Shown: piece by piece, positions 1 to 64,000 of the stretch
Layout of the letters: each line of letters opens with the position of its first letter
Position numbering within the stretch: the first letter of the stretch is position 1
DNA from: Dyadobacter luticola
Lineage (GTDB): Bacteria > Bacteroidota > Bacteroidia > Cytophagales > Spirosomataceae
Direction: 5' to 3'
Assembly: GCF_005860805.1 (NCBI RefSeq)
Contig: NZ_VCEJ01000008.1
Span: 496,001 to 560,000 of the forward strand
Length of the DNA stretch: 64,000 bases
Translations under genes and position numbers: made by a program
Notes under the pieces: model-generated
Databases searched by the model: none
Seen by the model: only the letters and a program-made list of their open reading frames with translations
Told to the model about the DNA's origin: nothing

Positions 1-2
1 AC

Positions 3-386
3 CTGCATATTAACATTGAAGGGAATGTAAACCTGAAACAACGAAGTGCGCTGATGATCAGTCCACTGGAAGCTTTTTGGGGTGAATACTGGCGGGATGC
101 AGAGAAAGTAAGAGCAGAAGTAAATGCGCTGCATCCGCAAAAAATCGGGTTTGATTTTGAAGAACATAGCTACGATTATGCGTATCAGTATTTACTCCAA
201 AAGCCCGGACGAACATTCGGGCACGTGGCGGTCAGAAACCCGTCTAAAATTTTGGAAAAATCCAATTTCCAGCCCGACATCATTCTGGCTGAACATTATG
301 AAGGAGAAAAATTCAGTTACCACCGTAAAGTCTATTTTGCACGGCGCATTGTGGATGGAAAGTGGCTGTATATACCCCTGCAATAA
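3..386 (+). CDS. Unrecognised protein, 3' part only
   Basis: The reading frame is open from the first bases of the window, so this is the C-terminal part (about 127 residues) of a gene that starts upstream. An internal ATG lies at 54 but there is no reason to prefer it, because codons 5' of it remain open and protein-like. The visible part is rich in aromatic residues (FWGEYW, YDYAYQYLL) and ends WLYIPLQ. I do not recognise a family. It stops 24 bases before the next gene on the same strand, so it probably belongs to the same operon as the NTF2-like, GNAT and nitrilase genes that follow. Confidence 0.6.
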   Translation: MHINIEGNVNLKQRSALMISPLEAFWGEYWRDAEKVRAEVNALHPQKIGFDFEEHSYDYAYQYLLQKPGRTFGHVAVRNPSKILEKSNFQPDIILAEHYEGEKFSYHRKVYFARRIVDGKWLYIPLQ

Positions 387-410
387 ATTTTTAACCTAAA
401 ATTCACCGTC

Positions 411-818
411 ATGACAGCATTAGAAACTGTACGACTTTATTATCAATGCTTTAACCAAAGAAACTGGAAGGGAATGCTCACGCTGCTCGACCCGGAAGTG
501 CGCCACGAGGCCAACCAGGGAGATGTACGTATCGGCGCCGACAAATTCACGGAGTTTTTACAAAAAATGGATGAATCCTACGAGGAACATCTGACCGATA
601 TGGTGCTTTTTTCCGAACCTTCGGGCAAGCGGGTAGCTGCGGAGTTTGTTGTAAATGGTGTTTATAAAAAAGGCGAACCAGGTATGCCGGAAGCGCACGG
701 ACAACCTTATGTACTCCCGGCCGGGGCATTTCTGGAAGTGAAAGAGGGGCGGATCAGCCGCGTGACCACTTACTATAACCTCCCGCTATGGATCGACCTG
801 GTTTCAAAGACAAAATAA
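411..818 (+). CDS. NTF2-like (SnoaL / ketosteroid-isomerase-related) protein
   Basis: A 135-residue single-domain protein with the pattern of the NTF2/SnoaL fold: an N-terminal helix with YYQCFNQRNW, then LLDPEVRHEANQG, then strands ending in AFLEVKEGRISRVTTYYNLPLWI. Many such domains bind or isomerise small hydrophobic molecules, but the substrate cannot be read from sequence. In other bacteria a ketosteroid-isomerase-related protein of this size sits beside a GNAT acetyltransferase and a carbon-nitrogen hydrolase, as here (recalled, not checked). Its TAA stop overlaps the next gene's ATG by one base, which suggests translational coupling. Confidence 0.75.
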   Translation: MTALETVRLYYQCFNQRNWKGMLTLLDPEVRHEANQGDVRIGADKFTEFLQKMDESYEEHLTDMVLFSEPSGKRVAAEFVVNGVYKKGEPGMPEAHGQPYVLPAGAFLEVKEGRISRVTTYYNLPLWIDLVSKTK

Positions 819-1417
819 TGGCTGAACTCCGATTTTTGTGGGCGCGCGGGGAGGAGATAGGTGCGGTTGTAAATGATCTGGCTGGGCTGCGTATCGCCGT
901 TTTTCGTGATTATCCCTATTTATACGAAGGCTCGGTTGCGTATGAAAAGGAATACCTGACGGTTTACACGGCATCTTCAAAATCGCTGCTGTTTTCGGTA
1001 TATGATGGCGACAGGATGGTGGGCGCAACTACCTGTCTGCCGCTGGCGGACGAATCTGCGGAGGTCCGCCGGCCTTTCGAAGACGCTGGGTATGATATCA
1101 GTACCGTTTTTTACTTTGGAGAAAGCATTTTGCTGCGGGAATACCGTGGTTTAGGGCTGGGACACCGTTTTTTTGATGAACGCGAGGCACATGCCCGCAC
1201 TTTCGGGAATTTTGAGACCTCTTGTTTCTGTTCTGTTGATCGGGGGGAGAATCATCCGCTAAAACCTGCGGATTATCGGTCAAACAATGCCTTTTGGACA
1301 AAGAGGGGTTATCATGAAGAACCGGAATTACAGACTTATATGTCCTGGCCCGATGTCGGCGACAAAGTATCTACCGCCAAAAAGATGATTTTCTGGATTA
1401 AAAAATTACGAGAATAA
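818..1417 (+). CDS. GNAT-family N-acetyltransferase
   Basis: A protein of about 199 residues with the GNAT core: a strand VGATTCLPL, then YFGESILLREYRGLGLGHRFFDEREAHA, whose RGLGLGH segment fits the R/Q-x-x-G-x-G/A acetyl-CoA loop, and a C-terminal FWTKRGYHE typical of motif B. The frame is open back to an ATG at 788 inside the preceding gene. I chose the ATG at 818, which forms a TAATG junction with the upstream stop. The acceptor substrate is unknown. It lies between an NTF2-like gene and a nitrilase-family gene on the same strand, so the three probably act on one small metabolite; that is inference. Confidence 0.8.
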   Translation: MAELRFLWARGEEIGAVVNDLAGLRIAVFRDYPYLYEGSVAYEKEYLTVYTASSKSLLFSVYDGDRMVGATTCLPLADESAEVRRPFEDAGYDISTVFYFGESILLREYRGLGLGHRFFDEREAHARTFGNFETSCFCSVDRGENHPLKPADYRSNNAFWTKRGYHEEPELQTYMSWPDVGDKVSTAKKMIFWIKKLRE

Positions 1418-1442
1418 ACCCACTTTCGAGCATTAACCCACA

Positions 1443-2339
1443 ATGATTTTAACCATTGCGTCAGCACAGTACCCGATTACCGAACACGTCGGCTTTTCTG
1501 CCTGGAAACAACATACCGAGCGCTGGGTGGCCGATGCCGTAGAAAAGGGGGCAAAACTGCTGCTCTTCCCGGAATACGGTTCTATGGAACTTGTCAGCAT
1601 CTTTTCGGAAGAAATCCGGGGCGATCTTCAAAACCAGATTTTTTCACTGGATTCGATCAAATCGGAATTTTGCATGGTCTTCGAGATTTTTGCAAAAAAA
1701 TATGAGGTAGTGATCGTGGCGCCCACCATTCCGATTGTCGAAAACGGCGAAAAGCTGAACAGGGCCTATGTTTTTTCTCCAAATGGGCTGATGGGTTACC
1801 AGGATAAATTCTTCATGACCCGGTTTGAAAACGAAGAATGGGGCATCCAGAGCGGCCGGAAAGCGTTGACTATTTTCGAAACGTACTGGGGAAAATTCGG
1901 GATCCAGATCTGCTATGATGTGGAATTCGGTATCGGCTCGCAGCTTTTATGCGAGGCCGGCGCCACATTGATCCTCGTCCCCAGCTGCACTGAAACCATT
2001 CGCGGCTGCACGCGTGTACACATTGGCGCACGTGCCCGGGCGCTTGAAAATCAGGCGTATACCGTTGTTTCGCAAACGGTCGGCGATGCCGAATGGTCAC
2101 CCGCCGTCGATCTCAATTACGGTTACGCCGCGTTTTACGGCACACCTGATCACGGTATGCCCGAAGAAGGCATTATTGCCGCCATGGAACCGCAGCAAGC
2201 TGGCTGGCTGGTCCAGGATCTCGACCTATCAGAAATTGACCGTGTAAGAAACGACGGGCAGGTTTTGAATTTTAAAGACCACCAGCGCATCATTTCCCGT
2301 CTGAACGAGGGGATTATCATTGTTGAAAAAGTGCTCTGA
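1443..2339 (+). CDS. Carbon-nitrogen hydrolase (nitrilase superfamily)
   Basis: 298 residues covering one complete CN-hydrolase domain. The Glu-Lys-Cys catalytic triad is visible: Glu44 in FPEYGSME, Lys122 in YQDKFFMTRFE and Cys157 in QICYDVEFG. Family members hydrolyse non-peptide C-N bonds of amides or nitriles through a cysteine thioester. The sequence around the cysteine looks more amidase-like than nitrilase-like, but I cannot name a substrate. There is no signal peptide, so it is cytoplasmic. It is the last gene of the operon beginning at the window edge and converges with a minus-strand gene whose stop codon is immediately adjacent. Confidence 0.9.
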   Translation: MILTIASAQYPITEHVGFSAWKQHTERWVADAVEKGAKLLLFPEYGSMELVSIFSEEIRGDLQNQIFSLDSIKSEFCMVFEIFAKKYEVVIVAPTIPIVENGEKLNRAYVFSPNGLMGYQDKFFMTRFENEEWGIQSGRKALTIFETYWGKFGIQICYDVEFGIGSQLLCEAGATLILVPSCTETIRGCTRVHIGARARALENQAYTVVSQTVGDAEWSPAVDLNYGYAAFYGTPDHGMPEEGIIAAMEPQQAGWLVQDLDLSEIDRVRNDGQVLNFKDHQRIISRLNEGIIIVEKVL

Positions 2340-4100
2340 TTATTTTTTCAAAACCCGCTTTATATCGTCTTCCGAAATCCGGTCGGGCATATTGCCAAAC
2401 TGCTGGCGCACGAATGTCAGGAGCTGAGCCATTTCGCCGGGCGGGATAAAATCGTGTTTGGGCATCAGGTCGTTATACGGTTTTCCCAAAACCTTAATCT
2501 CGCCTTGCAGTCCGTTTGCAACCACCTGGATCAGCCTTCTTTTATCCTCGGTAACCCACTCGGAATTGACAAGCGGCGGAAAGCGGCTTCCATCCCCGAG
2601 GCCGTTTCGCTGGTGACAAGGCGTGCAATACGTATTGTAAATGCGCTGCCCGGCCACTTTTGTTTCTTTGTCAAGGTTATCATTGATCTCGTCGGGTGTG
2701 CGAATGTTGGAGTTGAGCTTATGTTTTTCCATGGCGGCCAGCTGGGTTGTGCCAAAGTTTTTCTTGTTGCCTTTGAACATTACCCGCCAGACTTTCCCCT
2801 TCCGCGAATCGGTAATATATAATGAACCGTCAGGTCCCTGCGCCAGTCCCATCGGCCGCGCTTTGGCGTCACTGACATTGATCAGCGGGTCCATCCCTGC
2901 AAAACCGTCGGCGAATACCTCCCATTTTTCAGAAAATTTACCATTTACCCAAGGTACAAAACACACAAAATAACCCGCCTGCGGATAGGGCGCGCGGTTG
3001 GTAGAACCGTGAAATGCGATGAATGCACCGTTTTTGTAACGTGCCGGAAACTGGTCGCCGGTATAAAAAAAGAGGTCATTCGGTGCCCAGTGACCTGGAA
3101 AACCGATAATTGGATTCTGGTATTTCGTGCCTTCGCCTTCTTTTTTACCATCGCCGCCGTACTCCGGGTTCAGCATTTTTTTGCCTTTCATCTGGTCAAA
3201 ATAATAGTACGGCCAACCGAGATTGGTGCCCTGCGTTACTTTCACAAATTCCTCCGCTGGCAGAACCGCGCTTTGCCAGGACGAAAATTGTTCTGGAAAA
3301 AGCCGGTGCAAATTGTCACGCCCGTGCACGACGGCATATAAATTCTGATCATTGGTATTCCACCGCAAGCCAAGAATGCTGCGTAGGCCGGTCGCAAACA
3401 GGGTACCGTCTTTTTGTGTTTGGTCCAGCTTATCCGCGTTGAATTTCCAGATACCCCCATGTTTCTCCAGATCAGGGCAAGGCGTAATCCCTGGACTTCC
3501 CGGCTTTCCGCCCGGCGAATTCACCATATCCTGGCAAGCATCCGAAGGCGCGCCGAAAGGCACGTACATATTTCCCTGATTATCAAAAGCCATCGGCTTG
3601 GTAATGTGCCAATGCGTGCCGTGCTCGTGGTCGTCGGTGAGGATGGTTTCGTATTTTTCTTCGGGTAAAAGTTGTCCCGGAATCAGCTTGCTGCGGTAAA
3701 CCACCAGCGAGGAACTGTAATAGAGGTAACCATTGTGAATGATAATGCCATTTGCCAAACTGCTCTGATCCTTGTAAGTACCAAAGTTTTGAATGATATC
3801 TGCTTTGCCGTCGCCCGTCGTGTCCCGCATGGCTACCGTCCCGCCGCCCTGGCCTTTGCCAAAATACCGCAGCTTAATGTAGATGTCACCGTTATCCCGC
3901 ACCGTAATGTGCCGCGCCTGGCCCGTGCTGTCCGCCACCACCAATGCCTGAAAACCGTCGGGGATAGCCAGTCCGCCATTATCCGGGTCGCCGGCCGGGA
4001 GTTTGTCTTCCGGGGTTCTTGCGGCAATGATCAAAATGGTTAGTAGGCCAAAAACGCCTGCTGTTTTGACTACATTCTTTGTCTTTTTATAAAAATTCAT
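2340..4100 (-). CDS. Exported PQQ-type sugar/sorbosone dehydrogenase fused to cytochrome c
   Basis: About 586 residues from the ATG at 4100. The open frame continues 12 codons upstream into the preceding gene, but the N-terminus MNFYKKTKNVVKTAG followed by a hydrophobic run is a good signal sequence, so this start is preferred. The bulk resembles the six-bladed beta-propeller of soluble PQQ-dependent glucose/sorbosone dehydrogenases (GLRSILGLRWNTND, NLGWPYYYFDQ, ARPMGLAQGPDGSLYITDSRKGKVWRV). The last ~100 residues form a class I cytochrome c domain with CTPCH (Cys about 492) and a possible axial Met in NDLMPKHD. The fusion suggests periplasmic oxidation of a sugar or alcohol with electrons passed to heme c. 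It starts 4 bases after the stop of the upstream amidohydrolase, so the two are probably co-transcribed. Confidence 0.85.
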   Translation of the reverse strand: MNFYKKTKNVVKTAGVFGLLTILIIAARTPEDKLPAGDPDNGGLAIPDGFQALVVADSTGQARHITVRDNGDIYIKLRYFGKGQGGGTVAMRDTTGDGKADIIQNFGTYKDQSSLANGIIIHNGYLYYSSSLVVYRSKLIPGQLLPEEKYETILTDDHEHGTHWHITKPMAFDNQGNMYVPFGAPSDACQDMVNSPGGKPGSPGITPCPDLEKHGGIWKFNADKLDQTQKDGTLFATGLRSILGLRWNTNDQNLYAVVHGRDNLHRLFPEQFSSWQSAVLPAEEFVKVTQGTNLGWPYYYFDQMKGKKMLNPEYGGDGKKEGEGTKYQNPIIGFPGHWAPNDLFFYTGDQFPARYKNGAFIAFHGSTNRAPYPQAGYFVCFVPWVNGKFSEKWEVFADGFAGMDPLINVSDAKARPMGLAQGPDGSLYITDSRKGKVWRVMFKGNKKNFGTTQLAAMEKHKLNSNIRTPDEINDNLDKETKVAGQRIYNTYCTPCHQRNGLGDGSRFPPLVNSEWVTEDKRRLIQVVANGLQGEIKVLGKPYNDLMPKHDFIPPGEMAQLLTFVRQQFGNMPDRISEDDIKRVLKK

Positions 4101-4104
4101 AAAA

Positions 4105-5337
4105 CTATTGTTTCTGCTTTTTTGCGCCCAAACCATTCAAATCCCACACAATTTTCCCGTCGCGGACCGTCATTTCCACTTCCAGCTTTTTAGAACCGGT
4201 AATACTGTTCCCGGCAGAATCCGTAAATCCAAACTCCCCATCCCGCACCCGGAAAATGGCCAGATCGGCCACATTTCCCGCTTTTAAATTTCCTAGCTCT
4301 TCATGCCCAATCGCCTTCGCAGGGTTTGATGTAGCGATCTGCACCACCTGTTCCAGCGAAAGTCCCAGCGCCATGAATTTGGACATGACATTCGCCATAT
4401 CTTTCATGCCCGAATTCATGCTAAACCGATGGAGATCAGTACCGAAAGAATTGGGATAAAAACCTTGTTTCACCGCCGGCATCGCCTGGTCGAACCAAAA
4501 ACCCGCGCCACCGTGCCCAAGATCGAAAAGGATACCGCGTTTTTTGGCTTCCAGTACAAAAAGCTTCACTTTCCCGTCCGGCCCTACTATTGGAGTTCTC
4601 TCTTTGATATTTTCAAAGGAATGCGTGATCATATCCCCGGGACGCATTTTTGCGAGCTGATATTCCAGCGGATATTCTGGTAAATGACATTCGACGAACA
4701 ACGGTTTTTTGGTTTTGGAAGCCGCCGAAACCGCCCGGTCAAAAGGCGTCCAATCCTTGCCGTTAAAGTGCCCGATTTTCACGCCGACAATGTTCTCAGG
4801 ATATTTTAAAATCAAAGCGGCAGTCGAATCCACATTCATGTCATCCAGGTTTTGCTCCCGGTCTGCACCCGTCATTCCCTCGCCAGAAATGTTCAGAAAA
4901 GCCAGGATCCGCGTTTTTGACTGGTCGATTACCTGTTTTTTAAATAGCGGAAAACTGCGCCAGCCGGAAGTACCCGCATCCACCACCGTCGTGACGCCGG
5001 ATTTAAAAGTAAAATCATCAGGCGAAACACTATTTACACCATTCGCAAAAAGTCCGGCCTCGGGTCCGACGAAAACGTGGGTGTGGGTATCAATAAATCC
5101 GGGGGTAATGTAGAGGCCTTTCACGTCGATGATTTTTGAGGCAGAATCGGAGAGTGGGTGGCCGACTTTCACGATTTTACCTTTATCAATCAAGATATCC
5201 TGAACCTTATCTATTTGATTTGCAGGGTCAATGACGTGGCCGTTTCTGATCAGCAGATCGGATTTTTGCGCAAATGCGGGCCCTGTAGAAAACAGGTGCA
5301 GTAGCACTGTAAAAAGCAAAATTTGAAATCGCCCCAT
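4105..5337 (-). CDS. Exported amidohydrolase/deacetylase-family metallohydrolase
   Basis: 410 residues with an N-terminal signal peptide ending near FAQKS, so it is probably periplasmic. It shows the amidohydrolase metal site: DTHTHVF (HxH), Lys in VGVKIGHF (probably the carboxylated bridging lysine), His in VECHLPEYP and THSFEN, and Asp in FGTDLHRF. Typical N- and C-terminal beta-sandwich strands are present (LLIRNGHVIDPANQIDKV; GNVADLAIFRVRDGEFGF). This is the dihydroorotase-like / EF_0837-type deacetylase group; substrates may be N-acyl compounds or cyclic amides. It is a paralogue of the next upstream gene (5347-6630), 9 bases away, and lies just upstream of the PQQ dehydrogenase. Confidence 0.85.
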   Translation of the reverse strand: MGRFQILLFTVLLHLFSTGPAFAQKSDLLIRNGHVIDPANQIDKVQDILIDKGKIVKVGHPLSDSASKIIDVKGLYITPGFIDTHTHVFVGPEAGLFANGVNSVSPDDFTFKSGVTTVVDAGTSGWRSFPLFKKQVIDQSKTRILAFLNISGEGMTGADREQNLDDMNVDSTAALILKYPENIVGVKIGHFNGKDWTPFDRAVSAASKTKKPLFVECHLPEYPLEYQLAKMRPGDMITHSFENIKERTPIVGPDGKVKLFVLEAKKRGILFDLGHGGAGFWFDQAMPAVKQGFYPNSFGTDLHRFSMNSGMKDMANVMSKFMALGLSLEQVVQIATSNPAKAIGHEELGNLKAGNVADLAIFRVRDGEFGFTDSAGNSITGSKKLEVEMTVRDGKIVWDLNGLGAKKQKQ

Positions 5338-5346
5338 CCTTAAACC

Positions 5347-6630
5347 TTATTTAGAATTCAACTCACTTTGCCAGTCTGCGGAGGCGATACCATTCAAATC
5401 CCACATGATTTTTCCGGCGCGCAAGGTCAGTTCAGCTTCCAGTTTTTTGTCCCCTTTCATTTTCAACCGGCGGGTATCGATAAAACCAAAATCGCCTTTC
5501 CGCACATTGAAAACCGTCACATCCGCCTCTGAACCAACTGTTAAGCTGCCCAAATCGGTACGTTTGATGACTTGTGCCGGGTTCCAGGTCACCCGCAAAA
5601 TGGCGTCGGGCAGCGTCATTCCCATGTTCAAAAATTTGGAAATCAAGTTATCCAGACCTTTCATTCCACCATTCATGCTGTCGGTATGGAGGTCGGTGCT
5701 GATCACATTCGCCTTAAAACCCTGCTGCATGGAAGGTATCGCCTGCCGCCACGCGAATGCGCCGCCGCCATGACCTACGTCAAAAACCAAGCCTTTTTGC
5801 TGCATTTCCACCACAAAAGGTTTCACCTTGCCATTTTCATCCACCACCGTTTCGCGCTCGGTAGGGCCGTGGGCGTAAGTATGCGTGAAAATATCGCCGG
5901 GACGCAGGTATTCCTTGAACAGTTTTTCAATCGAGAGCGGCGGTTTATGTTCGCCAAAATCCACCATAACAGGCGCGTCGGCCAGTTTTCCAGCTTCCAC
6001 AGCCTTCTGCACCTGCGAATAATCGCCCCAGAAATGCGCTGATTTAATACCGACGATCACATTCGGATAAAGTCTTTTGATCATATTCGCAACCATCGCC
6101 GGGTTCATATCCGTCAGGTCCTGCTCCTCAAACCGACTCGCCATACCTGTGCCGACAATGTTGAGAAATGCCAGAACGCGCGTCTGCGATTTGTCAATCG
6201 TCTGAGCCTTAAAGGTTTTGAAATTCCGCCAACCCGATGAACCTGCGTCCACCATGGTAGTAACTCCTGTCCGGAACGAAAAAGCATCGGGCACGACGCT
6301 GGTCGCGGCGTTGGCAATGTAGGATTCGGGTGTGACGCCGTAAAAAACGTGCACGTGCATATCAATGAAGCCGGGCGCTACATATAACCCTTTGACATCC
6401 ACCACTTTTTTTGCCGAAGAAGCCGGAATGTCCTTCGCCACCTGCATAATTTTCCCGGCGGTAATTGCTACGTCCAGGTCAGCGTCAAGGTTATTTTTAG
6501 GATCGATCACGTGACCGCCTTTGAGCAGCAGGTCGATATTTTGGGAAAAAGAAAGAGAGGCGGAAAGGAAAACCAGCAGGCAGCCGAACAGGGCCACGCC
6601 CACGGCGCGTCGTTTTTTTAGGAAAAGCAT
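5347..6630 (-). CDS. Exported amidohydrolase/deacetylase, paralogue of its neighbour
   Basis: 427 residues with a signal peptide ending near SFSQNIDLL. It carries the same landmarks as the neighbouring gene: LLLKGGHVIDPKNNLDADL, DMHVHVFYG, VGIKSAHFWGDY, THTYAHGPTE and ISTDLHTDSMNGGMKG. The two appear to come from a tandem duplication, but the metal-site surroundings differ: here VMVDFGEHKP replaces LFVECHLPE of the copy, so substrate range may have diverged. It is first in a three-gene minus-strand operon with the second amidohydrolase and the PQQ dehydrogenase-cytochrome. The reaction is inferred from the family only. Confidence 0.85.
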   Translation of the reverse strand: MLFLKKRRAVGVALFGCLLVFLSASLSFSQNIDLLLKGGHVIDPKNNLDADLDVAITAGKIMQVAKDIPASSAKKVVDVKGLYVAPGFIDMHVHVFYGVTPESYIANAATSVVPDAFSFRTGVTTMVDAGSSGWRNFKTFKAQTIDKSQTRVLAFLNIVGTGMASRFEEQDLTDMNPAMVANMIKRLYPNVIVGIKSAHFWGDYSQVQKAVEAGKLADAPVMVDFGEHKPPLSIEKLFKEYLRPGDIFTHTYAHGPTERETVVDENGKVKPFVVEMQQKGLVFDVGHGGGAFAWRQAIPSMQQGFKANVISTDLHTDSMNGGMKGLDNLISKFLNMGMTLPDAILRVTWNPAQVIKRTDLGSLTVGSEADVTVFNVRKGDFGFIDTRRLKMKGDKKLEAELTLRAGKIMWDLNGIASADWQSELNSK

Positions 6631-6756
6631 TTTATCAAGAGTTTAGGATAACAAGCCGCTTGGCTGTTTTCGAATGTGATTTTAACGAAAAAATCCGGCT
6701 ACTCCAAAGAAATTGTGCACGAGCACGCGGCGATCAGATATTCAGCAGTCTGGCCA

Positions 6757-6806
6757 TAACACATTTTAGCGTGTGTTAACAAGCCAGTATTTATTTACTG
6801 GCTTTT
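6757..6806 (+). promoter_or_regulatory. Two consecutive hairpins ahead of the GT39 gene
   Basis: The first inverted repeat is TAACACA (6757-6763) with TGTGTTA (6772-6778). The second is AAGCCAGTA (6781-6789) with TACTGGCTT (6796-6804), a perfect 9-bp stem with a 6-base loop followed by TT. The second looks like an intrinsic terminator with a short U tract. It lies before the probable start of the GT39 gene and could act as an attenuator or end a short transcript. No function is proven. Confidence 0.45.
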
Positions 6807-6853
6807 ATCGCCTGCGGTTACTTACGATATTTGCCGCAAAAACTGCGTTCCCG

Positions 6854-8326
6854 TTGAAAAATCCACGAATTAGAGGCTACTCAACTGTGTTGGGTACGTT
6901 TGGTTGGTTACTAACAGTTTGCTTCATTTGCCTGACGTTCATCCCCAGATCCCTCGACCACGTCCTGTTCGTCGACGGACTTGCCTACGCCGCTATTTCC
7001 AGGAACATGGCGATGGGTTTGGGCTCTTTCTGGGAGCCGTATTTTGCCGATTCTTTCTGGATGAATTTCAATGACCGCTGCGCTTTTTTCTGCGAACACC
7101 CGCCTTTAATGTTCGGTTTGCAGGCGCAGCTTTTCAAAGTTTTGGGTGACACTACGCTTGTTGAAAACCTCTATAACCTGATCATTCTGCTTGCCAGCGT
7201 GGGTGTTATTGCCCTCATTTGGAGGGAGTTATTTAAAAATAACCTGGAAATCAAACAGCAGGCGTGGCTTCCGATTTTAATGTGGTACAGCCTGCGGGTT
7301 GTTTGGTGGAGCGTCCCCGGAAACCTCCTGGATACCACGATGGCAGTGTTTTGCATGCTTTCTTTTTATTTCCAGTTAAAAGCCATTTCCGAAACGAAAT
7401 TCAAACCTCTTTACTGGATACTGGCAGGCACCATGGTCCTCCTCGCCATTTTGACCAAAGGCCCCGTCGGGTTGTTCCCGCTGGCTTTCCCAGTTATTTA
7501 TATGGTCGTTTTTGGCAAAAGATTTTATGGGATTGGTGTCAAGGGATTGCTGACGACATTGGCTTCTTTCGGACTGTTACTTACCCTGCTTTTAATGTAC
7601 GAACCAGCCTTGTTTTTCCTTAAAAATTACTTTCAGGGCCAGGTAATGCTGGCCATCATGCAAAAACGAGAGCGGGTTGCGAAAGATTGGACGGCACATT
7701 TTTATTTACTTAAAATACTATTTGTCAACATTATACCCCACTTGCTGTTCGTGGCGGGCTTCTACTTTTTCAGATTTTATTCAAAACGATCTGCACCTGT
7801 TTCCAATCATGCAATGCAGGTCAGAATGCTCGTTTTGCTCACTGCACTTTCTGGCATTTTGCCTATGATGGTCAGCGTCAAACAAGCCGATTATTACCTG
7901 ATGCCCGCGCTGCCTTTTGTTGGATTCTTCTTTGCAGCCTGGTGCGTGGAAATGCTGCTGACGTTCGCGGGCAATTTCACAAGCCGCATAAAAGTCGTTT
8001 TTACAGGATTATCTGTGATTTTGCTGGCCGGAATGATCTTCAAACTTCTGCATCCGGATTTCGACCGCACTTACGAAATTGCGCAAGCCCTCAAAAAGCA
8101 CGTCCCCGAAAGATCCAAAATTTACGTAACCGAAGACATCAATACGGAATCCGGCCTGCATAGCACCTACCAGCGCTACGCCCGACTTTCAGTCGCCTTC
8201 AATCCGACTGAAACGAAATATTTCTTCTTCAACCACCAGCACAAAATGCTGGATTCCATCGCCGCAACACAACATTTCGAGATTATCGATCTGGTCCACG
8301 GCGCAAAGTTGGGCGTTAAAAAGTAG
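6854..8326 (+). CDS. GT39/ArnT-like membrane glycosyltransferase
   Basis: An integral membrane protein of about 490 residues with roughly ten hydrophobic segments. The first long loop contains DHVLFVDGLAYAAISRNMA and CEHPPLMF, matching the loop with acidic residues and the HPPL motif of GT39 (protein O-mannosyltransferase/ArnT-type) enzymes, which use polyprenyl-phosphate sugar donors on the outer face of the membrane. The start is uncertain: the frame is open from a GTG at 6773, but that codon is followed directly by a terminator-like hairpin. I prefer the TTG at 6854 (reading MKNPRIRG before the first membrane segment); GTG 6887 is another option. The acceptor (lipid A, protein or glycan) is unknown. 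Confidence 0.8.
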   Translation: MKNPRIRGYSTVLGTFGWLLTVCFICLTFIPRSLDHVLFVDGLAYAAISRNMAMGLGSFWEPYFADSFWMNFNDRCAFFCEHPPLMFGLQAQLFKVLGDTTLVENLYNLIILLASVGVIALIWRELFKNNLEIKQQAWLPILMWYSLRVVWWSVPGNLLDTTMAVFCMLSFYFQLKAISETKFKPLYWILAGTMVLLAILTKGPVGLFPLAFPVIYMVVFGKRFYGIGVKGLLTTLASFGLLLTLLLMYEPALFFLKNYFQGQVMLAIMQKRERVAKDWTAHFYLLKILFVNIIPHLLFVAGFYFFRFYSKRSAPVSNHAMQVRMLVLLTALSGILPMMVSVKQADYYLMPALPFVGFFFAAWCVEMLLTFAGNFTSRIKVVFTGLSVILLAGMIFKLLHPDFDRTYEIAQALKKHVPERSKIYVTEDINTESGLHSTYQRYARLSVAFNPTETKYFFFNHQHKMLDSIAATQHFEIIDLVHGAKLGVKK

Positions 8327-8374
8327 CTTAACATGCCTAAAACGCAGAGTGCTTAAAAACCTTCATCCGTGGGA

Positions 8375-9247
8375 TCACCTGCCAACCTGACGCATCCAGC
8401 TCAAAATCTCCCCGTAACGCTGGTTAAATGGATTAAAAAATTGCGTGATCATCGGTACGTGCTTCTTCTTTTCCTGAATGTGATAGGGGGTTTCGGGGGC
8501 GAAATCTGCGAGGGCTTTTTTGAATTTTTCGTTGCTGGATATGATCGAGGGGTAGGATTTTCCACCGCGGTAGATGATCATTGGCGGCATCGATTTGTGC
8601 AAATGGTAAAGCGGCGTCGCTTTTTTCCAGGTATCGGGATTGTTCGTGAAAGTATTCAGATAGGTATTTCCCGGCTGGAATTTTTCATCGGTCAGGTAGC
8701 CGTACATATCCAGGCCGGCGGCGTCGATCAGGATTGTTCCGGCGAGGGGATTTTCGATTTTCAGGTCCTGGAAATATTGGTTGTCGATAGAAACCAATGC
8801 GGCCAGATGTCCGCCGGCCGAATGTCCTGAAAGGAAAATCCGCTCTGGATTTCCGCCGTACTGCGCAATGTTATCCTTTACCCATTTGACGGCATTCGCA
8901 GTGGAGCGGGCCATTTCATCGTATTTGGCGGCCGGACTGAGCGGATAATCGATTGTCACATACACAACTCCCTTTTTCGCCCAGTGATTTCCAATTATGT
9001 TGTACTGCGATTTCTTGCCTGAATTCCAGTTGCCGCCGTGAACGAAAATGATCACGTCGTGCGGTGTGACGTGCTTTTTCGGCGCGAAAATATTCAGCTT
9101 TTGTTCCGAAATGCCTTTTTCGGCGGGCTGATAAGTAATGTCTTTGTGGCGGCTGATCCTCTTGAAGGAACAGCCGGAAATGGTCAGCAGGAATGCCGCC
9201 GAAATAATGGTCAGAATGAGTAATGTGATTCTCGTCTCAGCTTTCAT
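8375..9247 (-). CDS. Alpha/beta-hydrolase lipoprotein (carboxylesterase type)
   Basis: 290 residues. The N-terminus has a hydrophobic stretch ending LTISGC, a lipobox that predicts lipid attachment at about Cys26. Hydrolase motifs are clear: HGGNWNSG (the HGG oxyanion region of the hormone-sensitive-lipase/esterase group), the nucleophile elbow GHSAGGH, and a C-terminal His in KKKHVPMIT. It probably hydrolyses small esters at the cell envelope, but the substrate is unknown. It converges with the GT39 gene and stands alone on the minus strand. Confidence 0.85.
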   Translation of the reverse strand: MKAETRITLLILTIISAAFLLTISGCSFKRISRHKDITYQPAEKGISEQKLNIFAPKKHVTPHDVIIFVHGGNWNSGKKSQYNIIGNHWAKKGVVYVTIDYPLSPAAKYDEMARSTANAVKWVKDNIAQYGGNPERIFLSGHSAGGHLAALVSIDNQYFQDLKIENPLAGTILIDAAGLDMYGYLTDEKFQPGNTYLNTFTNNPDTWKKATPLYHLHKSMPPMIIYRGGKSYPSIISSNEKFKKALADFAPETPYHIQEKKKHVPMITQFFNPFNQRYGEILSWMRQVGR

Positions 9248-9294
9248 GTATCAATTTTTCAATATGATACATACGGGGCCGACTTCCTGAAAGA

Positions 9295-11283
9295 TCAATA
9301 AATGTCCTCCTTGGCAAATAAATGCTTGCTGATTGTTTCGATCAGCACCTCAGCTTTAAAAGGCTTCGTGATGAAATCGGTGAAGTTGCAGCTGGCGATT
9401 TCCGGCGTTTTTTGGGCGAAGGTATCGGCTGTGAAGGCAATGACAGGAACCTTGGCGTAGCGCGGAAAATCGCTCTGGATTTTCTTCATAGCCGTGATAC
9501 CATCCATGACCGGCATCTGAATGTCCATCAGGATCAGGTCGTAGTCGTCGCCTTGTGCCAGACGGTCGAGTGCATCGGCACCGTTGGGACAGATGACAAA
9601 ATCGGCTCCCCACCTTTTCAGAAGCTGCCGCAGCAGCACCTGGTTTGCGAGGATATCTTCGGCTGCCAGAATGTTGTAGCCTTTCAATGAGAGATTTACA
9701 GGTGCTTTCACGTTTTCTTGTCCGTTTGAATTTCCGCCTTTACCAAAGTTAAGGATTACCGTGAATGTTGCCCCTTCGCCAAGCTTGCTTTTGGCCGATA
9801 TCGAGCCCTTCATGAGCTCGGTGATGGTGCGGGTAATGCTCAAACCAAGGCCGGTACCGCCGAAATGATGCTTCGCGTCGTTGGTGTGGGCTTGTGAAAA
9901 ACTTTCAAAAATCACATTCAGCTTGTCTTCCGAAATACCGATCCCCGAATCTGTCACTTCGATCCGGATATCAACATTGGAACCGTAATCCTCGTGCAGG
10001 TGTACCGCTATTCTTACAAAACCATCCTCGGTAAATTTAATCGCATTGCCGACGAGGTTGACCAGGATCTGGTTCAGGCGGTAGGCGTCGCCCATGAGCA
10101 TGTGCGGCACATTGTCGTCGAACTGGAATTCCAGGTTGATCGATTTTTCCTTAGCCCTGATCTCAAAGGTTTTAAGTAAGTAATCCAGCTTTTCTTTGAG
10201 GTCAAACTCAAAATTTTCAAGCCCGAATTTTCCGGCTTCGATTTTTGAGAAGTCCAGGACATCATTCAAAATCACCATCAGGTTATCCGCCGAATACTTG
10301 ATCATTTTCAAATATTCCCGGTCCTCCGCATCAAAATCGCTGGTCAGCAGCAGGTCCGTAAAACCAATGATCCCATTCATCGGTGTCCGGATCTCGTGGC
10401 TCATCGTAGAAAGAAAGTCCGACTTGATGCGGGTCGCCGCTTCGGCGTCTTTTTTGGCCTGGATCAGCTCTTTTTCAGCCAGTTTGCGTGAGGTAATGTC
10501 GATAGCCGTACCCAGCACTTCCTGCACCAGCCCTTCCTCACCTCTTTTAAAAGGCACTTCCCGCGTAATGATCCACACCTCCGAACCGTCTTTGTGTTTC
10601 AGGCGAAACTCTTTTTCTACCACATCCTCATCTTTAACAAAATTCCGCATGTGGTGGTAATGCCGGCGGAAAGTGAGCTGGTCCTGGTTGTTGATGATCT
10701 GGGTCAGACCATTCGTAGTATCCGTTTGAATGTCTTCTTCCGAGTAGCCCAGTATTTTCCAGATCTGTTTATTATGGAAAATATTTGTCCATTTTTCAAT
10801 GTCGATCACATAGATAATGTTGGGCGACAGGAGTGCGATTTTATTGATAAACTCCTCTTTTTCAGCCAGCTCGGTGCGCGCCTGCTCCCGGCCTTTCTCC
10901 ATCTCCTGCATCTGGCTGATGGTGTGAAAGGATTTAGACAGCTTTTCCGCATTGACCTCCGATTTTGGAAAATAATCTGTCGCGCCGGCTTTCATCATTT
11001 CTACCGCCAGCCGCTCGTCACCCTGGGAAGTAAGCACGATCACAGGCAGCTTCGGCGACATTCTCTTGACTTTTTTCAGCAGTTCAAGACCATTGGTTTT
11101 GGGTAGCTGATAATCAAGAAAAACACATCCCGGCGTCCAGGATTCCAGTTTCAGTATTGCATCCTCAGCATATTTGCAGACCTGGATATCGCCGATTTCT
11201 ACCTGTGACTTTTTGATGGCCCGTATCAGGTTCATCGCATCGATATCATCGTCTTCTACAAGGAGAATGGTTAATGGTGTCAT
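9295..11283 (-). CDS. Hybrid sensor histidine kinase (REC-PAS-HisKA-HATPase-REC)
   Basis: 662 residues with no signal peptide or membrane segment, so cytoplasmic. Domains in order: receiver domain about 5-125 (phospho-acceptor Asp57 in CVFLDYQLPK), PAS domain about 145-270, HisKA with SHEIRTPMNG (His296), HATPase with an N box (NLVGNAIKF) and G boxes (DSGIGI, GGTGLGLSI), and a C-terminal receiver with Asp587 in LILMDIQMPVMDG. A receiver at each end implies phosphorelay input as well as output. It is last in the operon with FIST, PAS-kinase and receiver genes; the stand-alone receiver 23 bases upstream is a likely partner. Confidence 0.93.
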   Translation of the reverse strand: MTPLTILLVEDDDIDAMNLIRAIKKSQVEIGDIQVCKYAEDAILKLESWTPGCVFLDYQLPKTNGLELLKKVKRMSPKLPVIVLTSQGDERLAVEMMKAGATDYFPKSEVNAEKLSKSFHTISQMQEMEKGREQARTELAEKEEFINKIALLSPNIIYVIDIEKWTNIFHNKQIWKILGYSEEDIQTDTTNGLTQIINNQDQLTFRRHYHHMRNFVKDEDVVEKEFRLKHKDGSEVWIITREVPFKRGEEGLVQEVLGTAIDITSRKLAEKELIQAKKDAEAATRIKSDFLSTMSHEIRTPMNGIIGFTDLLLTSDFDAEDREYLKMIKYSADNLMVILNDVLDFSKIEAGKFGLENFEFDLKEKLDYLLKTFEIRAKEKSINLEFQFDDNVPHMLMGDAYRLNQILVNLVGNAIKFTEDGFVRIAVHLHEDYGSNVDIRIEVTDSGIGISEDKLNVIFESFSQAHTNDAKHHFGGTGLGLSITRTITELMKGSISAKSKLGEGATFTVILNFGKGGNSNGQENVKAPVNLSLKGYNILAAEDILANQVLLRQLLKRWGADFVICPNGADALDRLAQGDDYDLILMDIQMPVMDGITAMKKIQSDFPRYAKVPVIAFTADTFAQKTPEIASCNFTDFITKPFKAEVLIETISKHLFAKEDIY

Positions 11284-11306
11284 TTTTAATAGGTTATATC
11301 GTTAAA

Positions 11307-11735
11307 CTACTCCGGAAATTCGCAGAGTGTCCAGTAGCTGTTAAGAGTGGATACTGCTGCGATAAATCTGTCCATCGAGAGCGGTTTCAGGATATAGCCG
11401 GCCACATTCAGGTTAAATGCCTCTATCTTGTCGCTGTCCTCGTTGGACGTTGTCATTACAAAAACCGAGAGAGAGCTGAGTTCCGGATCCTGACGGATTT
11501 CTTTCAGGAACTCGATTCCCCCCATTTTCGGCATGTTCAGGTCGAGTAATACGATCCGCGGTTTCGGAAGATCCGTCCGCGACCGGAGTATTGCCAGTCC
11601 CTCAATACCGTTTGAAGCGACGATGAGCGGGTTCGAAATGTTGTTTTTCTTGAATGCGCGTTTCACATTCATGACGTCCACTTCGTCGTCTTCAAGTAAT
11701 AAGATGGTCATTGGAACGGGAGTAGAGTAAGACAT
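11307..11735 (-). CDS. Single-domain response regulator (CheY-like)
   Basis: 142 residues forming a complete receiver domain without an output domain. The acidic pair is in LLLEDDEVDV, the phospho-acceptor is Asp65 in IVLLDLNMPK, and the conserved Thr/Ser and Lys are in FVMTTSNED and YILKPLS. The LLDLNMP form is common in Rcp1-type regulators that work with phytochrome or PAS kinases. It lies between two histidine-kinase genes on the same strand and probably shuttles phosphate between them. Confidence 0.93.
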   Translation of the reverse strand: MSYSTPVPMTILLLEDDEVDVMNVKRAFKKNNISNPLIVASNGIEGLAILRSRTDLPKPRIVLLDLNMPKMGGIEFLKEIRQDPELSSLSVFVMTTSNEDSDKIEAFNLNVAGYILKPLSMDRFIAAVSTLNSYWTLCEFPE

Positions 11736-11752
11736 TTTAGATATGCTATTAT

Positions 11753-13105
11753 TTATTGGAACGGGTTGTTTTTGAGTGAGGTCTCCGTTTCTTTCCGGTC
11801 GTTTTTAGGCCAGGTGAAATAAAACCGTGTGCCTTCTGTCATTTTGGATTCGATGCGAATGACGCCGCCTTTTTCGTCGAGTATCTTCTTAACGATCGCC
11901 AGCCCCACACCCGTACTTTCCACTTCATCCCTGGCCTGCAAGGTCTGAAAAATAACGAAAATACGTTCGTGAAATTCCGGACTGATCCCCGGCCCATTGT
12001 CTCCCACGAAAAACTCGAAGCGGGTATCGTCCTCCGTCCAGCCGATGGTAATGTCCACTTCCGGCTTGTCGTTGTACTTGATACCGTTTGAAATCAGGTT
12101 TTGCAAGATCTGGGTCAATGTGATTCTCTCCGTTTCCAGCACCAAATCCTGGTTTCCTTCAATCAGAAAACGGACCGGTTTTTTACTGCTGAATGTGTCG
12201 TGGAGGTCGTCGACAAGGGTTTTGAGCATAAATCTTTCCCGCACCGTCTTGATCCTGCCTGCCCTGGAATAGGATAAGATACCATTAATCAGACTTTCCA
12301 TCCGGTGTACGCGCCCGCGCAGCAGCCTGAACTGATCTTTGGTGTCGCCTTCCAGCAAGTGGCTGATATCCTCCTCGATCCACTCCGACAAATTATTGAT
12401 CGCCCGCAGCGGCGCTTTCAAATCGTGGCTCACCACATAGGCAAACTGGTCCAGCTCCGCATTGATCCTTTCGAGATCACGCATGTAAGATTTCAGCTTC
12501 TTTTCCGCATTGATCCGCTCCGTCACATCCGAGAATGTGCCGATGTACCCGATCAGTTTTTCGCCTACATATTGATGGCTGAGTGATACACCGATCCAGA
12601 CTTCCTTTTTCTGGGCCGTCAGCAGCTTCACGGTCGTGTCGATATTTTGCTCCTCGGTATCCAGTATGTCATTGATTTCCTCCGCCGAATCCGGGAAAAA
12701 TTCCACCCAGTTCCGGTTGAGGCTTTCGGCAACTGTATAACCCGTAATGTTCTCCCAGGCTTTGTTGAGGTACACAATGTTGCCCTGCCCATCGAGCTGC
12801 ACGAGTACCTCGGTAATGCTGCGCACCACTTCTTCGAGGCGCTTGCTGGTTAATGCTGCCTCTTCGGTTTTTTCTTTGGCAATACGGCTCAGCTCTCGGT
12901 TTGCTTTGAAAAGTTCGCCCGAACTTTGTTCCAAAATCAGCTCTACCCGGCCCATGTCGTCCTGAAATTCCGTATAAGCCTGGTTTACCGAAAGCAAAAA
13001 ATCCTGCATGCCCGGATGTTCCGCCAATTCGGGTGGTAATGATTTTCTGATCTGCCTCTTTAAAAGCCTGTGGTAATTAGTTTCTGTAATATCGAGGGTC
13101 GGCAT
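11753..13105 (-). CDS. PAS-domain sensor histidine kinase
   Basis: 450 residues, soluble. An N-terminal helical region (about 40-100, likely coiled coil) is followed by a PAS domain (about 95-200, with NIVYLNKAWENITGY and a PAC-type segment ending FSDVTERINAEKKL), a HisKA helix with His227 in VVSHDLKAPLRAI, and a HATPase domain (NLISNGIKYN, DNGPGISP, GVGLAIVKKI). This resembles the bacteriophytochrome-type kinases that partner Rcp1-like receivers, but no GAF or phytochrome domain is present. The ATG is one base from the stop of the FIST gene, which suggests tight coupling. Confidence 0.93.
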   Translation of the reverse strand: MPTLDITETNYHRLLKRQIRKSLPPELAEHPGMQDFLLSVNQAYTEFQDDMGRVELILEQSSGELFKANRELSRIAKEKTEEAALTSKRLEEVVRSITEVLVQLDGQGNIVYLNKAWENITGYTVAESLNRNWVEFFPDSAEEINDILDTEEQNIDTTVKLLTAQKKEVWIGVSLSHQYVGEKLIGYIGTFSDVTERINAEKKLKSYMRDLERINAELDQFAYVVSHDLKAPLRAINNLSEWIEEDISHLLEGDTKDQFRLLRGRVHRMESLINGILSYSRAGRIKTVRERFMLKTLVDDLHDTFSSKKPVRFLIEGNQDLVLETERITLTQILQNLISNGIKYNDKPEVDITIGWTEDDTRFEFFVGDNGPGISPEFHERIFVIFQTLQARDEVESTGVGLAIVKKILDEKGGVIRIESKMTEGTRFYFTWPKNDRKETETSLKNNPFQ

Positions 13106-13106
13106 T

Positions 13107-14231
13107 CTAATTCTCTCTGAATGTGGTAATTGTCATTGTCTGATTATGGAGCTCGCAGAGTGAGTTCCGGTTGAAAGGGGCCAGTTCTCCGTAAGAATAA
13201 AATCCGGCGATCACTGGCTCGTCCAGTACTTCCGACACACATTCCACCTCTTCTTCCACCATTTGTTTCAGTACGAGCTTCCGCCCCACGCAGCTTACCA
13301 GGAGCGCAAACTCGGGACTGTTTTTCAAACCTTCCGAAGCCGCGTGCGCCGCTTCTTCCGCCCCGGTGATCAGGCGGTCGTTATTGGCTTTCATCAACCT
13401 GACAAATGATCCCTGCGGAATGTCACCAGCGAAAGTCAGGCTTTTTTCTTCTTCATTAATTCCTAGAATCGTCCGTACCACCGGCGCGCGGTCTTCATTA
13501 TCCCGCATACTCAGCGGAAAAAGCAGCCCCGACGCAGGCAGATCTTTGGCTTTATCACGCAGAAATGATTTATAAAGATCCAATGCAGGTTCCTCGTCAA
13601 TTTCAAAGAGAATGTTCTCTTTCGAGCGGGTCACTTTTCTATCTAATCCGAAACTATCCCAGCCGCCGCGCGAACCAAAGCCAATCGACAGGTTATGTCC
13701 ATAAAACCCAATCGCCGCCACACTTTCCGTCGCCACTTTTCCGTCTGGCTCAATGATCACGGTCCTGGAAAATTGCGAGCCGTCGCCAGCCAGTCCGCCG
13801 GTCAATGTTACGTCCGGGCCTAATGCTTCCGTCATGCCTTTTACAAGGTCGGTACCATTCACTTTGAGACCATCCGAAACAACGAAAATGTGCCGCAAGT
13901 CTTCTTTTGAAAGTTTTGCAACCAGCTGTTTTCCAGCCTCTGCACTATTGAAGCTGATTTCGTCCAGCGCAATTTTCGCACTTTCAACGACGGTATTTTC
14001 AAAGAGAATTCCGGTAATGATGATCGTGTGGTCCTTCACGGAAACATTGGCGATTTCTCCCGCTGTGGAGCATCCCGAAAAAATCGCTTCGGGATATTTT
14101 TCAGCCAGCTGTCCGACAAGATTATTTTTTTCTAAAAGCTCGCGGTTTCCGAAAATAAAAAGGAGCTGAGGGGAAAAAGTGAACGAGACAGGCGAGGAGG
14201 TATCTGTGTAAACGAACTGTTCAATCTGCAT
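13107..14231 (-). CDS. FIST-domain sensory protein
   Basis: 374 residues covering FIST-N (about 20-215, with FSGCSTAGEI and TLTGGLAGDG) and FIST-C (about 220-360, ending FYSYGELAPFNR). FIST domains are ligand-binding input modules of bacterial signalling, proposed to sense small molecules such as amino acids. This copy is not fused to an output domain; it is encoded immediately before a PAS kinase, a receiver and a hybrid kinase. The context predicts that it binds a ligand and modulates the kinases in trans. It has no signal peptide, so sensing would be cytoplasmic. Confidence 0.88.
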   Translation of the reverse strand: MQIEQFVYTDTSSPVSFTFSPQLLFIFGNRELLEKNNLVGQLAEKYPEAIFSGCSTAGEIANVSVKDHTIIITGILFENTVVESAKIALDEISFNSAEAGKQLVAKLSKEDLRHIFVVSDGLKVNGTDLVKGMTEALGPDVTLTGGLAGDGSQFSRTVIIEPDGKVATESVAAIGFYGHNLSIGFGSRGGWDSFGLDRKVTRSKENILFEIDEEPALDLYKSFLRDKAKDLPASGLLFPLSMRDNEDRAPVVRTILGINEEEKSLTFAGDIPQGSFVRLMKANNDRLITGAEEAAHAASEGLKNSPEFALLVSCVGRKLVLKQMVEEEVECVSEVLDEPVIAGFYSYGELAPFNRNSLCELHNQTMTITTFREN

Positions 14232-14316
14232 ATAGTAGCTGCTTGCGGCTTTTATAATTGGATCAACAATTTACGTAAAACTTTCGATACGCGAATTACT
14301 TTTACACTTGCTTCAA

Positions 14317-14329
14317 AGTAGTAACTACT
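14317..14329. repeat. Short perfect dyad upstream of the FIST operon
   Basis: AGTAGT and ACTACT flank a central A in the 116-base gap upstream of the FIST gene. It may be an operator for the signalling operon or chance; no -7 match is centred on it. Confidence 0.25.
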
Positions 14330-14347
14330 AAGCTATAAAATTGTCAG

Positions 14348-15691
14348 CTATGAAATTGAGGGAAAGGAGATTCCCTTTATTTTCCTGAACAATTCTACCG
14401 CATACAAATCGGTCATACCCGAGACAAAATCGAGGACGGTTTGTATCCTTTGGTAAGGATCGGTGCTGGACGTGATGAACTGCTTGGGGATCAGATCGAC
14501 CAGCTTGCGGGTGTAATGTGAATTGTTGTTGAGATAGGCTGGTACAAATTCTTCCAAAAGCCCGCCCATGACCTTATAGCCCGCCACTTCAATCTGCACG
14601 ACCGACGAATAATTGTAAATCCGACGTCTGGAAATGTCGGCGATTTCCTTCATCGCGGAGCAGAAAGGTTCGGGAATGCCGTCGATCAGACTTTTGTTAA
14701 AATCGCCGTCCAAGATGGTTTTCTGTTTCTGATAAAATAATTCCGAGCAGGCGCCGATGAGGGTATTGATGGATTTGGCGCGCAGCAAGCTGATTTTCGC
14801 GTCATCGTCGTCAATGTCGGCGAGGCGGGCGGGCATCCGCGGATCGTTGCACAGTTGGAGTAAAAGTCGCTCCACGTCGTGATAAGACAGGATTTTCAGC
14901 CGGTGCGCATCTTCCAGATCGATAATGTTGTAACAAATATCATCCGCGGCTTCCACAAGGTACACCAGCGGGTGGCGCTTGAAAACCAGCGGAGAGTCGC
15001 TCACCTGCGCCAGTTCCAGCTCGTTCGCAATTCGCTGAAAACCTTTTTGTTCTGATTGAAAAAAGCCGTATTTCTTAGTGAAAATCTTCGACTTATCATG
15101 CCCCGCCAGCGACTCACAGGGATACTTCGCGATGGCCGCCAAAGTGGAGTAGGTCAATGCAAAACTGCCATAACCCTTGCCGGCGTAAGGATGCGTGAGA
15201 ATGCGGAAAGCATTGGCATTTCCCTCAAAATTGATCAGATCGGCCCACTGCGCCTCGGTGACTTCTTTTTTGTATTTCAAACCGGCATCATCCGTAAAAT
15301 AATGCGAAATCGCAGCCTCACCCGAATGTCCGAAAGCCGGGTTACCCAGGTCATGCGCGAGGCAGGCAGCAGAAACAATGTTCCCGATCTCGCTGATTAG
15401 AGGGAGTTTTTCGTCAACATTCAGATCATCCTGCCTGAGTTTATTATAAAAAATCCGACCCAAAGATTTGCCTACACTCGCTACTTCCAAACTGTGCGTA
15501 AGGCGGTTATGTACAAAAACACTTCCCGGAAGCGGAAAAACCTGCGTCTTGTTTTGTAACCTTCTGAAAGGGGACGAAAAGATCAGCCGGTCGTAATCGC
15601 GCTGGAATTCGGACCGCGCCTCGGCCGGATCTGCATTGTATTTGTCTTCGCTTCCCCAGCGCTTCGCGGATAGTAATTTTTCCCAATTCAT
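14348..15691 (-). CDS. dgt: Deoxyguanosinetriphosphate triphosphohydrolase (dGTPase)
   Basis: 447 residues from the ATG at 15691. The frame is open another 36 codons upstream, but that extension does not look like the family, while MNWEKLLSAKRWG does. HD-domain metal ligands are visible: His66 in NRLTHSLEVASVG, the HD pair in CLAHDLGNPAFGHSGE, and a later Asp in VEAADDICYNIIDLEDAH. The enzyme cleaves dGTP (often dNTPs generally) to deoxynucleoside and triphosphate and so limits the dNTP pool. The length is in the usual range. A TAnnTTTG-like -7 element lies about 20 bases upstream of the start. Confidence 0.93.
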   Translation of the reverse strand: MNWEKLLSAKRWGSEDKYNADPAEARSEFQRDYDRLIFSSPFRRLQNKTQVFPLPGSVFVHNRLTHSLEVASVGKSLGRIFYNKLRQDDLNVDEKLPLISEIGNIVSAACLAHDLGNPAFGHSGEAAISHYFTDDAGLKYKKEVTEAQWADLINFEGNANAFRILTHPYAGKGYGSFALTYSTLAAIAKYPCESLAGHDKSKIFTKKYGFFQSEQKGFQRIANELELAQVSDSPLVFKRHPLVYLVEAADDICYNIIDLEDAHRLKILSYHDVERLLLQLCNDPRMPARLADIDDDDAKISLLRAKSINTLIGACSELFYQKQKTILDGDFNKSLIDGIPEPFCSAMKEIADISRRRIYNYSSVVQIEVAGYKVMGGLLEEFVPAYLNNNSHYTRKLVDLIPKQFITSSTDPYQRIQTVLDFVSGMTDLYAVELFRKIKGISFPSIS

Positions 15692-15712
15692 CGGTTGACA
15701 GTTTTCAAGTCG

Positions 15713-15720
15713 CAAAACTA
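15713..15720 (-). promoter_or_regulatory. -7 element of the dGTPase gene
   Basis: Reads TAGTTTTG on the minus strand, an exact TAnnTTTG match, 21 bases upstream of the chosen dgt ATG. No clear TTG element is seen at the expected distance. It supports the shorter start for dgt. Confidence 0.4.
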
Positions 15721-15817
15721 ATCGAATTACCTGTTTAGGCTCGAACTGGTAGTTTCTCACATTTAAATACTTTCCTTTTTTGACGATTTCGTTACGCAAT
15801 TCCTAAATGATCCTGAT

Positions 15818-16885
15818 ATGAAAAAGTTTTTCCTGACCGCCTGCCTCGCAGTGCTGGTAAGCTGTACCTCAGCATTATACGCTTCTGAAACAAAGGATTT
15901 TTTATTGGTAAAAAAAGATGAAAAGCTAGCTAAGGAAATGACCGGCGTGGTGAATGCTTTTCTCAAAACATTATCAGAAGAGCAGAAAAAAACCGCCATG
16001 CTCGCCTACACCGATCCCGCCCGCTTCGACTGGAATTTTACGCCCCGCGAGCGGAAAGGTTTGACATTCAAGCAAATGAATGCCGACCAGCGCAAAGCCG
16101 CGATGGCGATGGTGCATCTGGTACTGAGCCAGGAAGGTTACAGCAAAGCCGAGCAAATCATCGATCTTGAAAATGTGCTTAGAGTGGTGGAAACCCGCCC
16201 GGCCAACGATACTTACCGCGATCCTGAAAATTATGCATTCCTCGTTTTTGGCACGCCGGGCACGGAGCCCTGGGGCTGGCGGGTGGAGGGGCATCATTTG
16301 TCGCTGCATTTCTCGTCGGTCAATGGTGAGGTGACTTATACGCCCAGTTTTTTCGGAAGTAACCCGGGTACCGTGCTGATCGACGTGCCGCAAAAAGGAA
16401 AAAGGATTTTGAAAGCCGAGCAAGAACTGGCATTTGATCTTTTGCACAGCCTGAATGCGTCGCAAATGGAAAAGGCAAGTATGGGAACGAAAGCGCCGAA
16501 CGAGATTTTTACTTCCAATTCCAGAAAAGCGTCACTGGAAAAAATGGAAGGTATCCCGATGGGCGAGTTGACGGCTGCGCAAAAAACGCTTTTCAAAAAC
16601 CTGATCATGGAATACCTCCGCCGCTACCACGTTACATTGAAAAACCAGCAGTGGTCGGAACTCGAAAAAGCAGGGCTTGACCAGATACATTTTGCCTGGA
16701 TGGGTGATCAGCAGCCGGAAATCGGTCAGGGCCACGGACATTATTACCGCATCCACGGCCCGACTTTCCTCATCGAATTTGACAATACCCAAAACGGCGG
16801 CAACCACATTCACTCGGTTGTGCGGGATTTGACGAGCGATTTTGGCGAGGATATGCTGGGTAAGCATTATGAGAAGGCGCACTAG
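15818..16885 (+). CDS. DUF3500-family exported protein
   Basis: 355 residues. The N-terminus MKKFFLTACLAVLVSCTSALYAS is a signal sequence; LVSC could be a lipobox, so it is periplasmic or lipid-anchored. The body matches my recollection of DUF3500: RKGLTFKQMNADQRKAAMAMVHLVLSQ, YAFLVFGTPG, WGWRVEGHHLSLHF and a C-terminal YRIHGPTFLIEFDNTQNGGNHIHSVVRD. Conserved His/Asp clusters (GHHLSLHF, NHIHSV) hint at metal or heme binding, but I know of no demonstrated function. It is divergent from dgt. Confidence 0.85.
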   Translation: MKKFFLTACLAVLVSCTSALYASETKDFLLVKKDEKLAKEMTGVVNAFLKTLSEEQKKTAMLAYTDPARFDWNFTPRERKGLTFKQMNADQRKAAMAMVHLVLSQEGYSKAEQIIDLENVLRVVETRPANDTYRDPENYAFLVFGTPGTEPWGWRVEGHHLSLHFSSVNGEVTYTPSFFGSNPGTVLIDVPQKGKRILKAEQELAFDLLHSLNASQMEKASMGTKAPNEIFTSNSRKASLEKMEGIPMGELTAAQKTLFKNLIMEYLRRYHVTLKNQQWSELEKAGLDQIHFAWMGDQQPEIGQGHGHYYRIHGPTFLIEFDNTQNGGNHIHSVVRDLTSDFGEDMLGKHYEKAH

Positions 16886-16892
16886 ATTTCGC

Positions 16893-16900
16893 TAACTTTG
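16893..16900 (+). promoter_or_regulatory. -7 element abutting the pseudouridine synthase start
   Basis: TAACTTTG matches TAnnTTTG exactly and ends three bases before the ATG at 16904. A transcript from it would be leaderless or nearly so. Its position also argues against the alternative TTG start at 16898. Confidence 0.45.
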
Positions 16901-16903
16901 GGC

Positions 16904-17521
16904 ATGACACCCACGCCGCATCGCTATTTTGTCCTTAATAAACCCGCGAATATGGTTTCGCAGTTTGTCAGTTCAGATGATGTGCGGCTGCTGGGGGACC
17001 TTGATTTTGATTTCCCGGAAGGTACCCACGCCATCGGCCGGCTCGACAACCAATCGGAAGGCTTGCTGATTCTGACGACCAATAAGCGGGTTACAAATTT
17101 GCTTTTTCAAGGCGAAGTCCCACATAAAAGGACTTATTGGGTGAATGTGGGGCACATTGTGAGCAAAGAAACATTGCAGCGGCTGCGGACCGGGATTCCG
17201 ATTTTGGTCAAAGGCGGCGTCGAATATGTGACCTCGCCTTGCGAGGTGGAGGTGATTTCAAGACCTGAAATTTTATCAAAACATCAAAACGAAACCTGGG
17301 AAAATGTGCCGAATACCTGGCTAAGTATTACTTTGACCGAGGGCAAATTTCACCAGATCCGTAAAATGGTGCGTGTGGCGGGGCATCGGTGCAAAAGATT
17401 GGTGCGGGCCAGCATTGAAAACCTGACATTAGGAAATCTGGCGCCGGGGCAAGTTCAGGAAATTCAGGAGGAGGAATTTTTTGCAGCCTTAAAAATTGAA
17501 AACTGGTTTCAACAACATTAA
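16904..17521 (+). CDS. RsuA/RluE-type 23S rRNA or 16S rRNA pseudouridine synthase
   Basis: 205 residues from ATG 16904; a TTG two codons earlier is possible but overlaps a promoter-like element. The catalytic motif GRLDNQSEGLL is present (Asp48), along with YFVLNKPANMVSQ at the N-terminus and LTEGKFHQIRKMVRVAGHRCKRLVRASI at the C-terminus. There is no N-terminal S4 domain, which fits RluE (23S rRNA U2457) better than RsuA, although the target is inferred. It isomerises uridine to pseudouridine in rRNA. It is followed 9 bases later by a YccF gene. Confidence 0.88.
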   Translation: MTPTPHRYFVLNKPANMVSQFVSSDDVRLLGDLDFDFPEGTHAIGRLDNQSEGLLILTTNKRVTNLLFQGEVPHKRTYWVNVGHIVSKETLQRLRTGIPILVKGGVEYVTSPCEVEVISRPEILSKHQNETWENVPNTWLSITLTEGKFHQIRKMVRVAGHRCKRLVRASIENLTLGNLAPGQVQEIQEEEFFAALKIENWFQQH

Positions 17522-17530
17522 TACTTCACT

Positions 17531-17899
17531 ATGAACCTGCTCGGTAACATTATCTGGCTCATTTTCGGTGGATTCGCCGTTTTTCTGGAATATATGATTG
17601 TCGGCTTCCTGCTGTGCCTGACCATTATCGGCATTCCTTTCGGGATGCAATGTTTCAAAATCGGCTTCCTGACGTTATCGCCTTTTGGAAGAAATGTGCG
17701 TGATGTTCCTGGAAACACCGGCTGTCTCTCAACCATTTTCAACATTATCTGGATTTTCGCCGGAGGCGTCTGGGTCGCGCTCACCCACCTGATTTTTGGA
17801 ATAATTCTTGCTATCACCATCATCGGGCTCCCTTTTGCAAAACAGCATTTCAAGCTGATGAGCCTGTCCTTCACGCCTTTCGGGAAGGAGATTTACTGA
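17531..17899 (+). CDS. YccF-domain inner-membrane protein
   Basis: 122 residues made of two copies of the YccF repeat: residues about 10-57 (IFGGFAV...LTIIGIPFG...SPFGRNV) and about 73-121 (FAGGVWV...ITIIGLPFA...TPFGKEI). Each copy has two hydrophobic segments, giving a small four-helix membrane protein. The function is not established for the family. It sits between the pseudouridine synthase and a quinone oxidoreductase on the same strand. Confidence 0.88.
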   Translation: MNLLGNIIWLIFGGFAVFLEYMIVGFLLCLTIIGIPFGMQCFKIGFLTLSPFGRNVRDVPGNTGCLSTIFNIIWIFAGGVWVALTHLIFGIILAITIIGLPFAKQHFKLMSLSFTPFGKEIY

Positions 17900-17915
17900 T
17901 TTTGACAATCCTGAT

Positions 17916-18890
17916 ATGATGAAAGCCGTCGTAATCACTGCGCCGGGAGAGCCTGGTGTTTTGCAAATTCAAAACCGTGAAATTCCGAAACCCGCACCGG
18001 ATGAAGTACTTATTAAGGTACAAGCCGCAGGAATAAATCGTCCCGATGTCTTGCAGCGGCAGGGAAAATACCCGCCGCCTCACGGTGCTTCTCCCGACAT
18101 TCCGGGTCTGGAAGTAGCAGGTATTGTAGAAGAAACTGGTGAGAATGTTACCGCCTGGAAGCCCGGCGACGAAGTTTGTGCGCTGCTGACCGGTGGCGGT
18201 TATGCCGAATATGCGATCGCGAAGGCGGGACATTGTCTTTCCATACCCCAAAATTTCACTTTCGCGGAAGCCGCTTCCCTGCCCGAAACGGTTTTTACCG
18301 TCTGGCACAATGTATTTCAAAAAGGTAACCTCCAATCCGGCGAACATTTTCTCGTCCACGGAGGCAGCAGCGGCATCGGGATCACGGCCATACAACTGGC
18401 AAAAGCATTCGGTGCAAAGGTTTTCACCACTGCCGGAAGCGAAGAAAAATGTGCTGCCTGCCAAAAGTTAGGCGCTGATCTGGCGATCAATTACCAAACC
18501 GATGATTTTGAGGAAATTCTTAAAAAAACTGGCATAGACGTGATCCTGGATATGATCGGTGGCGAATACATCCCCAAAAACCTCCGACTACTACGGAAAG
18601 ACGGCCGCCTGGTTTTCATCAACACCATGAAAGGCGCCAAAGCCGCCGACGCCGATTTCAGCCTGATCATGCGAAATCGGTTGACGATCACGGGGAGTAC
18701 ATTGAGGAACCGGGAAGTGGAATTCAAGTCGGCTTTGGCAGCTGAAATCCGCGAAAAAGTCTGGCCAGTAATTGAAAGCGGAAGTTTCAAACCGGTTATT
18801 TTCAAAACTTTTCCACTAGAAGAAGCGGCGCAGGCGCATGCATTGATGGAGAGCAGTGGGCATATTGGGAAGATTGTGCTGACTTGCTAG
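17916..18890 (+). CDS. Zinc-free NAD(P)H:quinone oxidoreductase (PIG3-like MDR)
   Basis: 324 residues of the medium-chain dehydrogenase/reductase family. The N-terminal GroES-like part contains AAGINRPDVLQRQGKYPPP, a signature of the PIG3/TP53I3 quinone oxidoreductases. The Rossmann part has HGGSSGIGITAIQLAKAFGAKVFTTAGS with the nucleotide-binding glycines. The catalytic zinc cysteines of alcohol dehydrogenases are absent. It probably reduces quinones with NADPH, but the physiological substrate is unknown. Two ATGs occur in tandem at 17916 and 17919. Confidence 0.9.
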   Translation: MMKAVVITAPGEPGVLQIQNREIPKPAPDEVLIKVQAAGINRPDVLQRQGKYPPPHGASPDIPGLEVAGIVEETGENVTAWKPGDEVCALLTGGGYAEYAIAKAGHCLSIPQNFTFAEAASLPETVFTVWHNVFQKGNLQSGEHFLVHGGSSGIGITAIQLAKAFGAKVFTTAGSEEKCAACQKLGADLAINYQTDDFEEILKKTGIDVILDMIGGEYIPKNLRLLRKDGRLVFINTMKGAKAADADFSLIMRNRLTITGSTLRNREVEFKSALAAEIREKVWPVIESGSFKPVIFKTFPLEEAAQAHALMESSGHIGKIVLTC

Positions 18891-18895
18891 CAGCA

Positions 18896-19645
18896 TTATC
18901 TCTTCAACTGCCGATTTAAAATCTCCGAAATCTGATCTGCCTGTGCATACACCATCAAATGCCCGGCACCTTCGATTTTTATATCGGGGTTGACGAGCTT
19001 GATCGGGATCAGCTGATCATTGGTACCGTGAATGTGGTAGATGTTTTCGGGTTTTGTTTTGCGGTCCCAGCTGCTCATTCTTTTTAATGCCCATTTCAAA
19101 AACTTGCTATCGGTATCGTGCAGAATGTCTTTTAGCAACGATTTGAGCTCTGGGGTATTTGCTCCGAAATATCGGTAAACAATTTTATTGGTGGATTTTA
19201 GAATCGGCGCTGCAAAAGGTGAGAGTAGCAAAAATTTGATCAACCCCTGATAACCTTTGGAAACCGGAATGCCGGTGGGCGTGCTGGAAATGAGGATAAT
19301 TTGCTCAGGATGAATAATATCTGACATTTCGGAAGCGACCACCCCGCCAAAGGATAAGCCGACGAGTTGAAACGGTTTCGTCGTATCCATTTGTGCGATC
19401 AGGCGGCCGGCGTAATGTTTGATTGTCTCTTTTTTCTCCGGTTTGATCCACTCGATGTGATGCACCGAAAAATGGTCGTCGAGTTTGAGCTTGGCAAAAA
19501 CACGCTTATCGGCGCCCAGGCCGCTGATAAAATAAACATTCATTTTCGAGGAATCTGACGATACATTTTGTGCAGTAGCCTGATTGCCAGGAAAGGTAAG
19601 GCCGATCAGCAATGCAAAAACGGAAGTCCGGAAATTTGAAAACAT
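18896..19645 (-). CDS. Exported alpha/beta hydrolase
   Basis: 249 residues with a signal peptide ending near ATAQN. Hydrolase features include the nucleophile elbow GLSFGG, IHGTNDQLIPI with the acid residue, and GAGHLMVYAQA with the catalytic His. The substrate is unknown. It converges with the quinone oxidoreductase gene, whose stop is 5 bases away. Confidence 0.8.
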   Translation of the reverse strand: MFSNFRTSVFALLIGLTFPGNQATAQNVSSDSSKMNVYFISGLGADKRVFAKLKLDDHFSVHHIEWIKPEKKETIKHYAGRLIAQMDTTKPFQLVGLSFGGVVASEMSDIIHPEQIILISSTPTGIPVSKGYQGLIKFLLLSPFAAPILKSTNKIVYRYFGANTPELKSLLKDILHDTDSKFLKWALKRMSSWDRKTKPENIYHIHGTNDQLIPIKLVNPDIKIEGAGHLMVYAQADQISEILNRQLKR

Positions 19646-19699
19646 ACTAAAAAAGGTCGCTTTCTGAATATACGGGTTCCTTCAAAATAAAGATGCCTG

Positions 19700-21646
19700 C
19701 TACCTCGTCAAATTAAACCTGATCCCGCCCAGAAGCCACCTTCCCGGCATTTTGGAGCCGAGCAAATCGCTGTAATTCGTGTCAAATGCATTGTCGGCCT
19801 GGACAAAAATGGCCAACGTGCGCGCCAGAAATGCATATTCCGCTTTGGCATTCAGCAGGAAATAATCTTTTGTAATGCTGGCTTCGATGGCCGTGGCTTC
19901 CCGGGCTGCGCGTTTTTTGTACAAACCATTCAGACTAAGTGAAAACCCGGAAACCTGGTATATCGCTGAGAAATTGCCCAGAAACTTGGCGTGCGAGGAA
20001 ATGTAGAATGAAGTAACCCCGCTATTATTCTTGCTATCGAGCCAGGTTAGGCCGGCGTTAAAAATGAGTTTTTGACTGGTCGAAATTGTGTTAACCGATT
20101 GAATGTCAAACTCAAAGCCCGTGGTATTTACTTCCGCAATGTTCAAAGCCAAGCCAAATGTGCCGGTCGGGGAGAGGTTGTCTTTTCGCGGCATTTGCGC
20201 GTATGGAGTGGTCACATAGTCGATCAGATCGTTTTGCAATCTTTGAAAGAAGGTACCTGAAAGTTTGAGCTGCGTCGTATTGTTTTGGGTTAAAAACCAA
20301 TCGGCGCCGGCTTCGTAGCTGAATGAGCGTTCCGCTTTTAAGTTGGGGTTACCCACGTTTCCACCGGTGACCAGTGCTTTTTGATAGTTGTTAAATCGCT
20401 CGGTGAAATCAGCATCGCGGATTGTTTTTCCTGCACTTCCCCGGATTTGCCACTGGTCTTTTTTATAGGATAAATTGATTTGCGGGACAAGTTCCGTGCC
20501 GATACTTTGCCGCCAATCCAATCTTACAGAAGGAGTTACCGTAAAATTTTCTTCAAAAACTTGAACCACCGAAACAAAAGGCGCGAGCTGACTGAGCGAA
20601 TGATCGCCACGATCATTGGAAGAAATGTTTCGGTTTTGAAAATTGATCCCGGCGATCAGGCTGGTTTTTTGAGTAAATGCCTGTTGCAGAACCGCCAGCC
20701 CCTGCCAGAGTCTGGATTTACTACTGTTGGCAATCGCGTGCGGATTAAATGCATAGCGGTCATCGGCAAACTTGTAGCCGCCGTCGAGCGAAAACGAGGT
20801 GTTATTCTTTTTATAACCAATCCTGAGCTGGTTCCAGGAAGTTTTGACCTTCTCGCTGGCGGTATCGGATTTCAAAACGGTATAAAAATTCTGCGCAGCA
20901 AAATCACGGTGATCGTAGGCGCTCCTTAATGCGATATTCCACGTCGGCGAAAGCTGGTAATTCAATGATAATGAGGCGGTATTGTTGTGAAAATAACCTT
21001 TGATACCGCGCTGCTGCACGCCGCTAGCATTGTTGGAAAGCACACCAGCCGAAACCGCCAGTTTATTTTTTTGGTAAAAACCCCCTGCATTGACATTCTT
21101 CAAACCATACGCACCAGCCGAAACCATCGCATTAATATTGGTCTTAGCCACATTATTTTCTTCATCCGAACCTGATAATTTGGTAGCAAATGTCTTGGAA
21201 ATAACATGAATAACACCGCCTACCGCATCCGAACCATATAATGCGGAAGAAGCTCCCTTCAAAACTTCAATGCGATCAATTTCAGAGGGCGCGATCGGGA
21301 TATAGCTGTTGAAATGCCCCGTATTTGGATCATTAAGCCGAATTCCATCCAAAATCACCAGAACCTGCTGGAAGGTACCGCCGCGCAACACAATGTCACT
21401 TTGTGAACCCATCGGGCCACGCGCCTGGATTTCCACGCCCGGAACATACCGCAAAAGATCGTCGATGCTGTGTACAGGCAGGTTTTGAAAATATTCTCCT
21501 TTAATGACAGCAATATTTCGTCCGGTTTGTGATGCCCTTTTTTCGACAATCGAAGAAGTTACAGTCACCGGGTCAAGCGAAACTTCCTGGGCGAGAGCGA
21601 AGGAGTAACAGGTAATTAAAAGAAGCGTTAGTAATGATTTTTTCAT
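19700..21646 (-). CDS. TonB-dependent outer-membrane receptor (BtuB-like)
   Basis: 648 residues with a signal peptide ending FALAQ. A TonB-box-like LDPVTVTSS is followed by a plug domain (LPVHSIDDLLRYVPGVEIQARG, QSDIVLRGGTFQQVLVILDGIRLNDPNTGH, IDRIEVLKGASSALYGSDAVGGVI) and a beta-barrel ending with an aromatic-rich final strand, GIRFNLTR. It lacks the N-terminal carboxypeptidase-like domain of SusC proteins and has the length of BtuB-type receptors, so the ligand may be cobalamin or another small compound. It is transcribed divergently from a MocR-type regulator, with a dyad in the 52-base gap. I see no cobalamin riboswitch, and the short gap leaves no room for one. Confidence 0.9.
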   Translation of the reverse strand: MKKSLLTLLLITCYSFALAQEVSLDPVTVTSSIVEKRASQTGRNIAVIKGEYFQNLPVHSIDDLLRYVPGVEIQARGPMGSQSDIVLRGGTFQQVLVILDGIRLNDPNTGHFNSYIPIAPSEIDRIEVLKGASSALYGSDAVGGVIHVISKTFATKLSGSDEENNVAKTNINAMVSAGAYGLKNVNAGGFYQKNKLAVSAGVLSNNASGVQQRGIKGYFHNNTASLSLNYQLSPTWNIALRSAYDHRDFAAQNFYTVLKSDTASEKVKTSWNQLRIGYKKNNTSFSLDGGYKFADDRYAFNPHAIANSSKSRLWQGLAVLQQAFTQKTSLIAGINFQNRNISSNDRGDHSLSQLAPFVSVVQVFEENFTVTPSVRLDWRQSIGTELVPQINLSYKKDQWQIRGSAGKTIRDADFTERFNNYQKALVTGGNVGNPNLKAERSFSYEAGADWFLTQNNTTQLKLSGTFFQRLQNDLIDYVTTPYAQMPRKDNLSPTGTFGLALNIAEVNTTGFEFDIQSVNTISTSQKLIFNAGLTWLDSKNNSGVTSFYISSHAKFLGNFSAIYQVSGFSLSLNGLYKKRAAREATAIEASITKDYFLLNAKAEYAFLARTLAIFVQADNAFDTNYSDLLGSKMPGRWLLGGIRFNLTR

Positions 21647-21650
21647 TTTG

Positions 21651-21683
21651 CAAACTTAGTATCTTGCCGGACTGTCCAGATAC
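21651..21683. promoter_or_regulatory. Divergent control region of TonB receptor and MocR regulator
   Basis: On the minus strand TAAGTTTG (21651-21658) is a TAnnTTTG -7 element ending four bases from the receptor ATG. Directly upstream lies an imperfect 25-bp dyad (21659-21683) with perfect outer arms GTATCT and AGATAC. A regulator bound there would cover the spacer of the receptor promoter and the leader of the divergent regulator gene. Confidence 0.45.
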
Positions 21684-21698
21684 CCCGGTTTTAAGATA

Positions 21699-23186
21699 AT
21701 GAGTAGTCCGGTTGAAATTCCTTTTAAAAGTGTAGTCCTGCTCGACCGGATTTCCGGTACGCCGGTTTACTTACAAATCGCGCGACAAATGATCAATGCG
21801 ATCCAACGTGGCGTGCTTGTAACCGGCGCTAAACTGCCTGGAACGCGCACATTGGCCGAAATGCTGTATGTACACCGCAAAACGGTGGTGGCGGCTTACA
21901 ATGAACTCGATGCCCAGGGATGGATAGAAATGCTGCCCAACAAAGGGACATTTGTAACTAAGAAATCGCCGGTTGATGAATCCAAGCGACTGTCTTTCAA
22001 TGCGAATGATTTGGTAAGTTATCCCAAGCAAGCCGGTTTTTCCTTCGATCAAAGTATGCTGCTGGATAAGCCGGTTTCGGTTTCCAATGTGGAGCTGGAA
22101 TTTACTGACGGCCTGCCCGACGTCCGTCTTGCGCCGATGGATAAATTGGCAAAAGCCTATTCAAGCGTGCTAAGGCGGAAAAACAACCGGAAATATCTCA
22201 ATTATTCACACGTAGAGGGCAATGCCTTTTTTCGCGAAAAACTGGCGGACTACCTGAATAATACGCGTGGCTTGCACATTAACTCAACAAACGTGATCAC
22301 GACGCGAGGCATTCAAATGGGCATTTACCTGGCTTCGACGCTGCTGATCCGGAAGGGTGATAATGTGGTGGTCGGTAATCTGAGCTATTATGTGGCGAAC
22401 ATGATTTTTCAGCAGGCAGGTGCGAAGATTATTTCGTTACCGGTTGACGATCAGGGGATTTCGGTGGACGCAGTGCGTAAATTGTGCGCGACGACCAGGA
22501 TCCGGATGCTGTACATTACCCCGCACCATCATTATCCTACAACCGTAACGCTCAGTCCGGAACGCCGCATGGAGCTGCTGAATTTGTCGGTGCAATACGG
22601 GTTTATTATTCTGGAAGACGACCATGATTACGATTTTCACTACAACAGTAGTCCGGTTTTGCCGCTCGCGAGTGCCGATAGTGCCGGGATGGTGGTTTAC
22701 GTCGGGTCATTTTGCAAAGCGATGGCGCCGGGGCTGCGGTCGGGGTACATGGTCGGGCCGGAAAATCTAATTCCGGAGTTGGGAAAAATCCGGCGCATTA
22801 TTGACCGGCAGGGTGACTTAATGATGGAGCAGGCGCTGGGGGAGCTGCTTGACGAAGGCGAAATTCAGCGGCACATTAAAAAAGCACAGAAGGTTTACCA
22901 CCAGCGAAGAGATCTGATGACGGATATCTTGCAAACACATTTTGCTGATTATCTGACATTTAAAGCGCCACCCGGCGGACTTGCAATCTGGACCGAGTGG
23001 CGGAAGGACATTAACCTGATGCGCGTCAGCAAAGCTTGTCTGAAACAGGGGCTACATTTGCCGCAGACGCTTTTATTCCAGACCGGTCAGCTGAGCGCGA
23101 TGCGGCTGGGTTTTGGAAATATGGACGAAAGCGAGTTGCAGGAGTCGATGCTGATACTCAAAAATGTGCTGGAAAAGATTGTCTGA
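21699..23186 (+). CDS. MocR/PdxR-type GntR regulator with aminotransferase domain
   Basis: 495 residues. The N-terminal winged helix (about 15-88, with YLQIARQMINAIQRGVL, LPGTRTLAEMLYVHRKTVVAAYNEL and GTFVT) is GntR-like. The rest is a fold-type I aminotransferase-like domain with the PLP lysine at about 340 in YVGSFCKAMAPGLRSGYM. MocR proteins bind PLP or an amine and usually control a neighbouring gene. The divergent neighbour is a TonB receptor rather than PLP biosynthesis genes, so the effector cannot be assumed to be vitamin B6. Confidence 0.92.
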   Translation: MSSPVEIPFKSVVLLDRISGTPVYLQIARQMINAIQRGVLVTGAKLPGTRTLAEMLYVHRKTVVAAYNELDAQGWIEMLPNKGTFVTKKSPVDESKRLSFNANDLVSYPKQAGFSFDQSMLLDKPVSVSNVELEFTDGLPDVRLAPMDKLAKAYSSVLRRKNNRKYLNYSHVEGNAFFREKLADYLNNTRGLHINSTNVITTRGIQMGIYLASTLLIRKGDNVVVGNLSYYVANMIFQQAGAKIISLPVDDQGISVDAVRKLCATTRIRMLYITPHHHYPTTVTLSPERRMELLNLSVQYGFIILEDDHDYDFHYNSSPVLPLASADSAGMVVYVGSFCKAMAPGLRSGYMVGPENLIPELGKIRRIIDRQGDLMMEQALGELLDEGEIQRHIKKAQKVYHQRRDLMTDILQTHFADYLTFKAPPGGLAIWTEWRKDINLMRVSKACLKQGLHLPQTLLFQTGQLSAMRLGFGNMDESELQESMLILKNVLEKIV

Positions 23187-23253
23187 CGGCAATGTCTCCG
23201 GCGCGTTGTGATCCTGAATTATTCAATTAATTTGTGGCAAAATCATATCGAAA

Positions 23254-24639
23254 ATGAAAAAGCGCACCTTTATCAAACTTTCATCGGCTTTAATGACAGC
23301 TCCTTTATTTTCACCTTTAACCGGCTGGGCAGCGGACGGCTCAGTCACGGGAAATTCCGCGGTCGACAAGCTCAAAAACTGGGCGGGTAACCTGGAATAC
23401 AGTACCCAAAAACTCGACGCGGCAAAAACGCTGGCCGAAGTTCAGCAGATCGTCAAAAAATATCCTAAGCTGAAAGTGCTGGGTACCAAGCATTGCTTCA
23501 ACAACATTGCGGATTCCAAAGATCAATTTATCTCGCTGGTCTCCGCCGAGGAATCGATTGTTTTAGACGAAAAAAATAAAACGGTGACGGTTAACTCCGG
23601 GTTAAAATATGGTCAGCTAAGTCCCTATCTGCATAAAAAAGGTTTCGCGCTGCATAATTTGGCTTCGCTGCCGCACATTTCCGTGGCTGGCGCTTGTGCT
23701 ACTGCTACGCATGGCTCAGGGGAAAAAAACGGGAATCTGGCGACTGCGGTTGCGGCGTTTGAGCTGGTGACTGCGAAGGGTGAAGTTTTGAAATTTGATA
23801 AAAAGAAAGACGGAGAAAAATTCAATGCGGCGGTGGTGCATCTCGGTGCATTGGGTGTGGTGACGAAGGTGACTTTGAATGTGGAGCCAACTTTTATGAT
23901 GGGGCAATATGTATATGAAAACCTGCCGCTAAATGAGTTAAAAGATAATTTTGATAAAATTGAAGCCAGTGGATATAGTGTGAGTTTATTTACAAACTGG
24001 TCAACTAATGACATTACGGAAGTATGGTTGAAATTTAAGACAAACAGTGAAAAGCCTTTGAAAAGATTGCCTGATAACGAATTTTTCGGTGCAAGGCTGG
24101 CAAACAAGAACCTGCATCCGATCCCTGAACTTTCTGCTGAAAACTGTACCCCTCAGATGGGTGTACCCGGTCCGTGGTATGAGCGTATGCCGCATTTCAA
24201 AATGGGTTTCACGCCGAGCAGCGGGAAAGAACTGCAAACTGAATATTTTGTTCCGCGCACCAACGCGGTAGATGCGATCCTGGCGGTTTCCAAACTCGGC
24301 AGCCAGATTACCCCACATTTGTTAACTTCCGAAATCCGGACGATTGCCGCCGATAATTTCTGGCTAAGTCCTTGCTACAAACAGGATTCTGTGGCGATAC
24401 ATTTTACCTGGAAACAGGATTGGGCGGCGGTGAGCAAACTTCTGCCGATTATCGAGAAAGAACTTTCCGCCTTCAACGCCAGGCCGCACTGGGGCAAGCT
24501 GTTCAAAGTTTCTCCGGCAATTCTGGAAAAACGTTACGCCAAATTGCCTGAATTCCGCAGCCTGGCCAAAGAACTTGATCCGACAGGGAAATTCAGGAAT
24601 GACTTTCTGAACCTGAACATTTTTCCGGCGAAAGGGTAG
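23254..24639 (+). CDS. Exported FAD-linked alditol/aldonolactone oxidase
   Basis: 461 residues with a signal-like N-terminus (MKKRTFIKL...GWAADG; a Tat-like KRTFIK rather than true RR). The FAD-binding PCMH domain has GTKHCFNNIADS, where His80 aligns with the histidine that carries covalent FAD in alditol oxidase, and SVAGACATATHGSG. The C-terminus has the ALO-type substrate domain (FRSLAKELDPTGKFRNDFL). It resembles xylitol/alditol oxidases, which oxidise sugar alcohols and make H2O2; the sugar is not predictable. It lies between the MocR regulator and the TetR gene on the same strand, with its own 67-base upstream gap. Confidence 0.87.
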   Translation: MKKRTFIKLSSALMTAPLFSPLTGWAADGSVTGNSAVDKLKNWAGNLEYSTQKLDAAKTLAEVQQIVKKYPKLKVLGTKHCFNNIADSKDQFISLVSAEESIVLDEKNKTVTVNSGLKYGQLSPYLHKKGFALHNLASLPHISVAGACATATHGSGEKNGNLATAVAAFELVTAKGEVLKFDKKKDGEKFNAAVVHLGALGVVTKVTLNVEPTFMMGQYVYENLPLNELKDNFDKIEASGYSVSLFTNWSTNDITEVWLKFKTNSEKPLKRLPDNEFFGARLANKNLHPIPELSAENCTPQMGVPGPWYERMPHFKMGFTPSSGKELQTEYFVPRTNAVDAILAVSKLGSQITPHLLTSEIRTIAADNFWLSPCYKQDSVAIHFTWKQDWAAVSKLLPIIEKELSAFNARPHWGKLFKVSPAILEKRYAKLPEFRSLAKELDPTGKFRNDFLNLNIFPAKG

Positions 24640-24704
24640 CCTCGCAGGCACCATTCACACCTCAGAATCGTTCTCAAACAGTACACTTCCAACTAGTCAT
24701 CATT

Positions 24705-25379
24705 ATGGCAACAAAATTGAGAGAGCTTCCGGCGGGGGCGCAGGAACTTACGAGTGACAAAATCACTGAACTGTTCATGCATTACTGTCTGGAGAATAAC
24801 AAAAAGCCGGAATCGGTTTATTTATTCTGTAAGGTAAATGGCATCGCGGAGAAGGATTTTTACAAGCATTTTTCTTCTATTGATGCAATTGAAAAAACTG
24901 TTTTTGTATCCTTTCACAAGCTGGCCGTCAATCTCATCGACCAAAGCGCGGACGTCAGTGCACTGGGCTTTCGAGACAAGCTGCTGACTTACTACTATAC
25001 TTATTTTGAGATACTTACAGCGAACAGAAGCTATGTTGTTTTTGCATTGAAAGAAAGTAAAAATAGATTGAATGGTCTGCTGAAATTGAAAGAATTCCGG
25101 ACACATTTCAAGAACTTTATTGGGGAGATCAGCGATGGTTATCTCAAAGTAAAAAGCGAAAGGATCCGCAAGGCGCAGCAGGATGCATTGGAAGAAGGCG
25201 CGTGGATCCAGTTTATGGTCACGTTGAAATTCTGGCTGGACGACGAGTCGATCGGCTTTGAAAAAACGGATTTGTTTATCGAAAAATCGATCCGCGCTAC
25301 ATTTGATCTGATCGATACGACGCCGCTTGAAAGCGTGATCGATTTTGGAAAATTTCTCATTAAAGAAAAGTTGAGGTAA
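24705..25379 (+). CDS. TetR-family transcriptional regulator
   Basis: 224 residues. Residues about 15-60 form a TetR-like helix-turn-helix (SDKITELFMHYC...FCKVNGIAEKDFYKHFSSIDAIEKTVF), where the usual GVS is replaced by NGIAEKDFYKHF, an F-Y-x-H/Y-F ending typical of TetR. The rest is helical and presumably binds ligand. It ends 3 bases before an ABC1-kinase gene, so the two are almost certainly co-transcribed and functionally linked. Confidence 0.8.
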   Translation: MATKLRELPAGAQELTSDKITELFMHYCLENNKKPESVYLFCKVNGIAEKDFYKHFSSIDAIEKTVFVSFHKLAVNLIDQSADVSALGFRDKLLTYYYTYFEILTANRSYVVFALKESKNRLNGLLKLKEFRTHFKNFIGEISDGYLKVKSERIRKAQQDALEEGAWIQFMVTLKFWLDDESIGFEKTDLFIEKSIRATFDLIDTTPLESVIDFGKFLIKEKLR

Positions 25380-25382
25380 GGC

Positions 25383-26684
25383 ATGGAGACAATTGACAGC
25401 ATACCTACTTCAAAAATTCAGCGTGCGACGAAGTTGATTTCGACTGGGGTGAAGATTGGGGGGAATTACCTGAAATATTACGGTGAGAAAATCACCAACC
25501 CGGAGTCGGCCCGCGACAATTTGAATACCAACAATGCGGAGGACATTTACGACGGGCTTAAAAACCTGAAAGGCAGCGCGTTGAAACTGGCGCAAATGCT
25601 GAGTATGGAGAAAAATTTCCTGCCGCAGCAGTACGTGGAGAAGTTTTCGCTTTCGCAATTTTCAGTACCGCCACTTTCGGCGCCGCTGGTAGTGAAGACT
25701 TTCAGGAAATATTTTGGTAAATCGCCGCTTGACCTTTTCGATACATTCGACGCGAATGCGATCAATGCGGCGAGCATTGGTCAGGTGCATAAAGCGACGA
25801 TCGACGGCAAAGAATTGGCGGTGAAAATCCAGTATCCTGGCGTGGCGGAAAGCATTTCGTCGGACCTTGCGCTGGTGAAGCCGATTGCGATGAAAATGTT
25901 TAACATTCAGGCAAAGGATTCGGATAAATATTTCAAGGAAGTTGAAACGAAGCTGACCGAGGAGACGAATTATAACCTTGAAATCGCCCAAAGCAGCGAG
26001 ATTGCTGACGCTTGCGCGCACATTCCGAATTTGCGTTTTCCGAAATATTATCCGGAATATTCCAGCGAGCGGGTGATTACGATGGACTGGATGACGGGCA
26101 AACATTTGTCTGAATTCTGCAAATCCAACCCCGATCAGCACACTGCGAACAAAATCGGGCAGGCGCTTTGGGATTTTTATATGTTCCAGGTGCACCAGCT
26201 GCGTAAAGTCCACGCCGATCCGCATCCCGGTAATTTTCTGGTTGATGAACAGGATAACCTGATCGCGATTGATTTTGGGTGTATCAAAGAAATTCCAGAA
26301 GCGTTTTATAATCCTTATTTTGAGCTTGCTGAGCCAGAGAATCTGAATAACCCGGCCGTTTTCCATGACAAATTATTTGAGCTGGAAATTTTAACGGAGA
26401 AGGATACGAAGGCTGAAACGATTTTCTTTTCTAATCTTTTTAAAGAGATCCTTTCGCTTTTGACCCAGCCTTTCCAGTCTGAAACTTTTGATTTTTCAGA
26501 CGAACGGTTTTTTGGAAAACTAGCAGCTTTGGGCGAAAAATACGCGAATGATAAGGAGCTGAGGAAAATGAATGTAAACCGCGGTTCGAAGCATTTTATT
26601 TATATCAACCGGACATTTTTCGGATTGTTCAGCCTGCTGCACGATCTTAAAGCGACGATTGATACGAAGCAATTTGTGGTTTAA
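25383..26684 (+). CDS. ABC1/AarF/UbiB-family atypical kinase
   Basis: 433 residues. Family landmarks: LKGSALKLAQMLSMEKNFLPQQY (the KxGQ-like region, here KxAQ), ASIGQVHKATIDGKELAVKIQYPGV (A-rich loop and ATP-binding Lys), a catalytic segment HADPHPGNFLV and the metal-binding DFG in AIDFGCIKE. Known members support isoprenoid-quinone or lipid metabolism through ATPase activity. The protein is soluble apart from possible membrane association. Pairing with a TetR regulator suggests regulated expression. Confidence 0.9.
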   Translation: METIDSIPTSKIQRATKLISTGVKIGGNYLKYYGEKITNPESARDNLNTNNAEDIYDGLKNLKGSALKLAQMLSMEKNFLPQQYVEKFSLSQFSVPPLSAPLVVKTFRKYFGKSPLDLFDTFDANAINAASIGQVHKATIDGKELAVKIQYPGVAESISSDLALVKPIAMKMFNIQAKDSDKYFKEVETKLTEETNYNLEIAQSSEIADACAHIPNLRFPKYYPEYSSERVITMDWMTGKHLSEFCKSNPDQHTANKIGQALWDFYMFQVHQLRKVHADPHPGNFLVDEQDNLIAIDFGCIKEIPEAFYNPYFELAEPENLNNPAVFHDKLFELEILTEKDTKAETIFFSNLFKEILSLLTQPFQSETFDFSDERFFGKLAALGEKYANDKELRKMNVNRGSKHFIYINRTFFGLFSLLHDLKATIDTKQFVV

Positions 26685-26700
26685 AGATCAAGCTGATAAC

Positions 26701-26744
26701 ATGACAAAGCCGCTGTCGGGAATCTCCGGCAGCGGCTTTGTCAT
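26701..26744. terminator. Strong bidirectional terminator
   Basis: ATGACAAAGCCGCTG (26701-26715) is the exact reverse complement of CAGCGGCTTTGTCAT (26730-26744), and the inner bases extend the stem with a G-U pair. It separates the convergent ABC1-kinase and AI-2E transporter genes and overlaps the stop codon of the latter. Confidence 0.75.
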
Positions 26745-27850
26745 TCTTCCACTTTCTTTTTCTTTCGTTTGACAAGTCTGAATAAAGTATTATCTGCCTG
26801 CTCGGGCGTTTGATCACCCAATAAAACTCCCCAGGGCTGCAACCCATCAACCCGGTCGAAAACCACTTTCATCATGGCGATGGCGGGAATCGACAAGAAC
26901 ATTCCCGACAAACCGGCCAAGGCTCCGCCGATGAGCACGCCGAGAATTGAAACCAAAGCATTGATCTTCACTTTTGACCCGACAACCACGGGCACCAGGA
27001 AATTGTTATCAATGAACTGAACGAAAATAAACACGCCGACGACGCCAAGAATGGTATCGACTTCGGGGTGGCTAATGAATGTCACCATCACCGCCAGCGC
27101 CGTGGCTACCAGCCCGCCAATGTACGGCACGAGGTTCAGAATAGCCGCCATAATTGACAGCAAAATCGCGTACTGTACATTCAGGATCAGCAAACCGACG
27201 GAGTTCATGACCGCTACGGCCGCAGTTTCCAGCAACAGCCCGACCATATAACTTTGAATGATCGCCTTAATCTGACCCAAGCCTTCGAGGACTTTTTCTT
27301 TGTGTTTTTCGGCAAATAATACCACCATAAAATGCAGCAGCATAGCGCGGTAGTAGAGTAAGAGAAAGGCGTAAATTGGAATGAGAATTAATGTTCCGAG
27401 CGGCCCTGTAACAACACCCAATGTCTCGGCTCCCTGGAAATTTTCCAGCGTTTTTGTCTGCGCATTTTTCAGGTATTTCTCTTGCTGCCAGTAACTTACA
27501 CTGTATTCCCGCCTGATCCAGCGCCGAACATCCCGGTACACTTCGTTCAGGTTTCGTTTCAGCCTCGGCCACTCGTCTGAGAAATCCGCCAGCTGCATCG
27601 AAAGCACCACTGTCACCGCCGAAACAATCACGACCGCCAGCAAAACGGCCAAACTGATCGCTACAATTTTCGGGACGCCAATCCTTTCCAGCCAGCTCTC
27701 GACCGGCCTGAGCAAAACCGCAATCAGCCCCGCCATCGCCAGCGGCACAATAATATCCTGCCCCAGATATATCGCCAGCATAATGAGGCCGATCGCGAGA
27801 AGGGATTGGGAGAGTTTTTGGTAAAAGGGAGGGGTAGAGGTGTCGGTCAT
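26741..27850 (-). CDS. AI-2E-family (YdiK/TqsA-like) membrane transporter
   Basis: 369 residues with about eight hydrophobic segments in the family order, including IIVPLAMAGLIAVLLRPVESWLERIGVPKIVAI near the N-terminus and the conserved NLVPYIGG segment, followed by FVQFIDNNFLVPVVVGSKVKINALVSILGVLIGG. Some members export autoinducer-2; others act as ion antiporters, so the substrate is open. The C-terminal tail is strongly basic (RKKKKVEE). It is monocistronic. Confidence 0.9.
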   Translation of the reverse strand: MTDTSTPPFYQKLSQSLLAIGLIMLAIYLGQDIIVPLAMAGLIAVLLRPVESWLERIGVPKIVAISLAVLLAVVIVSAVTVVLSMQLADFSDEWPRLKRNLNEVYRDVRRWIRREYSVSYWQQEKYLKNAQTKTLENFQGAETLGVVTGPLGTLILIPIYAFLLLYYRAMLLHFMVVLFAEKHKEKVLEGLGQIKAIIQSYMVGLLLETAAVAVMNSVGLLILNVQYAILLSIMAAILNLVPYIGGLVATALAVMVTFISHPEVDTILGVVGVFIFVQFIDNNFLVPVVVGSKVKINALVSILGVLIGGALAGLSGMFLSIPAIAMMKVVFDRVDGLQPWGVLLGDQTPEQADNTLFRLVKRKKKKVEE

Positions 27851-27895
27851 TTTATTTAGGAATTCTAAAAATATTTTTTATTTTCTAAAAAGAGG

Positions 27896-27903
27896 TATAT
27901 TTG
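27896..27903 (+). promoter_or_regulatory. -7 element of the higBA operon
   Basis: TATATTTG is an exact TAnnTTTG match 26 bases upstream of the higB ATG, in an AT-rich stretch. No TTG is present at the usual upstream distance. Confidence 0.4.
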
Positions 27904-27929
27904 CTTATTGCACACTATAAATATATTAT

Positions 27930-28220
27930 ATGGTCACTATTAGTTACCGAATGATTAGGGAATATGCAAATAGACGTCAGGAATCCCTCGAAGCACTTAA
28001 CTCCTGGTATGACCTGGCTAAAAAAGGCAACTGGTCGCATTTTCACGATGTAAAGCAAGTTTTCAATTCAATTGATGCCGTGGGAGACGATCTGTATGTT
28101 TTTAATATAAAAGGAAATCACTTGCGACTGATAGTGCGAATATTTCCGGTGCGCACAGTTTACATAAAATTTATAGGAACTCATGCGGAGTACGATAAAG
28201 TAAAGCTAGAAAGACTGTAA
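27930..28220 (+). CDS. higB: HigB-family toxin (type II toxin-antitoxin)
   Basis: 96 residues matching the HigB/RelE-like mRNA interferase fold: REYANRRQESLEALNSWYDLAKKGNWSHFHDVKQVFNSID, then a core of strands LYVFNIKGNHLRLIVRIFPVRTVYIKFIGTHAEYDKV. Conserved HAEYD near the C-terminus is typical. It probably cleaves ribosome-bound mRNA when free of antitoxin. The antitoxin gene follows after one base. Confidence 0.88.
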   Translation: MVTISYRMIREYANRRQESLEALNSWYDLAKKGNWSHFHDVKQVFNSIDAVGDDLYVFNIKGNHLRLIVRIFPVRTVYIKFIGTHAEYDKVKLERL

Positions 28221-28221
28221 T

Positions 28222-28593
28222 ATGGAAGAGTTAAAATATAAGACTGAGTCAGAATATGAAGCTGCAATGATTGTGATAGACGAGCTGATGCGTAAAGGCG
28301 AGGCAGATTTATCCGCGGGAGAGTTGGAAAAAATTCGTGTTATGGCTGTTGCCGCGCAAGCTTACGAAATGGAGCATTACTACATTGAGGCGCCGCAGAC
28401 TTTCCAGGGCATGATCGAGCGCAGGATGTACGAATTCAAGCTCAACCAGCAGGAATTGGCAAAAAAACTCGGCGTCAGCAATGCAAAGCTTTCCCTGATA
28501 CTAAATGGAAAACAGCGGCCTGATATTCCTTTTATCAAAGCCGTGCATACCGAGCTGAATGTTCCTGCTGATTTTATCCTGGACCATATCTGA
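28222..28593 (+). CDS. higA: HigA-family antitoxin with XRE helix-turn-helix
   Basis: 123 residues. The N-terminal helical part (ESEYEAAMIVIDELMRKGEADLSAGELEKIRVMAVAAQAYE) is the region that neutralises HigB in this subfamily. The C-terminal part is an XRE-type helix-turn-helix (RMYEFKLNQQELAKKLGVSNAKLSLILNGKQRPDIPFIKAVHTEL) that should bind the operon promoter. The toxin-first order is usual for HigBA. It converges with the VOC gene, one base apart. Confidence 0.9.
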   Translation: MEELKYKTESEYEAAMIVIDELMRKGEADLSAGELEKIRVMAVAAQAYEMEHYYIEAPQTFQGMIERRMYEFKLNQQELAKKLGVSNAKLSLILNGKQRPDIPFIKAVHTELNVPADFILDHI

Positions 28594-28594
28594 T

Positions 28595-28963
28595 TTACCC
28601 CAAGTCAAACTCCGGATTATAAATCAGCCCAATCACATTGCCCCAGGGATCTAAGACCGACGCGACCACTATTTCGCCGCCAACATTGTTCGGGGCTTCA
28701 TGTTCTGATGCGCCGAGGTCGATGAGTTTTTGGTATTCTGCGTCGATTTGTTCGGTGCCCCAGTAAGTGATGACGCTGTCGGTTTTGGCGGCAGATTCGC
28801 CTTCTTCGGGTTGCAGGCCGAGTTCGTAGCCGGCAATGTTGAAGCCTACGTAAAAGGGTTCGTCAAAATAGGGCGCGGTTTCGAACGCTTTGGTGTACCA
28901 CGCTTTGGCGACGTCGAGGTCGGGAACTTTGTAGATGGTGGTTCGGAGTCCAAGAAATTTCAT
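28595..28963 (-). CDS. VOC-superfamily (glyoxalase-like) protein
   Basis: 122 residues with the paired beta-alpha-beta-beta-beta modules of vicinal-oxygen-chelate proteins: LRTTIYKVPDLDVAKAWYTKAFETAPYFDEPFYVGFNIAGYELGLQP and a second half ending VVASVLDPWGNVIGLIYNP. Some metal ligands of true glyoxalase I are not obvious, so it may be a ligand-binding or resistance-type member. It is followed upstream by a GNAT gene on the same strand with a 15-base gap. Confidence 0.85.
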   Translation of the reverse strand: MKFLGLRTTIYKVPDLDVAKAWYTKAFETAPYFDEPFYVGFNIAGYELGLQPEEGESAAKTDSVITYWGTEQIDAEYQKLIDLGASEHEAPNNVGGEIVVASVLDPWGNVIGLIYNPEFDLG

Positions 28964-28978
28964 TTGCCTGATTTTAAG

Positions 28979-29428
28979 TTATATAAGTGCTTTTCGCAGG
29001 GAAACACTGTGGATGGTCGTGTCCCCATTGTAATTTTCAATCTCCGTATAGCCTAGTTTGCGGTACATGGCAATCGCTTCGGGTTGCCGGTAGCCGGTTT
29101 CCAGGATTACCGCCTCATTTCCAAGTTCCAAAGCCCAGTCTTCGAGCGTCTTCACCATCATTTGCGCCACACCTTTTTGCCTGAATTCCGGGACCACATA
29201 CATACGTTTCAGTTCCACCGTAAAATCATCGTATTTCCTGAAACAACCACAACCCGCCAATTTGTCGTCCGCATAAGCCAAAACCACCGTTTCCAGGTTG
29301 GTAATGCGGTTATATTCTTCATAATCTTCCAGTTTCGTGTTATAAAGCCTGCAAAGTTCCTGATCCAGTTCATCGGTAAGTTGCTTAAAATCGGGGTTAT
29401 TGCTGTCGGTGCGGATGGTCGTAATCAT
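28979..29428 (-). CDS. GNAT-family N-acetyltransferase
   Basis: 149 residues. The acetyl-CoA motif is clear in LKRMYVVPEFRQKGVAQMMVKTLEDWA (R-Q-K-G-V-A), with the following strand AVILETGYRQPEAIAMYRKLGYTEIENY. The N-terminal DQELCRLYN is common in this acetyltransferase group. The substrate is unknown. It is upstream of and probably co-transcribed with the VOC gene. Confidence 0.88.
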   Translation of the reverse strand: MITTIRTDSNNPDFKQLTDELDQELCRLYNTKLEDYEEYNRITNLETVVLAYADDKLAGCGCFRKYDDFTVELKRMYVVPEFRQKGVAQMMVKTLEDWALELGNEAVILETGYRQPEAIAMYRKLGYTEIENYNGDTTIHSVSLRKALI

Positions 29429-29476
29429 GGTGGTTCAATTAAAGTTGTAATATAGGCAGGTTATCGAAATTCAGGT

Positions 29477-30964
29477 TTATTTCGCGTGATCCAGTTTACT
29501 TAAAAAGCCATTTGCATGTTCCAGATGTGCTTTTCTTTTTTCTTCCGGTAAATTGTCGAATGTTCGGATCAGCATTCCAAGTCTCGGATTTTTGGTAAAA
29601 AAATTTCGGTGCTTGTCCATAAACCGCCAGAAAAGCCCGTCCCAGATTTCCTGCCAGTCACCTTTTGGGAAGTCGCTCATTTTCAGGAGATAATTACTGC
29701 TGCTGATGTACGGTTTGGTGGATAGCAGGCCTCCGTCGGCAAACTGGCTCATGCCGTACACATTTGGGACCATCACCCAATCGTAAGCATCAATGAACAA
29801 TTCCATAAACCAGCGGTACACATCGTCCGGGTCGAATTCACAGAGCAACATGAAATTACCCATCACCATGAGGCGCTCTATGTGATGACAATAGCCCGTT
29901 GCCAACACTTTTTTGATCACAATGTCTACCGGTTCAATACCGGTTTCACCTGTCCAAAATGATTCAGGAAGTTTCCGTTTGAATTCCCAATAATTTCGAG
30001 TGCGCTGCTTACTGCCTTTGAATTCATAAACCCCATGCATATACTCCCGCCATCCAATAATCTGCCGGACAAAACCTTCCAGTGAATTAATCGGAATATT
30101 CTCTGATTCAGCGAATTGTAATGTTTCACTAATTACATATTTTGGCGTCAGTAAGCCCGTATTCAGCATTGGCGTCATCACACTGTGGTGCAGGAAATGC
30201 TGGTCTGTCACGATCGCATCCTCATATTTTCCAAAATCCTGAAACCGCTTTTTGAGAAACTGGCGCAGCCAGAATTTGCTATGCTCGAAGTCTGTGGGAA
30301 ACTGAATTTCAGCCGGAATGTCACCGTAATTTTTGGGGTAATGTTTTTCAATGTACTCGCAGGCTTCTTTCCAGATTTCATTTTTCTCTGGAAAATCAAT
30401 GTCTGGCGGCGTCTGTTTTTTGGGAAATTTTAGTCGGTTTTCTGTATCAAAGCTCCATTTTCCACCGGTCGGGTCACTGCTTTCATCGACCAGTATTTTA
30501 AGTTTCTTCCTTTGATAAGAATAAAAATCGGCCTGAAAATATTTCTTCTTGTTGCCAAAATATGCTTCCAGATCTTCCGACGAATTCAAAAACATCGGCG
30601 TTTCGTAGCGGATCAATTCAATGTTGGCTTTTTTACAGGCATTTTCCAGCCGCTTTTGCAGCCAGTCGTCGGTCACGTCAACGTAATGTATTTCGGTAAC
30701 CCCTTTGTTTTGCAGATAGGGAATCAATTTCCGGATATCCGAATGATTTTTGTGCGCCTCGATATAGCCGGTTTTGTGCGCTTTACTTTCCAAAAACTGC
30801 CGGTAAGTCTGCATCGTCGCCCGATGATAGGCCAGCTTATGTTTATGAAAATGAAATTGATTGAAAAATAATGTTTCCTCCACCAGCACAATGTCGCGGC
30901 CCGCATGTATCGCGGGATTTTTTTCAAATAGCTGATGCGGAAATACCAGCGTAATTGCTTTCAT
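29477..30964 (-). CDS. PhrB-like cryptochrome/photolyase lacking the Fe-S cluster ligands
   Basis: 495 residues, the usual length of the prokaryotic (6-4) photolyase / bacterial cryptochrome group (FeS-BCP). N-terminal Rossmann-like domain: LVFPHQLFEKNPAI, DIVLVEETLFFNQFHFHKHKL. C-terminal FAD domain: GWREYMHGVYEFKG, HHIERLMVMGNFMLL, DAYDWVMVPNVYGMSQFADGGLLSTKPYISSSNYL. In this family four cysteines bind a 4Fe-4S cluster. Here the region after MSDF reads PKGDW and is about 11 residues shorter than the usual Cys-x-x-Cys plus third-Cys segment, and the upstream ligand position appears to be Pro345 in GIEPVD. All four ligands therefore seem absent, although the flavin-binding body is intact. It probably still binds FAD; repair activity is inferred. 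Confidence 0.88.
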   Translation of the reverse strand: MKAITLVFPHQLFEKNPAIHAGRDIVLVEETLFFNQFHFHKHKLAYHRATMQTYRQFLESKAHKTGYIEAHKNHSDIRKLIPYLQNKGVTEIHYVDVTDDWLQKRLENACKKANIELIRYETPMFLNSSEDLEAYFGNKKKYFQADFYSYQRKKLKILVDESSDPTGGKWSFDTENRLKFPKKQTPPDIDFPEKNEIWKEACEYIEKHYPKNYGDIPAEIQFPTDFEHSKFWLRQFLKKRFQDFGKYEDAIVTDQHFLHHSVMTPMLNTGLLTPKYVISETLQFAESENIPINSLEGFVRQIIGWREYMHGVYEFKGSKQRTRNYWEFKRKLPESFWTGETGIEPVDIVIKKVLATGYCHHIERLMVMGNFMLLCEFDPDDVYRWFMELFIDAYDWVMVPNVYGMSQFADGGLLSTKPYISSSNYLLKMSDFPKGDWQEIWDGLFWRFMDKHRNFFTKNPRLGMLIRTFDNLPEEKRKAHLEHANGFLSKLDHAK

Positions 30965-31045
30965 AAGTTCGATGTTAGCCGCTTCAAAACCGTAATTGTC
31001 TATCTTTAAAACTCAAAACAGACTTCCCAAATCTCTATCAAAATC

Positions 31046-31993
31046 ATGCGAATCCTCTTGTTATTCCTTTTTGTCGCGTTTCAAAATATGCCTTGTTTCG
31101 GTCAGGACGGTTTTAAAATTGTGCCGCTGGGGGTGAAAGGTGGTGGGGAAGATGGTAACCTTTCGGCTTATATGGTCGCGCCGGTCGGATCTGATAACTA
31201 TATCTGTCTGGATGCCGGGACAATCACAAATGGAATTCAAAAGGCTGTGGATCAGAAGGTTTTTCCGGTGGCGGCGAATGTTGTTTTGAGAAAGTATATC
31301 AAAGCCTATTTCATTTCACATCCCCATCTCGATCATTTGTCGGGGATGATTATCAATTCTCCCGAGGATACTGCGAAAAATGTGTATGGATTTGAACAAT
31401 GCATTGAAACCATTAAAAACCATTATTTCAACTGGCAAAGCTGGCCGAATATGGGCAATGAAGGACAAGCTCCGGCGCTGAAAAAATATACGTATAAATT
31501 ACTCTCGGAAAATCAGAATATCCCGATCGATCAGACTGAAATGTCGGTGCAAGGATTTAAATTAAGTCATTCCAATCCCTACGAAAGTGCTGCTTTTCTG
31601 ATTAAAAACGGGGAAAATTATTTACTCTATTTTGGTGATACCGGACCGGATGAAATCGAGAAAAGTAATAAAATGGAGATCGTCTGGAAAACAGTAGCTC
31701 CTTTGGTTTTAAATAAGAAATTAAAGGGAATTTTCCTGGAAGTATCTTATCCTAATATCCAGCCTGACAGACAATTATATGGACATTTAACACCCAACTG
31801 GCTGATGAAAGAACTGCAAAAACTGGCCGGTTTCGCGGGAAAGGAAAATGTTAAAAATCTGAATGTAATCGTCTCCCATATCAAGCCTTCCAGCAAAAAT
31901 GAGCAAACGATTACAAACGAATTAAAAGCGGCGAATTCACTTGGCTTGGATCTAATTTTTCCTCAGCAGGGCACCCAATTGGAGTTGAGATAA
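31046..31993 (+). CDS. Exported class II 3',5'-cyclic-nucleotide phosphodiesterase
   Basis: 315 residues with a signal peptide (ends near CFGQD). The metallo-beta-lactamase-like metal motif is HPHLDHLSG (His92, His94, Asp96, His97), preceded by GGGEDGNLSAYMV and LDAGTITNGI, which match yeast PDE1/CpdP-type class II phosphodiesterases. Further ligands lie in LSHSN, LLYFGDTGPD and VSHIKPS. It should hydrolyse cAMP or cGMP in the periplasm, as proposed for Vibrio CpdP. It converges with the DUF72 gene, one base apart. Confidence 0.87.
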   Translation: MRILLLFLFVAFQNMPCFGQDGFKIVPLGVKGGGEDGNLSAYMVAPVGSDNYICLDAGTITNGIQKAVDQKVFPVAANVVLRKYIKAYFISHPHLDHLSGMIINSPEDTAKNVYGFEQCIETIKNHYFNWQSWPNMGNEGQAPALKKYTYKLLSENQNIPIDQTEMSVQGFKLSHSNPYESAAFLIKNGENYLLYFGDTGPDEIEKSNKMEIVWKTVAPLVLNKKLKGIFLEVSYPNIQPDRQLYGHLTPNWLMKELQKLAGFAGKENVKNLNVIVSHIKPSSKNEQTITNELKAANSLGLDLIFPQQGTQLELR

Positions 31994-31994
31994 A

Positions 31995-32927
31995 TTACTT
32001 TTTGGTCTTCGGTGCTGCGGTCTTTGTTTTAGGCTCTGCCGTCCTCGGTTCCGGCGGTGTTGGATTAATTGGCACGTGAATGTTCGTACCCAATTCCTCA
32101 TTAAATTTCTTGATCAGATAACCAGAGAGCAGCGGTGACGCTTCTTCATGGTTTTGGTGAACAAAAAAATAAATGTTCTGAATACCTTCTTCCACCCAAA
32201 GTTTCAGGCGCTCAAACCAGTCGTCGAGCCGGGTATAATCCGAATCTACATTGGCACCATTGTAGCGAATAAATGCCGTCGGCGTGGTCAGGCGCATGTG
32301 TAGCAAATCCCTGCGTCCGGCCGAGTCGGTAACAATGTGCGTAATGTTTTTGGCTTCCATCACCTCGTATAGGTCTTCGGTTTTAAAAGAGCCGTCGTAC
32401 CAGCCGGTGTGGCGCAATTCCAGCGCGAGCGGGAAACCGGAAGGCCACTCTTCCAGGAAGCTTTTCAATGCATCCCAGTTTTTCGGGCCAAAATTATCCG
32501 GCATTTGAAGGAATATCATGCCCAGTTTTTCCTGTAAATGCGCAATGCCGTCAAGGTATTGGTCGAGCGGTTCTTTCGCGTCTTTCAGCCTTTTCCAGTG
32601 ACTAATTCCCTGATGGATTTTTGGAAAAAACTTAAAACCCGGTGCCGTTTTGTTGTACCAGGTTTCGATGGTTTCAATCGGAAAGTTATTATAAAAAGTC
32701 GCATTCAGTTCAATGCTGTTGAACTGCGTCGCGTAATAAGCGAGCTCGTCTTTAGTCCCTTTTGGATAAAAGCTTTTCAAGTCCGTTTTATTCCATTTGG
32801 CACATCCGATAAAAATACCCGGCTGGCCAGCATTCCCCGCCGCACCCAAGATGTCCTTGTTGACAGCAGCATCGGGCGGCAATTTGAAATCAACATCATC
32901 AGGGTTCTCGACTTTACCGAATTTCAT
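31995..32927 (-). CDS. DUF72 (YecE-like) protein with basic Pro/Lys tail
   Basis: 310 residues. The DUF72 TIM-barrel motifs are present: FIGCAKWNKTDLKSFYP, YYATQFNSIELNATFYNNFP, KFFPKIHQGISHWKRL, LALELRHTGWYDG and YIRYNGAN. The function of the family is not established. The last ~25 residues are a low-complexity tail with two near repeats, TAEPKTK and TAAPKTK. The gene lies 32 bases downstream of the cupin gene on the same strand. Confidence 0.87.
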   Translation of the reverse strand: MKFGKVENPDDVDFKLPPDAAVNKDILGAAGNAGQPGIFIGCAKWNKTDLKSFYPKGTKDELAYYATQFNSIELNATFYNNFPIETIETWYNKTAPGFKFFPKIHQGISHWKRLKDAKEPLDQYLDGIAHLQEKLGMIFLQMPDNFGPKNWDALKSFLEEWPSGFPLALELRHTGWYDGSFKTEDLYEVMEAKNITHIVTDSAGRRDLLHMRLTTPTAFIRYNGANVDSDYTRLDDWFERLKLWVEEGIQNIYFFVHQNHEEASPLLSGYLIKKFNEELGTNIHVPINPTPPEPRTAEPKTKTAAPKTKK

Positions 32928-32959
32928 AAAAGGTCTTTTTAGGAATAAAAAATATTGAT

Positions 32960-33475
32960 TTACCGTCCAAAATCATCCTGCACGCGAACAATATCATCTT
33001 CATCAGATGGATTGCTTGGGTCAGTATGTTGCCAGATTTCGGCTACGAAACCCCACTCGTCGACGCCTACAAGACGGTGACGCTCACCTTGTTTCAGCTC
33101 GATGACGGTGCCGATCGGTAATTGTTGTAATTCGGTTTCGTCATCAGTGTCGCTGATTACGATACCTGCATTGCCGCCGATTACTTTCCAGATTTCGGCG
33201 CGGCGGTGGTGGTACTGCCATGAAAGGCGCTTGTTGGGTGCTACAACCAATATTTTGGGGCTCAGTTTTTCGTAACCTGCAAAATCTTCGAGGGATTTGT
33301 GGGGGAAGAACGTTGAAATAAATCTTGGTGCTTCGCTTTCTTCCAAAACAAAAAAACCACCCCAGGGCCGGGAATGATCCTTACTTACTACCGTAAATCC
33401 CTGCTCATCTATGAACTGCTGGACCTTCGCAAAAACAACATCCTTGTCGGCATCCGCCGTAAATGACTGTATCAT
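32960..33475 (-). CDS. Stand-alone type II phosphomannose-isomerase-like cupin
   Basis: 171 residues. RPWGGFFVLEE, PNKRLSWQYHHRRAEIWKVIGGNAGIV and LKQGERHRLVGVDEWGFVAEIWQH match the C-terminal isomerase cupin domain of ManC-type bifunctional enzymes, without the nucleotidyltransferase part. The metal-binding His/Glu set is visible in YHHRRAE and ERHRL. It may isomerise mannose-6-phosphate or a related sugar phosphate, or be a non-catalytic sugar-binding cupin. The length is normal for single-domain members. Confidence 0.8.
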   Translation of the reverse strand: MIQSFTADADKDVVFAKVQQFIDEQGFTVVSKDHSRPWGGFFVLEESEAPRFISTFFPHKSLEDFAGYEKLSPKILVVAPNKRLSWQYHHRRAEIWKVIGGNAGIVISDTDDETELQQLPIGTVIELKQGERHRLVGVDEWGFVAEIWQHTDPSNPSDEDDIVRVQDDFGR

Positions 33476-33515
33476 GTTGGAATAATAAAGAATCGGGTGA
33501 GCTCAAAAATAGGAT

Positions 33516-33555
33516 AAAAAACAAAAAGATGCCCCAAAAATCTTCAGGGCATCTT
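33516..33555 (-). terminator. Terminator of the first susCD operon
   Basis: On the minus strand AAGATGCCC and GGGCATCTT form a perfect 9-bp stem (33526-33534 and 33547-33555) followed by a T-rich run, 25 bases after the SusD stop. Confidence 0.7.
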
Positions 33556-33579
33556 CTGAATTATATCTACTAATTTATA

Positions 33580-35178
33580 CTATTTGTCCCACCAAACTTT
33601 GGTAGTGAAATCGTCCGGAAGCGTCGCGCCCGTCTGGTAGTTGGGATTACCCGCCACCTCGTTAGTCGGGTATCTCAATCTTACCGGGATTGTACCATTT
33701 GTAAGGTTACCAGGATAGTTAGTTGGTGTCAGTTTAGGGTAACCTGTTCTTCTCCAATCGGACCAGGCTTCCCACCAGTTAAAGAATTTATTAACCCAAA
33801 GCTGCTCGCCGATCATTTCTAATGCAGGTTTCGTCACTCCGTAAGGATAGGTTTTCAGGTAGGCGGCTACGGCTGCATCGGATACGGTGAGGGAAGCATC
33901 GTAAGGCGTATACATTTGCATGGAAGCTTTTACGCCTGCCTCATAGTGAGATTTGGCAGTTCCAGTCATGCCTGTTCCGATTTTTCTTTCAATTGCTTCG
34001 GCCATCAGAAGTTCAACTTCCCCGTAATTCATGATCTGATAAGGATCAGAATCCTGCAACATTTTCACATTGATGCGGGAATAAGTTTTGGCTACGTCCA
34101 CAGTCTTGCCTTCCAGTTTGTCGAGCATTGCCTGGTCAAATCCATTTGGCATACCTTTCTGTTTCAGGGGATCCACTGTAATCGGTTTGTAAGCAGAGGC
34201 TGTCCACTCACCGATGCCGCCGCTGATGATCATCAGGCGAGGATCGTCGTCTGTTACAACTGCTTTGTTGGTACCTTTCAAATAGTCAACCAAAGTAGCG
34301 CTCAGGTAGGAAGGCTGGCCGCCGTCACCTGGATCGAATGCACGGGAAATACCATTCTGGTTAACCCACTCGCTCGGTCCGTCTGCCATTTTAATCCAAA
34401 CATTATCTGCATTGCTTGTGAAAACACCGCCTGCTGCTGCCTTGGTCACATAAGTGGCTGCTTTGGTAGCGTCTACATTCGAGATACGCATCGCGAGACG
34501 CAGCATCAGAGAATATCCCCATTTCTTCCATTTCGCGATATCACCATTGTAAATGAAATCGTGCGCGCCGAAATTTTCGTCCGGGTTGCTTGCATTCAGA
34601 GTCGAGCAGGCTTCGTCCAGTTCTTTCAGCAGGTCGGTATAAACCGCTTCCTGCGTATCATATTTTGGAAAGAAGATACCGCTTGTACCCTGATTAGCTT
34701 CGCTGTAAGGAATGTTTCCGTAAAAATCGGTCAATCTTGCAAAGCTGAAAGCACGGATAATACGCGCTGCCTGGCGCATGTTGACATATTTACCTTCCGC
34801 AAAACCACCTGGTCCCGATTGTTTCAGGATCTCAGCAATGTTTTTCAACTGGTCATTATAAGTAAATTCAAAAGGCGCCGCGTTCGTTTCAGCATTGCTT
34901 TGATACTTATCACCCGGAGAAATACCGCCACCAGAGCTCGCCAGCTGCTGGATCGCGTAGGCGCACCAGCCAATGTTTGTCCGCCAGTCGATGTAGCGGT
35001 TATCGCCGGTAGAACCGTTGGATGCGATGGCCAGCTCCGTCGTGGTGAAGATCAGGTTGAGATCTACCTGGTTGAGAGCCTGCGGGTTAATGTTCAGTTC
35101 ATGCAATTGGTTGGTGTCACATCCAGATGCCAGAACCGCTACCAAACCGTACTTTATATATTTTTTGATGTTTTTCAT
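33580..35178 (-). CDS. SusD/RagB-family nutrient-binding lipoprotein
   Basis: 532 residues with a lipobox (VLASGCD, Cys about 20), so surface lipoprotein. It has the SusD-like helical layout with MRQAARIIRAFSFARLTDFYGNIPYSEANQG, KWKKWGYSLMLRLAMRIS and the C-terminal FFNWWEAWSDWRRTGYPKLTPTNYPG typical of the SusD-like_2 subgroup. It caps the SusC barrel and binds the nutrient before import. The gene starts 13 bases after susC on the same strand. The substrate is not evident because no glycosidase or sulfatase is adjacent. Confidence 0.93.
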   Translation of the reverse strand: MKNIKKYIKYGLVAVLASGCDTNQLHELNINPQALNQVDLNLIFTTTELAIASNGSTGDNRYIDWRTNIGWCAYAIQQLASSGGGISPGDKYQSNAETNAAPFEFTYNDQLKNIAEILKQSGPGGFAEGKYVNMRQAARIIRAFSFARLTDFYGNIPYSEANQGTSGIFFPKYDTQEAVYTDLLKELDEACSTLNASNPDENFGAHDFIYNGDIAKWKKWGYSLMLRLAMRISNVDATKAATYVTKAAAGGVFTSNADNVWIKMADGPSEWVNQNGISRAFDPGDGGQPSYLSATLVDYLKGTNKAVVTDDDPRLMIISGGIGEWTASAYKPITVDPLKQKGMPNGFDQAMLDKLEGKTVDVAKTYSRINVKMLQDSDPYQIMNYGEVELLMAEAIERKIGTGMTGTAKSHYEAGVKASMQMYTPYDASLTVSDAAVAAYLKTYPYGVTKPALEMIGEQLWVNKFFNWWEAWSDWRRTGYPKLTPTNYPGNLTNGTIPVRLRYPTNEVAGNPNYQTGATLPDDFTTKVWWDK

Positions 35179-35191
35179 TTTTTGTTCAGAA

Positions 35192-38100
35192 TTAGAATGT
35201 TGCTCTCAAATTGAAACCGTAGCTGCGCGTCGATGGGAAACCGAAGTAGTCAAAGCCTTGTGAGTTTCCGTTAGAATAGTTGGACTCAGGATCAATGTTC
35301 GGCGTGTTCTTGAAAAGAATAGCCAGGTTACGACCTACGAAAGAGAGCGAAAGTGCTTGCAGAGGTGTTTTTTCAAGGAATCTTTTTGGAACTGAGTAGC
35401 CCAATGTCAGCTGCCTCAATTTTACGAAAGAAGCATCGTACAGATATTTGGTCGTCACCGCGTCCGTTTCACCACCTACTGAACCCCAGTAGTTATATGC
35501 TTCCTGAGGAGTCAAAGTTTTGGTAAACGGCTTATATTCTGTGCCTTCCTGCGTAACACCGGTTACTGTCAGAGGAGCCTCGCCTTCTCTTCCCTGCAAT
35601 GAGTTTTTGCTCAATCCCCACTGGTCAAGTCTCATGTTAGTGCCAGAAAGAATGTCGCCACCCACTTTGAAATCCACCAGGAATGAAAGGTCTATTCCTT
35701 TGTAATTGAATGAGTTGGTTAAACCACCGGTCAGTTTTGCGATACCATTACCAATCACTTCATAGCCTGAGGTTCCTACCGGACGTCCGTCGCTGTAGAA
35801 TACCGGCTGGCCATCTGGCGACATTTTCTGCACGCGACCTGTGATCATACCGAAAGGTTGTCCTACGATATTTTTGATGTAAGCATTTCTCGTACGAGGT
35901 TCGTCCATCACCAGCTCGGTAGTTCCTTCGATCAATGATTTTACCTTGTTGTTGTTTTTAGCAAGGTTCAAAGTCATATCCCAGTTCAGGTTGTTGGTTT
36001 TGAGCGGGGTAAATGTCAAAAGAAGCTCGATACCGCGGTTTTGAAGTTTACCAAGGTTCACCGAAGTACTACCAAAACCTGATGCTCTTGAAATAGTCGC
36101 GTTCAGGATATCGTCGGTAGTTTGCTGATCATAGTAAGTGAAATCAACGCCCAGTTTGTTGTTGAATAGGCGGAAGTCGATACCCAATTCAGTTTCACTC
36201 ACTGTCAGCGGTTTCAGGTTCGGGTTAGGAATGTTACCACCGTTGCCCATCGCCTGGGAGAAAGATGCCATCGGATAGCCCAAATGCGGGTTTCCGTTCA
36301 GCGAATAAGTCAGGTTGGTCTGGTATGGTCCGATGGTTGCATTACCCACTTGCGCCCACGACGCCCGCACTTTACCATAAGACAACCAGGTAGGGAGCGA
36401 TTTGAATGCGTCTGAGAATACAAAGCTACCTCCAATAGAAGGATATAGAATGCTGTTTGTCGCCGGGTTAAGTACTGAGAACCAGTCATTACGCGCGGTG
36501 GCAGTCAGGAACAAATAACCATCCCATGAAACTTCTGCCGATCCCAGAAGTGAGTTGATACCGCTTTCGCTGTAATCGTAATCCCACGATTTCCCTTTCA
36601 CGTTGTTCAAAGCAGGGAAGAACTGGACATTGAAACCATTACCATAAATGTTGTTATAGTCGTATGTCCTTCTCATGCGGTTTCCGCCTCCGAAAGCTGT
36701 AATTCCCAGTTTTCCGAATTCCTTGTTGAAACCAATCGTATATTCAGCATTGATCTCAGACACATTCCAGGTACCCATGTTCCGGGCTCCACCACGCTGA
36801 TAGCCAGTTCCTTCGGGAGTTAATGATTCTGCGCGGCGCTCGTATTTGTCCATACCTACACGTCCCTGGATAAACAGCCAGTCTGTGATTTGGTATTTCA
36901 ATTGACCTGATGTGATGATCCGGTTCTTTTTATCTGTTTTGATAAACTGATAAGCCGTCCAGTATGGATTTTGGCCCCAGTTGTTATTCGCCTGCTGGTA
37001 TTCTTCACCTACAACTTTACCCCAGATACCTAAGCTTGCAGCATCCGTTCCTGCTGGAATAGCACCCAGCTTGTTAGGATCACCCTTATAATCAAGCACA
37101 TTGTAATCTCCCGGGATACGCCAGATGGCCTGGATCGCATTTCCTGGTGAGTCGGAAAGGTTTGGACGGTTTTTCGCTTTTTCTTCTGAATAAAGCACTT
37201 TGGCGTCGAAAGAAAGTCTTTTGCCAAACTTACCATTTGTAGATAATGATAAGTTGATCCTGTCAAATCCTGAATTTGGAATGATGGTAGTACTTTTCAG
37301 GTTGGTTACCGACGCACGGAAAGCCTGATTTTCATTTCCTCCTGAGAATGCAAGACTATTGGTAAATGCGTGCCCGGTTTTCAGGAATCTTGAAAAATTA
37401 TCCCCTGAATATGAATATGGATGCATTTTTCCATCAAATCCGATAACCTGGCTGTTGTCATATTTTGGTCCCCAGGAATCGTCTCCCCATTCGTATGCCT
37501 GGTTTTGGTTAACAGGTTTCGAAGCCACGCCATTTGCAAGACCACCCGCGCCATAAGAATGTTGCAGGTCGGAAAGATCATTCAGTTTTTCAAAAACATA
37601 ATTTGATCCAAATTCTACGCCGACACCTTTTCTTTTGGAGCCGCGTTTTGTAGTGACGTTGATAACACCATTGGATGCGCGTGATCCGTAAAGAGCCGCC
37701 GCATTTGCACCTTTCAGTACGGTGATCGACTCAATGTCGTCCGGGTTGATACTCGACAAACCGTCTCCTTCATCAGATCCTCCCCAAAGACCTGCCTGTC
37801 CGAAGTTGTTGTTGTCCATCGGGATACCATCAATTACATATAATGGCTGGTTGTTTCCCTGCAATGATTTGTTACCACGGATAATTACGCGCGAAGAACC
37901 GGCTGGTCCGGAAGCTACTTTGCTCACGTTCACACCCGCTACACGTCCGGCCAATGCATTACCGAGGTTGGCTTCGCGGGCGGCGGTAAGATTACTTCCG
38001 CTCACTTCCGTGATAGAATATGCCAGCGCACGTTTATCGCGGCTGATACCGAGGGCAGTTACGACTACCTCATTCAATGCGGTGGCTTCGGCGGCCAGAG

Positions 38101-38377
38101 ATACATTAAGAATGGTAGCATTGGCCACCACGTCTTTGGTGATGTAACCGATATAGCTGAATGTTAACGTTTTACCTTTCTCAACAGTGATACTATATTC
38201 TCCTTTGTCATTGGACGAGGTACCCCGGGTAGTACCTTTTACGACTACGTTTACACCGGCGATTTCACCCCCGGTTGCGTCAGTCACTTTTCCGGATACT
38301 GTCATATCCTGCGCAAAACCCGGGAGGGCGAGCACAGAAAGCAGTATCAACATGTTAATCAGTAGATTTTTTTTCAT
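35192..38377 (-). CDS. SusC/RagA-family TonB-linked outer-membrane transporter
   Basis: 1061 residues. Signal peptide (ends GFAQD), carboxypeptidase-D-regulatory-like domain about 25-105 (VSGKVTDATGGEIAGVNVVVKGTTRGTSSNDKG), plug domain with RGNKSLQGNNQPLYVIDGIPMDN and IESITVLKGANAAALYGSRASNGVINVTTKRG, then a large beta-barrel ending SYGFNLRATF. It forms the TonB-energised channel for a glycan or peptide with the SusD partner. No linked sigma/anti-sigma pair is visible, so regulation is through another route, possibly the nearby AraC regulator. Confidence 0.95.
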   Translation of the reverse strand: MKKNLLINMLILLSVLALPGFAQDMTVSGKVTDATGGEIAGVNVVVKGTTRGTSSNDKGEYSITVEKGKTLTFSYIGYITKDVVANATILNVSLAAEATALNEVVVTALGISRDKRALAYSITEVSGSNLTAAREANLGNALAGRVAGVNVSKVASGPAGSSRVIIRGNKSLQGNNQPLYVIDGIPMDNNNFGQAGLWGGSDEGDGLSSINPDDIESITVLKGANAAALYGSRASNGVINVTTKRGSKRKGVGVEFGSNYVFEKLNDLSDLQHSYGAGGLANGVASKPVNQNQAYEWGDDSWGPKYDNSQVIGFDGKMHPYSYSGDNFSRFLKTGHAFTNSLAFSGGNENQAFRASVTNLKSTTIIPNSGFDRINLSLSTNGKFGKRLSFDAKVLYSEEKAKNRPNLSDSPGNAIQAIWRIPGDYNVLDYKGDPNKLGAIPAGTDAASLGIWGKVVGEEYQQANNNWGQNPYWTAYQFIKTDKKNRIITSGQLKYQITDWLFIQGRVGMDKYERRAESLTPEGTGYQRGGARNMGTWNVSEINAEYTIGFNKEFGKLGITAFGGGNRMRRTYDYNNIYGNGFNVQFFPALNNVKGKSWDYDYSESGINSLLGSAEVSWDGYLFLTATARNDWFSVLNPATNSILYPSIGGSFVFSDAFKSLPTWLSYGKVRASWAQVGNATIGPYQTNLTYSLNGNPHLGYPMASFSQAMGNGGNIPNPNLKPLTVSETELGIDFRLFNNKLGVDFTYYDQQTTDDILNATISRASGFGSTSVNLGKLQNRGIELLLTFTPLKTNNLNWDMTLNLAKNNNKVKSLIEGTTELVMDEPRTRNAYIKNIVGQPFGMITGRVQKMSPDGQPVFYSDGRPVGTSGYEVIGNGIAKLTGGLTNSFNYKGIDLSFLVDFKVGGDILSGTNMRLDQWGLSKNSLQGREGEAPLTVTGVTQEGTEYKPFTKTLTPQEAYNYWGSVGGETDAVTTKYLYDASFVKLRQLTLGYSVPKRFLEKTPLQALSLSFVGRNLAILFKNTPNIDPESNYSNGNSQGFDYFGFPSTRSYGFNLRATF

Positions 38378-38440
38378 ACAGTTGTTTTTACTTCTGGATA
38401 GGTTAATAATGATACAGGGAAATAATGATAAAAATTAGAT

Positions 38441-38448
38441 CAAATATA
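38441..38448 (-). promoter_or_regulatory. Candidate -7 element of susC
   Basis: Reads TATATTTG on the minus strand, an exact TAnnTTTG match about 64 bases upstream of the susC ATG. No convincing TTG element at the expected spacing. Confidence 0.35.
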
Positions 38449-38566
38449 CCACGTGTCCATCCTATATTACATAGTACTCATTTAGCAAATAATAACACTT
38501 TTTTAACGGCATATTAATCTGGTGCTACTGTTTGATTTTTATAAAAGCCGTTTTTGAGACCCGTGG

Positions 38567-38625
38567 AGACATTCTTATCCGAATGTCTTTCAAGAAGCTG
38601 TTTTAAAATACTTGCAGTATTTTAA
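38567..38625. repeat. Two perfect inverted repeats between the symporter and susC
   Basis: AGACATTC and GAATGTCT (38567-38574, 38581-38588) form an 8-bp stem. TTAAAATACT and AGTATTTTAA (38603-38612, 38616-38625) form a 10-bp AT-rich stem with a 3-base centre. They lie in a 281-base gap downstream of the symporter and upstream of susC, so they may terminate the symporter transcript or act as regulator sites. Neither has a strong U tract. Confidence 0.4.
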
Positions 38626-38658
38626 CATATCCGATTTTTACCGATACTAGCTATACGT

Positions 38659-40491
38659 TTATTTGTTAACTGGTAATTTTAAATACCAGCCTTTCCAAAG
38701 AGCCATCGCGCAAATTGAAAAAATGGCGATTGCCGCAAGTGTTTGCGAGGGCATCAGAAGTACAGCATAGACCGGAATTGCCGTGAGCGCGGTTTGCGCA
38801 ATGATCCCAAAAACAACATTGATACTGTCTTTGAAGAACTCATTTTTGGGTAGGAAATCAGGATTTTCTTCCCGGATCATTTTCACAACCGGCTGCCAGA
38901 AGCCCCAGGGTTCAATGTTTTTGTAAAACGATTTTAAAACCTTCAAATCCGTTGGCGGTGTGAGCAGCGAACCTACGATAGCGCCCACGGCAGATACCAG
39001 CAGGATTACCGGGAAATAAAATAATGGCAGCGTATCGGGGAATAATGCCGGACAAATCATTGCGCAGAGGATGCCGGTCAGCATTCCGGCAAAAAAGCCA
39101 TAGCTGTTAAACCGCCACCAGTGAAATTTCAGGACATTTGAGGCAATGTAACCGCCGTATAATGCAGAAACGATCCATAACAAGGTACTGTTGACGTCTT
39201 TAACGAGCAAACCCGTCAATGTGCTGATGATGACGATGGCCACGCCCAGCACGTAAGTAACTTTTTTTATGTCCTTCTCGCTTGCCTTTGGACTGATTGA
39301 TTTGAGATAAACGTCATTGAGCAGGTAAGCCTGCGCCGCGTTGAATGTTCCTGCAAAACTGCTCATAAATGCGCCCATCAACCCAACCACGACAAGTCCC
39401 AGCAGGCCGGGCGGAATGTACAGGTTCACCACGGCCGGAAGAATTTTTTCAAAATCGAGTCCCGAAGGCGTCGAAATATTGATGTCTTTAAAATGCAGCA
39501 AGCCAAGAACCGTGACCCCGGCGATGAGTAAATACCGTGTCGGCAGCAATACAATGTTGACGACCATGCTCATCAGCGCAGCTTCCCGCGGAGTTTTGGC
39601 GGAAAGGATTTTTTGCATATCGTAACTGGGTACCGGCCCGGCAAGGCTCGCCAAAATCCCTTTTGCAGCCATCAAAGCAAAGAAATAGCCAAAAGGAGAA
39701 AACTGGTCACTCTGAATTTTTTGATTAACAACTGAAATGTAGTTATCCCAGTCAAGGCCAAGTTCTTTGCCAAAAAACAAATCTTTCCAGCCAGCCGGTA
39801 CGGGTAGACTTTCGTGACCCAGCAATGCCTGAATCGCTATCCCGGCAATCGCCACAGAAATGATGACCATGATGATATAGTGCACAAAATCGGCCCAGAC
39901 GATGCTTTTCATTCCACCCAGAAGTGAGTAAATGACTGTGAAAACGGTAAACACGATGCCGTAAAAATGCGGGACATTCTCGGGAGAGAAATTCAGCGGA
40001 ATGTAAGGTTGAATGATCGACCAGGGCAGGAATATCTCAATAAACTTGCCGAGCCCGACGAAGGCGTAAGTCATGAAACTCAGGCAGCTGATCAGCGCAA
40101 AGGTGGTAACAATGCCGTGCGCCAACCCGCCGTCTTTTTGACTGCCAAAACGAGTGAGCATCCACTCCGCGCCGGTCGAAGCGTTTGATTTTCGGAGCCA
40201 GATGGAGAGGTACACCATCAAAAAAACCTGGTTGAAGACCGGCCAGAGCCACGGCAGCCAGATGCTTTTGACACCGTAAACAAACATGATCGACACCATC
40301 CAGGCCGTGCCGGAAATGTCGAACATCCCCGATGCATTGGAAATCCCGAGCATCCAGAAGGGAATGGATTTGCCTCCCAGCAGGTAGTCGTTTTTGCTTC
40401 GGCCAGCCTGCTTTTTCAAGATAAACCCGATGATCAGTACGAAAATCAGGTACCCGATGATGACCAGAAAATCAATCAATTTCAACTTCAT
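38659..40491 (-). CDS. Sodium:solute symporter (SSS family)
   Basis: 610 residues with about 14 membrane segments. The SSS layout is clear: an N-terminal GYLIFVLIIGFILKKQAGRSKNDYLLGGKSIPFWMLGISNASGMFDISGTAWMV region, a GGMKSIVWADFVHYIIM segment matching the SSS signature, and LVVVGLMGAFMSSFAGTFNAAQAYLLNDVYLK near the centre. It imports a sugar or organic acid with Na+. It lies between susC (same strand, downstream) and a divergent AraC regulator, and is probably part of the same uptake locus. Confidence 0.92.
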   Translation of the reverse strand: MKLKLIDFLVIIGYLIFVLIIGFILKKQAGRSKNDYLLGGKSIPFWMLGISNASGMFDISGTAWMVSIMFVYGVKSIWLPWLWPVFNQVFLMVYLSIWLRKSNASTGAEWMLTRFGSQKDGGLAHGIVTTFALISCLSFMTYAFVGLGKFIEIFLPWSIIQPYIPLNFSPENVPHFYGIVFTVFTVIYSLLGGMKSIVWADFVHYIIMVIISVAIAGIAIQALLGHESLPVPAGWKDLFFGKELGLDWDNYISVVNQKIQSDQFSPFGYFFALMAAKGILASLAGPVPSYDMQKILSAKTPREAALMSMVVNIVLLPTRYLLIAGVTVLGLLHFKDINISTPSGLDFEKILPAVVNLYIPPGLLGLVVVGLMGAFMSSFAGTFNAAQAYLLNDVYLKSISPKASEKDIKKVTYVLGVAIVIISTLTGLLVKDVNSTLLWIVSALYGGYIASNVLKFHWWRFNSYGFFAGMLTGILCAMICPALFPDTLPLFYFPVILLVSAVGAIVGSLLTPPTDLKVLKSFYKNIEPWGFWQPVVKMIREENPDFLPKNEFFKDSINVVFGIIAQTALTAIPVYAVLLMPSQTLAAIAIFSICAMALWKGWYLKLPVNK

Positions 40492-40665
40492 AAGAGAAGG
40501 ACTGCGATGCTTCGGCGGTTACGTCCGGCAGTATAATACATTTTTATCAGGCTCAAAAAGATATACATCAATCGCTATGAGGATTACTATGATATTTTGT
40601 ATTTTAAATCACTATAAAAAATGAAAAATTAGAATAACTTGGATTATACAGGTATTTATTATTAT

Positions 40666-40709
40666 TAAATTTGACAAATAGTAGTGATACATTCTTGACA
40701 TTATTTGTC
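40666..40709 (+). promoter_or_regulatory. AraC-gene promoter region with spaced inverted repeat
   Basis: TAAATTTG (40666-40673) is a TAnnTTTG match, with a TTG at 40639-40641 at a rather long 24-base spacing. GACAAATA (40673-40680) and TATTTGTC (40702-40709) form a perfect inverted repeat separated by 21 bases, placing the two arms two helical turns apart between the divergent symporter and AraC genes. Confidence 0.4.
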
Positions 40710-40737
40710 GATACCATACAATTTAACCTAACAACTT

Positions 40738-41622
40738 ATGAATGAAATCTACCGTGAGATTACCCCTCTGACACAATATGATTGTTTTACTGTTTTTACA
40801 AGAAGTAAGACCATCTTCGACTTCCCGCTGCATACCCACGACGAGTACGAACTCAATCTGATTCTCTCCGGAAAAGGTGTAAAACGCATCATTGGCGACC
40901 ACACCGAAGTGATCGACGACGCCGAGCTGGTGCTGGTCGGAAACAATCTCCCTCACGGCTGGCTGACACATTGCTATAAGTGGGAGCAGGGAATGCCTGA
41001 GGTCCAGGAGATTACAGTACAATTTCATAAAGATCTTTTTGACGACAAGTTCCTGAAACGCAACCAGCTGTTTTTTGTTCGGTCACTTTTGGAAAAATCG
41101 GCAAAAGGGATTTCGTTTTCCAGGGATACCATCGAGCGGCTGATGCCCCGGTTCCAGGCCTTGTCCCAAAAAAGCGGCTTCGATTCGATTCTTGAACTAA
41201 TGTCCATTCTGCACGATCTGTCGGTTTCGCGGAACATGCGGACCCTGTCGAACAGTACGTTTACGGAGGAAAGTGTCAACTTCAACAGCCGGCGGATCGA
41301 ACGCGTTTTTGCGCACATGCGGGATCATTATGATAAGGAAATCAATTTGACGAGTGTTGCTAAACTGGCGGGGATGTCGGAAGTTTCTTTCAGCCGGTTT
41401 ATTAAAAAACGGACAGGAAAAACTTTTATCGAAAGTCTGAACGAAATCCGGCTGGGCCACGCTTCGCGGTACCTGATCAATACGACGGATACGATTTCGG
41501 AGATAGCTTATAAATGCGGATTTAACAACCTCTCTTATTTCAACCGCATTTTCAGGAATAAAAATGGCTGTACGCCGAAGGAATTCAGGGGCAATTATTC
41601 CGGCACCCGAACCTTTGTTTAA
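40738..41622 (+). CDS. AraC-family transcriptional regulator
   Basis: 294 residues. The N-terminal part is a cupin ligand-binding domain (FDFPLHTHDEYELNLILSGKGVKRIIGDHTEVI), and the C-terminal ~100 residues carry two helix-turn-helix motifs ending ISEIAYKCGFNNLSYFNRIFRNKNGCTPKEFRG, the AraC signature. The cupin plus sugar-responsive architecture suits control of a sugar uptake locus. It is divergent from the sodium:solute symporter and near susCD, its likely targets. Confidence 0.92.
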   Translation: MNEIYREITPLTQYDCFTVFTRSKTIFDFPLHTHDEYELNLILSGKGVKRIIGDHTEVIDDAELVLVGNNLPHGWLTHCYKWEQGMPEVQEITVQFHKDLFDDKFLKRNQLFFVRSLLEKSAKGISFSRDTIERLMPRFQALSQKSGFDSILELMSILHDLSVSRNMRTLSNSTFTEESVNFNSRRIERVFAHMRDHYDKEINLTSVAKLAGMSEVSFSRFIKKRTGKTFIESLNEIRLGHASRYLINTTDTISEIAYKCGFNNLSYFNRIFRNKNGCTPKEFRGNYSGTRTFV

Positions 41623-41626
41623 ATGC

Positions 41627-41663
41627 AAAAAAGCTCAAACCGATTTCCAGTTTGAGCTTTTTT
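41627..41663. terminator. Bidirectional terminator between araC-type gene and ilvE
   Basis: AAAAAAGCTCAAAC (41627-41640) and GTTTGAGCTTTTTT (41650-41663) form a perfect 14-bp arm pair with a 9-base loop and U runs in both directions. Confidence 0.75.
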
Positions 41664-41680
41664 AATGTTTCTAAGAACAA

Positions 41681-42748
41681 CTACACTTTCAGCATCCAGC
41701 CAAAAACATCCTCCTCTTTGCCGGTGCGCAGGTCGGTCAGATACGTTTTTACTTTGTTTACAAATGAGTCTTCCTTGATTTCGGGAAGCGGATAATCCAC
41801 GCCTTCGTAAGCAATCGTCGCAAACGGAGAAATCACCACCGCAGTACCTGCACCAAAAGCCGCTTCCAAAGATCCGTCTTTTAAACCATCAATAATTTCC
41901 TTTACACTTACGCGGCGCTCTTCCACCGGGATACCCCAATGCTGCGCTATAGCCACAATACTTTTTCGTGTAATTCCATCCAGCGTGGTTTCTGAAACAT
42001 AGGGAGTTACGAGTTTTCCGTCGAGGATAAACATAATGTTCATCGTGCCTGATTCTTCAATGTAAGCATGTTCGCGGGCATCGGTCCAGATCAGCTGGTC
42101 GTAACCTTCTTGCTGGGCCAGTTTTGCCGGATAAAGTGAGCCTGCATAGTTTCCTGCACATTTGGTAGCACCCACGCCGCCTTCTGCCGCGCGGATGAAA
42201 TGTTGCTCTACTTTCACGCGCGGCGGTTTCGCATAATAAGTACCTACCGGGCTTGTGAAAATGATAAAGTAGTATGAATCAGATGGTTTTACACCAATAT
42301 ATGGGTCAGTCGCGAACATATAAGGTCGAATGTACAGCGAGCAGCCAGGCTGAGAAGGTACCCAGCCTGCATCGAGGCGCAGCAATTCGGTCAAACCATT
42401 CATGAAAATTTCTTCCGGAATGGTGGGCATGCAAAGACGTTCTGCCGATTTGTTCAGTCGTTTCCAGTTGTCAATCGCGCGGAAAAGCAGCACTTCGCCT
42501 TCATCATTTTTGTAGGCTTTCATCCCTTCAAAAATCGCTTGTCCGTAATGCAATGCGGCAGTTGCAGGGCTTAGCGATAGGTCACCATAAGGGACGATCC
42601 GAGGATCGTGCCACTGGCCTTCCCGATATTCGGCGATGAACATGTGGTCGGAGATGTTCCGTCCAAAAACGAGGTTGTTAAAATCAACCTCCTGCAAACG
42701 TGATTGGGTGGTTTGCTGAACTTCAATTTGCAAGGTGTCGGCTGTCAT
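41681..42748 (-). CDS. ilvE: Branched-chain amino acid aminotransferase
   Basis: 355 residues, the class II (eukaryote-like) BCAT length. The PLP lysine is Lys196 in GATKCAGNYAGSLYPAKLAQQ, followed by IEESGTMNIMFILDGKLVTP and TLDGITRKSIVAIAQ. It transfers amino groups between leucine/isoleucine/valine and 2-oxoglutarate. It is cytoplasmic and stands alone; the downstream terminator at 41627-41663 is shared with the convergent gene. Confidence 0.95.
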   Translation of the reverse strand: MTADTLQIEVQQTTQSRLQEVDFNNLVFGRNISDHMFIAEYREGQWHDPRIVPYGDLSLSPATAALHYGQAIFEGMKAYKNDEGEVLLFRAIDNWKRLNKSAERLCMPTIPEEIFMNGLTELLRLDAGWVPSQPGCSLYIRPYMFATDPYIGVKPSDSYYFIIFTSPVGTYYAKPPRVKVEQHFIRAAEGGVGATKCAGNYAGSLYPAKLAQQEGYDQLIWTDAREHAYIEESGTMNIMFILDGKLVTPYVSETTLDGITRKSIVAIAQHWGIPVEERRVSVKEIIDGLKDGSLEAAFGAGTAVVISPFATIAYEGVDYPLPEIKEDSFVNKVKTYLTDLRTGKEEDVFGWMLKV

Positions 42749-42860
42749 AATGCCCGGAATTTAATTTTTCAAAAGCTCTCAAAAAGGGTATTCTTTGGAT
42801 TTCTCCAGTCCCGCAATTTAAAAAATTAAATCTGGAAATAATTGATATTTAGTATAACAA

Positions 42861-43421
42861 TTATTTTTTCGGAGATACCCGCGGTTTCCAGGTGACTTCC
42901 TCCACATTCAGCTCGTAAGTCATTGCTCTACAAAGCATAAAAAGGTAATCGGAAAGCCGGTTGAGATAGCGTACGACAATGTTTTCGACCTCTTCATTCT
43001 GCTGCAAATGGATCACAGCCCGCTCGGCGCGGCGGCAAACTGTCCGCGCCACATGCCCGAAAGAAACGGATTGATGTCCGCCCGGGAGGACAAACGCTCT
43101 GAGGGGAGGAATCTTGGCTTCGATCAGGTCCATCTCCGTTTCAAGCAATGAAATGTCGCTTTCTTCGAGATCAGGCAATATTCTTTTGGTTTGCTCCGGC
43201 TCGGACGCCAGATGCGAGCCGATGGTAAATAGCCGGTCCTGGATTTCTTTGAGCTGGTCCCTGCGGGTTTCATTTACCGGCTGATCGCGGAGCAGCCCAA
43301 TGTAGCTATTCAACTCATCGACAGTGCCGTATGCTTCAATTCTTACATGCGCTTTGCTCAGGCGCGTTCCTCCGATGAGGGACGTCATTCCCTTATCGCC
43401 TGTCTTTGTGTAGATTTTCAT
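42861..43421 (-). CDS. pduO: PduO-type ATP:cob(I)alamin adenosyltransferase
   Basis: 186 residues. KIYTKTGDKGMTSLIGG (ATP-binding N-terminal motif), SYIGLLRDQ, FVLPGGHQSVSFGHVARTVCRRAER and VRYLNRLSDYLFMLCRAM match the PduO-type family. It adenosylates cobalamin to coenzyme B12, implying B12 use. Its first 29 bases overlap a 55-codon ORF that in turn overlaps the brnT-like toxin gene, so the three are probably co-translated. Confidence 0.93.
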   Translation of the reverse strand: MKIYTKTGDKGMTSLIGGTRLSKAHVRIEAYGTVDELNSYIGLLRDQPVNETRRDQLKEIQDRLFTIGSHLASEPEQTKRILPDLEESDISLLETEMDLIEAKIPPLRAFVLPGGHQSVSFGHVARTVCRRAERAVIHLQQNEEVENIVVRYLNRLSDYLFMLCRAMTYELNVEEVTWKPRVSPKK

Positions 43422-43560
43422 TGCGGGACATTTCGATGGTTTCTTGGAGCGTGTAGAATGGGCCTTTGCTGTTTACCATTTCTCTTTCTATCTCTGCCAT
43501 CTCCTTTCTGGTATGACCATTTTTGATTACTGCTATCTTATTAGTTTTTACGGTTTTCAT
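43393..43560 (-). CDS. 55-residue ORF, candidate antitoxin of the BrnT-like toxin
   Basis: Found by reading the overlap between brnT and pduO. ATG at 43560, stop at 43393-43395; starts MKTVKTNKIAVIKN and ends NENLHKDRR. Its start overlaps the toxin's last 20 bases and its end overlaps pduO's first 29 bases in another frame. The protein is charged and hydrophilic with a helical middle (TRKEMAEIEREMV), as small antitoxins often are. It is much shorter than a typical BrnA and lacks an obvious ribbon-helix-helix, so assignment rests on position. It could also be a leader peptide coupling pduO translation. Confidence 0.5.
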   Translation of the reverse strand: MKTVKTNKIAVIKNGHTRKEMAEIEREMVNSKGPFYTLQETIEMSRNENLHKDRR

Positions 43561-43831
43561 AATAGTATCTTTTAGTTTGTTTATTAGCTGGCCAACAGCT
43601 TATTGGCCTCACTTTGGTGCCAGAAATCGTATAAACGACTGCCTTAACCATTTCCAGGCTATTGACTCCAACAGCATAATATCTTAATTCGCCTCTAATT
43701 AGCCTTTTACTTGTAACTAAAAAATCAGGATCATAGAAAACGCTTTCTACCCCAAATACCGTATTCCCTCTTTCGGGATAGTCGTCACAGACGTGCTTAA
43801 TGTTATTCTGATCCCACTCAAATTCAATCAT
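43541..43831 (-). CDS. brnT: BrnT-family ribonuclease toxin
   Basis: 96 residues. The N-terminal FEWDQNNIKHV, the middle SVFYDPDF and GELRYYAVGVNS, and the C-terminal VVYTISGTKVRPISCWPANKQTKRYYYE follow the BrnT pattern (FEWD-x-K, F-x-D-P, GE-x-R, I-R-x-I-S-A-R-x-A). The final arginine-rich motif is altered: SCWPANKQ stands in place of the usual SARxAxxxE, which may affect activity. RelE-like fold; BrnT toxins cleave RNA. A 55-codon ORF directly downstream overlaps its 3' end. Confidence 0.75.
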   Translation of the reverse strand: MIEFEWDQNNIKHVCDDYPERGNTVFGVESVFYDPDFLVTSKRLIRGELRYYAVGVNSLEMVKAVVYTISGTKVRPISCWPANKQTKRYYYENRKN

Positions 43832-43857
43832 TATCCAATAAGTGTGTGTTATGAAAA

Positions 43858-43879
43858 GGAGAGTAAGTCTCCAAAGTTA
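43858..43879 (-). promoter_or_regulatory. Promoter/dyad upstream of brnT
   Basis: Minus-strand TAACTTTG (43872-43879) matches TAnnTTTG about 40 bases upstream of brnT. It abuts a small dyad GGAGA/TCTCC (43858-43872) that could be the autoregulatory operator expected of a toxin-antitoxin operon. No TTG at good spacing. Confidence 0.35.
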
Positions 43880-43914
43880 GCAATTCCCAATTAGGTTTTA
43901 GAAACTCCCCAACC

Positions 43915-43922
43915 TAATTTTG
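43915..43922 (+). promoter_or_regulatory. -7 element of the membrane-protein/queA unit
   Basis: TAATTTTG matches TAnnTTTG and overlaps the alternative TTG start at 43920 of the following frame, supporting the ATG at 43968 instead. Confidence 0.35.
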
Positions 43923-43967
43923 CGGCCTGATTACTATGGCAAAAAAACCTTTGAAGGTTACAAATTC

Positions 43968-44480
43968 ATGAAAATTACCACATTTGCAATCAAAGTTTGG
44001 CGCTGGATGTCGATACTGTTCGTCGTCGGTGCCTTGCTTTGGACTTACTCTCTTTTCCCTGAAATGGTTGCGGTTGATTTTTCCAGTAATGGCCTGGCAG
44101 AAAGGTATGTGGATAAGCAACACATTTTTTACATTGTGATGGGACTTTTCCTGCTGAATAATGTGATTATCACCGCATTTGCGAGACATATCTCCAAAGT
44201 AGACGCCAATCACCTGCCAATCTTTAACAAGAAAATCTGGGCGCAACATCGCGAGGAGTTAAATGAACATCTGGAAAACTGGCTTTTCTGCCTCGTGGCG
44301 GTTATCAACACCATCATCGGATTTAGTCTTCTTGCTTTGGCGACCATTAATAGTACCAACTATAAAATGGATGTGTTCGACTTTTCCTGGGTTTATTACG
44401 CCGGTTTGGCATTGATCATTTTCGTCTTTTTGCTTCCTCTAAGATTGCTGTGGACACCAGTTCCGGAGGACAAATTGTAA
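43968..44480 (+). CDS. Small membrane protein of unknown function
   Basis: 170 residues from ATG 43968; the frame is open to a TTG at 43920, but that lies in a promoter-like element. About four hydrophobic segments are visible (ISILFVVGALLWTYSLFP; IFYIVMGLFLLNNVIITAFA; LFCLVAVINTIIGFSLLALA; YYAGLALIIFVFLLPLRLLW). The N-terminal layout resembles DUF1648-like membrane proteins, but I cannot assign it firmly. It ends 7 bases before queA and may be co-transcribed with it. Confidence 0.75.
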   Translation: MKITTFAIKVWRWMSILFVVGALLWTYSLFPEMVAVDFSSNGLAERYVDKQHIFYIVMGLFLLNNVIITAFARHISKVDANHLPIFNKKIWAQHREELNEHLENWLFCLVAVINTIIGFSLLALATINSTNYKMDVFDFSWVYYAGLALIIFVFLLPLRLLWTPVPEDKL

Positions 44481-44487
44481 TTGGATT

Positions 44488-45735
44488 ATGGCAGGGGAGG
44501 AAAAAGCGGCTAATAACTGGCTGGAAAAAGCAGCATTAATCAATCTAGAAGATTACGTTTACGACTTGCCGGACGAGTGGATCGCACATTATCCGCTACC
44601 TGAACGCGATACTTCGAAGCTGCTGATTTATAAAAGCGGCACGATCTCCCACAAACATTTTTACGACCTGCCTGCACATTTGCCTTCCGATGCGCTGCTC
44701 GTTTTTAATGATACCAAAGTCATCCCGGCACGGGCGTATTTTACGAAGGATACCGGCGCATTAATTGAGATTTTGTTGCTCCATCCTGAGCTGCCGACAC
44801 GCATTATTAATGATGCCATGCTGGTCAAGCATGAATGTGTTTGGGAATGTATGATCGGGAATAAGAAGCGCTGGAAGCAGAAGGATATTTTGTCTTCCGA
44901 GGTGCAGATTAACGGTGAAACTGTGAGATTGACAGCAAGTTACGCTGATTATGACCGAAACTTGGTTCAGCTAAATTGGTCCGGCGAGCATAATTTTCTT
45001 GAAATCGTCAAAGCTCTCGGAGAAATTCCACTTCCCCCATATCTGAATCGTGACACCGAGGAGCAGGACAAACAAACTTACCAAACAGTTTACGCCCACC
45101 ACGACGGTGCCGTGGCAGCCCCGACAGCAGGTTTGCATTTCACGGATCGGGTTTTTGAAAAACTAGATAAAAAAGGCATTAAGCGTGCTTTTTTGACCCT
45201 GCATGTTGGCGCTGGAACATTTTTGCCAATCAAAGTCAACTCAGTGACGGAGCACAAAATGCACGCGGAGCAGATTGTTTTTTCAAGAAACTTGATTAAT
45301 CAGCTTCTTTCGTCGGACAAAATTGTTTCGGTCGGGACTACCTCGATGCGTTCTTTGGAAAGTCTTTACTGGTTTGGTGTAAAGCTGATCAGGCAGGAAA
45401 CGACTGATTTTTGGATTGAAAAATTATATCCCTATTCCTTGCTGGAAACTACACTTCCTACTGGGCGAGAATCCCTGCAAGCGATCGCAGCATTCATGGA
45501 TTCTCAGGGATTGGAACATTTGACTGGTGAAACGGAGATCTTCATTTTTCCCAGATACAAATTCCAGCTCTGCAAAGGCTTGATTACTAATTATCATCAG
45601 CCTGGCTCCACATTAATTTTGCTAGTAGCAGCGTTCGTCGGTCCCGACTGGAAAAAGATTTACACCGAAGCTTTTGATAAAAACTATCGCTTTCTGAGCT
45701 ACGGGGACAGTTCTTTGCTCTGGTTGAACTCCTGA
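44488..45735 (+). CDS. queA: S-adenosylmethionine:tRNA ribosyltransferase-isomerase
   Basis: 415 residues. The N-terminal INLEDYVYDLPDEWIAHYPLPERDTSKLLIY, followed by LVFNDTKVIPAR, HHDGAVAAPTAGLHFTDRVFEKL, LHVGAGTFLPIKV, VGTTSMRSLES and LITNYHQPGSTLILLVAAF, are the QueA hallmarks. It transfers ribose from S-adenosylmethionine to 7-aminomethyl-7-deazaguanine in tRNA on the way to queuosine. A short N-terminal extension of about 15 residues precedes the usual start. Slightly longer than the ~350-residue proteobacterial enzyme. Confidence 0.93.
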   Translation: MAGEEKAANNWLEKAALINLEDYVYDLPDEWIAHYPLPERDTSKLLIYKSGTISHKHFYDLPAHLPSDALLVFNDTKVIPARAYFTKDTGALIEILLLHPELPTRIINDAMLVKHECVWECMIGNKKRWKQKDILSSEVQINGETVRLTASYADYDRNLVQLNWSGEHNFLEIVKALGEIPLPPYLNRDTEEQDKQTYQTVYAHHDGAVAAPTAGLHFTDRVFEKLDKKGIKRAFLTLHVGAGTFLPIKVNSVTEHKMHAEQIVFSRNLINQLLSSDKIVSVGTTSMRSLESLYWFGVKLIRQETTDFWIEKLYPYSLLETTLPTGRESLQAIAAFMDSQGLEHLTGETEIFIFPRYKFQLCKGLITNYHQPGSTLILLVAAFVGPDWKKIYTEAFDKNYRFLSYGDSSLLWLNS

Positions 45736-45805
45736 GACCAGGCCAATTGTGTTTGTTTCAGAACAATCCTTTAATTTGCTGCTTTCACATTAACACTCTA
45801 CACAC

Positions 45806-46399
45806 ATGGGACAAGCGCAAATGGCAGGACCGAAATATACCGTACCCGAATACCTCGAAATGGAGGAAAAAAGCGATATCCGTCATGAATACTATGACGG
45901 GGAAATCTTCGCTATGGCAGGCACGACGATGAATCATAATGAAATCGTCGACAATGTCCGGACTATCTTAAAAGATTTTTTCAAACCTTTCGGCTGCCGT
46001 GTTTTTGCGGAAAATGTGAAGGTAGAAGCGATTGAGAATCTGTATTATCCTTATCCTGATGTCATTGTAACCTGCGCGCCAGATGATATTTCTGGCAGAT
46101 ACATTGTAAAACAGCCGTCGGTTCTTGTAGAAGTCTTATCAAAATCATCGGCGAGTTACGATCGTGGATTTAAATTACGGCAGTACAAGAAAATAGATTC
46201 CCTGATCTATTACATGCTTGTTTCGCAAAATGAATTTTACGTCGAACTGTATTCCCGCACAAATCAACCCGACATTTGGTCTTATCAAACATTTGATAAT
46301 GCTGAAGACACTATTCACCTGGAAAAACTGGATTTCGAAATAGAAGTTTCGGAGATTTACGATAACATTGTCTTCATCCCAGACGAAGATCAGATCTGA
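45806..46399 (+). CDS. Uma2-family (DUF820) putative restriction-endonuclease-like protein
   Basis: 197 residues. KYTVPEYLEMEEKSDIRHEYYDGEIFAMAG at the N-terminus, YPDVIVTC and VLVEVLSKSSASYDRGFKLRQYKKIDSLIYYMLVSQ are typical of the Uma2 group, whose fold is that of PD-(D/E)xK nucleases with PD and ExL as metal-binding elements. The biological role is unknown; these genes are abundant in cyanobacteria and some Bacteroidota. It stands between queA and a convergent GH43 gene. Confidence 0.88.
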   Translation: MGQAQMAGPKYTVPEYLEMEEKSDIRHEYYDGEIFAMAGTTMNHNEIVDNVRTILKDFFKPFGCRVFAENVKVEAIENLYYPYPDVIVTCAPDDISGRYIVKQPSVLVEVLSKSSASYDRGFKLRQYKKIDSLIYYMLVSQNEFYVELYSRTNQPDIWSYQTFDNAEDTIHLEKLDFEIEVSEIYDNIVFIPDEDQI

Positions 46400-46402
46400 A
46401 TC

Positions 46403-48175
46403 TTACTTCACCGAAACGACCTCACTCATTTTCGAAACCCCATTTTCATTAAAAGCTTCAATCGCAAAAAAGTAAGGCACTCCTACATTCAACGCCCTGA
46501 GCTCGAAGGTGTCCGGCTCGTCGTTCCAAAACTGGTATGTCTGATATAATTTGTCCTGCGCGATTCCCCAGAGCACATTATAGCCGGTTGCGCCTGGTAC
46601 TTTTTCCCATTTTAAATCTGCATTGCGGGCGTCCTTTTGCCGGGCTGCGGTGAAAGTTTTTGGTGTTTGCGGAGCGGTGCCCGTACCATTTCCGAAAATC
46701 CGGTATTCGCTGATGGCCAAAATTGGTGAAGCAGCATATATGTGTTCGTAGCGGACGTATCTCGCGCGCACTGGCTTCGCGAGTTCAATGTAGGCGCAGG
46801 GGCGGTCTCTTTTTGGTTCGGTCGAGAGGTCGCTGGCGAGTTCCCAATTTTGGCCGTCCTTCGACGTCAGGATTTTAAATTGCGTGTAAACCTTCTCAGG
46901 CTTGTTGTCAAAAATGTTGGATTTGTAATCGGTGTAGTTGATTTGGATGGCTTTAATGTCTTGCTCGGTTTGCAAATCGATGGTCAATGTTTCGCCGGGT
47001 TTATTCTGTTTTGCTGCCCAAAATGTTCTCGGATTTTCGTCTGTAATTTTTGCGGCTGCATTGGAATCCAATGTTGATGAGGCAGTTACTGGTTTTTTGT
47101 AAGACAATAACATCCAACCGGTAAACAATTCATCACCCTTTCCTGACCAGGTTTTTGACGGCATTTTATGCGGAAAATCTCCGAAGCGGGTATTCGCAAA
47201 CATTTGTCCGTCCTTATCAAAACCAGCTGGATGCATTACAATTCGCCGCTCCATGCCCCAGTTCAGACCAATCCAGGTGGTACCGGTATTCCAGTAGTTT
47301 CCATAATTATCCTGAAATGTATTCCCATGACCAGCGCCGGTTGCAAATCCGCCCGGCTTGTAGGAAACCGGATTGTAAGGCGCGTAAGTAAATGGCCCCA
47401 GCGGCGAATTCCCGACGTAGGTACCGTTTGCGTAAACGTTATATTCCGTCCCCGGCGCGCCGTATTGCAGGTAATATTTGCCTTTGTGCTTCGTCATCCA
47501 CGCGCCTTCCGTGAAAGGTTTGAAGGGATCGGAATGATTTGGACCGAAACGCTCCCAGCCGTGCTCATATTGATTTAACCAAAACATCGCCTGATACTGT
47601 CCCTTGAATGCCAGTCTTTTAGAGTAATCCAGTTCCGAGCCGAAAATCGGATACACATTCGACGAGCCCCAGTACATATACCATTTATCGGTGTCGGCGT
47701 CGTGAAAAAGGGCTGGATCCCAGGGGCCGATATCTTTCGGTAACCGCGGCGTCCAGCGGTTGTAAAATTCCCAAATACCTTTTTCTGGTGCGACGGAATA
47801 TAAAATTGGTCGTGACTCAAATGTAGATTGAAAAAGAAAAAGCGTATCCCGCACCGAAACCGCCGCCGGGGCGCACATATCTTCGAAAGGCCAGCGGTTG
47901 GCCGTCAGGTATTTCCAATGCAGCATGTCTTTCGAATGCCAGTAGCCGCCGGAAATTGTCACAAAAAGGAAGTATTCGTTTTTATGGTTAATGATCACAG
48001 GATCAGCCCCGGAGCGGTAGCTGATGTTTTCATTGAGCTGCTCAAAATTGTATTTATAATCAATGTCCATCGGGTTGCAGTACGTCGTCTGCGCTTCTGC
48101 AAACGTGCAAGTCAGCAGAAAATAGAGTGAAATGAGAGCAAGCCCCCATGAGGATGTCTTAATGATATGTTTCAT
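46403..48175 (-). CDS. Exported GH43-family glycosidase with F5/8-type C and fibronectin III modules
   Basis: 590 residues. Signal peptide (ends FAEAQ). A five-bladed GH43-like catalytic domain about 30-345 (YRSGADPVIINHKNEYFLF with the general-base-type Asp, GPWDPALFHDADTDKWYMYWGSSN, EGAWMTKHKGKYYLQYGAPG, GAGHGNTFQDNYGNYWNTGT). Then a discoidin-like module (about 355-495, with PVTASSTLDSNAAAKITDENPRTFWAAKQNKPGETLTIDLQ) and a C-terminal fibronectin III domain (about 500-590). It probably degrades arabinan, xylan or galactan side chains outside the inner membrane. It is not beside either susCD pair. Confidence 0.9.
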   Translation of the reverse strand: MKHIIKTSSWGLALISLYFLLTCTFAEAQTTYCNPMDIDYKYNFEQLNENISYRSGADPVIINHKNEYFLFVTISGGYWHSKDMLHWKYLTANRWPFEDMCAPAAVSVRDTLFLFQSTFESRPILYSVAPEKGIWEFYNRWTPRLPKDIGPWDPALFHDADTDKWYMYWGSSNVYPIFGSELDYSKRLAFKGQYQAMFWLNQYEHGWERFGPNHSDPFKPFTEGAWMTKHKGKYYLQYGAPGTEYNVYANGTYVGNSPLGPFTYAPYNPVSYKPGGFATGAGHGNTFQDNYGNYWNTGTTWIGLNWGMERRIVMHPAGFDKDGQMFANTRFGDFPHKMPSKTWSGKGDELFTGWMLLSYKKPVTASSTLDSNAAAKITDENPRTFWAAKQNKPGETLTIDLQTEQDIKAIQINYTDYKSNIFDNKPEKVYTQFKILTSKDGQNWELASDLSTEPKRDRPCAYIELAKPVRARYVRYEHIYAASPILAISEYRIFGNGTGTAPQTPKTFTAARQKDARNADLKWEKVPGATGYNVLWGIAQDKLYQTYQFWNDEPDTFELRALNVGVPYFFAIEAFNENGVSKMSEVVSVK

Positions 48176-48277
48176 AAAAATCTTTTAATCCTACTAAAAT
48201 AGACAGTTTACCGATATTATGCCGACTGCATTTTCCAAAACATGGGCGTCAAAACAACTTTTAAAAGCGATAACTTC

Positions 48278-48285
48278 TACCTTTG
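48278..48285 (+). promoter_or_regulatory. tyrS: -7 element of tyrS
   Basis: TACCTTTG matches TAnnTTTG 33 bases upstream of the tyrS ATG. No clear TTG at the expected distance; no T-box is visible in the short leader. Confidence 0.4.
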
Positions 48286-48318
48286 CGGTTCGATTAGATG
48301 TAAGTAAAAGTTTATAAA

Positions 48319-49620
48319 ATGACCATTGATTTTATAGAGGAATTGAAGTGGCGAGGCATGTTGCACGACGTGATGCCTGGGACGCAGGAACAGCTGAACA
48401 AGGAAATGACCGCCGGTTATATCGGTTTCGACCCGACTGCTTCTTCGCTCCACATCGGTAACCTCGCCACGATTATGTTGCTGGTGCATTTCCAACGTGC
48501 TGGCCATAAGCCTTTTGCATTGGTGGGCGGCGCGACGGGAATGATCGGCGACCCGTCATTTAAGGCTTCCGAGCGATCATTTCTGGATGAAGAAACTTTG
48601 CAGATCAACCAGGAAGGTATCCGAAAGCAGCTCCAACAATTCCTTGATTTTGACTGCGGCGAGAACTCTGCCGAGATGGTCAATAATTATGATTGGTTTA
48701 AAGATATCGGCTTTCTGCAATTTCTTCGGGAAGCAGGTAAGTTTCTGAGCGTCAATTATATGATGTCCAAGGATTCTGTAAAAAAACGTCTCGAAACCGG
48801 GATTTCATTTACAGAATTTTCGTACCAGCTTTTGCAGGGTTACGATTTTTATCATTTATATAAAAACAAAAATATCCGGCTGCAAATGGGCGGCTCCGAT
48901 CAGTGGGGCAACATTACGACCGGAACCGAAATCATCCGCCGTAAGGAAGGCGACGAAGAAGGTTATTTTAAAGCTTACGCGTTAACTACGCCACTTTTAA
49001 CAAAATCCGACGGTTCCAAATTTGGTAAAAGTGAAGGCGGGAACATTTGGCTGGACGGTACCAAAACTTCTCCTTACGAATTCTACCAGTTCTGGCTCAA
49101 CCAGGCTGATGAAGATCTGCCGCGCTACCTGCGTGTATTTTCTCTGAAAGGTCGCGAGGAAATCGAAGCCCTGGAAACCAGCCACGCCGCTGAGCCACAT
49201 TTGCGGATCATGCAAAAAGCGCTGGCCGCTGAGCTGACGATCCGCATACATTCAGAAAAAGCATATCAGACTGTTTTGAAGGCATCGGAAGTTTTATTCG
49301 GAAAAGCAACGCTGGAAACATTGCAAGGCATTGAAGAAGAAGAGTTTGACGCCATTTTCGCCGGCGTACCTCAAACCGAAATCACATCCCAGGAATGGGC
49401 TGAATGCGCCAACATTACCGACCTGATATCAACCGTAACCCGCTCCGAAGTCTACGCATCAAAAGGCGAAGCGAGACGTGCAATTCAGCAAAACGCTGTG
49501 AGCGTCAATAAGGTAAAGGTTAATTCAGCCGAGCAGTCTTTGAGTGATTTTTCGCTTCTGCAAAACCGGTTTTTGTTGATTTCCAAGGGGAAGAAGAATC
49601 ATTTGATTCGGGTTATGTAA
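48319..49620 (+). CDS. tyrS: Tyrosyl-tRNA synthetase
   Basis: 433 residues, class I synthetase. The HIGH-type motif is HIGN in SSLHIGNLAT (about 44-48) and the KMSKS-type loop is KFGKSEGGN (about 234). Tyrosine pocket residues appear in YQLLQGYDFYHLY and LQMGGSDQWGNIT. The C-terminal ~80 residues include the S4-like RNA-binding domain (SKGEARRAIQQNAVSVNKVKV). It charges tRNA-Tyr. Two hairpins follow the gene. Confidence 0.96.
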   Translation: MTIDFIEELKWRGMLHDVMPGTQEQLNKEMTAGYIGFDPTASSLHIGNLATIMLLVHFQRAGHKPFALVGGATGMIGDPSFKASERSFLDEETLQINQEGIRKQLQQFLDFDCGENSAEMVNNYDWFKDIGFLQFLREAGKFLSVNYMMSKDSVKKRLETGISFTEFSYQLLQGYDFYHLYKNKNIRLQMGGSDQWGNITTGTEIIRRKEGDEEGYFKAYALTTPLLTKSDGSKFGKSEGGNIWLDGTKTSPYEFYQFWLNQADEDLPRYLRVFSLKGREEIEALETSHAAEPHLRIMQKALAAELTIRIHSEKAYQTVLKASEVLFGKATLETLQGIEEEEFDAIFAGVPQTEITSQEWAECANITDLISTVTRSEVYASKGEARRAIQQNAVSVNKVKVNSAEQSLSDFSLLQNRFLLISKGKKNHLIRVM

Positions 49621-49628
49621 TATTTTAA

Positions 49629-49707
49629 TGTGTTCCAGAGGAACACACTGTTTATAGGAAGTATCGTTGTTAATTATTTGGGCTCCGAAAGGAGCCTCCT
49701 TTTTTTG
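49629..49707 (+). terminator. tyrS terminator region with two hairpins
   Basis: The first hairpin is TGTGTTCC/GGAACACA with a 3-base loop (49629-49647). The second, GGCTCC-GAAA-GGAGCC (49681-49696), has a GNRA-type loop and is followed after TCC by a run of seven T, a good intrinsic terminator. Confidence 0.7.
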
Positions 49708-49754
49708 TATGGGTTTCATAACTCCTTTCTTTAAATTTGAAAAATCCACGACTG

Positions 49755-49775
49755 TTTGTAGGATTTTCTTACAAA
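49755..49775. promoter_or_regulatory. Palindrome copy 1, upstream of the 69-residue gene
   Basis: Arms TTTGTAGGA and TCTTACAAA with centre TTT, one mismatch from perfect symmetry. It matches the copy at 50016-50036 at 19 of 21 bases. Its left end overlaps a TTTG that could be the -33 element for the -7 at 49781, so a bound protein would block that promoter. Confidence 0.6.
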
Positions 49776-49780
49776 ACTAT

Positions 49781-49788
49781 TATCTTTG
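49781..49788 (+). promoter_or_regulatory. -7 element directly before the 69-residue gene
   Basis: TATCTTTG matches TAnnTTTG and ends one base before the ATG at 49790; a TTTG lies 22 bases upstream inside the palindrome. The message would be nearly leaderless. A second match, TAAATTTG at 49732-49739, would give a normal leader that includes the palindrome. Confidence 0.45.
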
Positions 49789-49789
49789 A

Positions 49790-49999
49790 ATGTCAAAATC
49801 ATTTAGTTCTATCGAAGAGGCATTTGCCTGGTTTTTAGAACATGTATACAAAAATTTGCCACCAGAAGAAAAGAAAGGTGAGTTAGTAAGTGCCTGGCGC
49901 AGTTTTACATTCAAGCAGGGTATATCTCAAAAAAAGATGATTTCTATTTTGGAGCGATATGGTTTTGACGTGAATGTTTCAGTAACATATAAAAAGTAA
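49790..49999 (+). CDS. Small basic protein of unknown function (69 residues)
   Basis: I do not recognise a family. The protein is slightly basic, with an N-terminal amphipathic helix (SIEEAFAWFLEHVYKNL) and a segment KQGISQKKMISILERYGFDV that could be a helix-turn-helix. It is preceded by the first of two matching palindromes and followed by the second, which lies just upstream of the next small gene. Both small genes may be under one regulator, possibly this protein itself. Base composition is more AT-rich than in flanking housekeeping genes, consistent with an accessory cassette. Confidence 0.6.
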   Translation: MSKSFSSIEEAFAWFLEHVYKNLPPEEKKGELVSAWRSFTFKQGISQKKMISILERYGFDVNVSVTYKK

Positions 50000-50015
50000 A
50001 TTTTTTTGCACCGGC

Positions 50016-50036
50016 TTTGTAAGATTTTCCTACAAA
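50016..50036. promoter_or_regulatory. Palindrome copy 2, upstream of the 89-residue gene
   Basis: Arms TTTGTAAGA and TCCTACAAA with centre TTT. The two half-sites are those of copy 1 in swapped order, so the differences preserve the half-site set. It ends 26 bases before the ATG at 50063. Confidence 0.6.
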
Positions 50037-50062
50037 TATTTTAAACTATAACCACTATCAAA

Positions 50063-50332
50063 ATGATCATTGATTCAAATGCTACAAACAACCAAAATCC
50101 TTTGTCAGATGAAGAAGCTAGATTATTAAGAGAGCAGCACGATGTTGTCTGTGAGTTTTTCAAACGAGATAGCAGTGCGGAAATCGTGAATTCTTTGAAT
50201 ACATTGATTGAGGACTTTCTTTTTTCGGACGATGTGGATAATGTCACGCCCGAAATTCGGGTTCATATTGCTAATAATCTGCGGGTTGTGACATTGATCA
50301 CGAAGTTGGGGCAGACGAGGGTGAGGTGGTAG
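50063..50332 (+). CDS. Small acidic protein of unknown function (89 residues)
   Basis: I do not recognise a family. It is acidic and predicted helical (LSDEEARLLREQHDVVCEFFKRD; SSAEIVNSLNTLIEDFLFSDDVDN; PEIRVHIANNLRVVTLITKL). It has no signal peptide or membrane segment. It follows the second palindrome and precedes the Fic gene by 128 bases. An acidic partner for the basic 69-residue protein is possible but unproven. Confidence 0.6.
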   Translation: MIIDSNATNNQNPLSDEEARLLREQHDVVCEFFKRDSSAEIVNSLNTLIEDFLFSDDVDNVTPEIRVHIANNLRVVTLITKLGQTRVRW

Positions 50333-50384
50333 ATAAGTTTCGGCTCTTGGCTGGCGAAATTCTAATTTAATGTTTGTCCAAAAC

Positions 50385-50434
50385 TTGAATTAAGATTTCG
50401 CTTAGTTTAGTTTTGCTATCAAAATCTAAACTAA
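50385..50434 (+). promoter_or_regulatory. fic: fic promoter overlapped by an operator-like dyad
   Basis: TTG (50385-50387), 20 bases, then TAGTTTTG (50408-50415): one of the two best Bacteroidota promoter matches in the window. TTAGTTTAGTTTTG (50402-50415) and CAAAATCTAAACTAA (50420-50434) form an inverted repeat with one bulged base that covers the -7 element and start point, as an autoregulatory operator would. Confidence 0.55.
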
Positions 50435-50460
50435 CATATAAATAAGTCTCAGCTGATAAG

Positions 50461-51582
50461 ATGAAGAATTTCAAAGCGGGTAAGCATTTCAGTCAGGGAT
50501 ATTATAAAAGTTTCCAGCCTGAGCCTATCAATCGCGATTGGCAGGTCGATGATATGCAGGTACTTAGCCTTTTAAGCCAGGCGGATCGGTATCTTGGGAA
50601 GCTCGATATGTATTCAGAATACGTGAACATTGATTTATATGTTCGGATGCACATTGCTAAGGAGGCGACGCAGTCATCGAAGATTGAGGGCACGCGGACA
50701 AATATGGAAGAGGCGTTTCTTGGGAAAGAGGATATTGCTGCCGAAAAACGGGATGATTGGGAGGAGGTGCAGAATTACATTAGTGCTATGAATGATGCTA
50801 TAAAACAGCTACATACGCTTCCATTTTCATCGAGACTAATTCGGCAGACGCATAAAATTTTGCTGCAAGGCGTCAGAGGAATGCATAAGCAGCCCGGGGA
50901 ATATCGGACAAGCCAGAACTGGATTGGCGGCGCATCGATCAATGATGCGGTATTCGTGCCGCCTGTCCACACTTCGATTGCGGACCTGATGTCGGACATT
51001 GAAAAGTTTGCCCATGATGAACTGAATCAGCTGCCCGACCTGCTGAAAGTGGCGCTGATCCACTATCAGTTTGAAACAATTCACCCATTTTTGGACGGTA
51101 ATGGTCGCGTCGGTCGGTTGATGATTACGCTTTATCTGGTGGATAAAGGGATATTGAAGCAGCCAATCTTGTATTTATCTGACTATTTTGAAAGAAATAG
51201 GACATTGTACTACGACAATCTGATGCGGGCCAGGACGCATAATGACATCAATCAGTGGCTGAAATTTTTCCTGGTGGGTGTTATTGAAATTTCGAAAATA
51301 GGGATCAAAACTTTCGACGGCATTTTACAGCTGCAAAAAACACTGGATGCCAAAATCCAGACTTTTGGAAGCCGAGCAGCAGAAGCCAGGAAGATTGTGA
51401 ATTACTTGTATGAGCAGCCGGTAATTGATGCAGGTAGAATCGAGGCCCTCACCGGCAAGTCAAAAGCAACGAATTACAAAATGTTGGCCGACTTCGAAAA
51501 ACTTGAAATCCTCCGTGAGATTTCTGGTGGGCAGCGTAACAGGCTTTTTATCTTTAATGATTATCTGGCCCTTTTCCGGTAG
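50461..51582 (+). CDS. fic: Fic-domain AMP-transferase, class II with built-in inhibitory helix
   Basis: 373 residues. The Fic active-site motif is HPFLDGNGRVGR (His208-Arg219). An N-terminal helix carries SSKIEG (Glu76), matching the S/T-x-x-x-E-G/N inhibitory motif of class II Fic proteins, so activity is probably autoinhibited. The C-terminal ~90 residues (RIEALTGKSKATNYKMLADFEKLEILREISGG) form a winged-helix-like domain, which may bind DNA. Fic enzymes usually transfer AMP from ATP to protein hydroxyls. The target is unknown. The gene has its own promoter with an overlapping dyad. Confidence 0.92.
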   Translation: MKNFKAGKHFSQGYYKSFQPEPINRDWQVDDMQVLSLLSQADRYLGKLDMYSEYVNIDLYVRMHIAKEATQSSKIEGTRTNMEEAFLGKEDIAAEKRDDWEEVQNYISAMNDAIKQLHTLPFSSRLIRQTHKILLQGVRGMHKQPGEYRTSQNWIGGASINDAVFVPPVHTSIADLMSDIEKFAHDELNQLPDLLKVALIHYQFETIHPFLDGNGRVGRLMITLYLVDKGILKQPILYLSDYFERNRTLYYDNLMRARTHNDINQWLKFFLVGVIEISKIGIKTFDGILQLQKTLDAKIQTFGSRAAEARKIVNYLYEQPVIDAGRIEALTGKSKATNYKMLADFEKLEILREISGGQRNRLFIFNDYLALFR

Positions 51583-51591
51583 CAGGAAGGC

Positions 51592-52404
51592 TTATGACTT
51601 CCCCGAAAAAGTATTCAAAACCGGCGCGGCCGTGGGATTATACTGATACGATTGCCACGTATGGTCCTCATAAATCTCCACAATCCGGTAACCTTTGTAA
51701 GCCGTACCCCAATTTCCACCGAAGTGGCCGTCGAAGAAGTAGGGTTTTTTGCCGTAGAGTTTGGTGCTGTCCTGGTCGTGGTCGTGGCCGTTGAAGATAG
51801 CTTTTACGTTGGGCGTGTTTTCGAAGAGGTCGATCACTTCTTTGCATTCGATTCCGTTGACCGTCCACTTGGCCGGGGTAATGTGCAGGAATACGAAAAT
51901 GCCTTTTTTGTCAGCGTATTTGGCGAGTTCGGCTTTTAGCCAGGCGGCATTCGGGCAGACGTACTCGCCTTTTTCATTGGAAGTATCGCCGATCACGAAA
52001 GCATATTCACCTTTTGCAAAACTGTGGTTTGTGGGATAACCCCAAGTACTTTGCCACACATCCAGACCTACTTTATCATGATTTCCGCGGCTGACGTAAA
52101 ACGGTACGCTGAGGTTTGCGATCGTTTTTTTGAAATCGTAAAGTAATGTTGGATCATCGTGGATGAGGTCTCCGTTGAAGAAAAGGAAATCGACGCCTTT
52201 TTGTAATTTCTCGCGGTTGACCCAGCCGATCAGATCCAAATGCATGGTTTTGAAATCCGTGTCAGGCTGCCCATAATGTCCGTCAGAGGCGACGATGAAG
52301 CGCATGGAAATCCTTGCTTTCGGCGATTTTTCAACATTCGAGAGCAAATTGATTCCGGGTAAAGCGGGTAAAAGTTTCAAAAAAGACCGTCTTTGGAAGC
52401 GCAT
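51592..52404 (-). CDS. Exported metallophosphoesterase
   Basis: 270 residues. The N-terminus QRRSFLKLLPALP is a twin-arginine signal, so the folded enzyme is probably exported. The calcineurin-like metal motifs are in order: SDGHYG, FNGDLIHD, RGNHDKV, LHITPAK and NGHDHDQ. It hydrolyses phosphoesters; the substrate is unknown. It converges with fic, with a 9-base gap. Confidence 0.88.
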   Translation of the reverse strand: MRFQRRSFLKLLPALPGINLLSNVEKSPKARISMRFIVASDGHYGQPDTDFKTMHLDLIGWVNREKLQKGVDFLFFNGDLIHDDPTLLYDFKKTIANLSVPFYVSRGNHDKVGLDVWQSTWGYPTNHSFAKGEYAFVIGDTSNEKGEYVCPNAAWLKAELAKYADKKGIFVFLHITPAKWTVNGIECKEVIDLFENTPNVKAIFNGHDHDQDSTKLYGKKPYFFDGHFGGNWGTAYKGYRIVEIYEDHTWQSYQYNPTAAPVLNTFSGKS

Positions 52405-52524
52405 CAGGGGGCAGGTTTTGAGTCAGGATTGGGGTAGCTAATAATTTCAAAAATAGTTATTCGTCCGTGATATTTTCTTTATTCTTGCATTTGGTTAATA
52501 ATATTTAATATAAAATTTCAACTC

Positions 52525-52977
52525 ATGGATCGCCTAATCCTGCAAAAAGCGGCGTCTTATTGTGCTTACCAGGAGCGGACGCAGGAGGAAGTCCGGCAGC
52601 GGCTCCGGAAGTGGAATGTGTGGGGCGAAGAGGCCGACGAGCTGATTGCGGAACTGATTTCGATGAATTATCTGAGTGAGGAAAGGTTTGCAAAAACGTA
52701 TGCCGGCGGCAAATTCCGGATCAAGAATTGGGGACGGATGAAAATAAAGCAGGAGTTACAGCGGCGGGGCATCAGCACGTACAGCATTCAGCAGGGCATG
52801 AATGAAATCGGGGACCAGGCTTATGTCGAAAACCTGAGGATATTACTGCAAAAAAAGAAGGACCTGCTTTCGAAAACGGAAACAGATCCTTTTAAATTGA
52901 AACAAAAACTTGCGCGATTTGCGCTGGGGAAAGGGTATGAGAGTGAGTTGGTTTGGAAGGAGTTAGAAAGTTTGTGA
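52525..52977 (+). CDS. recX: RecX regulatory protein
   Basis: 150 residues made of RecX three-helix repeats: ASYCAYQERTQEEVRQRLRKWNVWGEEADELIAELISMNYLSEERFAKTYAGGKFRIKNWGRMKIKQELQRRGIS. RecX modulates RecA filaments. recA is not in the window, which is common outside proteobacteria. It converges with nrdB, 45 bases apart. Confidence 0.9.
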   Translation: MDRLILQKAASYCAYQERTQEEVRQRLRKWNVWGEEADELIAELISMNYLSEERFAKTYAGGKFRIKNWGRMKIKQELQRRGISTYSIQQGMNEIGDQAYVENLRILLQKKKDLLSKTETDPFKLKQKLARFALGKGYESELVWKELESL

Positions 52978-53022
52978 CGTGCTTCGACCGCCCGGCGGCC
53001 CGGTGCGCTCAGCATGACAGTT

Positions 53023-54021
53023 CTAAAAATCCGAATCAAACGAAATTTTGTGGCCGCCTGAATCTTTATCCTTTACGCCACTCATGACGCCTGCTTTCTG
53101 ATATTCTCCTACGCGTTTTTCGAAGAAGTTGGTTTTTCCTGGAAGTGAGATCAACTCCATGAAATCGAACGGGTTAGCGGAGCCGAATTGCTTTTCACAG
53201 CCCAATCTTTCCAGCCAGAAATCTGCGATGTACTCGATGTACTGCTTCATCAAGTCTGCATTCATCCCGATTAGTGATACCGGCAGCGCTTCGGTAATAA
53301 ATTCTTTCTCAATTTCAACTGCATCGAGCATGATTTCGATCACCCTTGCAGGGTCAAGCTGGTTGACGATATGTTGGGTATAAAGCAGGCAAGCAAATTC
53401 GCAATGTAAACCTTCATCTCTGGAAATCAATTCGTTAGAGAAGGAAAGACCTGGCATTAAGCCACGTTTTTTCAACCAGAAAATAGAGCAGAAAGAGCCT
53501 GAGAAGAAAATTCCTTCGACCGCTGCAAATGCAATGATCCTCTCCGCGAAAACCGGACTGTTGATCCATTTTAAAGCCCACTCGGCCTTTTTACCAACAC
53601 AAGGAACCGTTTCAATCGCTCTTAATAATCGGTCTTTTTCGACGGGATCTTTAATGTAAGTATCAATTAAAAGCGAGTAAGTCTCGGAATGTATGTTTTC
53701 CATCGCGATCTGGAAGCCGTAGAAACATTTGGCCTCGGCATATTGCACTTCGCTAAGAAAATTCACTGCCAGGTTTTCATTCACGATTCCGTCTGATGCT
53801 GCGAAAAAGGCAAGTACGTGAGATACGAAATGCCGCTCTCCGTCAGACAGGTTCTCCCAATCCTTCATATCCTGGGACAAATCTATTTCTTCCGCTGTCC
53901 AGAAAGACGCCTCGTGACGTTTGTACATTTCCCAGATATCGGAATGTTTGATTGGAAACAATACAAAACGCAAAGGGTCTTCGATCAACAGGGGTTCCTG
54001 CCTGGTAAGTTCTTGTGACAT
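53023..54021 (-). CDS. nrdB: Ribonucleotide reductase small subunit (class Ia-type R2)
   Basis: 332 residues. The metal-ligand and radical region reads [16 protein letters not shown]-x-x-H followed by a Tyr at the position of the tyrosyl radical, so a diferric-tyrosyl class Ia-like enzyme rather than a Tyr-less subclass. Other ligands appear in [32 protein letters not shown] and RDEGLHCEF. The C-terminal tail ending SFDSDF should bind the large subunit. nrdA is not adjacent. A good promoter lies about 80 bases upstream. Confidence 0.95.
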
Positions 54022-54103
54022 AGTTAGTTTTGAATATTTACGGGGATCAGTAATGTATAACGTTTGAGCTTTTTTGACTGGAAAAGCCAGTTTTGAGGGA
54101 AAA

Positions 54104-54134
54104 CAAATCTACCCACTTTGAGCCGAAAACCCAA
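54104..54134 (-). promoter_or_regulatory. nrdB: nrdB promoter
   Basis: On the minus strand TTG (54132-54134), 20 bases, then TAGATTTG (54104-54111): a full match to the Bacteroidota promoter pattern. It implies a leader of about 80 bases, which contains the small hairpin ACTGG/CCAGT at 54077-54091. I see no clear NrdR box pair. Confidence 0.55.
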
Positions 54135-54262
54135 GGCGCGGAAGTCAATTTGCGGCGGCTGTTTAGAAAAATTCTTCTCAGGAATCGCGTAACTTTACGG
54201 GCCACAATGTCTTACTGACGCCATTTTTTTTAAGAATTTCATTAAATAAATTCCACTTAAAC

Positions 54263-55147
54263 TTGAAGATTTCAGGATTTACGATCATCAGAAATGCTGT
54301 TTTGAACGACTACCCGATCGTCGAGGCGATCACTTCGATCCTGCCGGTTGTGGACGAAATGCTTGTGAGTGTGGGGTATAGTGACGACGCAACATTGGAC
54401 CTCATTAAAAGCATTAACTCGCCGAAAATCAGGATTGTAGAGTCGGAGTGGGATATGTCGCTGCGGGCTGGCGGGAAAGTTTTGGCAGTAGAAACGGACA
54501 AAGCTTTGCGCCAGATTTCAGCGGATACCGACTGGGCATTTTACATTCAGGGCGATGAAGTGGTGCACGAAAAATACCACGCGGCAATTTTGGAATCTTG
54601 CAATCAACATGTTGATAATGTAGAAGTTGAAGGTTTACTTTTTGACTACGTGCATTTTTATGGGACCTATGACTACATCGGCGACAGCCGGAAATGGTAC
54701 CGCCGGGAAATCCGTATTATCCGGAATGAAAATAAAGCCGGCAAGTATGAAATTTCAGCTTTCCGGGACGCGCAGGGTTTTCGAAAAGGATATACGAAAC
54801 TGAATGTCAAGCATTCTGGCGCGGCAGTTTATCATTATGGCTGGGTGAAAAGTCCGGCGCAGATGAAGACAAAAATGAAGAATGTGAGTAGGTTCTGGAA
54901 TGATGATGAGAAGTGGGAAAAGATTCTGAAAACGGAGGATGTGTTTGATTACAGTGAGTTTGATTCGATTAAGAAATTCGAAGAAACACATCCAAAAGTA
55001 ATGCAAAACCGGATCGCGCGGCAGAACTGGAAAGTCGACCTGGACATTACTAAAAAGAAATTCAAGCTGAAAGATGCGCTGCTGTATTGGTTCGAGAAAA
55101 AGACCGGACGGAGGTTGTTTGAGTTCCGGAATTACAAATACATTTGA
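54263..55147 (+). CDS. Glycosyltransferase, family 2-like
   Basis: 294 residues. It begins MKISGFTIIRNAVLNDYPIVEAITSILPVVDEMLVSVGYSDDATLDLI and has FYIQGDEVVHEKYH, matching the GT-A nucleotide-binding and acidic motifs of small GT2-like enzymes that modify surface polysaccharides. The start is a TTG at 54263; no in-frame ATG is nearby and the family N-terminus begins right there. It is followed by an FkbM methyltransferase in the same direction, with which it probably works in cell-surface glycan synthesis. Confidence 0.82.
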   Translation: MKISGFTIIRNAVLNDYPIVEAITSILPVVDEMLVSVGYSDDATLDLIKSINSPKIRIVESEWDMSLRAGGKVLAVETDKALRQISADTDWAFYIQGDEVVHEKYHAAILESCNQHVDNVEVEGLLFDYVHFYGTYDYIGDSRKWYRREIRIIRNENKAGKYEISAFRDAQGFRKGYTKLNVKHSGAAVYHYGWVKSPAQMKTKMKNVSRFWNDDEKWEKILKTEDVFDYSEFDSIKKFEETHPKVMQNRIARQNWKVDLDITKKKFKLKDALLYWFEKKTGRRLFEFRNYKYI

Positions 55148-55203
55148 AATTAGAACCTTATATTTGTTACCTCAACTCAATTTCAAATCTCAATCTTAAC
55201 CTC

Positions 55204-56034
55204 ATGTTTGAATATTTTAAGAGAAGGTCAGCCCGCAGAAAGGCACGTCGTCATTTTCAGGAATATCCGCATGTTATTGATACATTTGAATTGGCCGATG
55301 AAGGCAAAATTTCTTTCGCAAACTGGGAAAATCCTTTAATTAAACCGAAAGTTATTACCCAGGAAGAAGTAAATTTTTTCAAAAAATTTATTACAAAGGG
55401 CAGTTTTTGCATTGATATAGGTACCAACATTGGGGACACCACAGTCCCGATGGCGCTGGCGGCCGGTAAAGAAGGTACTACATTAGGTTTTGATCCTAAT
55501 CCTCACGTTTACAAGATTTTAGAGATCAATGTTTCTCTGAATAAAGATAAAACCAACATTATTCCGCTGCCTTACGCGATCACCAAAGAGGATGGTGAGT
55601 TCAGCTACGCCTCATCGGAAGCATCTTTTGGAAATGGCGGGATTTCAAACGAAGTTGTGGAAGATCACGGCTCATTTAAACTGGCCAACAAAATCCAGGG
55701 GATTCGTCTGCAAGATTACCTCAAAAGAAATCACGCAACATTACTTCCAAAATTATCTTTCATCAAAGTAGATGTGGAAGGTGCTGATATGGAGGTGATT
55801 ATTTCAATTTCAGATTTGATTTCAAAATATCATCCGGCGCTCGTGGCCGAATGTTTCCCCAAAACTACATTGAAAGAACGGGCCGAATTGTTTAGGACGG
55901 TGTCAGATTTGGGATATGAACTTTACTATTTTTCGGACTTTTTGGATAATGCTGAAATCGTGAAAATTGAAAATCCAAAGGACATGACCAAGTGGAGGCA
56001 TTTCAACTTTTATGCAGTACCTGTGAAGGAATAA
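55204..56034 (+). CDS. FkbM-family methyltransferase
   Basis: 276 residues from ATG 55204. The frame is open to a TTG at 55144 overlapping the upstream stop, but that stretch does not look coding. The SAM-binding region is CIDIGTNIGDTTVPMALAAGKEGTTLGFDPNP, with NALL-type continuation EINVSLNKDKTNIIPLPYAI, and the C-terminal motif FIKVDVEGADMEVI is typical of FkbM. It probably O-methylates a sugar or lipid. The N-terminus is unusually basic (KRRSARRKARR), which may promote membrane association. Confidence 0.87.
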   Translation: MFEYFKRRSARRKARRHFQEYPHVIDTFELADEGKISFANWENPLIKPKVITQEEVNFFKKFITKGSFCIDIGTNIGDTTVPMALAAGKEGTTLGFDPNPHVYKILEINVSLNKDKTNIIPLPYAITKEDGEFSYASSEASFGNGGISNEVVEDHGSFKLANKIQGIRLQDYLKRNHATLLPKLSFIKVDVEGADMEVIISISDLISKYHPALVAECFPKTTLKERAELFRTVSDLGYELYYFSDFLDNAEIVKIENPKDMTKWRHFNFYAVPVKE

Positions 56035-56042
56035 CATTCCCT

Positions 56043-56987
56043 TCAAATCCATCTTTTCCTCCTAAAAAACCAGAGGACCACCAGTGACGATAATACCATC
56101 AAAAGCAGTGAAATCCAGAATCCCCAGGGTTCGTTGGTTGATGGAATGTGCGCATAGTTCATGCCGAAAATACCTGCTATCAAGGTCGGGGGCATGAAAA
56201 TGATGGTTACTACGGTGAATATTTTGATAACCTGGCTTTGTTCGAGGTTGATCAAACCCATGAAAGTGTTTTGAAGGTATTCGAGCCGCTCGAAATTGAA
56301 GGTGGTATATTCGAGCAGGGAGCTGATATCCTTCAAAATGATCCGTAAATGCTCTTTTCTGTCTTCCGGGAAATACTGACTTCGTAAAATTCCGGAGAGT
56401 ACTCGCTGTTTGTCAATGCTGGTTTCGCGGAGCATCATCGTAATTTCCTGCAAGCCGGAAATGCGGATCAGTACTTCCTGCCGGGCTTTTTGCTCGTGTG
56501 TCAGATCTTTACTGATCGCTGAAATGTCGCGGGATATACCTTCCAAAGAATCCGCATCCGCCTCGATCCGGGTTTCAAGCAGAAGCAGCATAAAATCTAC
56601 CCCGCCCTGAATGGTCTCTGGGCTTACCTTCATCTTTTTGACGGTATCGGCAAAGGTTTTGGAATCGCCGCGCCGGTACGTGAAAAGCACATTCTGATGC
56701 AGAATAAATGAAACCGGGTACGTTTCATACCCATCGCGGTCTATTTTCAAAAAGTTGGAGTTGGCGTTGATTGTTTCGTTTTGTTCAAAAAACCGTGAGC
56801 TACTTTCGATTTCGACAATTTCCTGCGGTGTTTGAAAACTGATCGCACATTTGTTCTCCACCCACTCTTCCTCCTCCGCCGTCGGCGACTGCAAATCGAC
56901 CCAAACCAGGCCCTGCACCTTGCCCAATTCGCGAATATCATTCTCACGCTTAATCAGCCTGCCTTCTTTGTAAAAGATACGTACCAT
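56043..56987 (-). CDS. corA: CorA-family Mg2+/Co2+ channel
   Basis: 314 residues. A large cytoplasmic N-terminal domain is followed by two membrane helices near the C-terminus; the signature GMN motif lies between them in GIFGMNYAHIP, and the tail FRRKRWI is basic. This is the divalent-cation channel family that mostly carries Mg2+. It converges with the FkbM gene and is divergent from the MFS gene. Confidence 0.94.
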   Translation of the reverse strand: MVRIFYKEGRLIKRENDIRELGKVQGLVWVDLQSPTAEEEEWVENKCAISFQTPQEIVEIESSSRFFEQNETINANSNFLKIDRDGYETYPVSFILHQNVLFTYRRGDSKTFADTVKKMKVSPETIQGGVDFMLLLLETRIEADADSLEGISRDISAISKDLTHEQKARQEVLIRISGLQEITMMLRETSIDKQRVLSGILRSQYFPEDRKEHLRIILKDISSLLEYTTFNFERLEYLQNTFMGLINLEQSQVIKIFTVVTIIFMPPTLIAGIFGMNYAHIPSTNEPWGFWISLLLMVLSSLVVLWFFRRKRWI

Positions 56988-57063
56988 GTTTTAAAGTTGG
57001 GAAAAAAGAAGGAGCGCAAAAAGCCGGTCACCCAATTTTATCAGGTTTCTGGGAAGTTAATCG

Positions 57064-57071
57064 TATTTTTG
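57064..57071 (+). promoter_or_regulatory. -7 element next to the MFS start
   Basis: TATTTTTG matches TAnnTTTG and ends four bases before the ATG at 57076, again predicting a leaderless or near-leaderless message. Confidence 0.4.
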
Positions 57072-57075
57072 CGTG

Positions 57076-58263
57076 ATGCAAAATACCGCTTCTCCGAGCA
57101 TTTTTACTACGCAATTCTGGTTGCTCGGCCTCAGTTCGTTCCTTTTTTCTTCCAGCTTTAACATGCTGATTCCTGAGCTGCCGGGATATCTTTCCAAAAT
57201 GGGCGGCGCCGATTACAAAGGCGCAATCATCGGACTTTTTACATTAACAGCCGGATTGTCAAGACCTTTCAGCGGTCGGCTTACCGACCGAATCGGCAGA
57301 GTGCCCGTAATGGCATTTGGTTCGCTGGTTTGTTTTGTCTGCGGAATGCTATACCCTGTTTTCACGACGGTCATGCCATTTCTGTTACTCAGATTGGTGC
57401 ACGGATTTTCCACCGGTTTCAAACCTACCGGTACGGCTGCCTACGTCGCCGACATTGTTCCCGCCGAACGCAGGGGAGAGGCGATGGGAATTCATGGGAT
57501 GTGCATGGGTTTAGGATCGGCTTTCGGGCCGGCGGTGGGTAGCATGATCAGCCTCTCTTTTTCCCTGAATGCACTATTTTACACGTCTTCGATTTTCGCG
57601 CTACTTTCTATTGTGATCCTTTTAAACATGAAAGAGACGCTTGCAGAAAAGCAGCCACTTTCGTTAAAAGCCTTCCAAATCACCTGGCGGGATGTCTTTG
57701 AGCCAGATGTTTTCAGTCCTGCACTGATCACTTTTCTTTGCTACTTTGGCTTCGGTGCAGTTTCGACATTGACACCTGATTTCAGCGAGTATCTTGGTCT
57801 GCAAAACCGGGGTTATTACTTTATGGTATTCACGCTTTTCTCAATTTTGGTTCGTCTGTTCGCCGGAAAAATCTCGGACAGGCACGGCCGAATGCCGGTT
57901 ACGATAGTCGGTTGTGCTATCTTAATCGTCGCGATGGTTATCACCGGACTTGCTCATTCAGTATTTATTTTCCTGACCGGCGCAGCCTTTTTTGGAATGG
58001 CAATGGGGATTCTATCGCCGGTATTGTCGGCTTGGACAGTTGATTTAAGCGGAGATCATAATCGTGGGAGGGCAATTGCTACCATGTACATTTGCCTGGA
58101 AGCGAGTATCGGTTTAGGCGCATTTCTTTCAGCGGCATTGTTCGTAAATCGTGCGGAAAACCTGCAAACCGTATTTTTCTCCATGGCAGGTTTTGCCGCC
58201 GCTGCTCTGATTTATACGCTGGCGATTTACCAACACAAAAAACGCCGCGCCCGTGTTATTTGA
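57076..58263 (+). CDS. Major facilitator superfamily transporter
   Basis: 395 residues from ATG 57076 (a GTG one codon earlier is less likely). Twelve hydrophobic segments are visible. The loop 2-3 motif is GLSRPFSGRLTDRIGRVPVMAFG (G-x-L-x-D-R-x-G-R) and the repeat in the second half is LVRLFAGKISDRHGRMPVTIVG. It resembles drug/metabolite proton antiporters; the substrate is unknown. Its last bases overlap the next gene by 11 bases. Confidence 0.92.
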   Translation: MQNTASPSIFTTQFWLLGLSSFLFSSSFNMLIPELPGYLSKMGGADYKGAIIGLFTLTAGLSRPFSGRLTDRIGRVPVMAFGSLVCFVCGMLYPVFTTVMPFLLLRLVHGFSTGFKPTGTAAYVADIVPAERRGEAMGIHGMCMGLGSAFGPAVGSMISLSFSLNALFYTSSIFALLSIVILLNMKETLAEKQPLSLKAFQITWRDVFEPDVFSPALITFLCYFGFGAVSTLTPDFSEYLGLQNRGYYFMVFTLFSILVRLFAGKISDRHGRMPVTIVGCAILIVAMVITGLAHSVFIFLTGAAFFGMAMGILSPVLSAWTVDLSGDHNRGRAIATMYICLEASIGLGAFLSAALFVNRAENLQTVFFSMAGFAAAALIYTLAIYQHKKRRARVI

Positions 58264-58858
58264 CGACAGTTTTCAAACCATAGCAAAACCATCCGAAGGT
58301 TTTTTCAAAGACAAAGGCAGCAAGTTCCTGGCATTCGCATCTCCAATCCGAAATGATTCGGAAGTAAAAAAACGCCTCGTTGAGTTGCGCGAGCTTCATC
58401 CAAAAGCTGTGCACCATTGCTATGCCTACCGCGTGGGAACCGACCGGATGAGCTACCGCATGAGCGACGACGGAGAGCCATCCGGAACCGCAGGGCGACC
58501 GATCCTTAACACATTATATTCACGAAATGTTACCAATCTGCTGGTTGTTGTCGTGCGGTATTTCGGAGGAACATTACTAGGCGTGCCGGGATTGATCAAT
58601 GCTTATAAAACCGCGACGGAAGAAGCTTTGAATGCAGCAGAAATTGTGACTCGGCATTTATCCAGCACATATGAAATCAGCTTTCCTTACCTTCAAATGA
58701 ATGATGTGATGAAAATCGTGAAGGACTTGGACCTGGAAGTGTTAGAGCAGAATTTTGATCTGAATTGTAATATGATCCTCGAAGTACGGGCGTCACGGAT
58801 AGAGCTGTTTATGACACGAATTGATAAAGTAACAGGAGCTACTGTTAGCTTGCAATAA
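58253..58858 (+). CDS. YigZ/IMPACT-family protein
   Basis: 201 residues. MLFDDSFQTIAKPSEGFFKDKGSKFLAFASP and HHCYAYRVGTDRMSYRMSDDGEPSGTAGRPIL match the UPF0029 N-terminal domain, followed by LLVVVVRYFGGTLLGVPGLINAYKTATEEAL and a small C-terminal domain. Related proteins bind ribosomes or regulate translation, and eukaryotic IMPACT inhibits GCN2. The start is a GTG inside the MFS gene, so the two are translationally coupled. Confidence 0.9.
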   Translation: MLFDDSFQTIAKPSEGFFKDKGSKFLAFASPIRNDSEVKKRLVELRELHPKAVHHCYAYRVGTDRMSYRMSDDGEPSGTAGRPILNTLYSRNVTNLLVVVVRYFGGTLLGVPGLINAYKTATEEALNAAEIVTRHLSSTYEISFPYLQMNDVMKIVKDLDLEVLEQNFDLNCNMILEVRASRIELFMTRIDKVTGATVSLQ

Positions 58859-58860
58859 CC

Positions 58861-59025
58861 TCAATCATTGTCCTTCAACATCCGTACAAAATCATCATCA
58901 TATTCCTTAATTGCCTTCAAAAGCTCTTGTAGCTCCTTCTCTTCTGGCGTACCCTTTTTCGCTCCGAAAATTTCATCTGCTCGTTCTGATGCTTTTTCGT
59001 ATTCGCTTTCGTTCGTGATTTTCAT
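58861..59025 (-). CDS. 54-residue protein resembling the N-terminal part of HigA-type antitoxins
   Basis: Read from ATG 59025 (the frame is open to an ATG at 59058 without coding character). The protein MKITNESEYEKASERADEIFG... is charged and helical and contains EKELQELLKAIKEYD. This spacing of ESEYE, then a charged helix, then E-E-x-E-L-x-x-L, then YD/YE recalls the N-terminal region of the HigA protein at 28222-28593 here, but there is no helix-turn-helix after it. It may be an orphan or reduced antitoxin; there is no toxin next to it. Confidence 0.6.
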   Translation of the reverse strand: MKITNESEYEKASERADEIFGAKKGTPEEKELQELLKAIKEYDDDFVRMLKDND

Positions 59026-59070
59026 TTTAGTTGGTTTGAAGGTTAACTGACAGACCAAAGTTAAGAAATA

Positions 59071-59098
59071 AAAAAAACCGACCTTTTACGGTCGGTTT
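59071..59098 (-). terminator. Terminator of the second susCD operon
   Basis: AAACCGACC (59075-59083) and GGTCGGTTT (59090-59098) form a perfect 9-bp stem with a 6-base loop. On the minus strand it is followed by a run of T, about 55 bases after the SusD stop. Confidence 0.75.
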
Positions 59099-59151
59099 CT
59101 TCATTTAGGTTAAAAAGCAATTTAGCAGGTTAAAAAAACAATTTAGAAAAA

Positions 59152-60915
59152 TTAATATCCGGGGTTTTGAGTCAATGTTGGCTGACCGTTCAACTGGCTG
59201 TTCAGAATTTCGTCTTGTGGGAGTGGATAGTACAGGTTTTTCTGAGTGAATGTCTTTCCAGTCATGTAACCTCTCTTCACAAATGTACGTCCCGATGGCT
59301 CTTTGCCCTGTACCGCTTCTTCGGCGATGTATTTGTTCAGCACCTTTTCGGCAATCCCCCAGCGAACCAGGTCGAAGAAACGGTGGCCTTCCATCGCGAA
59401 TTCCAGTCTTTGCTCCATGCGTACCGCATTTCTGGCAAAATCAGCTCCTTTGGACGCAAACGTTCCGGCTGGATATGGCTCCACTTTGTATGTAACCGAT
59501 GCATCTTGCACCGAACCGGTTTTAGCGCGGTTGCGGATCTGGTTTACATAACCTTCTGCAACTGCCAGGTTACCAAGCTCTACTTCGCATTCGGCCAGCC
59601 ACAGTATCACGTGCGACAACTTGATCATACGGAAGTTGTTGTTCACGTTTCTTTTGCTGGTAGAGTGGGTAGTGCTGTTTTCTTCGGCCAGGTAGTACAT
59701 CCATTTCTTACCGGTAAACGGACCGGCGTAATTCTGGTCACGGATCCAGGAAGAACCTGGCATCGGTCCCCAGTCGAGGAAGTTGACGCCGCGGCGTCCT
59801 ACTGTCCAGTCAAGGCGAGGGTCTACCGGAATTGTTTTGTCCAATGTAAATGTAGCCGAGGCAACGATTCCCTCATCATTTGGCAGATCCACTTTATTAT
59901 AAGTATCCAAAGATCCGTCCGCAGCAGTACCGATCATCGGCAGACCGTTTTCGGTTTTGAATGCATTCACGAGGTTGTGGGAAGGCTGGTAAAAACCGCA
60001 GCAGCCACGGCCGGGCGCATTCGCCGAGTAAGGCCAGTTGAGGTTATCCCCAGCGTTACCATTGTTACCATTTGTACCGTCATTGACAGAGAACTGTACT
60101 TCAAAAATCGACTCTGAATTGTTGTTTCCGGTTGTACGGTAGTTGTCATGGTAGTTGGCAACCAGCTTTTTGCCTGAATTTGTCAAAACATCATCGAGCA
60201 AAGTTTTTGCCTGTGCCCATTTTTTCTCAAACAAGTAGCATTTCGCAAGGAAAGATTCCGCAGCCCATTTTGTAGCACGGCCTTTCTGAGCTTGAGTAGC
60301 AGGCAGGTTATCCGCAGCGAATTTAAAGTCTGCTTCAATTTTTGGCCAGATATCCTCTGTATTTGGAACTTTGGTTGAATTCGGATCGGAGCGAACATAT
60401 ACGGTTTCGTCAATGTAAGGAATCTTGTTCCACATTTTTTTAGCTTCGAAGTGATAAAAACCTCTCAAATAACGAGCCTCCGCGATTACCTGCGTTTTTT
60501 CCGCATCGGTCATATCCTTTACTAGCTCACCATTTACGATCTGGATCACTTCGTTGCAGCGCGCAACACCGTCATATTGGTGCCACCATTTTCCAAGGAA
60601 ATATGTATTGTCTGACAGCCAGTTGTACTGCTCGATAAATGATTGCTCAGGCTGGTCACCCGCATCGGTACCTTTCACCGCATCATCGCTGGCGATTCCA
60701 CCGAAAACATAATTGGATACCGTCGACTGACGACCTGTATTACCGGAACCCACACCATCCACCAGCGAGTAAGCGCCAATCAGCAAGGCATTTACCCCGT
60801 TTTTGTTGCTCAATTGTTCCAGAGATGCGCGGCCCTGCGGTTTCAGATCGAAAAAGCTGTCGGAGCAGGAGAAGCTCAGACCGATCAAAACGATTATTAA
60901 TGTTATTTTCTTCAT
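59152..60915 (-). CDS. SusD/RagB-family nutrient-binding lipoprotein
   Basis: 587 residues. Lipobox LSFSCSD near residue 17 predicts a surface lipoprotein. SusD motifs: AEARYLRGFYHFEAKKMWNKIPYIDE, KGRATKWAAESFLAKCYLFEKKWAQAKTLLDDV, and the RagB C-terminal VRMEQRLEFAMEGHRFFDLVRWG and YYPLPQDEIL. It starts 33 bases after its susC partner. The substrate is unknown. Confidence 0.95.
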   Translation of the reverse strand: MKKITLIIVLIGLSFSCSDSFFDLKPQGRASLEQLSNKNGVNALLIGAYSLVDGVGSGNTGRQSTVSNYVFGGIASDDAVKGTDAGDQPEQSFIEQYNWLSDNTYFLGKWWHQYDGVARCNEVIQIVNGELVKDMTDAEKTQVIAEARYLRGFYHFEAKKMWNKIPYIDETVYVRSDPNSTKVPNTEDIWPKIEADFKFAADNLPATQAQKGRATKWAAESFLAKCYLFEKKWAQAKTLLDDVLTNSGKKLVANYHDNYRTTGNNNSESIFEVQFSVNDGTNGNNGNAGDNLNWPYSANAPGRGCCGFYQPSHNLVNAFKTENGLPMIGTAADGSLDTYNKVDLPNDEGIVASATFTLDKTIPVDPRLDWTVGRRGVNFLDWGPMPGSSWIRDQNYAGPFTGKKWMYYLAEENSTTHSTSKRNVNNNFRMIKLSHVILWLAECEVELGNLAVAEGYVNQIRNRAKTGSVQDASVTYKVEPYPAGTFASKGADFARNAVRMEQRLEFAMEGHRFFDLVRWGIAEKVLNKYIAEEAVQGKEPSGRTFVKRGYMTGKTFTQKNLYYPLPQDEILNSQLNGQPTLTQNPGY

Positions 60916-60948
60916 TTGAATGATATGAATTTCGTGAATGTCAAAGGA

Positions 60949-63900
60949 TTAGAAACCAAAGCGTAAGCCTACCAGGTATGATTTGGAAACAGGGTAAGCG
61001 CCCTCATCCACACCCATGTGAATGTCCTGGTTGTCGGTACCGGATCTTCTCAGGTTAATATCCGGGTCAAGACCGGTGTATTTGGTGAATGTGAAAAGGT
61101 TTTGGCCTTGTACATAAACCTGTGCAGAATTGATCTTGATTTTCTTCAACAAGGAAGTGGGCAGCGTGTAAGTCAGCTGAATGTTTTTAAATCTGAAATA
61201 CGAACCGTCTTCAAGGAAGTAAGAAGAAACCTGCTGGCTGGTAGCGTCACCTGAGTTAAGTCTTGGCAACTTCGCATTGTCTCCGGATTTTTTCCACGAG
61301 TTGTAAAGCATATCTTTTGACCTGTTACCCTGAAAAACGTTGAAATCTGTCCAGTAGCGGGTATAGTTGAAGATTTGGTTTCCGTAAACACCTTGTCCGA
61401 ACAATGTCAGGTCAAAGGCTTTGTAACCAATATTCAGGTTTACACCGTAGTTAAATTTTGGGTGCGGATTTCCAATAATCGTACGGTCAGCAGCAGTAAT
61501 CACACCGTCGCCATTTACATCCCGGAATTTGAAAACACCCTCACGTGTATACGATCCGAATTTCGGCGCAGCATCCGCTTCCGCCTGGTCTTTGATCACA
61601 CCATCCACAAAATAACCATAGTAGCTCGCGATCGGGTAACCTGCTTTGGTGGCAGACATGGCCGGAAGACGTGTCGTGAATCCGAAAATGGTTGAGTTCG
61701 GATCATTGTTCAGCCTTACCACGTTGTTTTTATAGTGACCGAAGTTCACGCCGGCAGTATAATAGAAGTCACCTTTTTTATCCCGGAAATTCAAACCAAT
61801 GTCAAAACCTTTGTTAGTCACTTCACCAATGTTGGTATAAGGAATGGTACCGGTACCAGCTGTTCTCGGGATCGCGATCTGCGTCAACATGTCGGTGGTT
61901 TTGCGGTTGTAAACGTCCACTACCAATTCCAATTTGTTGTTCAGCAACACCGCGTCCAAACCAATGTTGGTCGAAGTATTGGTTTCCCATTTACCGTTTG
62001 TGTTACCAAACTGTACGAGGTCAAACCCGCCGACAATAGAAGTTCCGGTACCGTTGATATCGTAACCATTGTTTTGCGGGTCTGCTGCGTACAGCGTATA
62101 AGCATTATAAACGTTAGGGATGAGCTGGTTACCAGTTTTACCCCAGCCGAAGCGAAGTTTCAGATCGTCCACGAATTTCTTGGCTGGCTTCATAAATTCC
62201 AGCTCTGTCATACGCAAACCAACTGAGAACGCTGGGAAGATACCGTAGCGGTTGGCTTCCGAGAAGCGGGACGAACCGTCGCGGCGTAATGTAAAGTCAG
62301 CCAGGAAAAGGTCTTTAAAGCCGTAGTTGATTTTACCGAATTGAGAAAACAATGCGCTTCGGGTGGCACCACCACCAGCATTCGCCAAACCTGCGGCAGA
62401 ACCTGCATCCAGGTAACGGTAGTCGATATCATCGAATGCAAAACCGCTTCTGCTCGCCTGAAAACCAAAAGAATAAGTCTTCACAGCCTCGGTACCAACC
62501 AGCACATTCAGGTTATGCGAGCCGATGATTTTCGAGTAGTTCAATGTGTTGAACCAGGTGATCGAGCGGTCCAGGTTGTTGATCACGTTTAAGCTGTTCG
62601 CATTTCTTGCTTCCGCAGCCTCAATGTCGCGGTGGAAATATTCGGAGCGGTTGGACTGGTTGTATTCCAAACCAAAGCTGGTGCGGCCAACAAGTCCTGG
62701 AAGAATGTCGATTTGTGCGAACATATTTCCAAACACGTGGGTACCTTTTGTGATGTTGTCTTTTTCACGATACAAGCGGGCCAGCGGGTTGGGTGCATTA
62801 CCCAGGTTACTTCCGCGGCTTCCGGCAAAACCATTGAAATCAGAAGTATTCGTTCCACCCAGTGCTTTCGGGCCGCCTGTAATGTCAAACACGGGGATGA
62901 TCGGGTGAACGCGGATCGCAAACATAATCGGGTTACTTTCATCGTTGTTTGTGATACCTTGTCTTTCGTCATAAGAGAATGTAATGTTCTCTCCCACAGT
63001 TACTTTGCCTTTTGTAAATTCTGTGTTGGCACGAACTGAGTACCTTCTGTATTTGGTAAATCTCAGGATACCATCTTGCTTGAAGTGGTTGGCAGAAATC
63101 GCATACTTAGCCGATTTTGAACCGCCTGACGCCCCGATCTGATAGTTGGAAATCGGAGCTGGATCGAAAATAACATCCTGCCAGTCAGTTCCTTCCTTGT
63201 TTGCTTTGGTAATGTTGAATGCGGTTTTACCCAGGTTTGGATCAGCAATGTCGTTGGTGTAAGTGTAGTTGGAAGGCAGCTCTCCGTAAACGTTCGGGTA
63301 AATGTAATCAGCGATGGTTTGCTCACCATTTGGACCAAATTTATACTGAACAGAAGGAGAAGTTACCGATGGAGTTTTACCTGCACCCAAGTCAGATTGG
63401 TACAAATACTCGCCCAATTCTTTTGTATTCAGTAGGTTAAGCATTTTGCCAGGTCTTTGTGTTCCTGTGTAAAAATCGAAAGAAATGCTTGGCTCGCCTG
63501 GTTTTCCTTTTTTCGTTGTAATGATCACAACCCCGTTCGCCGCCCGTGCACCATATATTGAAGCAGCCGACGCATCTTTCAAAACCTGCATCGACTCAAT
63601 GTCGTTTGGGTTGATCTGGTTCAATGTTCCTTGCGTCGGAACACCGTCGATTACAAATAGCGGGCTGTTGTTGTTGATAGAACCAAAACCGCGGATACGT
63701 ACCATGGTACCACCACCCGGCGAGTTATCATTTCCGACAGTTACCCCGGCAGCACGGCCCTGAAGCATTTGGGTGACGCTGGCGGAAGGTACTGAAGTAA
63801 GTTCTTTGGGGCTGATCACAGTTACAGCACCGGTAATGTCCTGCTTACGCTGCGAAGCATAACCTGTCACCACCACTTCTGTCAAGCTTTTTACATCATC

Positions 63901-64000
63901 GGAGAGGGTAATGTCGATCACGGATTTGGCACCGATCACAACTTCTTGTTTCATGTAGCCGATTGAAGAGAATACGAGGGCGGCGTCAGCGCCTTTTGCC
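60949..64000 (-). CDS. SusC/RagA-family TonB-linked transporter, 5' end outside the window
   Basis: The frame is open to base 64000 and the first visible residues (ALVFSSIGYMKQEVVIG) are the end of a carboxypeptidase-like regulatory domain, so the internal ATG at 63954 is not the start and the signal peptide lies outside. Then a plug domain (VVTGYASQRKQDITGAVTVI, GRAAGVTVGNDNSPGGGTMVRIRGFGSINNNSPLFVIDGVPTQG, IESMQVLKDASAASIYGARAANGVVIITTKKG) and a barrel ending SYLVGLRFGF. It partners the downstream SusD. Confidence 0.95.
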   Translation of the reverse strand, partial: AKGADAALVFSSIGYMKQEVVIGAKSVIDITLSDDVKSLTEVVVTGYASQRKQDITGAVTVISPKELTSVPSASVTQMLQGRAAGVTVGNDNSPGGGTMVRIRGFGSINNNSPLFVIDGVPTQGTLNQINPNDIESMQVLKDASAASIYGARAANGVVIITTKKGKPGEPSISFDFYTGTQRPGKMLNLLNTKELGEYLYQSDLGAGKTPSVTSPSVQYKFGPNGEQTIADYIYPNVYGELPSNYTYTNDIADPNLGKTAFNITKANKEGTDWQDVIFDPAPISNYQIGASGGSKSAKYAISANHFKQDGILRFTKYRRYSVRANTEFTKGKVTVGENITFSYDERQGITNNDESNPIMFAIRVHPIIPVFDITGGPKALGGTNTSDFNGFAGSRGSNLGNAPNPLARLYREKDNITKGTHVFGNMFAQIDILPGLVGRTSFGLEYNQSNRSEYFHRDIEAAEARNANSLNVINNLDRSITWFNTLNYSKIIGSHNLNVLVGTEAVKTYSFGFQASRSGFAFDDIDYRYLDAGSAAGLANAGGGATRSALFSQFGKINYGFKDLFLADFTLRRDGSSRFSEANRYGIFPAFSVGLRMTELEFMKPAKKFVDDLKLRFGWGKTGNQLIPNVYNAYTLYAADPQNNGYDINGTGTSIVGGFDLVQFGNTNGKWETNTSTNIGLDAVLLNNKLELVVDVYNRKTTDMLTQIAIPRTAGTGTIPYTNIGEVTNKGFDIGLNFRDKKGDFYYTAGVNFGHYKNNVVRLNNDPNSTIFGFTTRLPAMSATKAGYPIASYYGYFVDGVIKDQAEADAAPKFGSYTREGVFKFRDVNGDGVITAADRTIIGNPHPKFNYGVNLNIGYKAFDLTLFGQGVYGNQIFNYTRYWTDFNVFQGNRSKDMLYNSWKKSGDNAKLPRLNSGDATSQQVSSYFLEDGSYFRFKNIQLTYTLPTSLLKKIKINSAQVYVQGQNLFTFTKYTGLDPDINLRRSGTDNQDIHMGVDEGAYPVSKSYLVGLRFGF

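Follow-up and report, generated by a model that had tools for sequence, protein, structure and literature searches.

The 64,000-nucleotide stretch of the Dyadobacter luticola genome analyzed here (called the window throughout) carries two small genes, A and B, on its plus strand. Gene A (49790..49999) encodes a predicted DNA-binding protein of 69 amino acids with the putative specificity residues S34, S38 and Q43, and gene B (50063..50332) a protein of 89 amino acids that is helical according to its structure model and, by comparative analysis, probably co-transcribed with A. Both open reading frames are present as given in the preliminary description and neither has a significant family match in the libraries searched; the Fic gene reported beside them lies at 50461-51582 (Fic and Fic_N above the cut-off). 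Two palindromes of 21 bp occupy the positions assigned to them, the left one (TTTGTAGGATTTTCTTACAAA, plus strand) at 49755-49775 and the right one (TTTGTAAGATTTTCCTACAAA, plus strand) at 50016-50036, with a start-to-start distance of 261 bp. As described before, they have 19 of 21 bases and the centre TTT in common, 8 of 9 arm pairs are formed in each, and the half-sites TTTGTAGG and TTTGTAAG are swapped between them, i.e. the right palindrome is the reverse complement of the left one except for the centre. They are referred to below as the left and right putative operators. The right operator starts 16 nt beyond the end of the A stop codon, and the TTTG in the left operator fits the -33 element of the A promoter.

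Wide scatter of the palindrome, which had been named as an observation that would speak against its link to these genes, was ruled out by a search of the whole genome (6,407,087 bases). With 0 to 2 mismatches the 21-mer was found only at its two places in the window, and with 3 mismatches at three further places, counting the pattern strand and its reverse (reversed-pattern control: 1). With the five central bases left free and up to 3 mismatches allowed, degraded copies were not in excess, since 160 matches per strand compare with 220 for the reversed control. Scattering over the genome was therefore rejected, and the same scans (up to 3 mismatches; five central bases free) gave no sign of a wider regulon. 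The palindrome of an L058-type paralog in the same genome was likewise found mismatch-free only at its own two places.

Conservation and predicted structure of A and B

Matches to A were found in 31 of the 48 genomes of the genus, with a maximum of 11 per genome, and its profile detected members in 39 of 222 genomes of the family (5 of 36 genera). A sample of 395 genomes of the phylum yielded only the window's own genome and one weak match (E 0.008), and searches of plasmids, phages and IMG/VR viral contigs, each with one A protein as query, did not find A. B was matched in 28 of the 48 genomes of the genus and, by profile, in 16 genomes from a sample of 390 across the order; these 16 belong to a single genus. 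For ten copies at the tyrS locus, the median dN/dS was about 0.03 for A (dS measurable in 22 of 45 pairs) and about 0.08 for B (20 of 45 pairs, conserved core only). Family matches and low dN/dS make both genes look protein-coding; the second observation named earlier as speaking against the link, a lack of protein conservation of both frames, does not apply, as both are found in relatives under purifying selection.

The profile and structure searches proposed for both proteins gave no significant family match and a weak fold resemblance of A to helix-turn-helix proteins. No Pfam family was assigned to A, and its library matches were weak only (PHROGs E 0.087, unknown function; NCBIfam best E 0.049, one of 60 members). 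Neither the PADLOC anti-phage defence models (no match; best E 0.024 with 60 members) nor the PDB sequences searched with the A profile (best E 0.5) identified it. The structure model of A (pLDDT 93.1) consists of three helices (residues 8-18, 31-40 and 47-56) and an extended tail. Foldseek returned no E below 0.001 for this model against PDB and viral structures; VIA-align gave a best Z of 4.6 against known structures with helix-turn-helix proteins among the best rows (Z 4.6, 3.3 and 3.2), which shows neither kinship nor its absence. The model of B is of moderate quality (pLDDT 74.9, three helices) and found no convincing structural match in the PDB (Foldseek, no E below 0.001). Its Pfam matches were weak only (best E 0.0067 with 44 members), the best hit of its profile among PDB sequences was a ParB (E 0.023), and PADLOC accepted no match (best E 0.0017, one of 44 members, type I specificity subunit model); in these Pfam, PDB and PADLOC searches B had no significant match to known toxins.

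Paired sites, predicted promoter and the B slot

The window and 60 fetched loci together comprise 61 loci with 77 A copies, 62 of which are bracketed by matching palindromes. These 62 were picked by a score that rewards half-site match: 65 of the 77 copies reached a value of 30, and L079 and two array-internal L095 copies were removed by hand. Among the 15 unused copies, 11 have another A within 280 nt downstream (two broken), and most of these array copies lack a palindrome pair of their own; the other four (L069, L076, L079 and L096) show one site or degraded sites by eye. The left site starts 32-39 nt upstream of the A start codon and the distance between the first base of the A stop codon and the right site is 17-26 nt. 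The half-sites are mostly TTTGT-NNN, with a spacer of 4 or 5 bp, and the right site is direct with respect to the left one in 25 copies, inverted in 19 and tied in 18 (n=62).

In the window, a -7 promoter element (TATCTTTG, 49781..49788, plus strand) ends 1 nt before the A start codon and lies 22 bp past the TTTG at 49755. Its consensus TAnnTTTG was taken from Bacteroides work as excerpted (PMC7366714, PMC2483708). The motif (at least 5 of 6 fixed bases), ending 1-8 nt before the ATG, was found in 89 of 93 A copies versus 16.6 in shuffles, and because of this short distance A is probably transcribed almost without a leader. A -33-like TTTG, CTTG or TTGT stands 18-25 bp upstream of the motif in 71 of these 89 copies and was not found at the allowed spacing in 18. 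By this sequence-based assignment, the left site is inside the predicted A promoter.

The preliminary description had each palindrome shortly upstream of a small open reading frame. This holds for the positions, but the right palindrome goes with A instead of serving B, because its distance to the A stop is nearly constant and it is also present after A copies without a recognized B. The right site as promoter-operator of B was rejected on these grounds and for the missing enrichment of the -7 motif upstream of B (24 of 62 versus an expected 22.5), which also indicates that A and B probably form one operon. Exact TAnnTTTG motifs on the opposite strand over the B start occur in 20 of 62 loci (5.5 expected); they may mark an antisense promoter or simply result from the CAAAACTATG leader. 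A CCCGG...CCGGG hairpin with an A-run before it comes after the right operator in many loci, among them L060, L077 and L212, and on the opposite strand it would look like an intrinsic terminator. This hairpin is absent in the window; an automatic search counted it, with its A-run, in at least 32 of 117 A copies, the true number being higher because some hairpins seen by eye escaped it.

B was recognized after A in 51 of the 62 bracketed copies and was not recognized within 700 nt in the other 11; among 31 A copies fetched later, none was recognized within 700 nt in 17. In 62 of 66 pairs measured, B begins 52-162 nt downstream of the A stop, counted from its first base. Six of the 11 bracketed copies without B (L061, L062, L077, L084, L104 and L107) carry a different open reading frame of 90-224 codons in the B slot, and the remaining ones a B remnant or no convincing frame. 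Comparison of the B profile with the profiles of two other B-slot groups gave probabilities of at most 37% and single-comparison E values of 7e-5 to 6e-4. The slot holds a Peptidase_S24-like protein in L206 (E 2e-5, above the cut-off) and, in L196, a frame of 202 codons without Pfam match whose end resembles another B-slot group by eye. In three loci of another genus of the family (L218, L219 and L215), operator-A-operator directly precedes integrase-type genes, identified by Arm-DNA-bind_5 and Phage_int_SAM_5 above the cut-off in L218, by Phage_int_SAM_5 in L219 and by resemblance only in L215, where the gene is apparently broken. L218 and L219 have near-identical A genes and leaders and different integrases.

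Covariation of A residues with putative operator bases

In 52 A-B pairs that were not selected for matching, similarity of the left site to its own intergenic region was 0.775 and to those of other loci 0.620; none of 20,000 permutations reached the within-locus value. For the 62 bracketed copies, own-site similarity was 0.909, a value inflated by the selection score favouring matched half-sites, so that the comparison in the 52 pairs serves as the unselected test; similarity was 0.524 to other loci and 0.844 to loci with A at least 80% identical. Paralogs of one genome carry different addresses. Site similarity followed A identity with a partial Mantel coefficient of 0.46 (p 0.001) and B identity with one of 0.13 (p 0.006), and B as the specificity factor was accordingly a weak candidate.

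Sites were located blind to the A residues. Mutual information placed A residues 34 and 43 at the top for base 5 of the half-site, residue 34 above residue 43 in the first, unstratified test; for pairs of similar overall identity, residue 43 came first for base 5 and residue 38 for base 6. Counting half-sites in the 62 copies, K43 went with G at base 5 in 48/48, L43 with T in 12/12, Q43 with A or C in 112/116 and R43 with G or T in 40/40. The register was re-picked with a TTTGT anchor for the test on unseen copies, which shifted the Q43 fit from 112/116 to 116/116. For 93 copies the corresponding counts were 72/72 (K43-G), 28/32 (L43-T), 132/132 (Q43-A/C) and 78/80 (R43-G/T), and at base 6 N38 went with T in 24/24 and D38 with G in 264/312 half-sites. 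G43, present in 13 of the 93 copies, has no single base 5 (A 27, G 14, T 7, C 4). As the A copies are related, half-site counts are not independent.

The residue-43 rule was fixed before the unseen copies were fetched. Of the 40 A hits, nine were excluded (7 incomplete or broken, 2 internal to arrays); the rule covers 25 of the remaining 31, the other six being G43. In the 25 loci, 94 of 100 half-sites fitted the rule (K 24/24, Q 16/16, R 38/40, L 16/20), the two left half-sites of L189 being counted despite its unrecognizable left site; shuffling the residues among these loci gave a mean of 52 and a maximum of 79 in 5000 rounds. By locus, 23 of 25 fitted, the failures being L215 (L43 with A in 4/4 half-sites) and L207 (R43 with A and T, 2/4). 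Seven of the eight loci with less than 75% identity to any earlier copy fitted, a group that L215, at 75% identity, falls just outside. Two recognizable sites were present, as predicted, in 30 of the 31 unseen copies, the exception being L189; in L193 and L221 the left site falls slightly beyond the predicted range.

The window copy (S34/R37/S38/Q43) has TAGG and TAAG, and the other copies with S34/R37/S38/Q43 likewise have A (36/36 half-sites). A natural pair of 82% identity is formed by L061 (K43, core TGTG) and L063 (Q43, core TATG in 3/4 half-sites). Contacts of lysine or arginine with G, of glutamine with A and of leucine with T are familiar from protein-DNA recognition. From this covariation, two or three residues of A appear to spell the address, mainly residues 43 and 34 for base 5 and residue 38 for base 6. 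In the model, the second helix carries residues 34 and 38, separated by one helical turn, and the turn after this helix contains residue 43; for this reason the second helix may be the reading helix. In classical helix-turn-helix proteins it is the third helix, whereas the covarying residues of A are in the second helix and the following turn. We infer from the comparisons that A is a small DNA-binding protein that is probably dimeric.

Proposed regulation, alternatives and significance

Comparison (promoter overlap, matched sites and residue-base covariation over 93 copies) lends strong support to the proposal of a compact autoregulated module in which the palindromes serve a single regulator, possibly the 69-residue protein, as its operators. 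Very probably A recognizes both of its operators and represses the A-B operon. We consider it rather probable that A is a repressor at two bracketing sites, that its address is set by few residues and that B is made upon loss of A. A, probably as a dimer, would recognize the two palindromes around its own gene. Bound to the left site, it would occupy the stretch that separates the -33 from the -7 element and so silence the single A-B promoter; bound to the right site, it would block RNA polymerase before B or loop to the left site. If A is lost or inactivated, B would be made, presumably as an effector or partner, and paralogs in one genome would be insulated by their individual addresses. The sites, their match within a locus, the residue-base covariation, the promoter overlap and the lack of a promoter motif of B's own argue for this scheme, and from them we infer binding, dimerization, repression and the role of the right site. 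The latter would be explained best by an elongation block before the B slot or by a looping partner; a rigid loop was not supported, since the spacing of 258-274 bp shows no clear helical phasing.

A-B pairs recur at a few chromosomal sites, often, by eye, downstream of and parallel to one gene and facing a convergent one. Neighbours at shared sites are PIN/VapC-type (7 of 61 loci), SocA/Panacea-type (5), HigA-like (3) and Fic genes (3), the HigA-like and HigB-like calls being made by inspection with the HTH_60 match of the HigA-like genes below the cut-off. The Fic gene looks incidental to A-B because the sole Fic cluster was found in 3 of 61 loci. HigA-like genes precede A copies in L057, L070 and L080 and, by resemblance, in L095 and L115; antitoxin-A-A-B arrays result in L070 and L115, where the stop of the upstream frame and the A start overlap. 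At the tyrS locus, L071 (G005) and L192 (G010) contain an inverted A-B module that is convergent to tyrS and has asymmetric half-sites.

The preliminary description had offered, as an alternative, a mobile cassette of about 280 bp with the palindromes as its ends and A as its only cargo. Bracketing of A even in copies without B and the matched ends would be expected of such a moving unit. Homology between copies at different chromosomal sites was, however, seen by eye to begin close to the left palindrome and to continue roughly as far as B does (e.g. L086-L090, L064-L090 and L060-L091; viewed were the longest 70 of 1193 pairs without upstream homology, of which some were at the same hotspot and those at different hotspots were judged by eye). 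The relative orientation of the palindromes is inconsistent and the left site keeps its promoter register. In relatives, where a precise presence or absence between the palindromes had been suggested as a check, the losses at the tyrS locus are partial and ragged (L069, L224), G003 lacking the left site and G037 having a truncated A. We regard the cassette as extremely improbable, and the inverted terminal repeats of an IS or MITE were also dismissed on orientation and on the extent of the shared unit. From the homology extents and the ragged losses, the unit that travels or duplicates seems to be left site-A-right site-B and not the interval from palindrome to palindrome.

Scarcely more probable is a reading in which a protein encoded elsewhere binds the palindromes, or in which their effect stems from RNA hairpins or from nothing more than self-complementarity; hairpins could form in read-through RNA, but covariation with specific A residues, which includes the unseen copies, and the different addresses of paralogs in one genome speak against it. 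A closer rival is a type II toxin-antitoxin-like addiction pair with A as antitoxin and autorepressor, B as toxin and other small genes able to fill the B slot, which we judge possible but on the doubtful side. Two small genes in antitoxin-first order, an operator in the promoter, several apparently insulated paralogs and the other frames in the B slot of several loci point in this direction, and operator position and covariation of A would fit the autoregulation of type II antitoxins. The sharing of sites with PIN/VapC-type, SocA/Panacea-type, HigA-like and Fic genes also agrees with it, although hotspot sharing is weak evidence. The A-B gap is unlike that of tight toxin-antitoxin operons, recognized B is frequently missing, as counted above, and B resembles no known toxin significantly, which does not exclude one. 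Peptidase_S24 domains follow the helix-turn-helix in many phage repressors, and B or another B-slot protein might be a sensor or co-regulator of A binding in a split, phage-repressor-like switch and not a toxin. The S24-like protein of L206 and the integrase-type genes after A in L218 and L219 favour such a switch; with few cases, no S24 match for B itself and A not found among plasmids, phages and viral contigs with the single queries used, we think it unlikely.

As an autoregulated A-B operon, the module would work like antitoxin or phage-repressor autoregulation, which does not imply membership of those families. HipB-type antitoxin autorepressors (4pu3, 8ezt) are likewise small DNA-binding proteins with palindromic operators over their own promoter and a downstream partner gene. 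Their structural similarity to the A model is weak (Z 3.3, rmsd 4.3, 58 aligned; Z 3.2, rmsd 4.2, 61 aligned), and the systems differ in that no sequence match was found for A, two operators bracket the A gene, B has no Pfam match and operators vary between A subfamilies. The best structural row was the putative transcriptional regulator NE_1354 (2a6c; Z 4.6, rmsd 4.0, 63 aligned), which is 10% identical to A, and a Z this low may reflect nothing beyond a shared arrangement of helices. Restriction-modification C proteins and phage repressors are autoregulators with diversified operators before a partner gene; A differs from them by having no attached restriction genes and a second operator beyond its own gene. 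RptR, as described in the excerpted report (PMC12255303), is a small repressor of a restriction/toxin-antitoxin island that binds a palindrome at the island promoter, with three direct repeats bound and a minimal site TAGCTA conserved across genomes; the A sites, in contrast, diversify and stand on both sides of the gene. A limited literature search for Dyadobacter with palindrome and operator gave matches that, by title, concern plant-beneficial microbes, and the RptR arrangement, as far as that excerpt goes, differs.

Tentatively, and with somewhat less than an even chance of being right, operator-A-operator could be a portable, self-addressed regulator of a new family of DNA-binding proteins of about 69 residues. 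Two or three residues would rewrite the address in co-evolution with the two sites, many copies would act independently per genome and drive interchangeable downstream genes (B, B-like, S24-like, integrase-type), and the second site would be a built-in elongation roadblock. Natural sequences seldom allow a protein-DNA recognition code to be read off, and close natural pairs such as L061/L063 in a very small family make co-change of repressor and operator directly testable. The module, present in 31 of 48 genomes of the genus, combines a second, bracketing operator with a downstream gene that can be exchanged. The A family could supply compact orthogonal repressors for Bacteroidota and, if the portable regulator is real, would constitute a natural collection of many orthogonal repressor-operator pairs.
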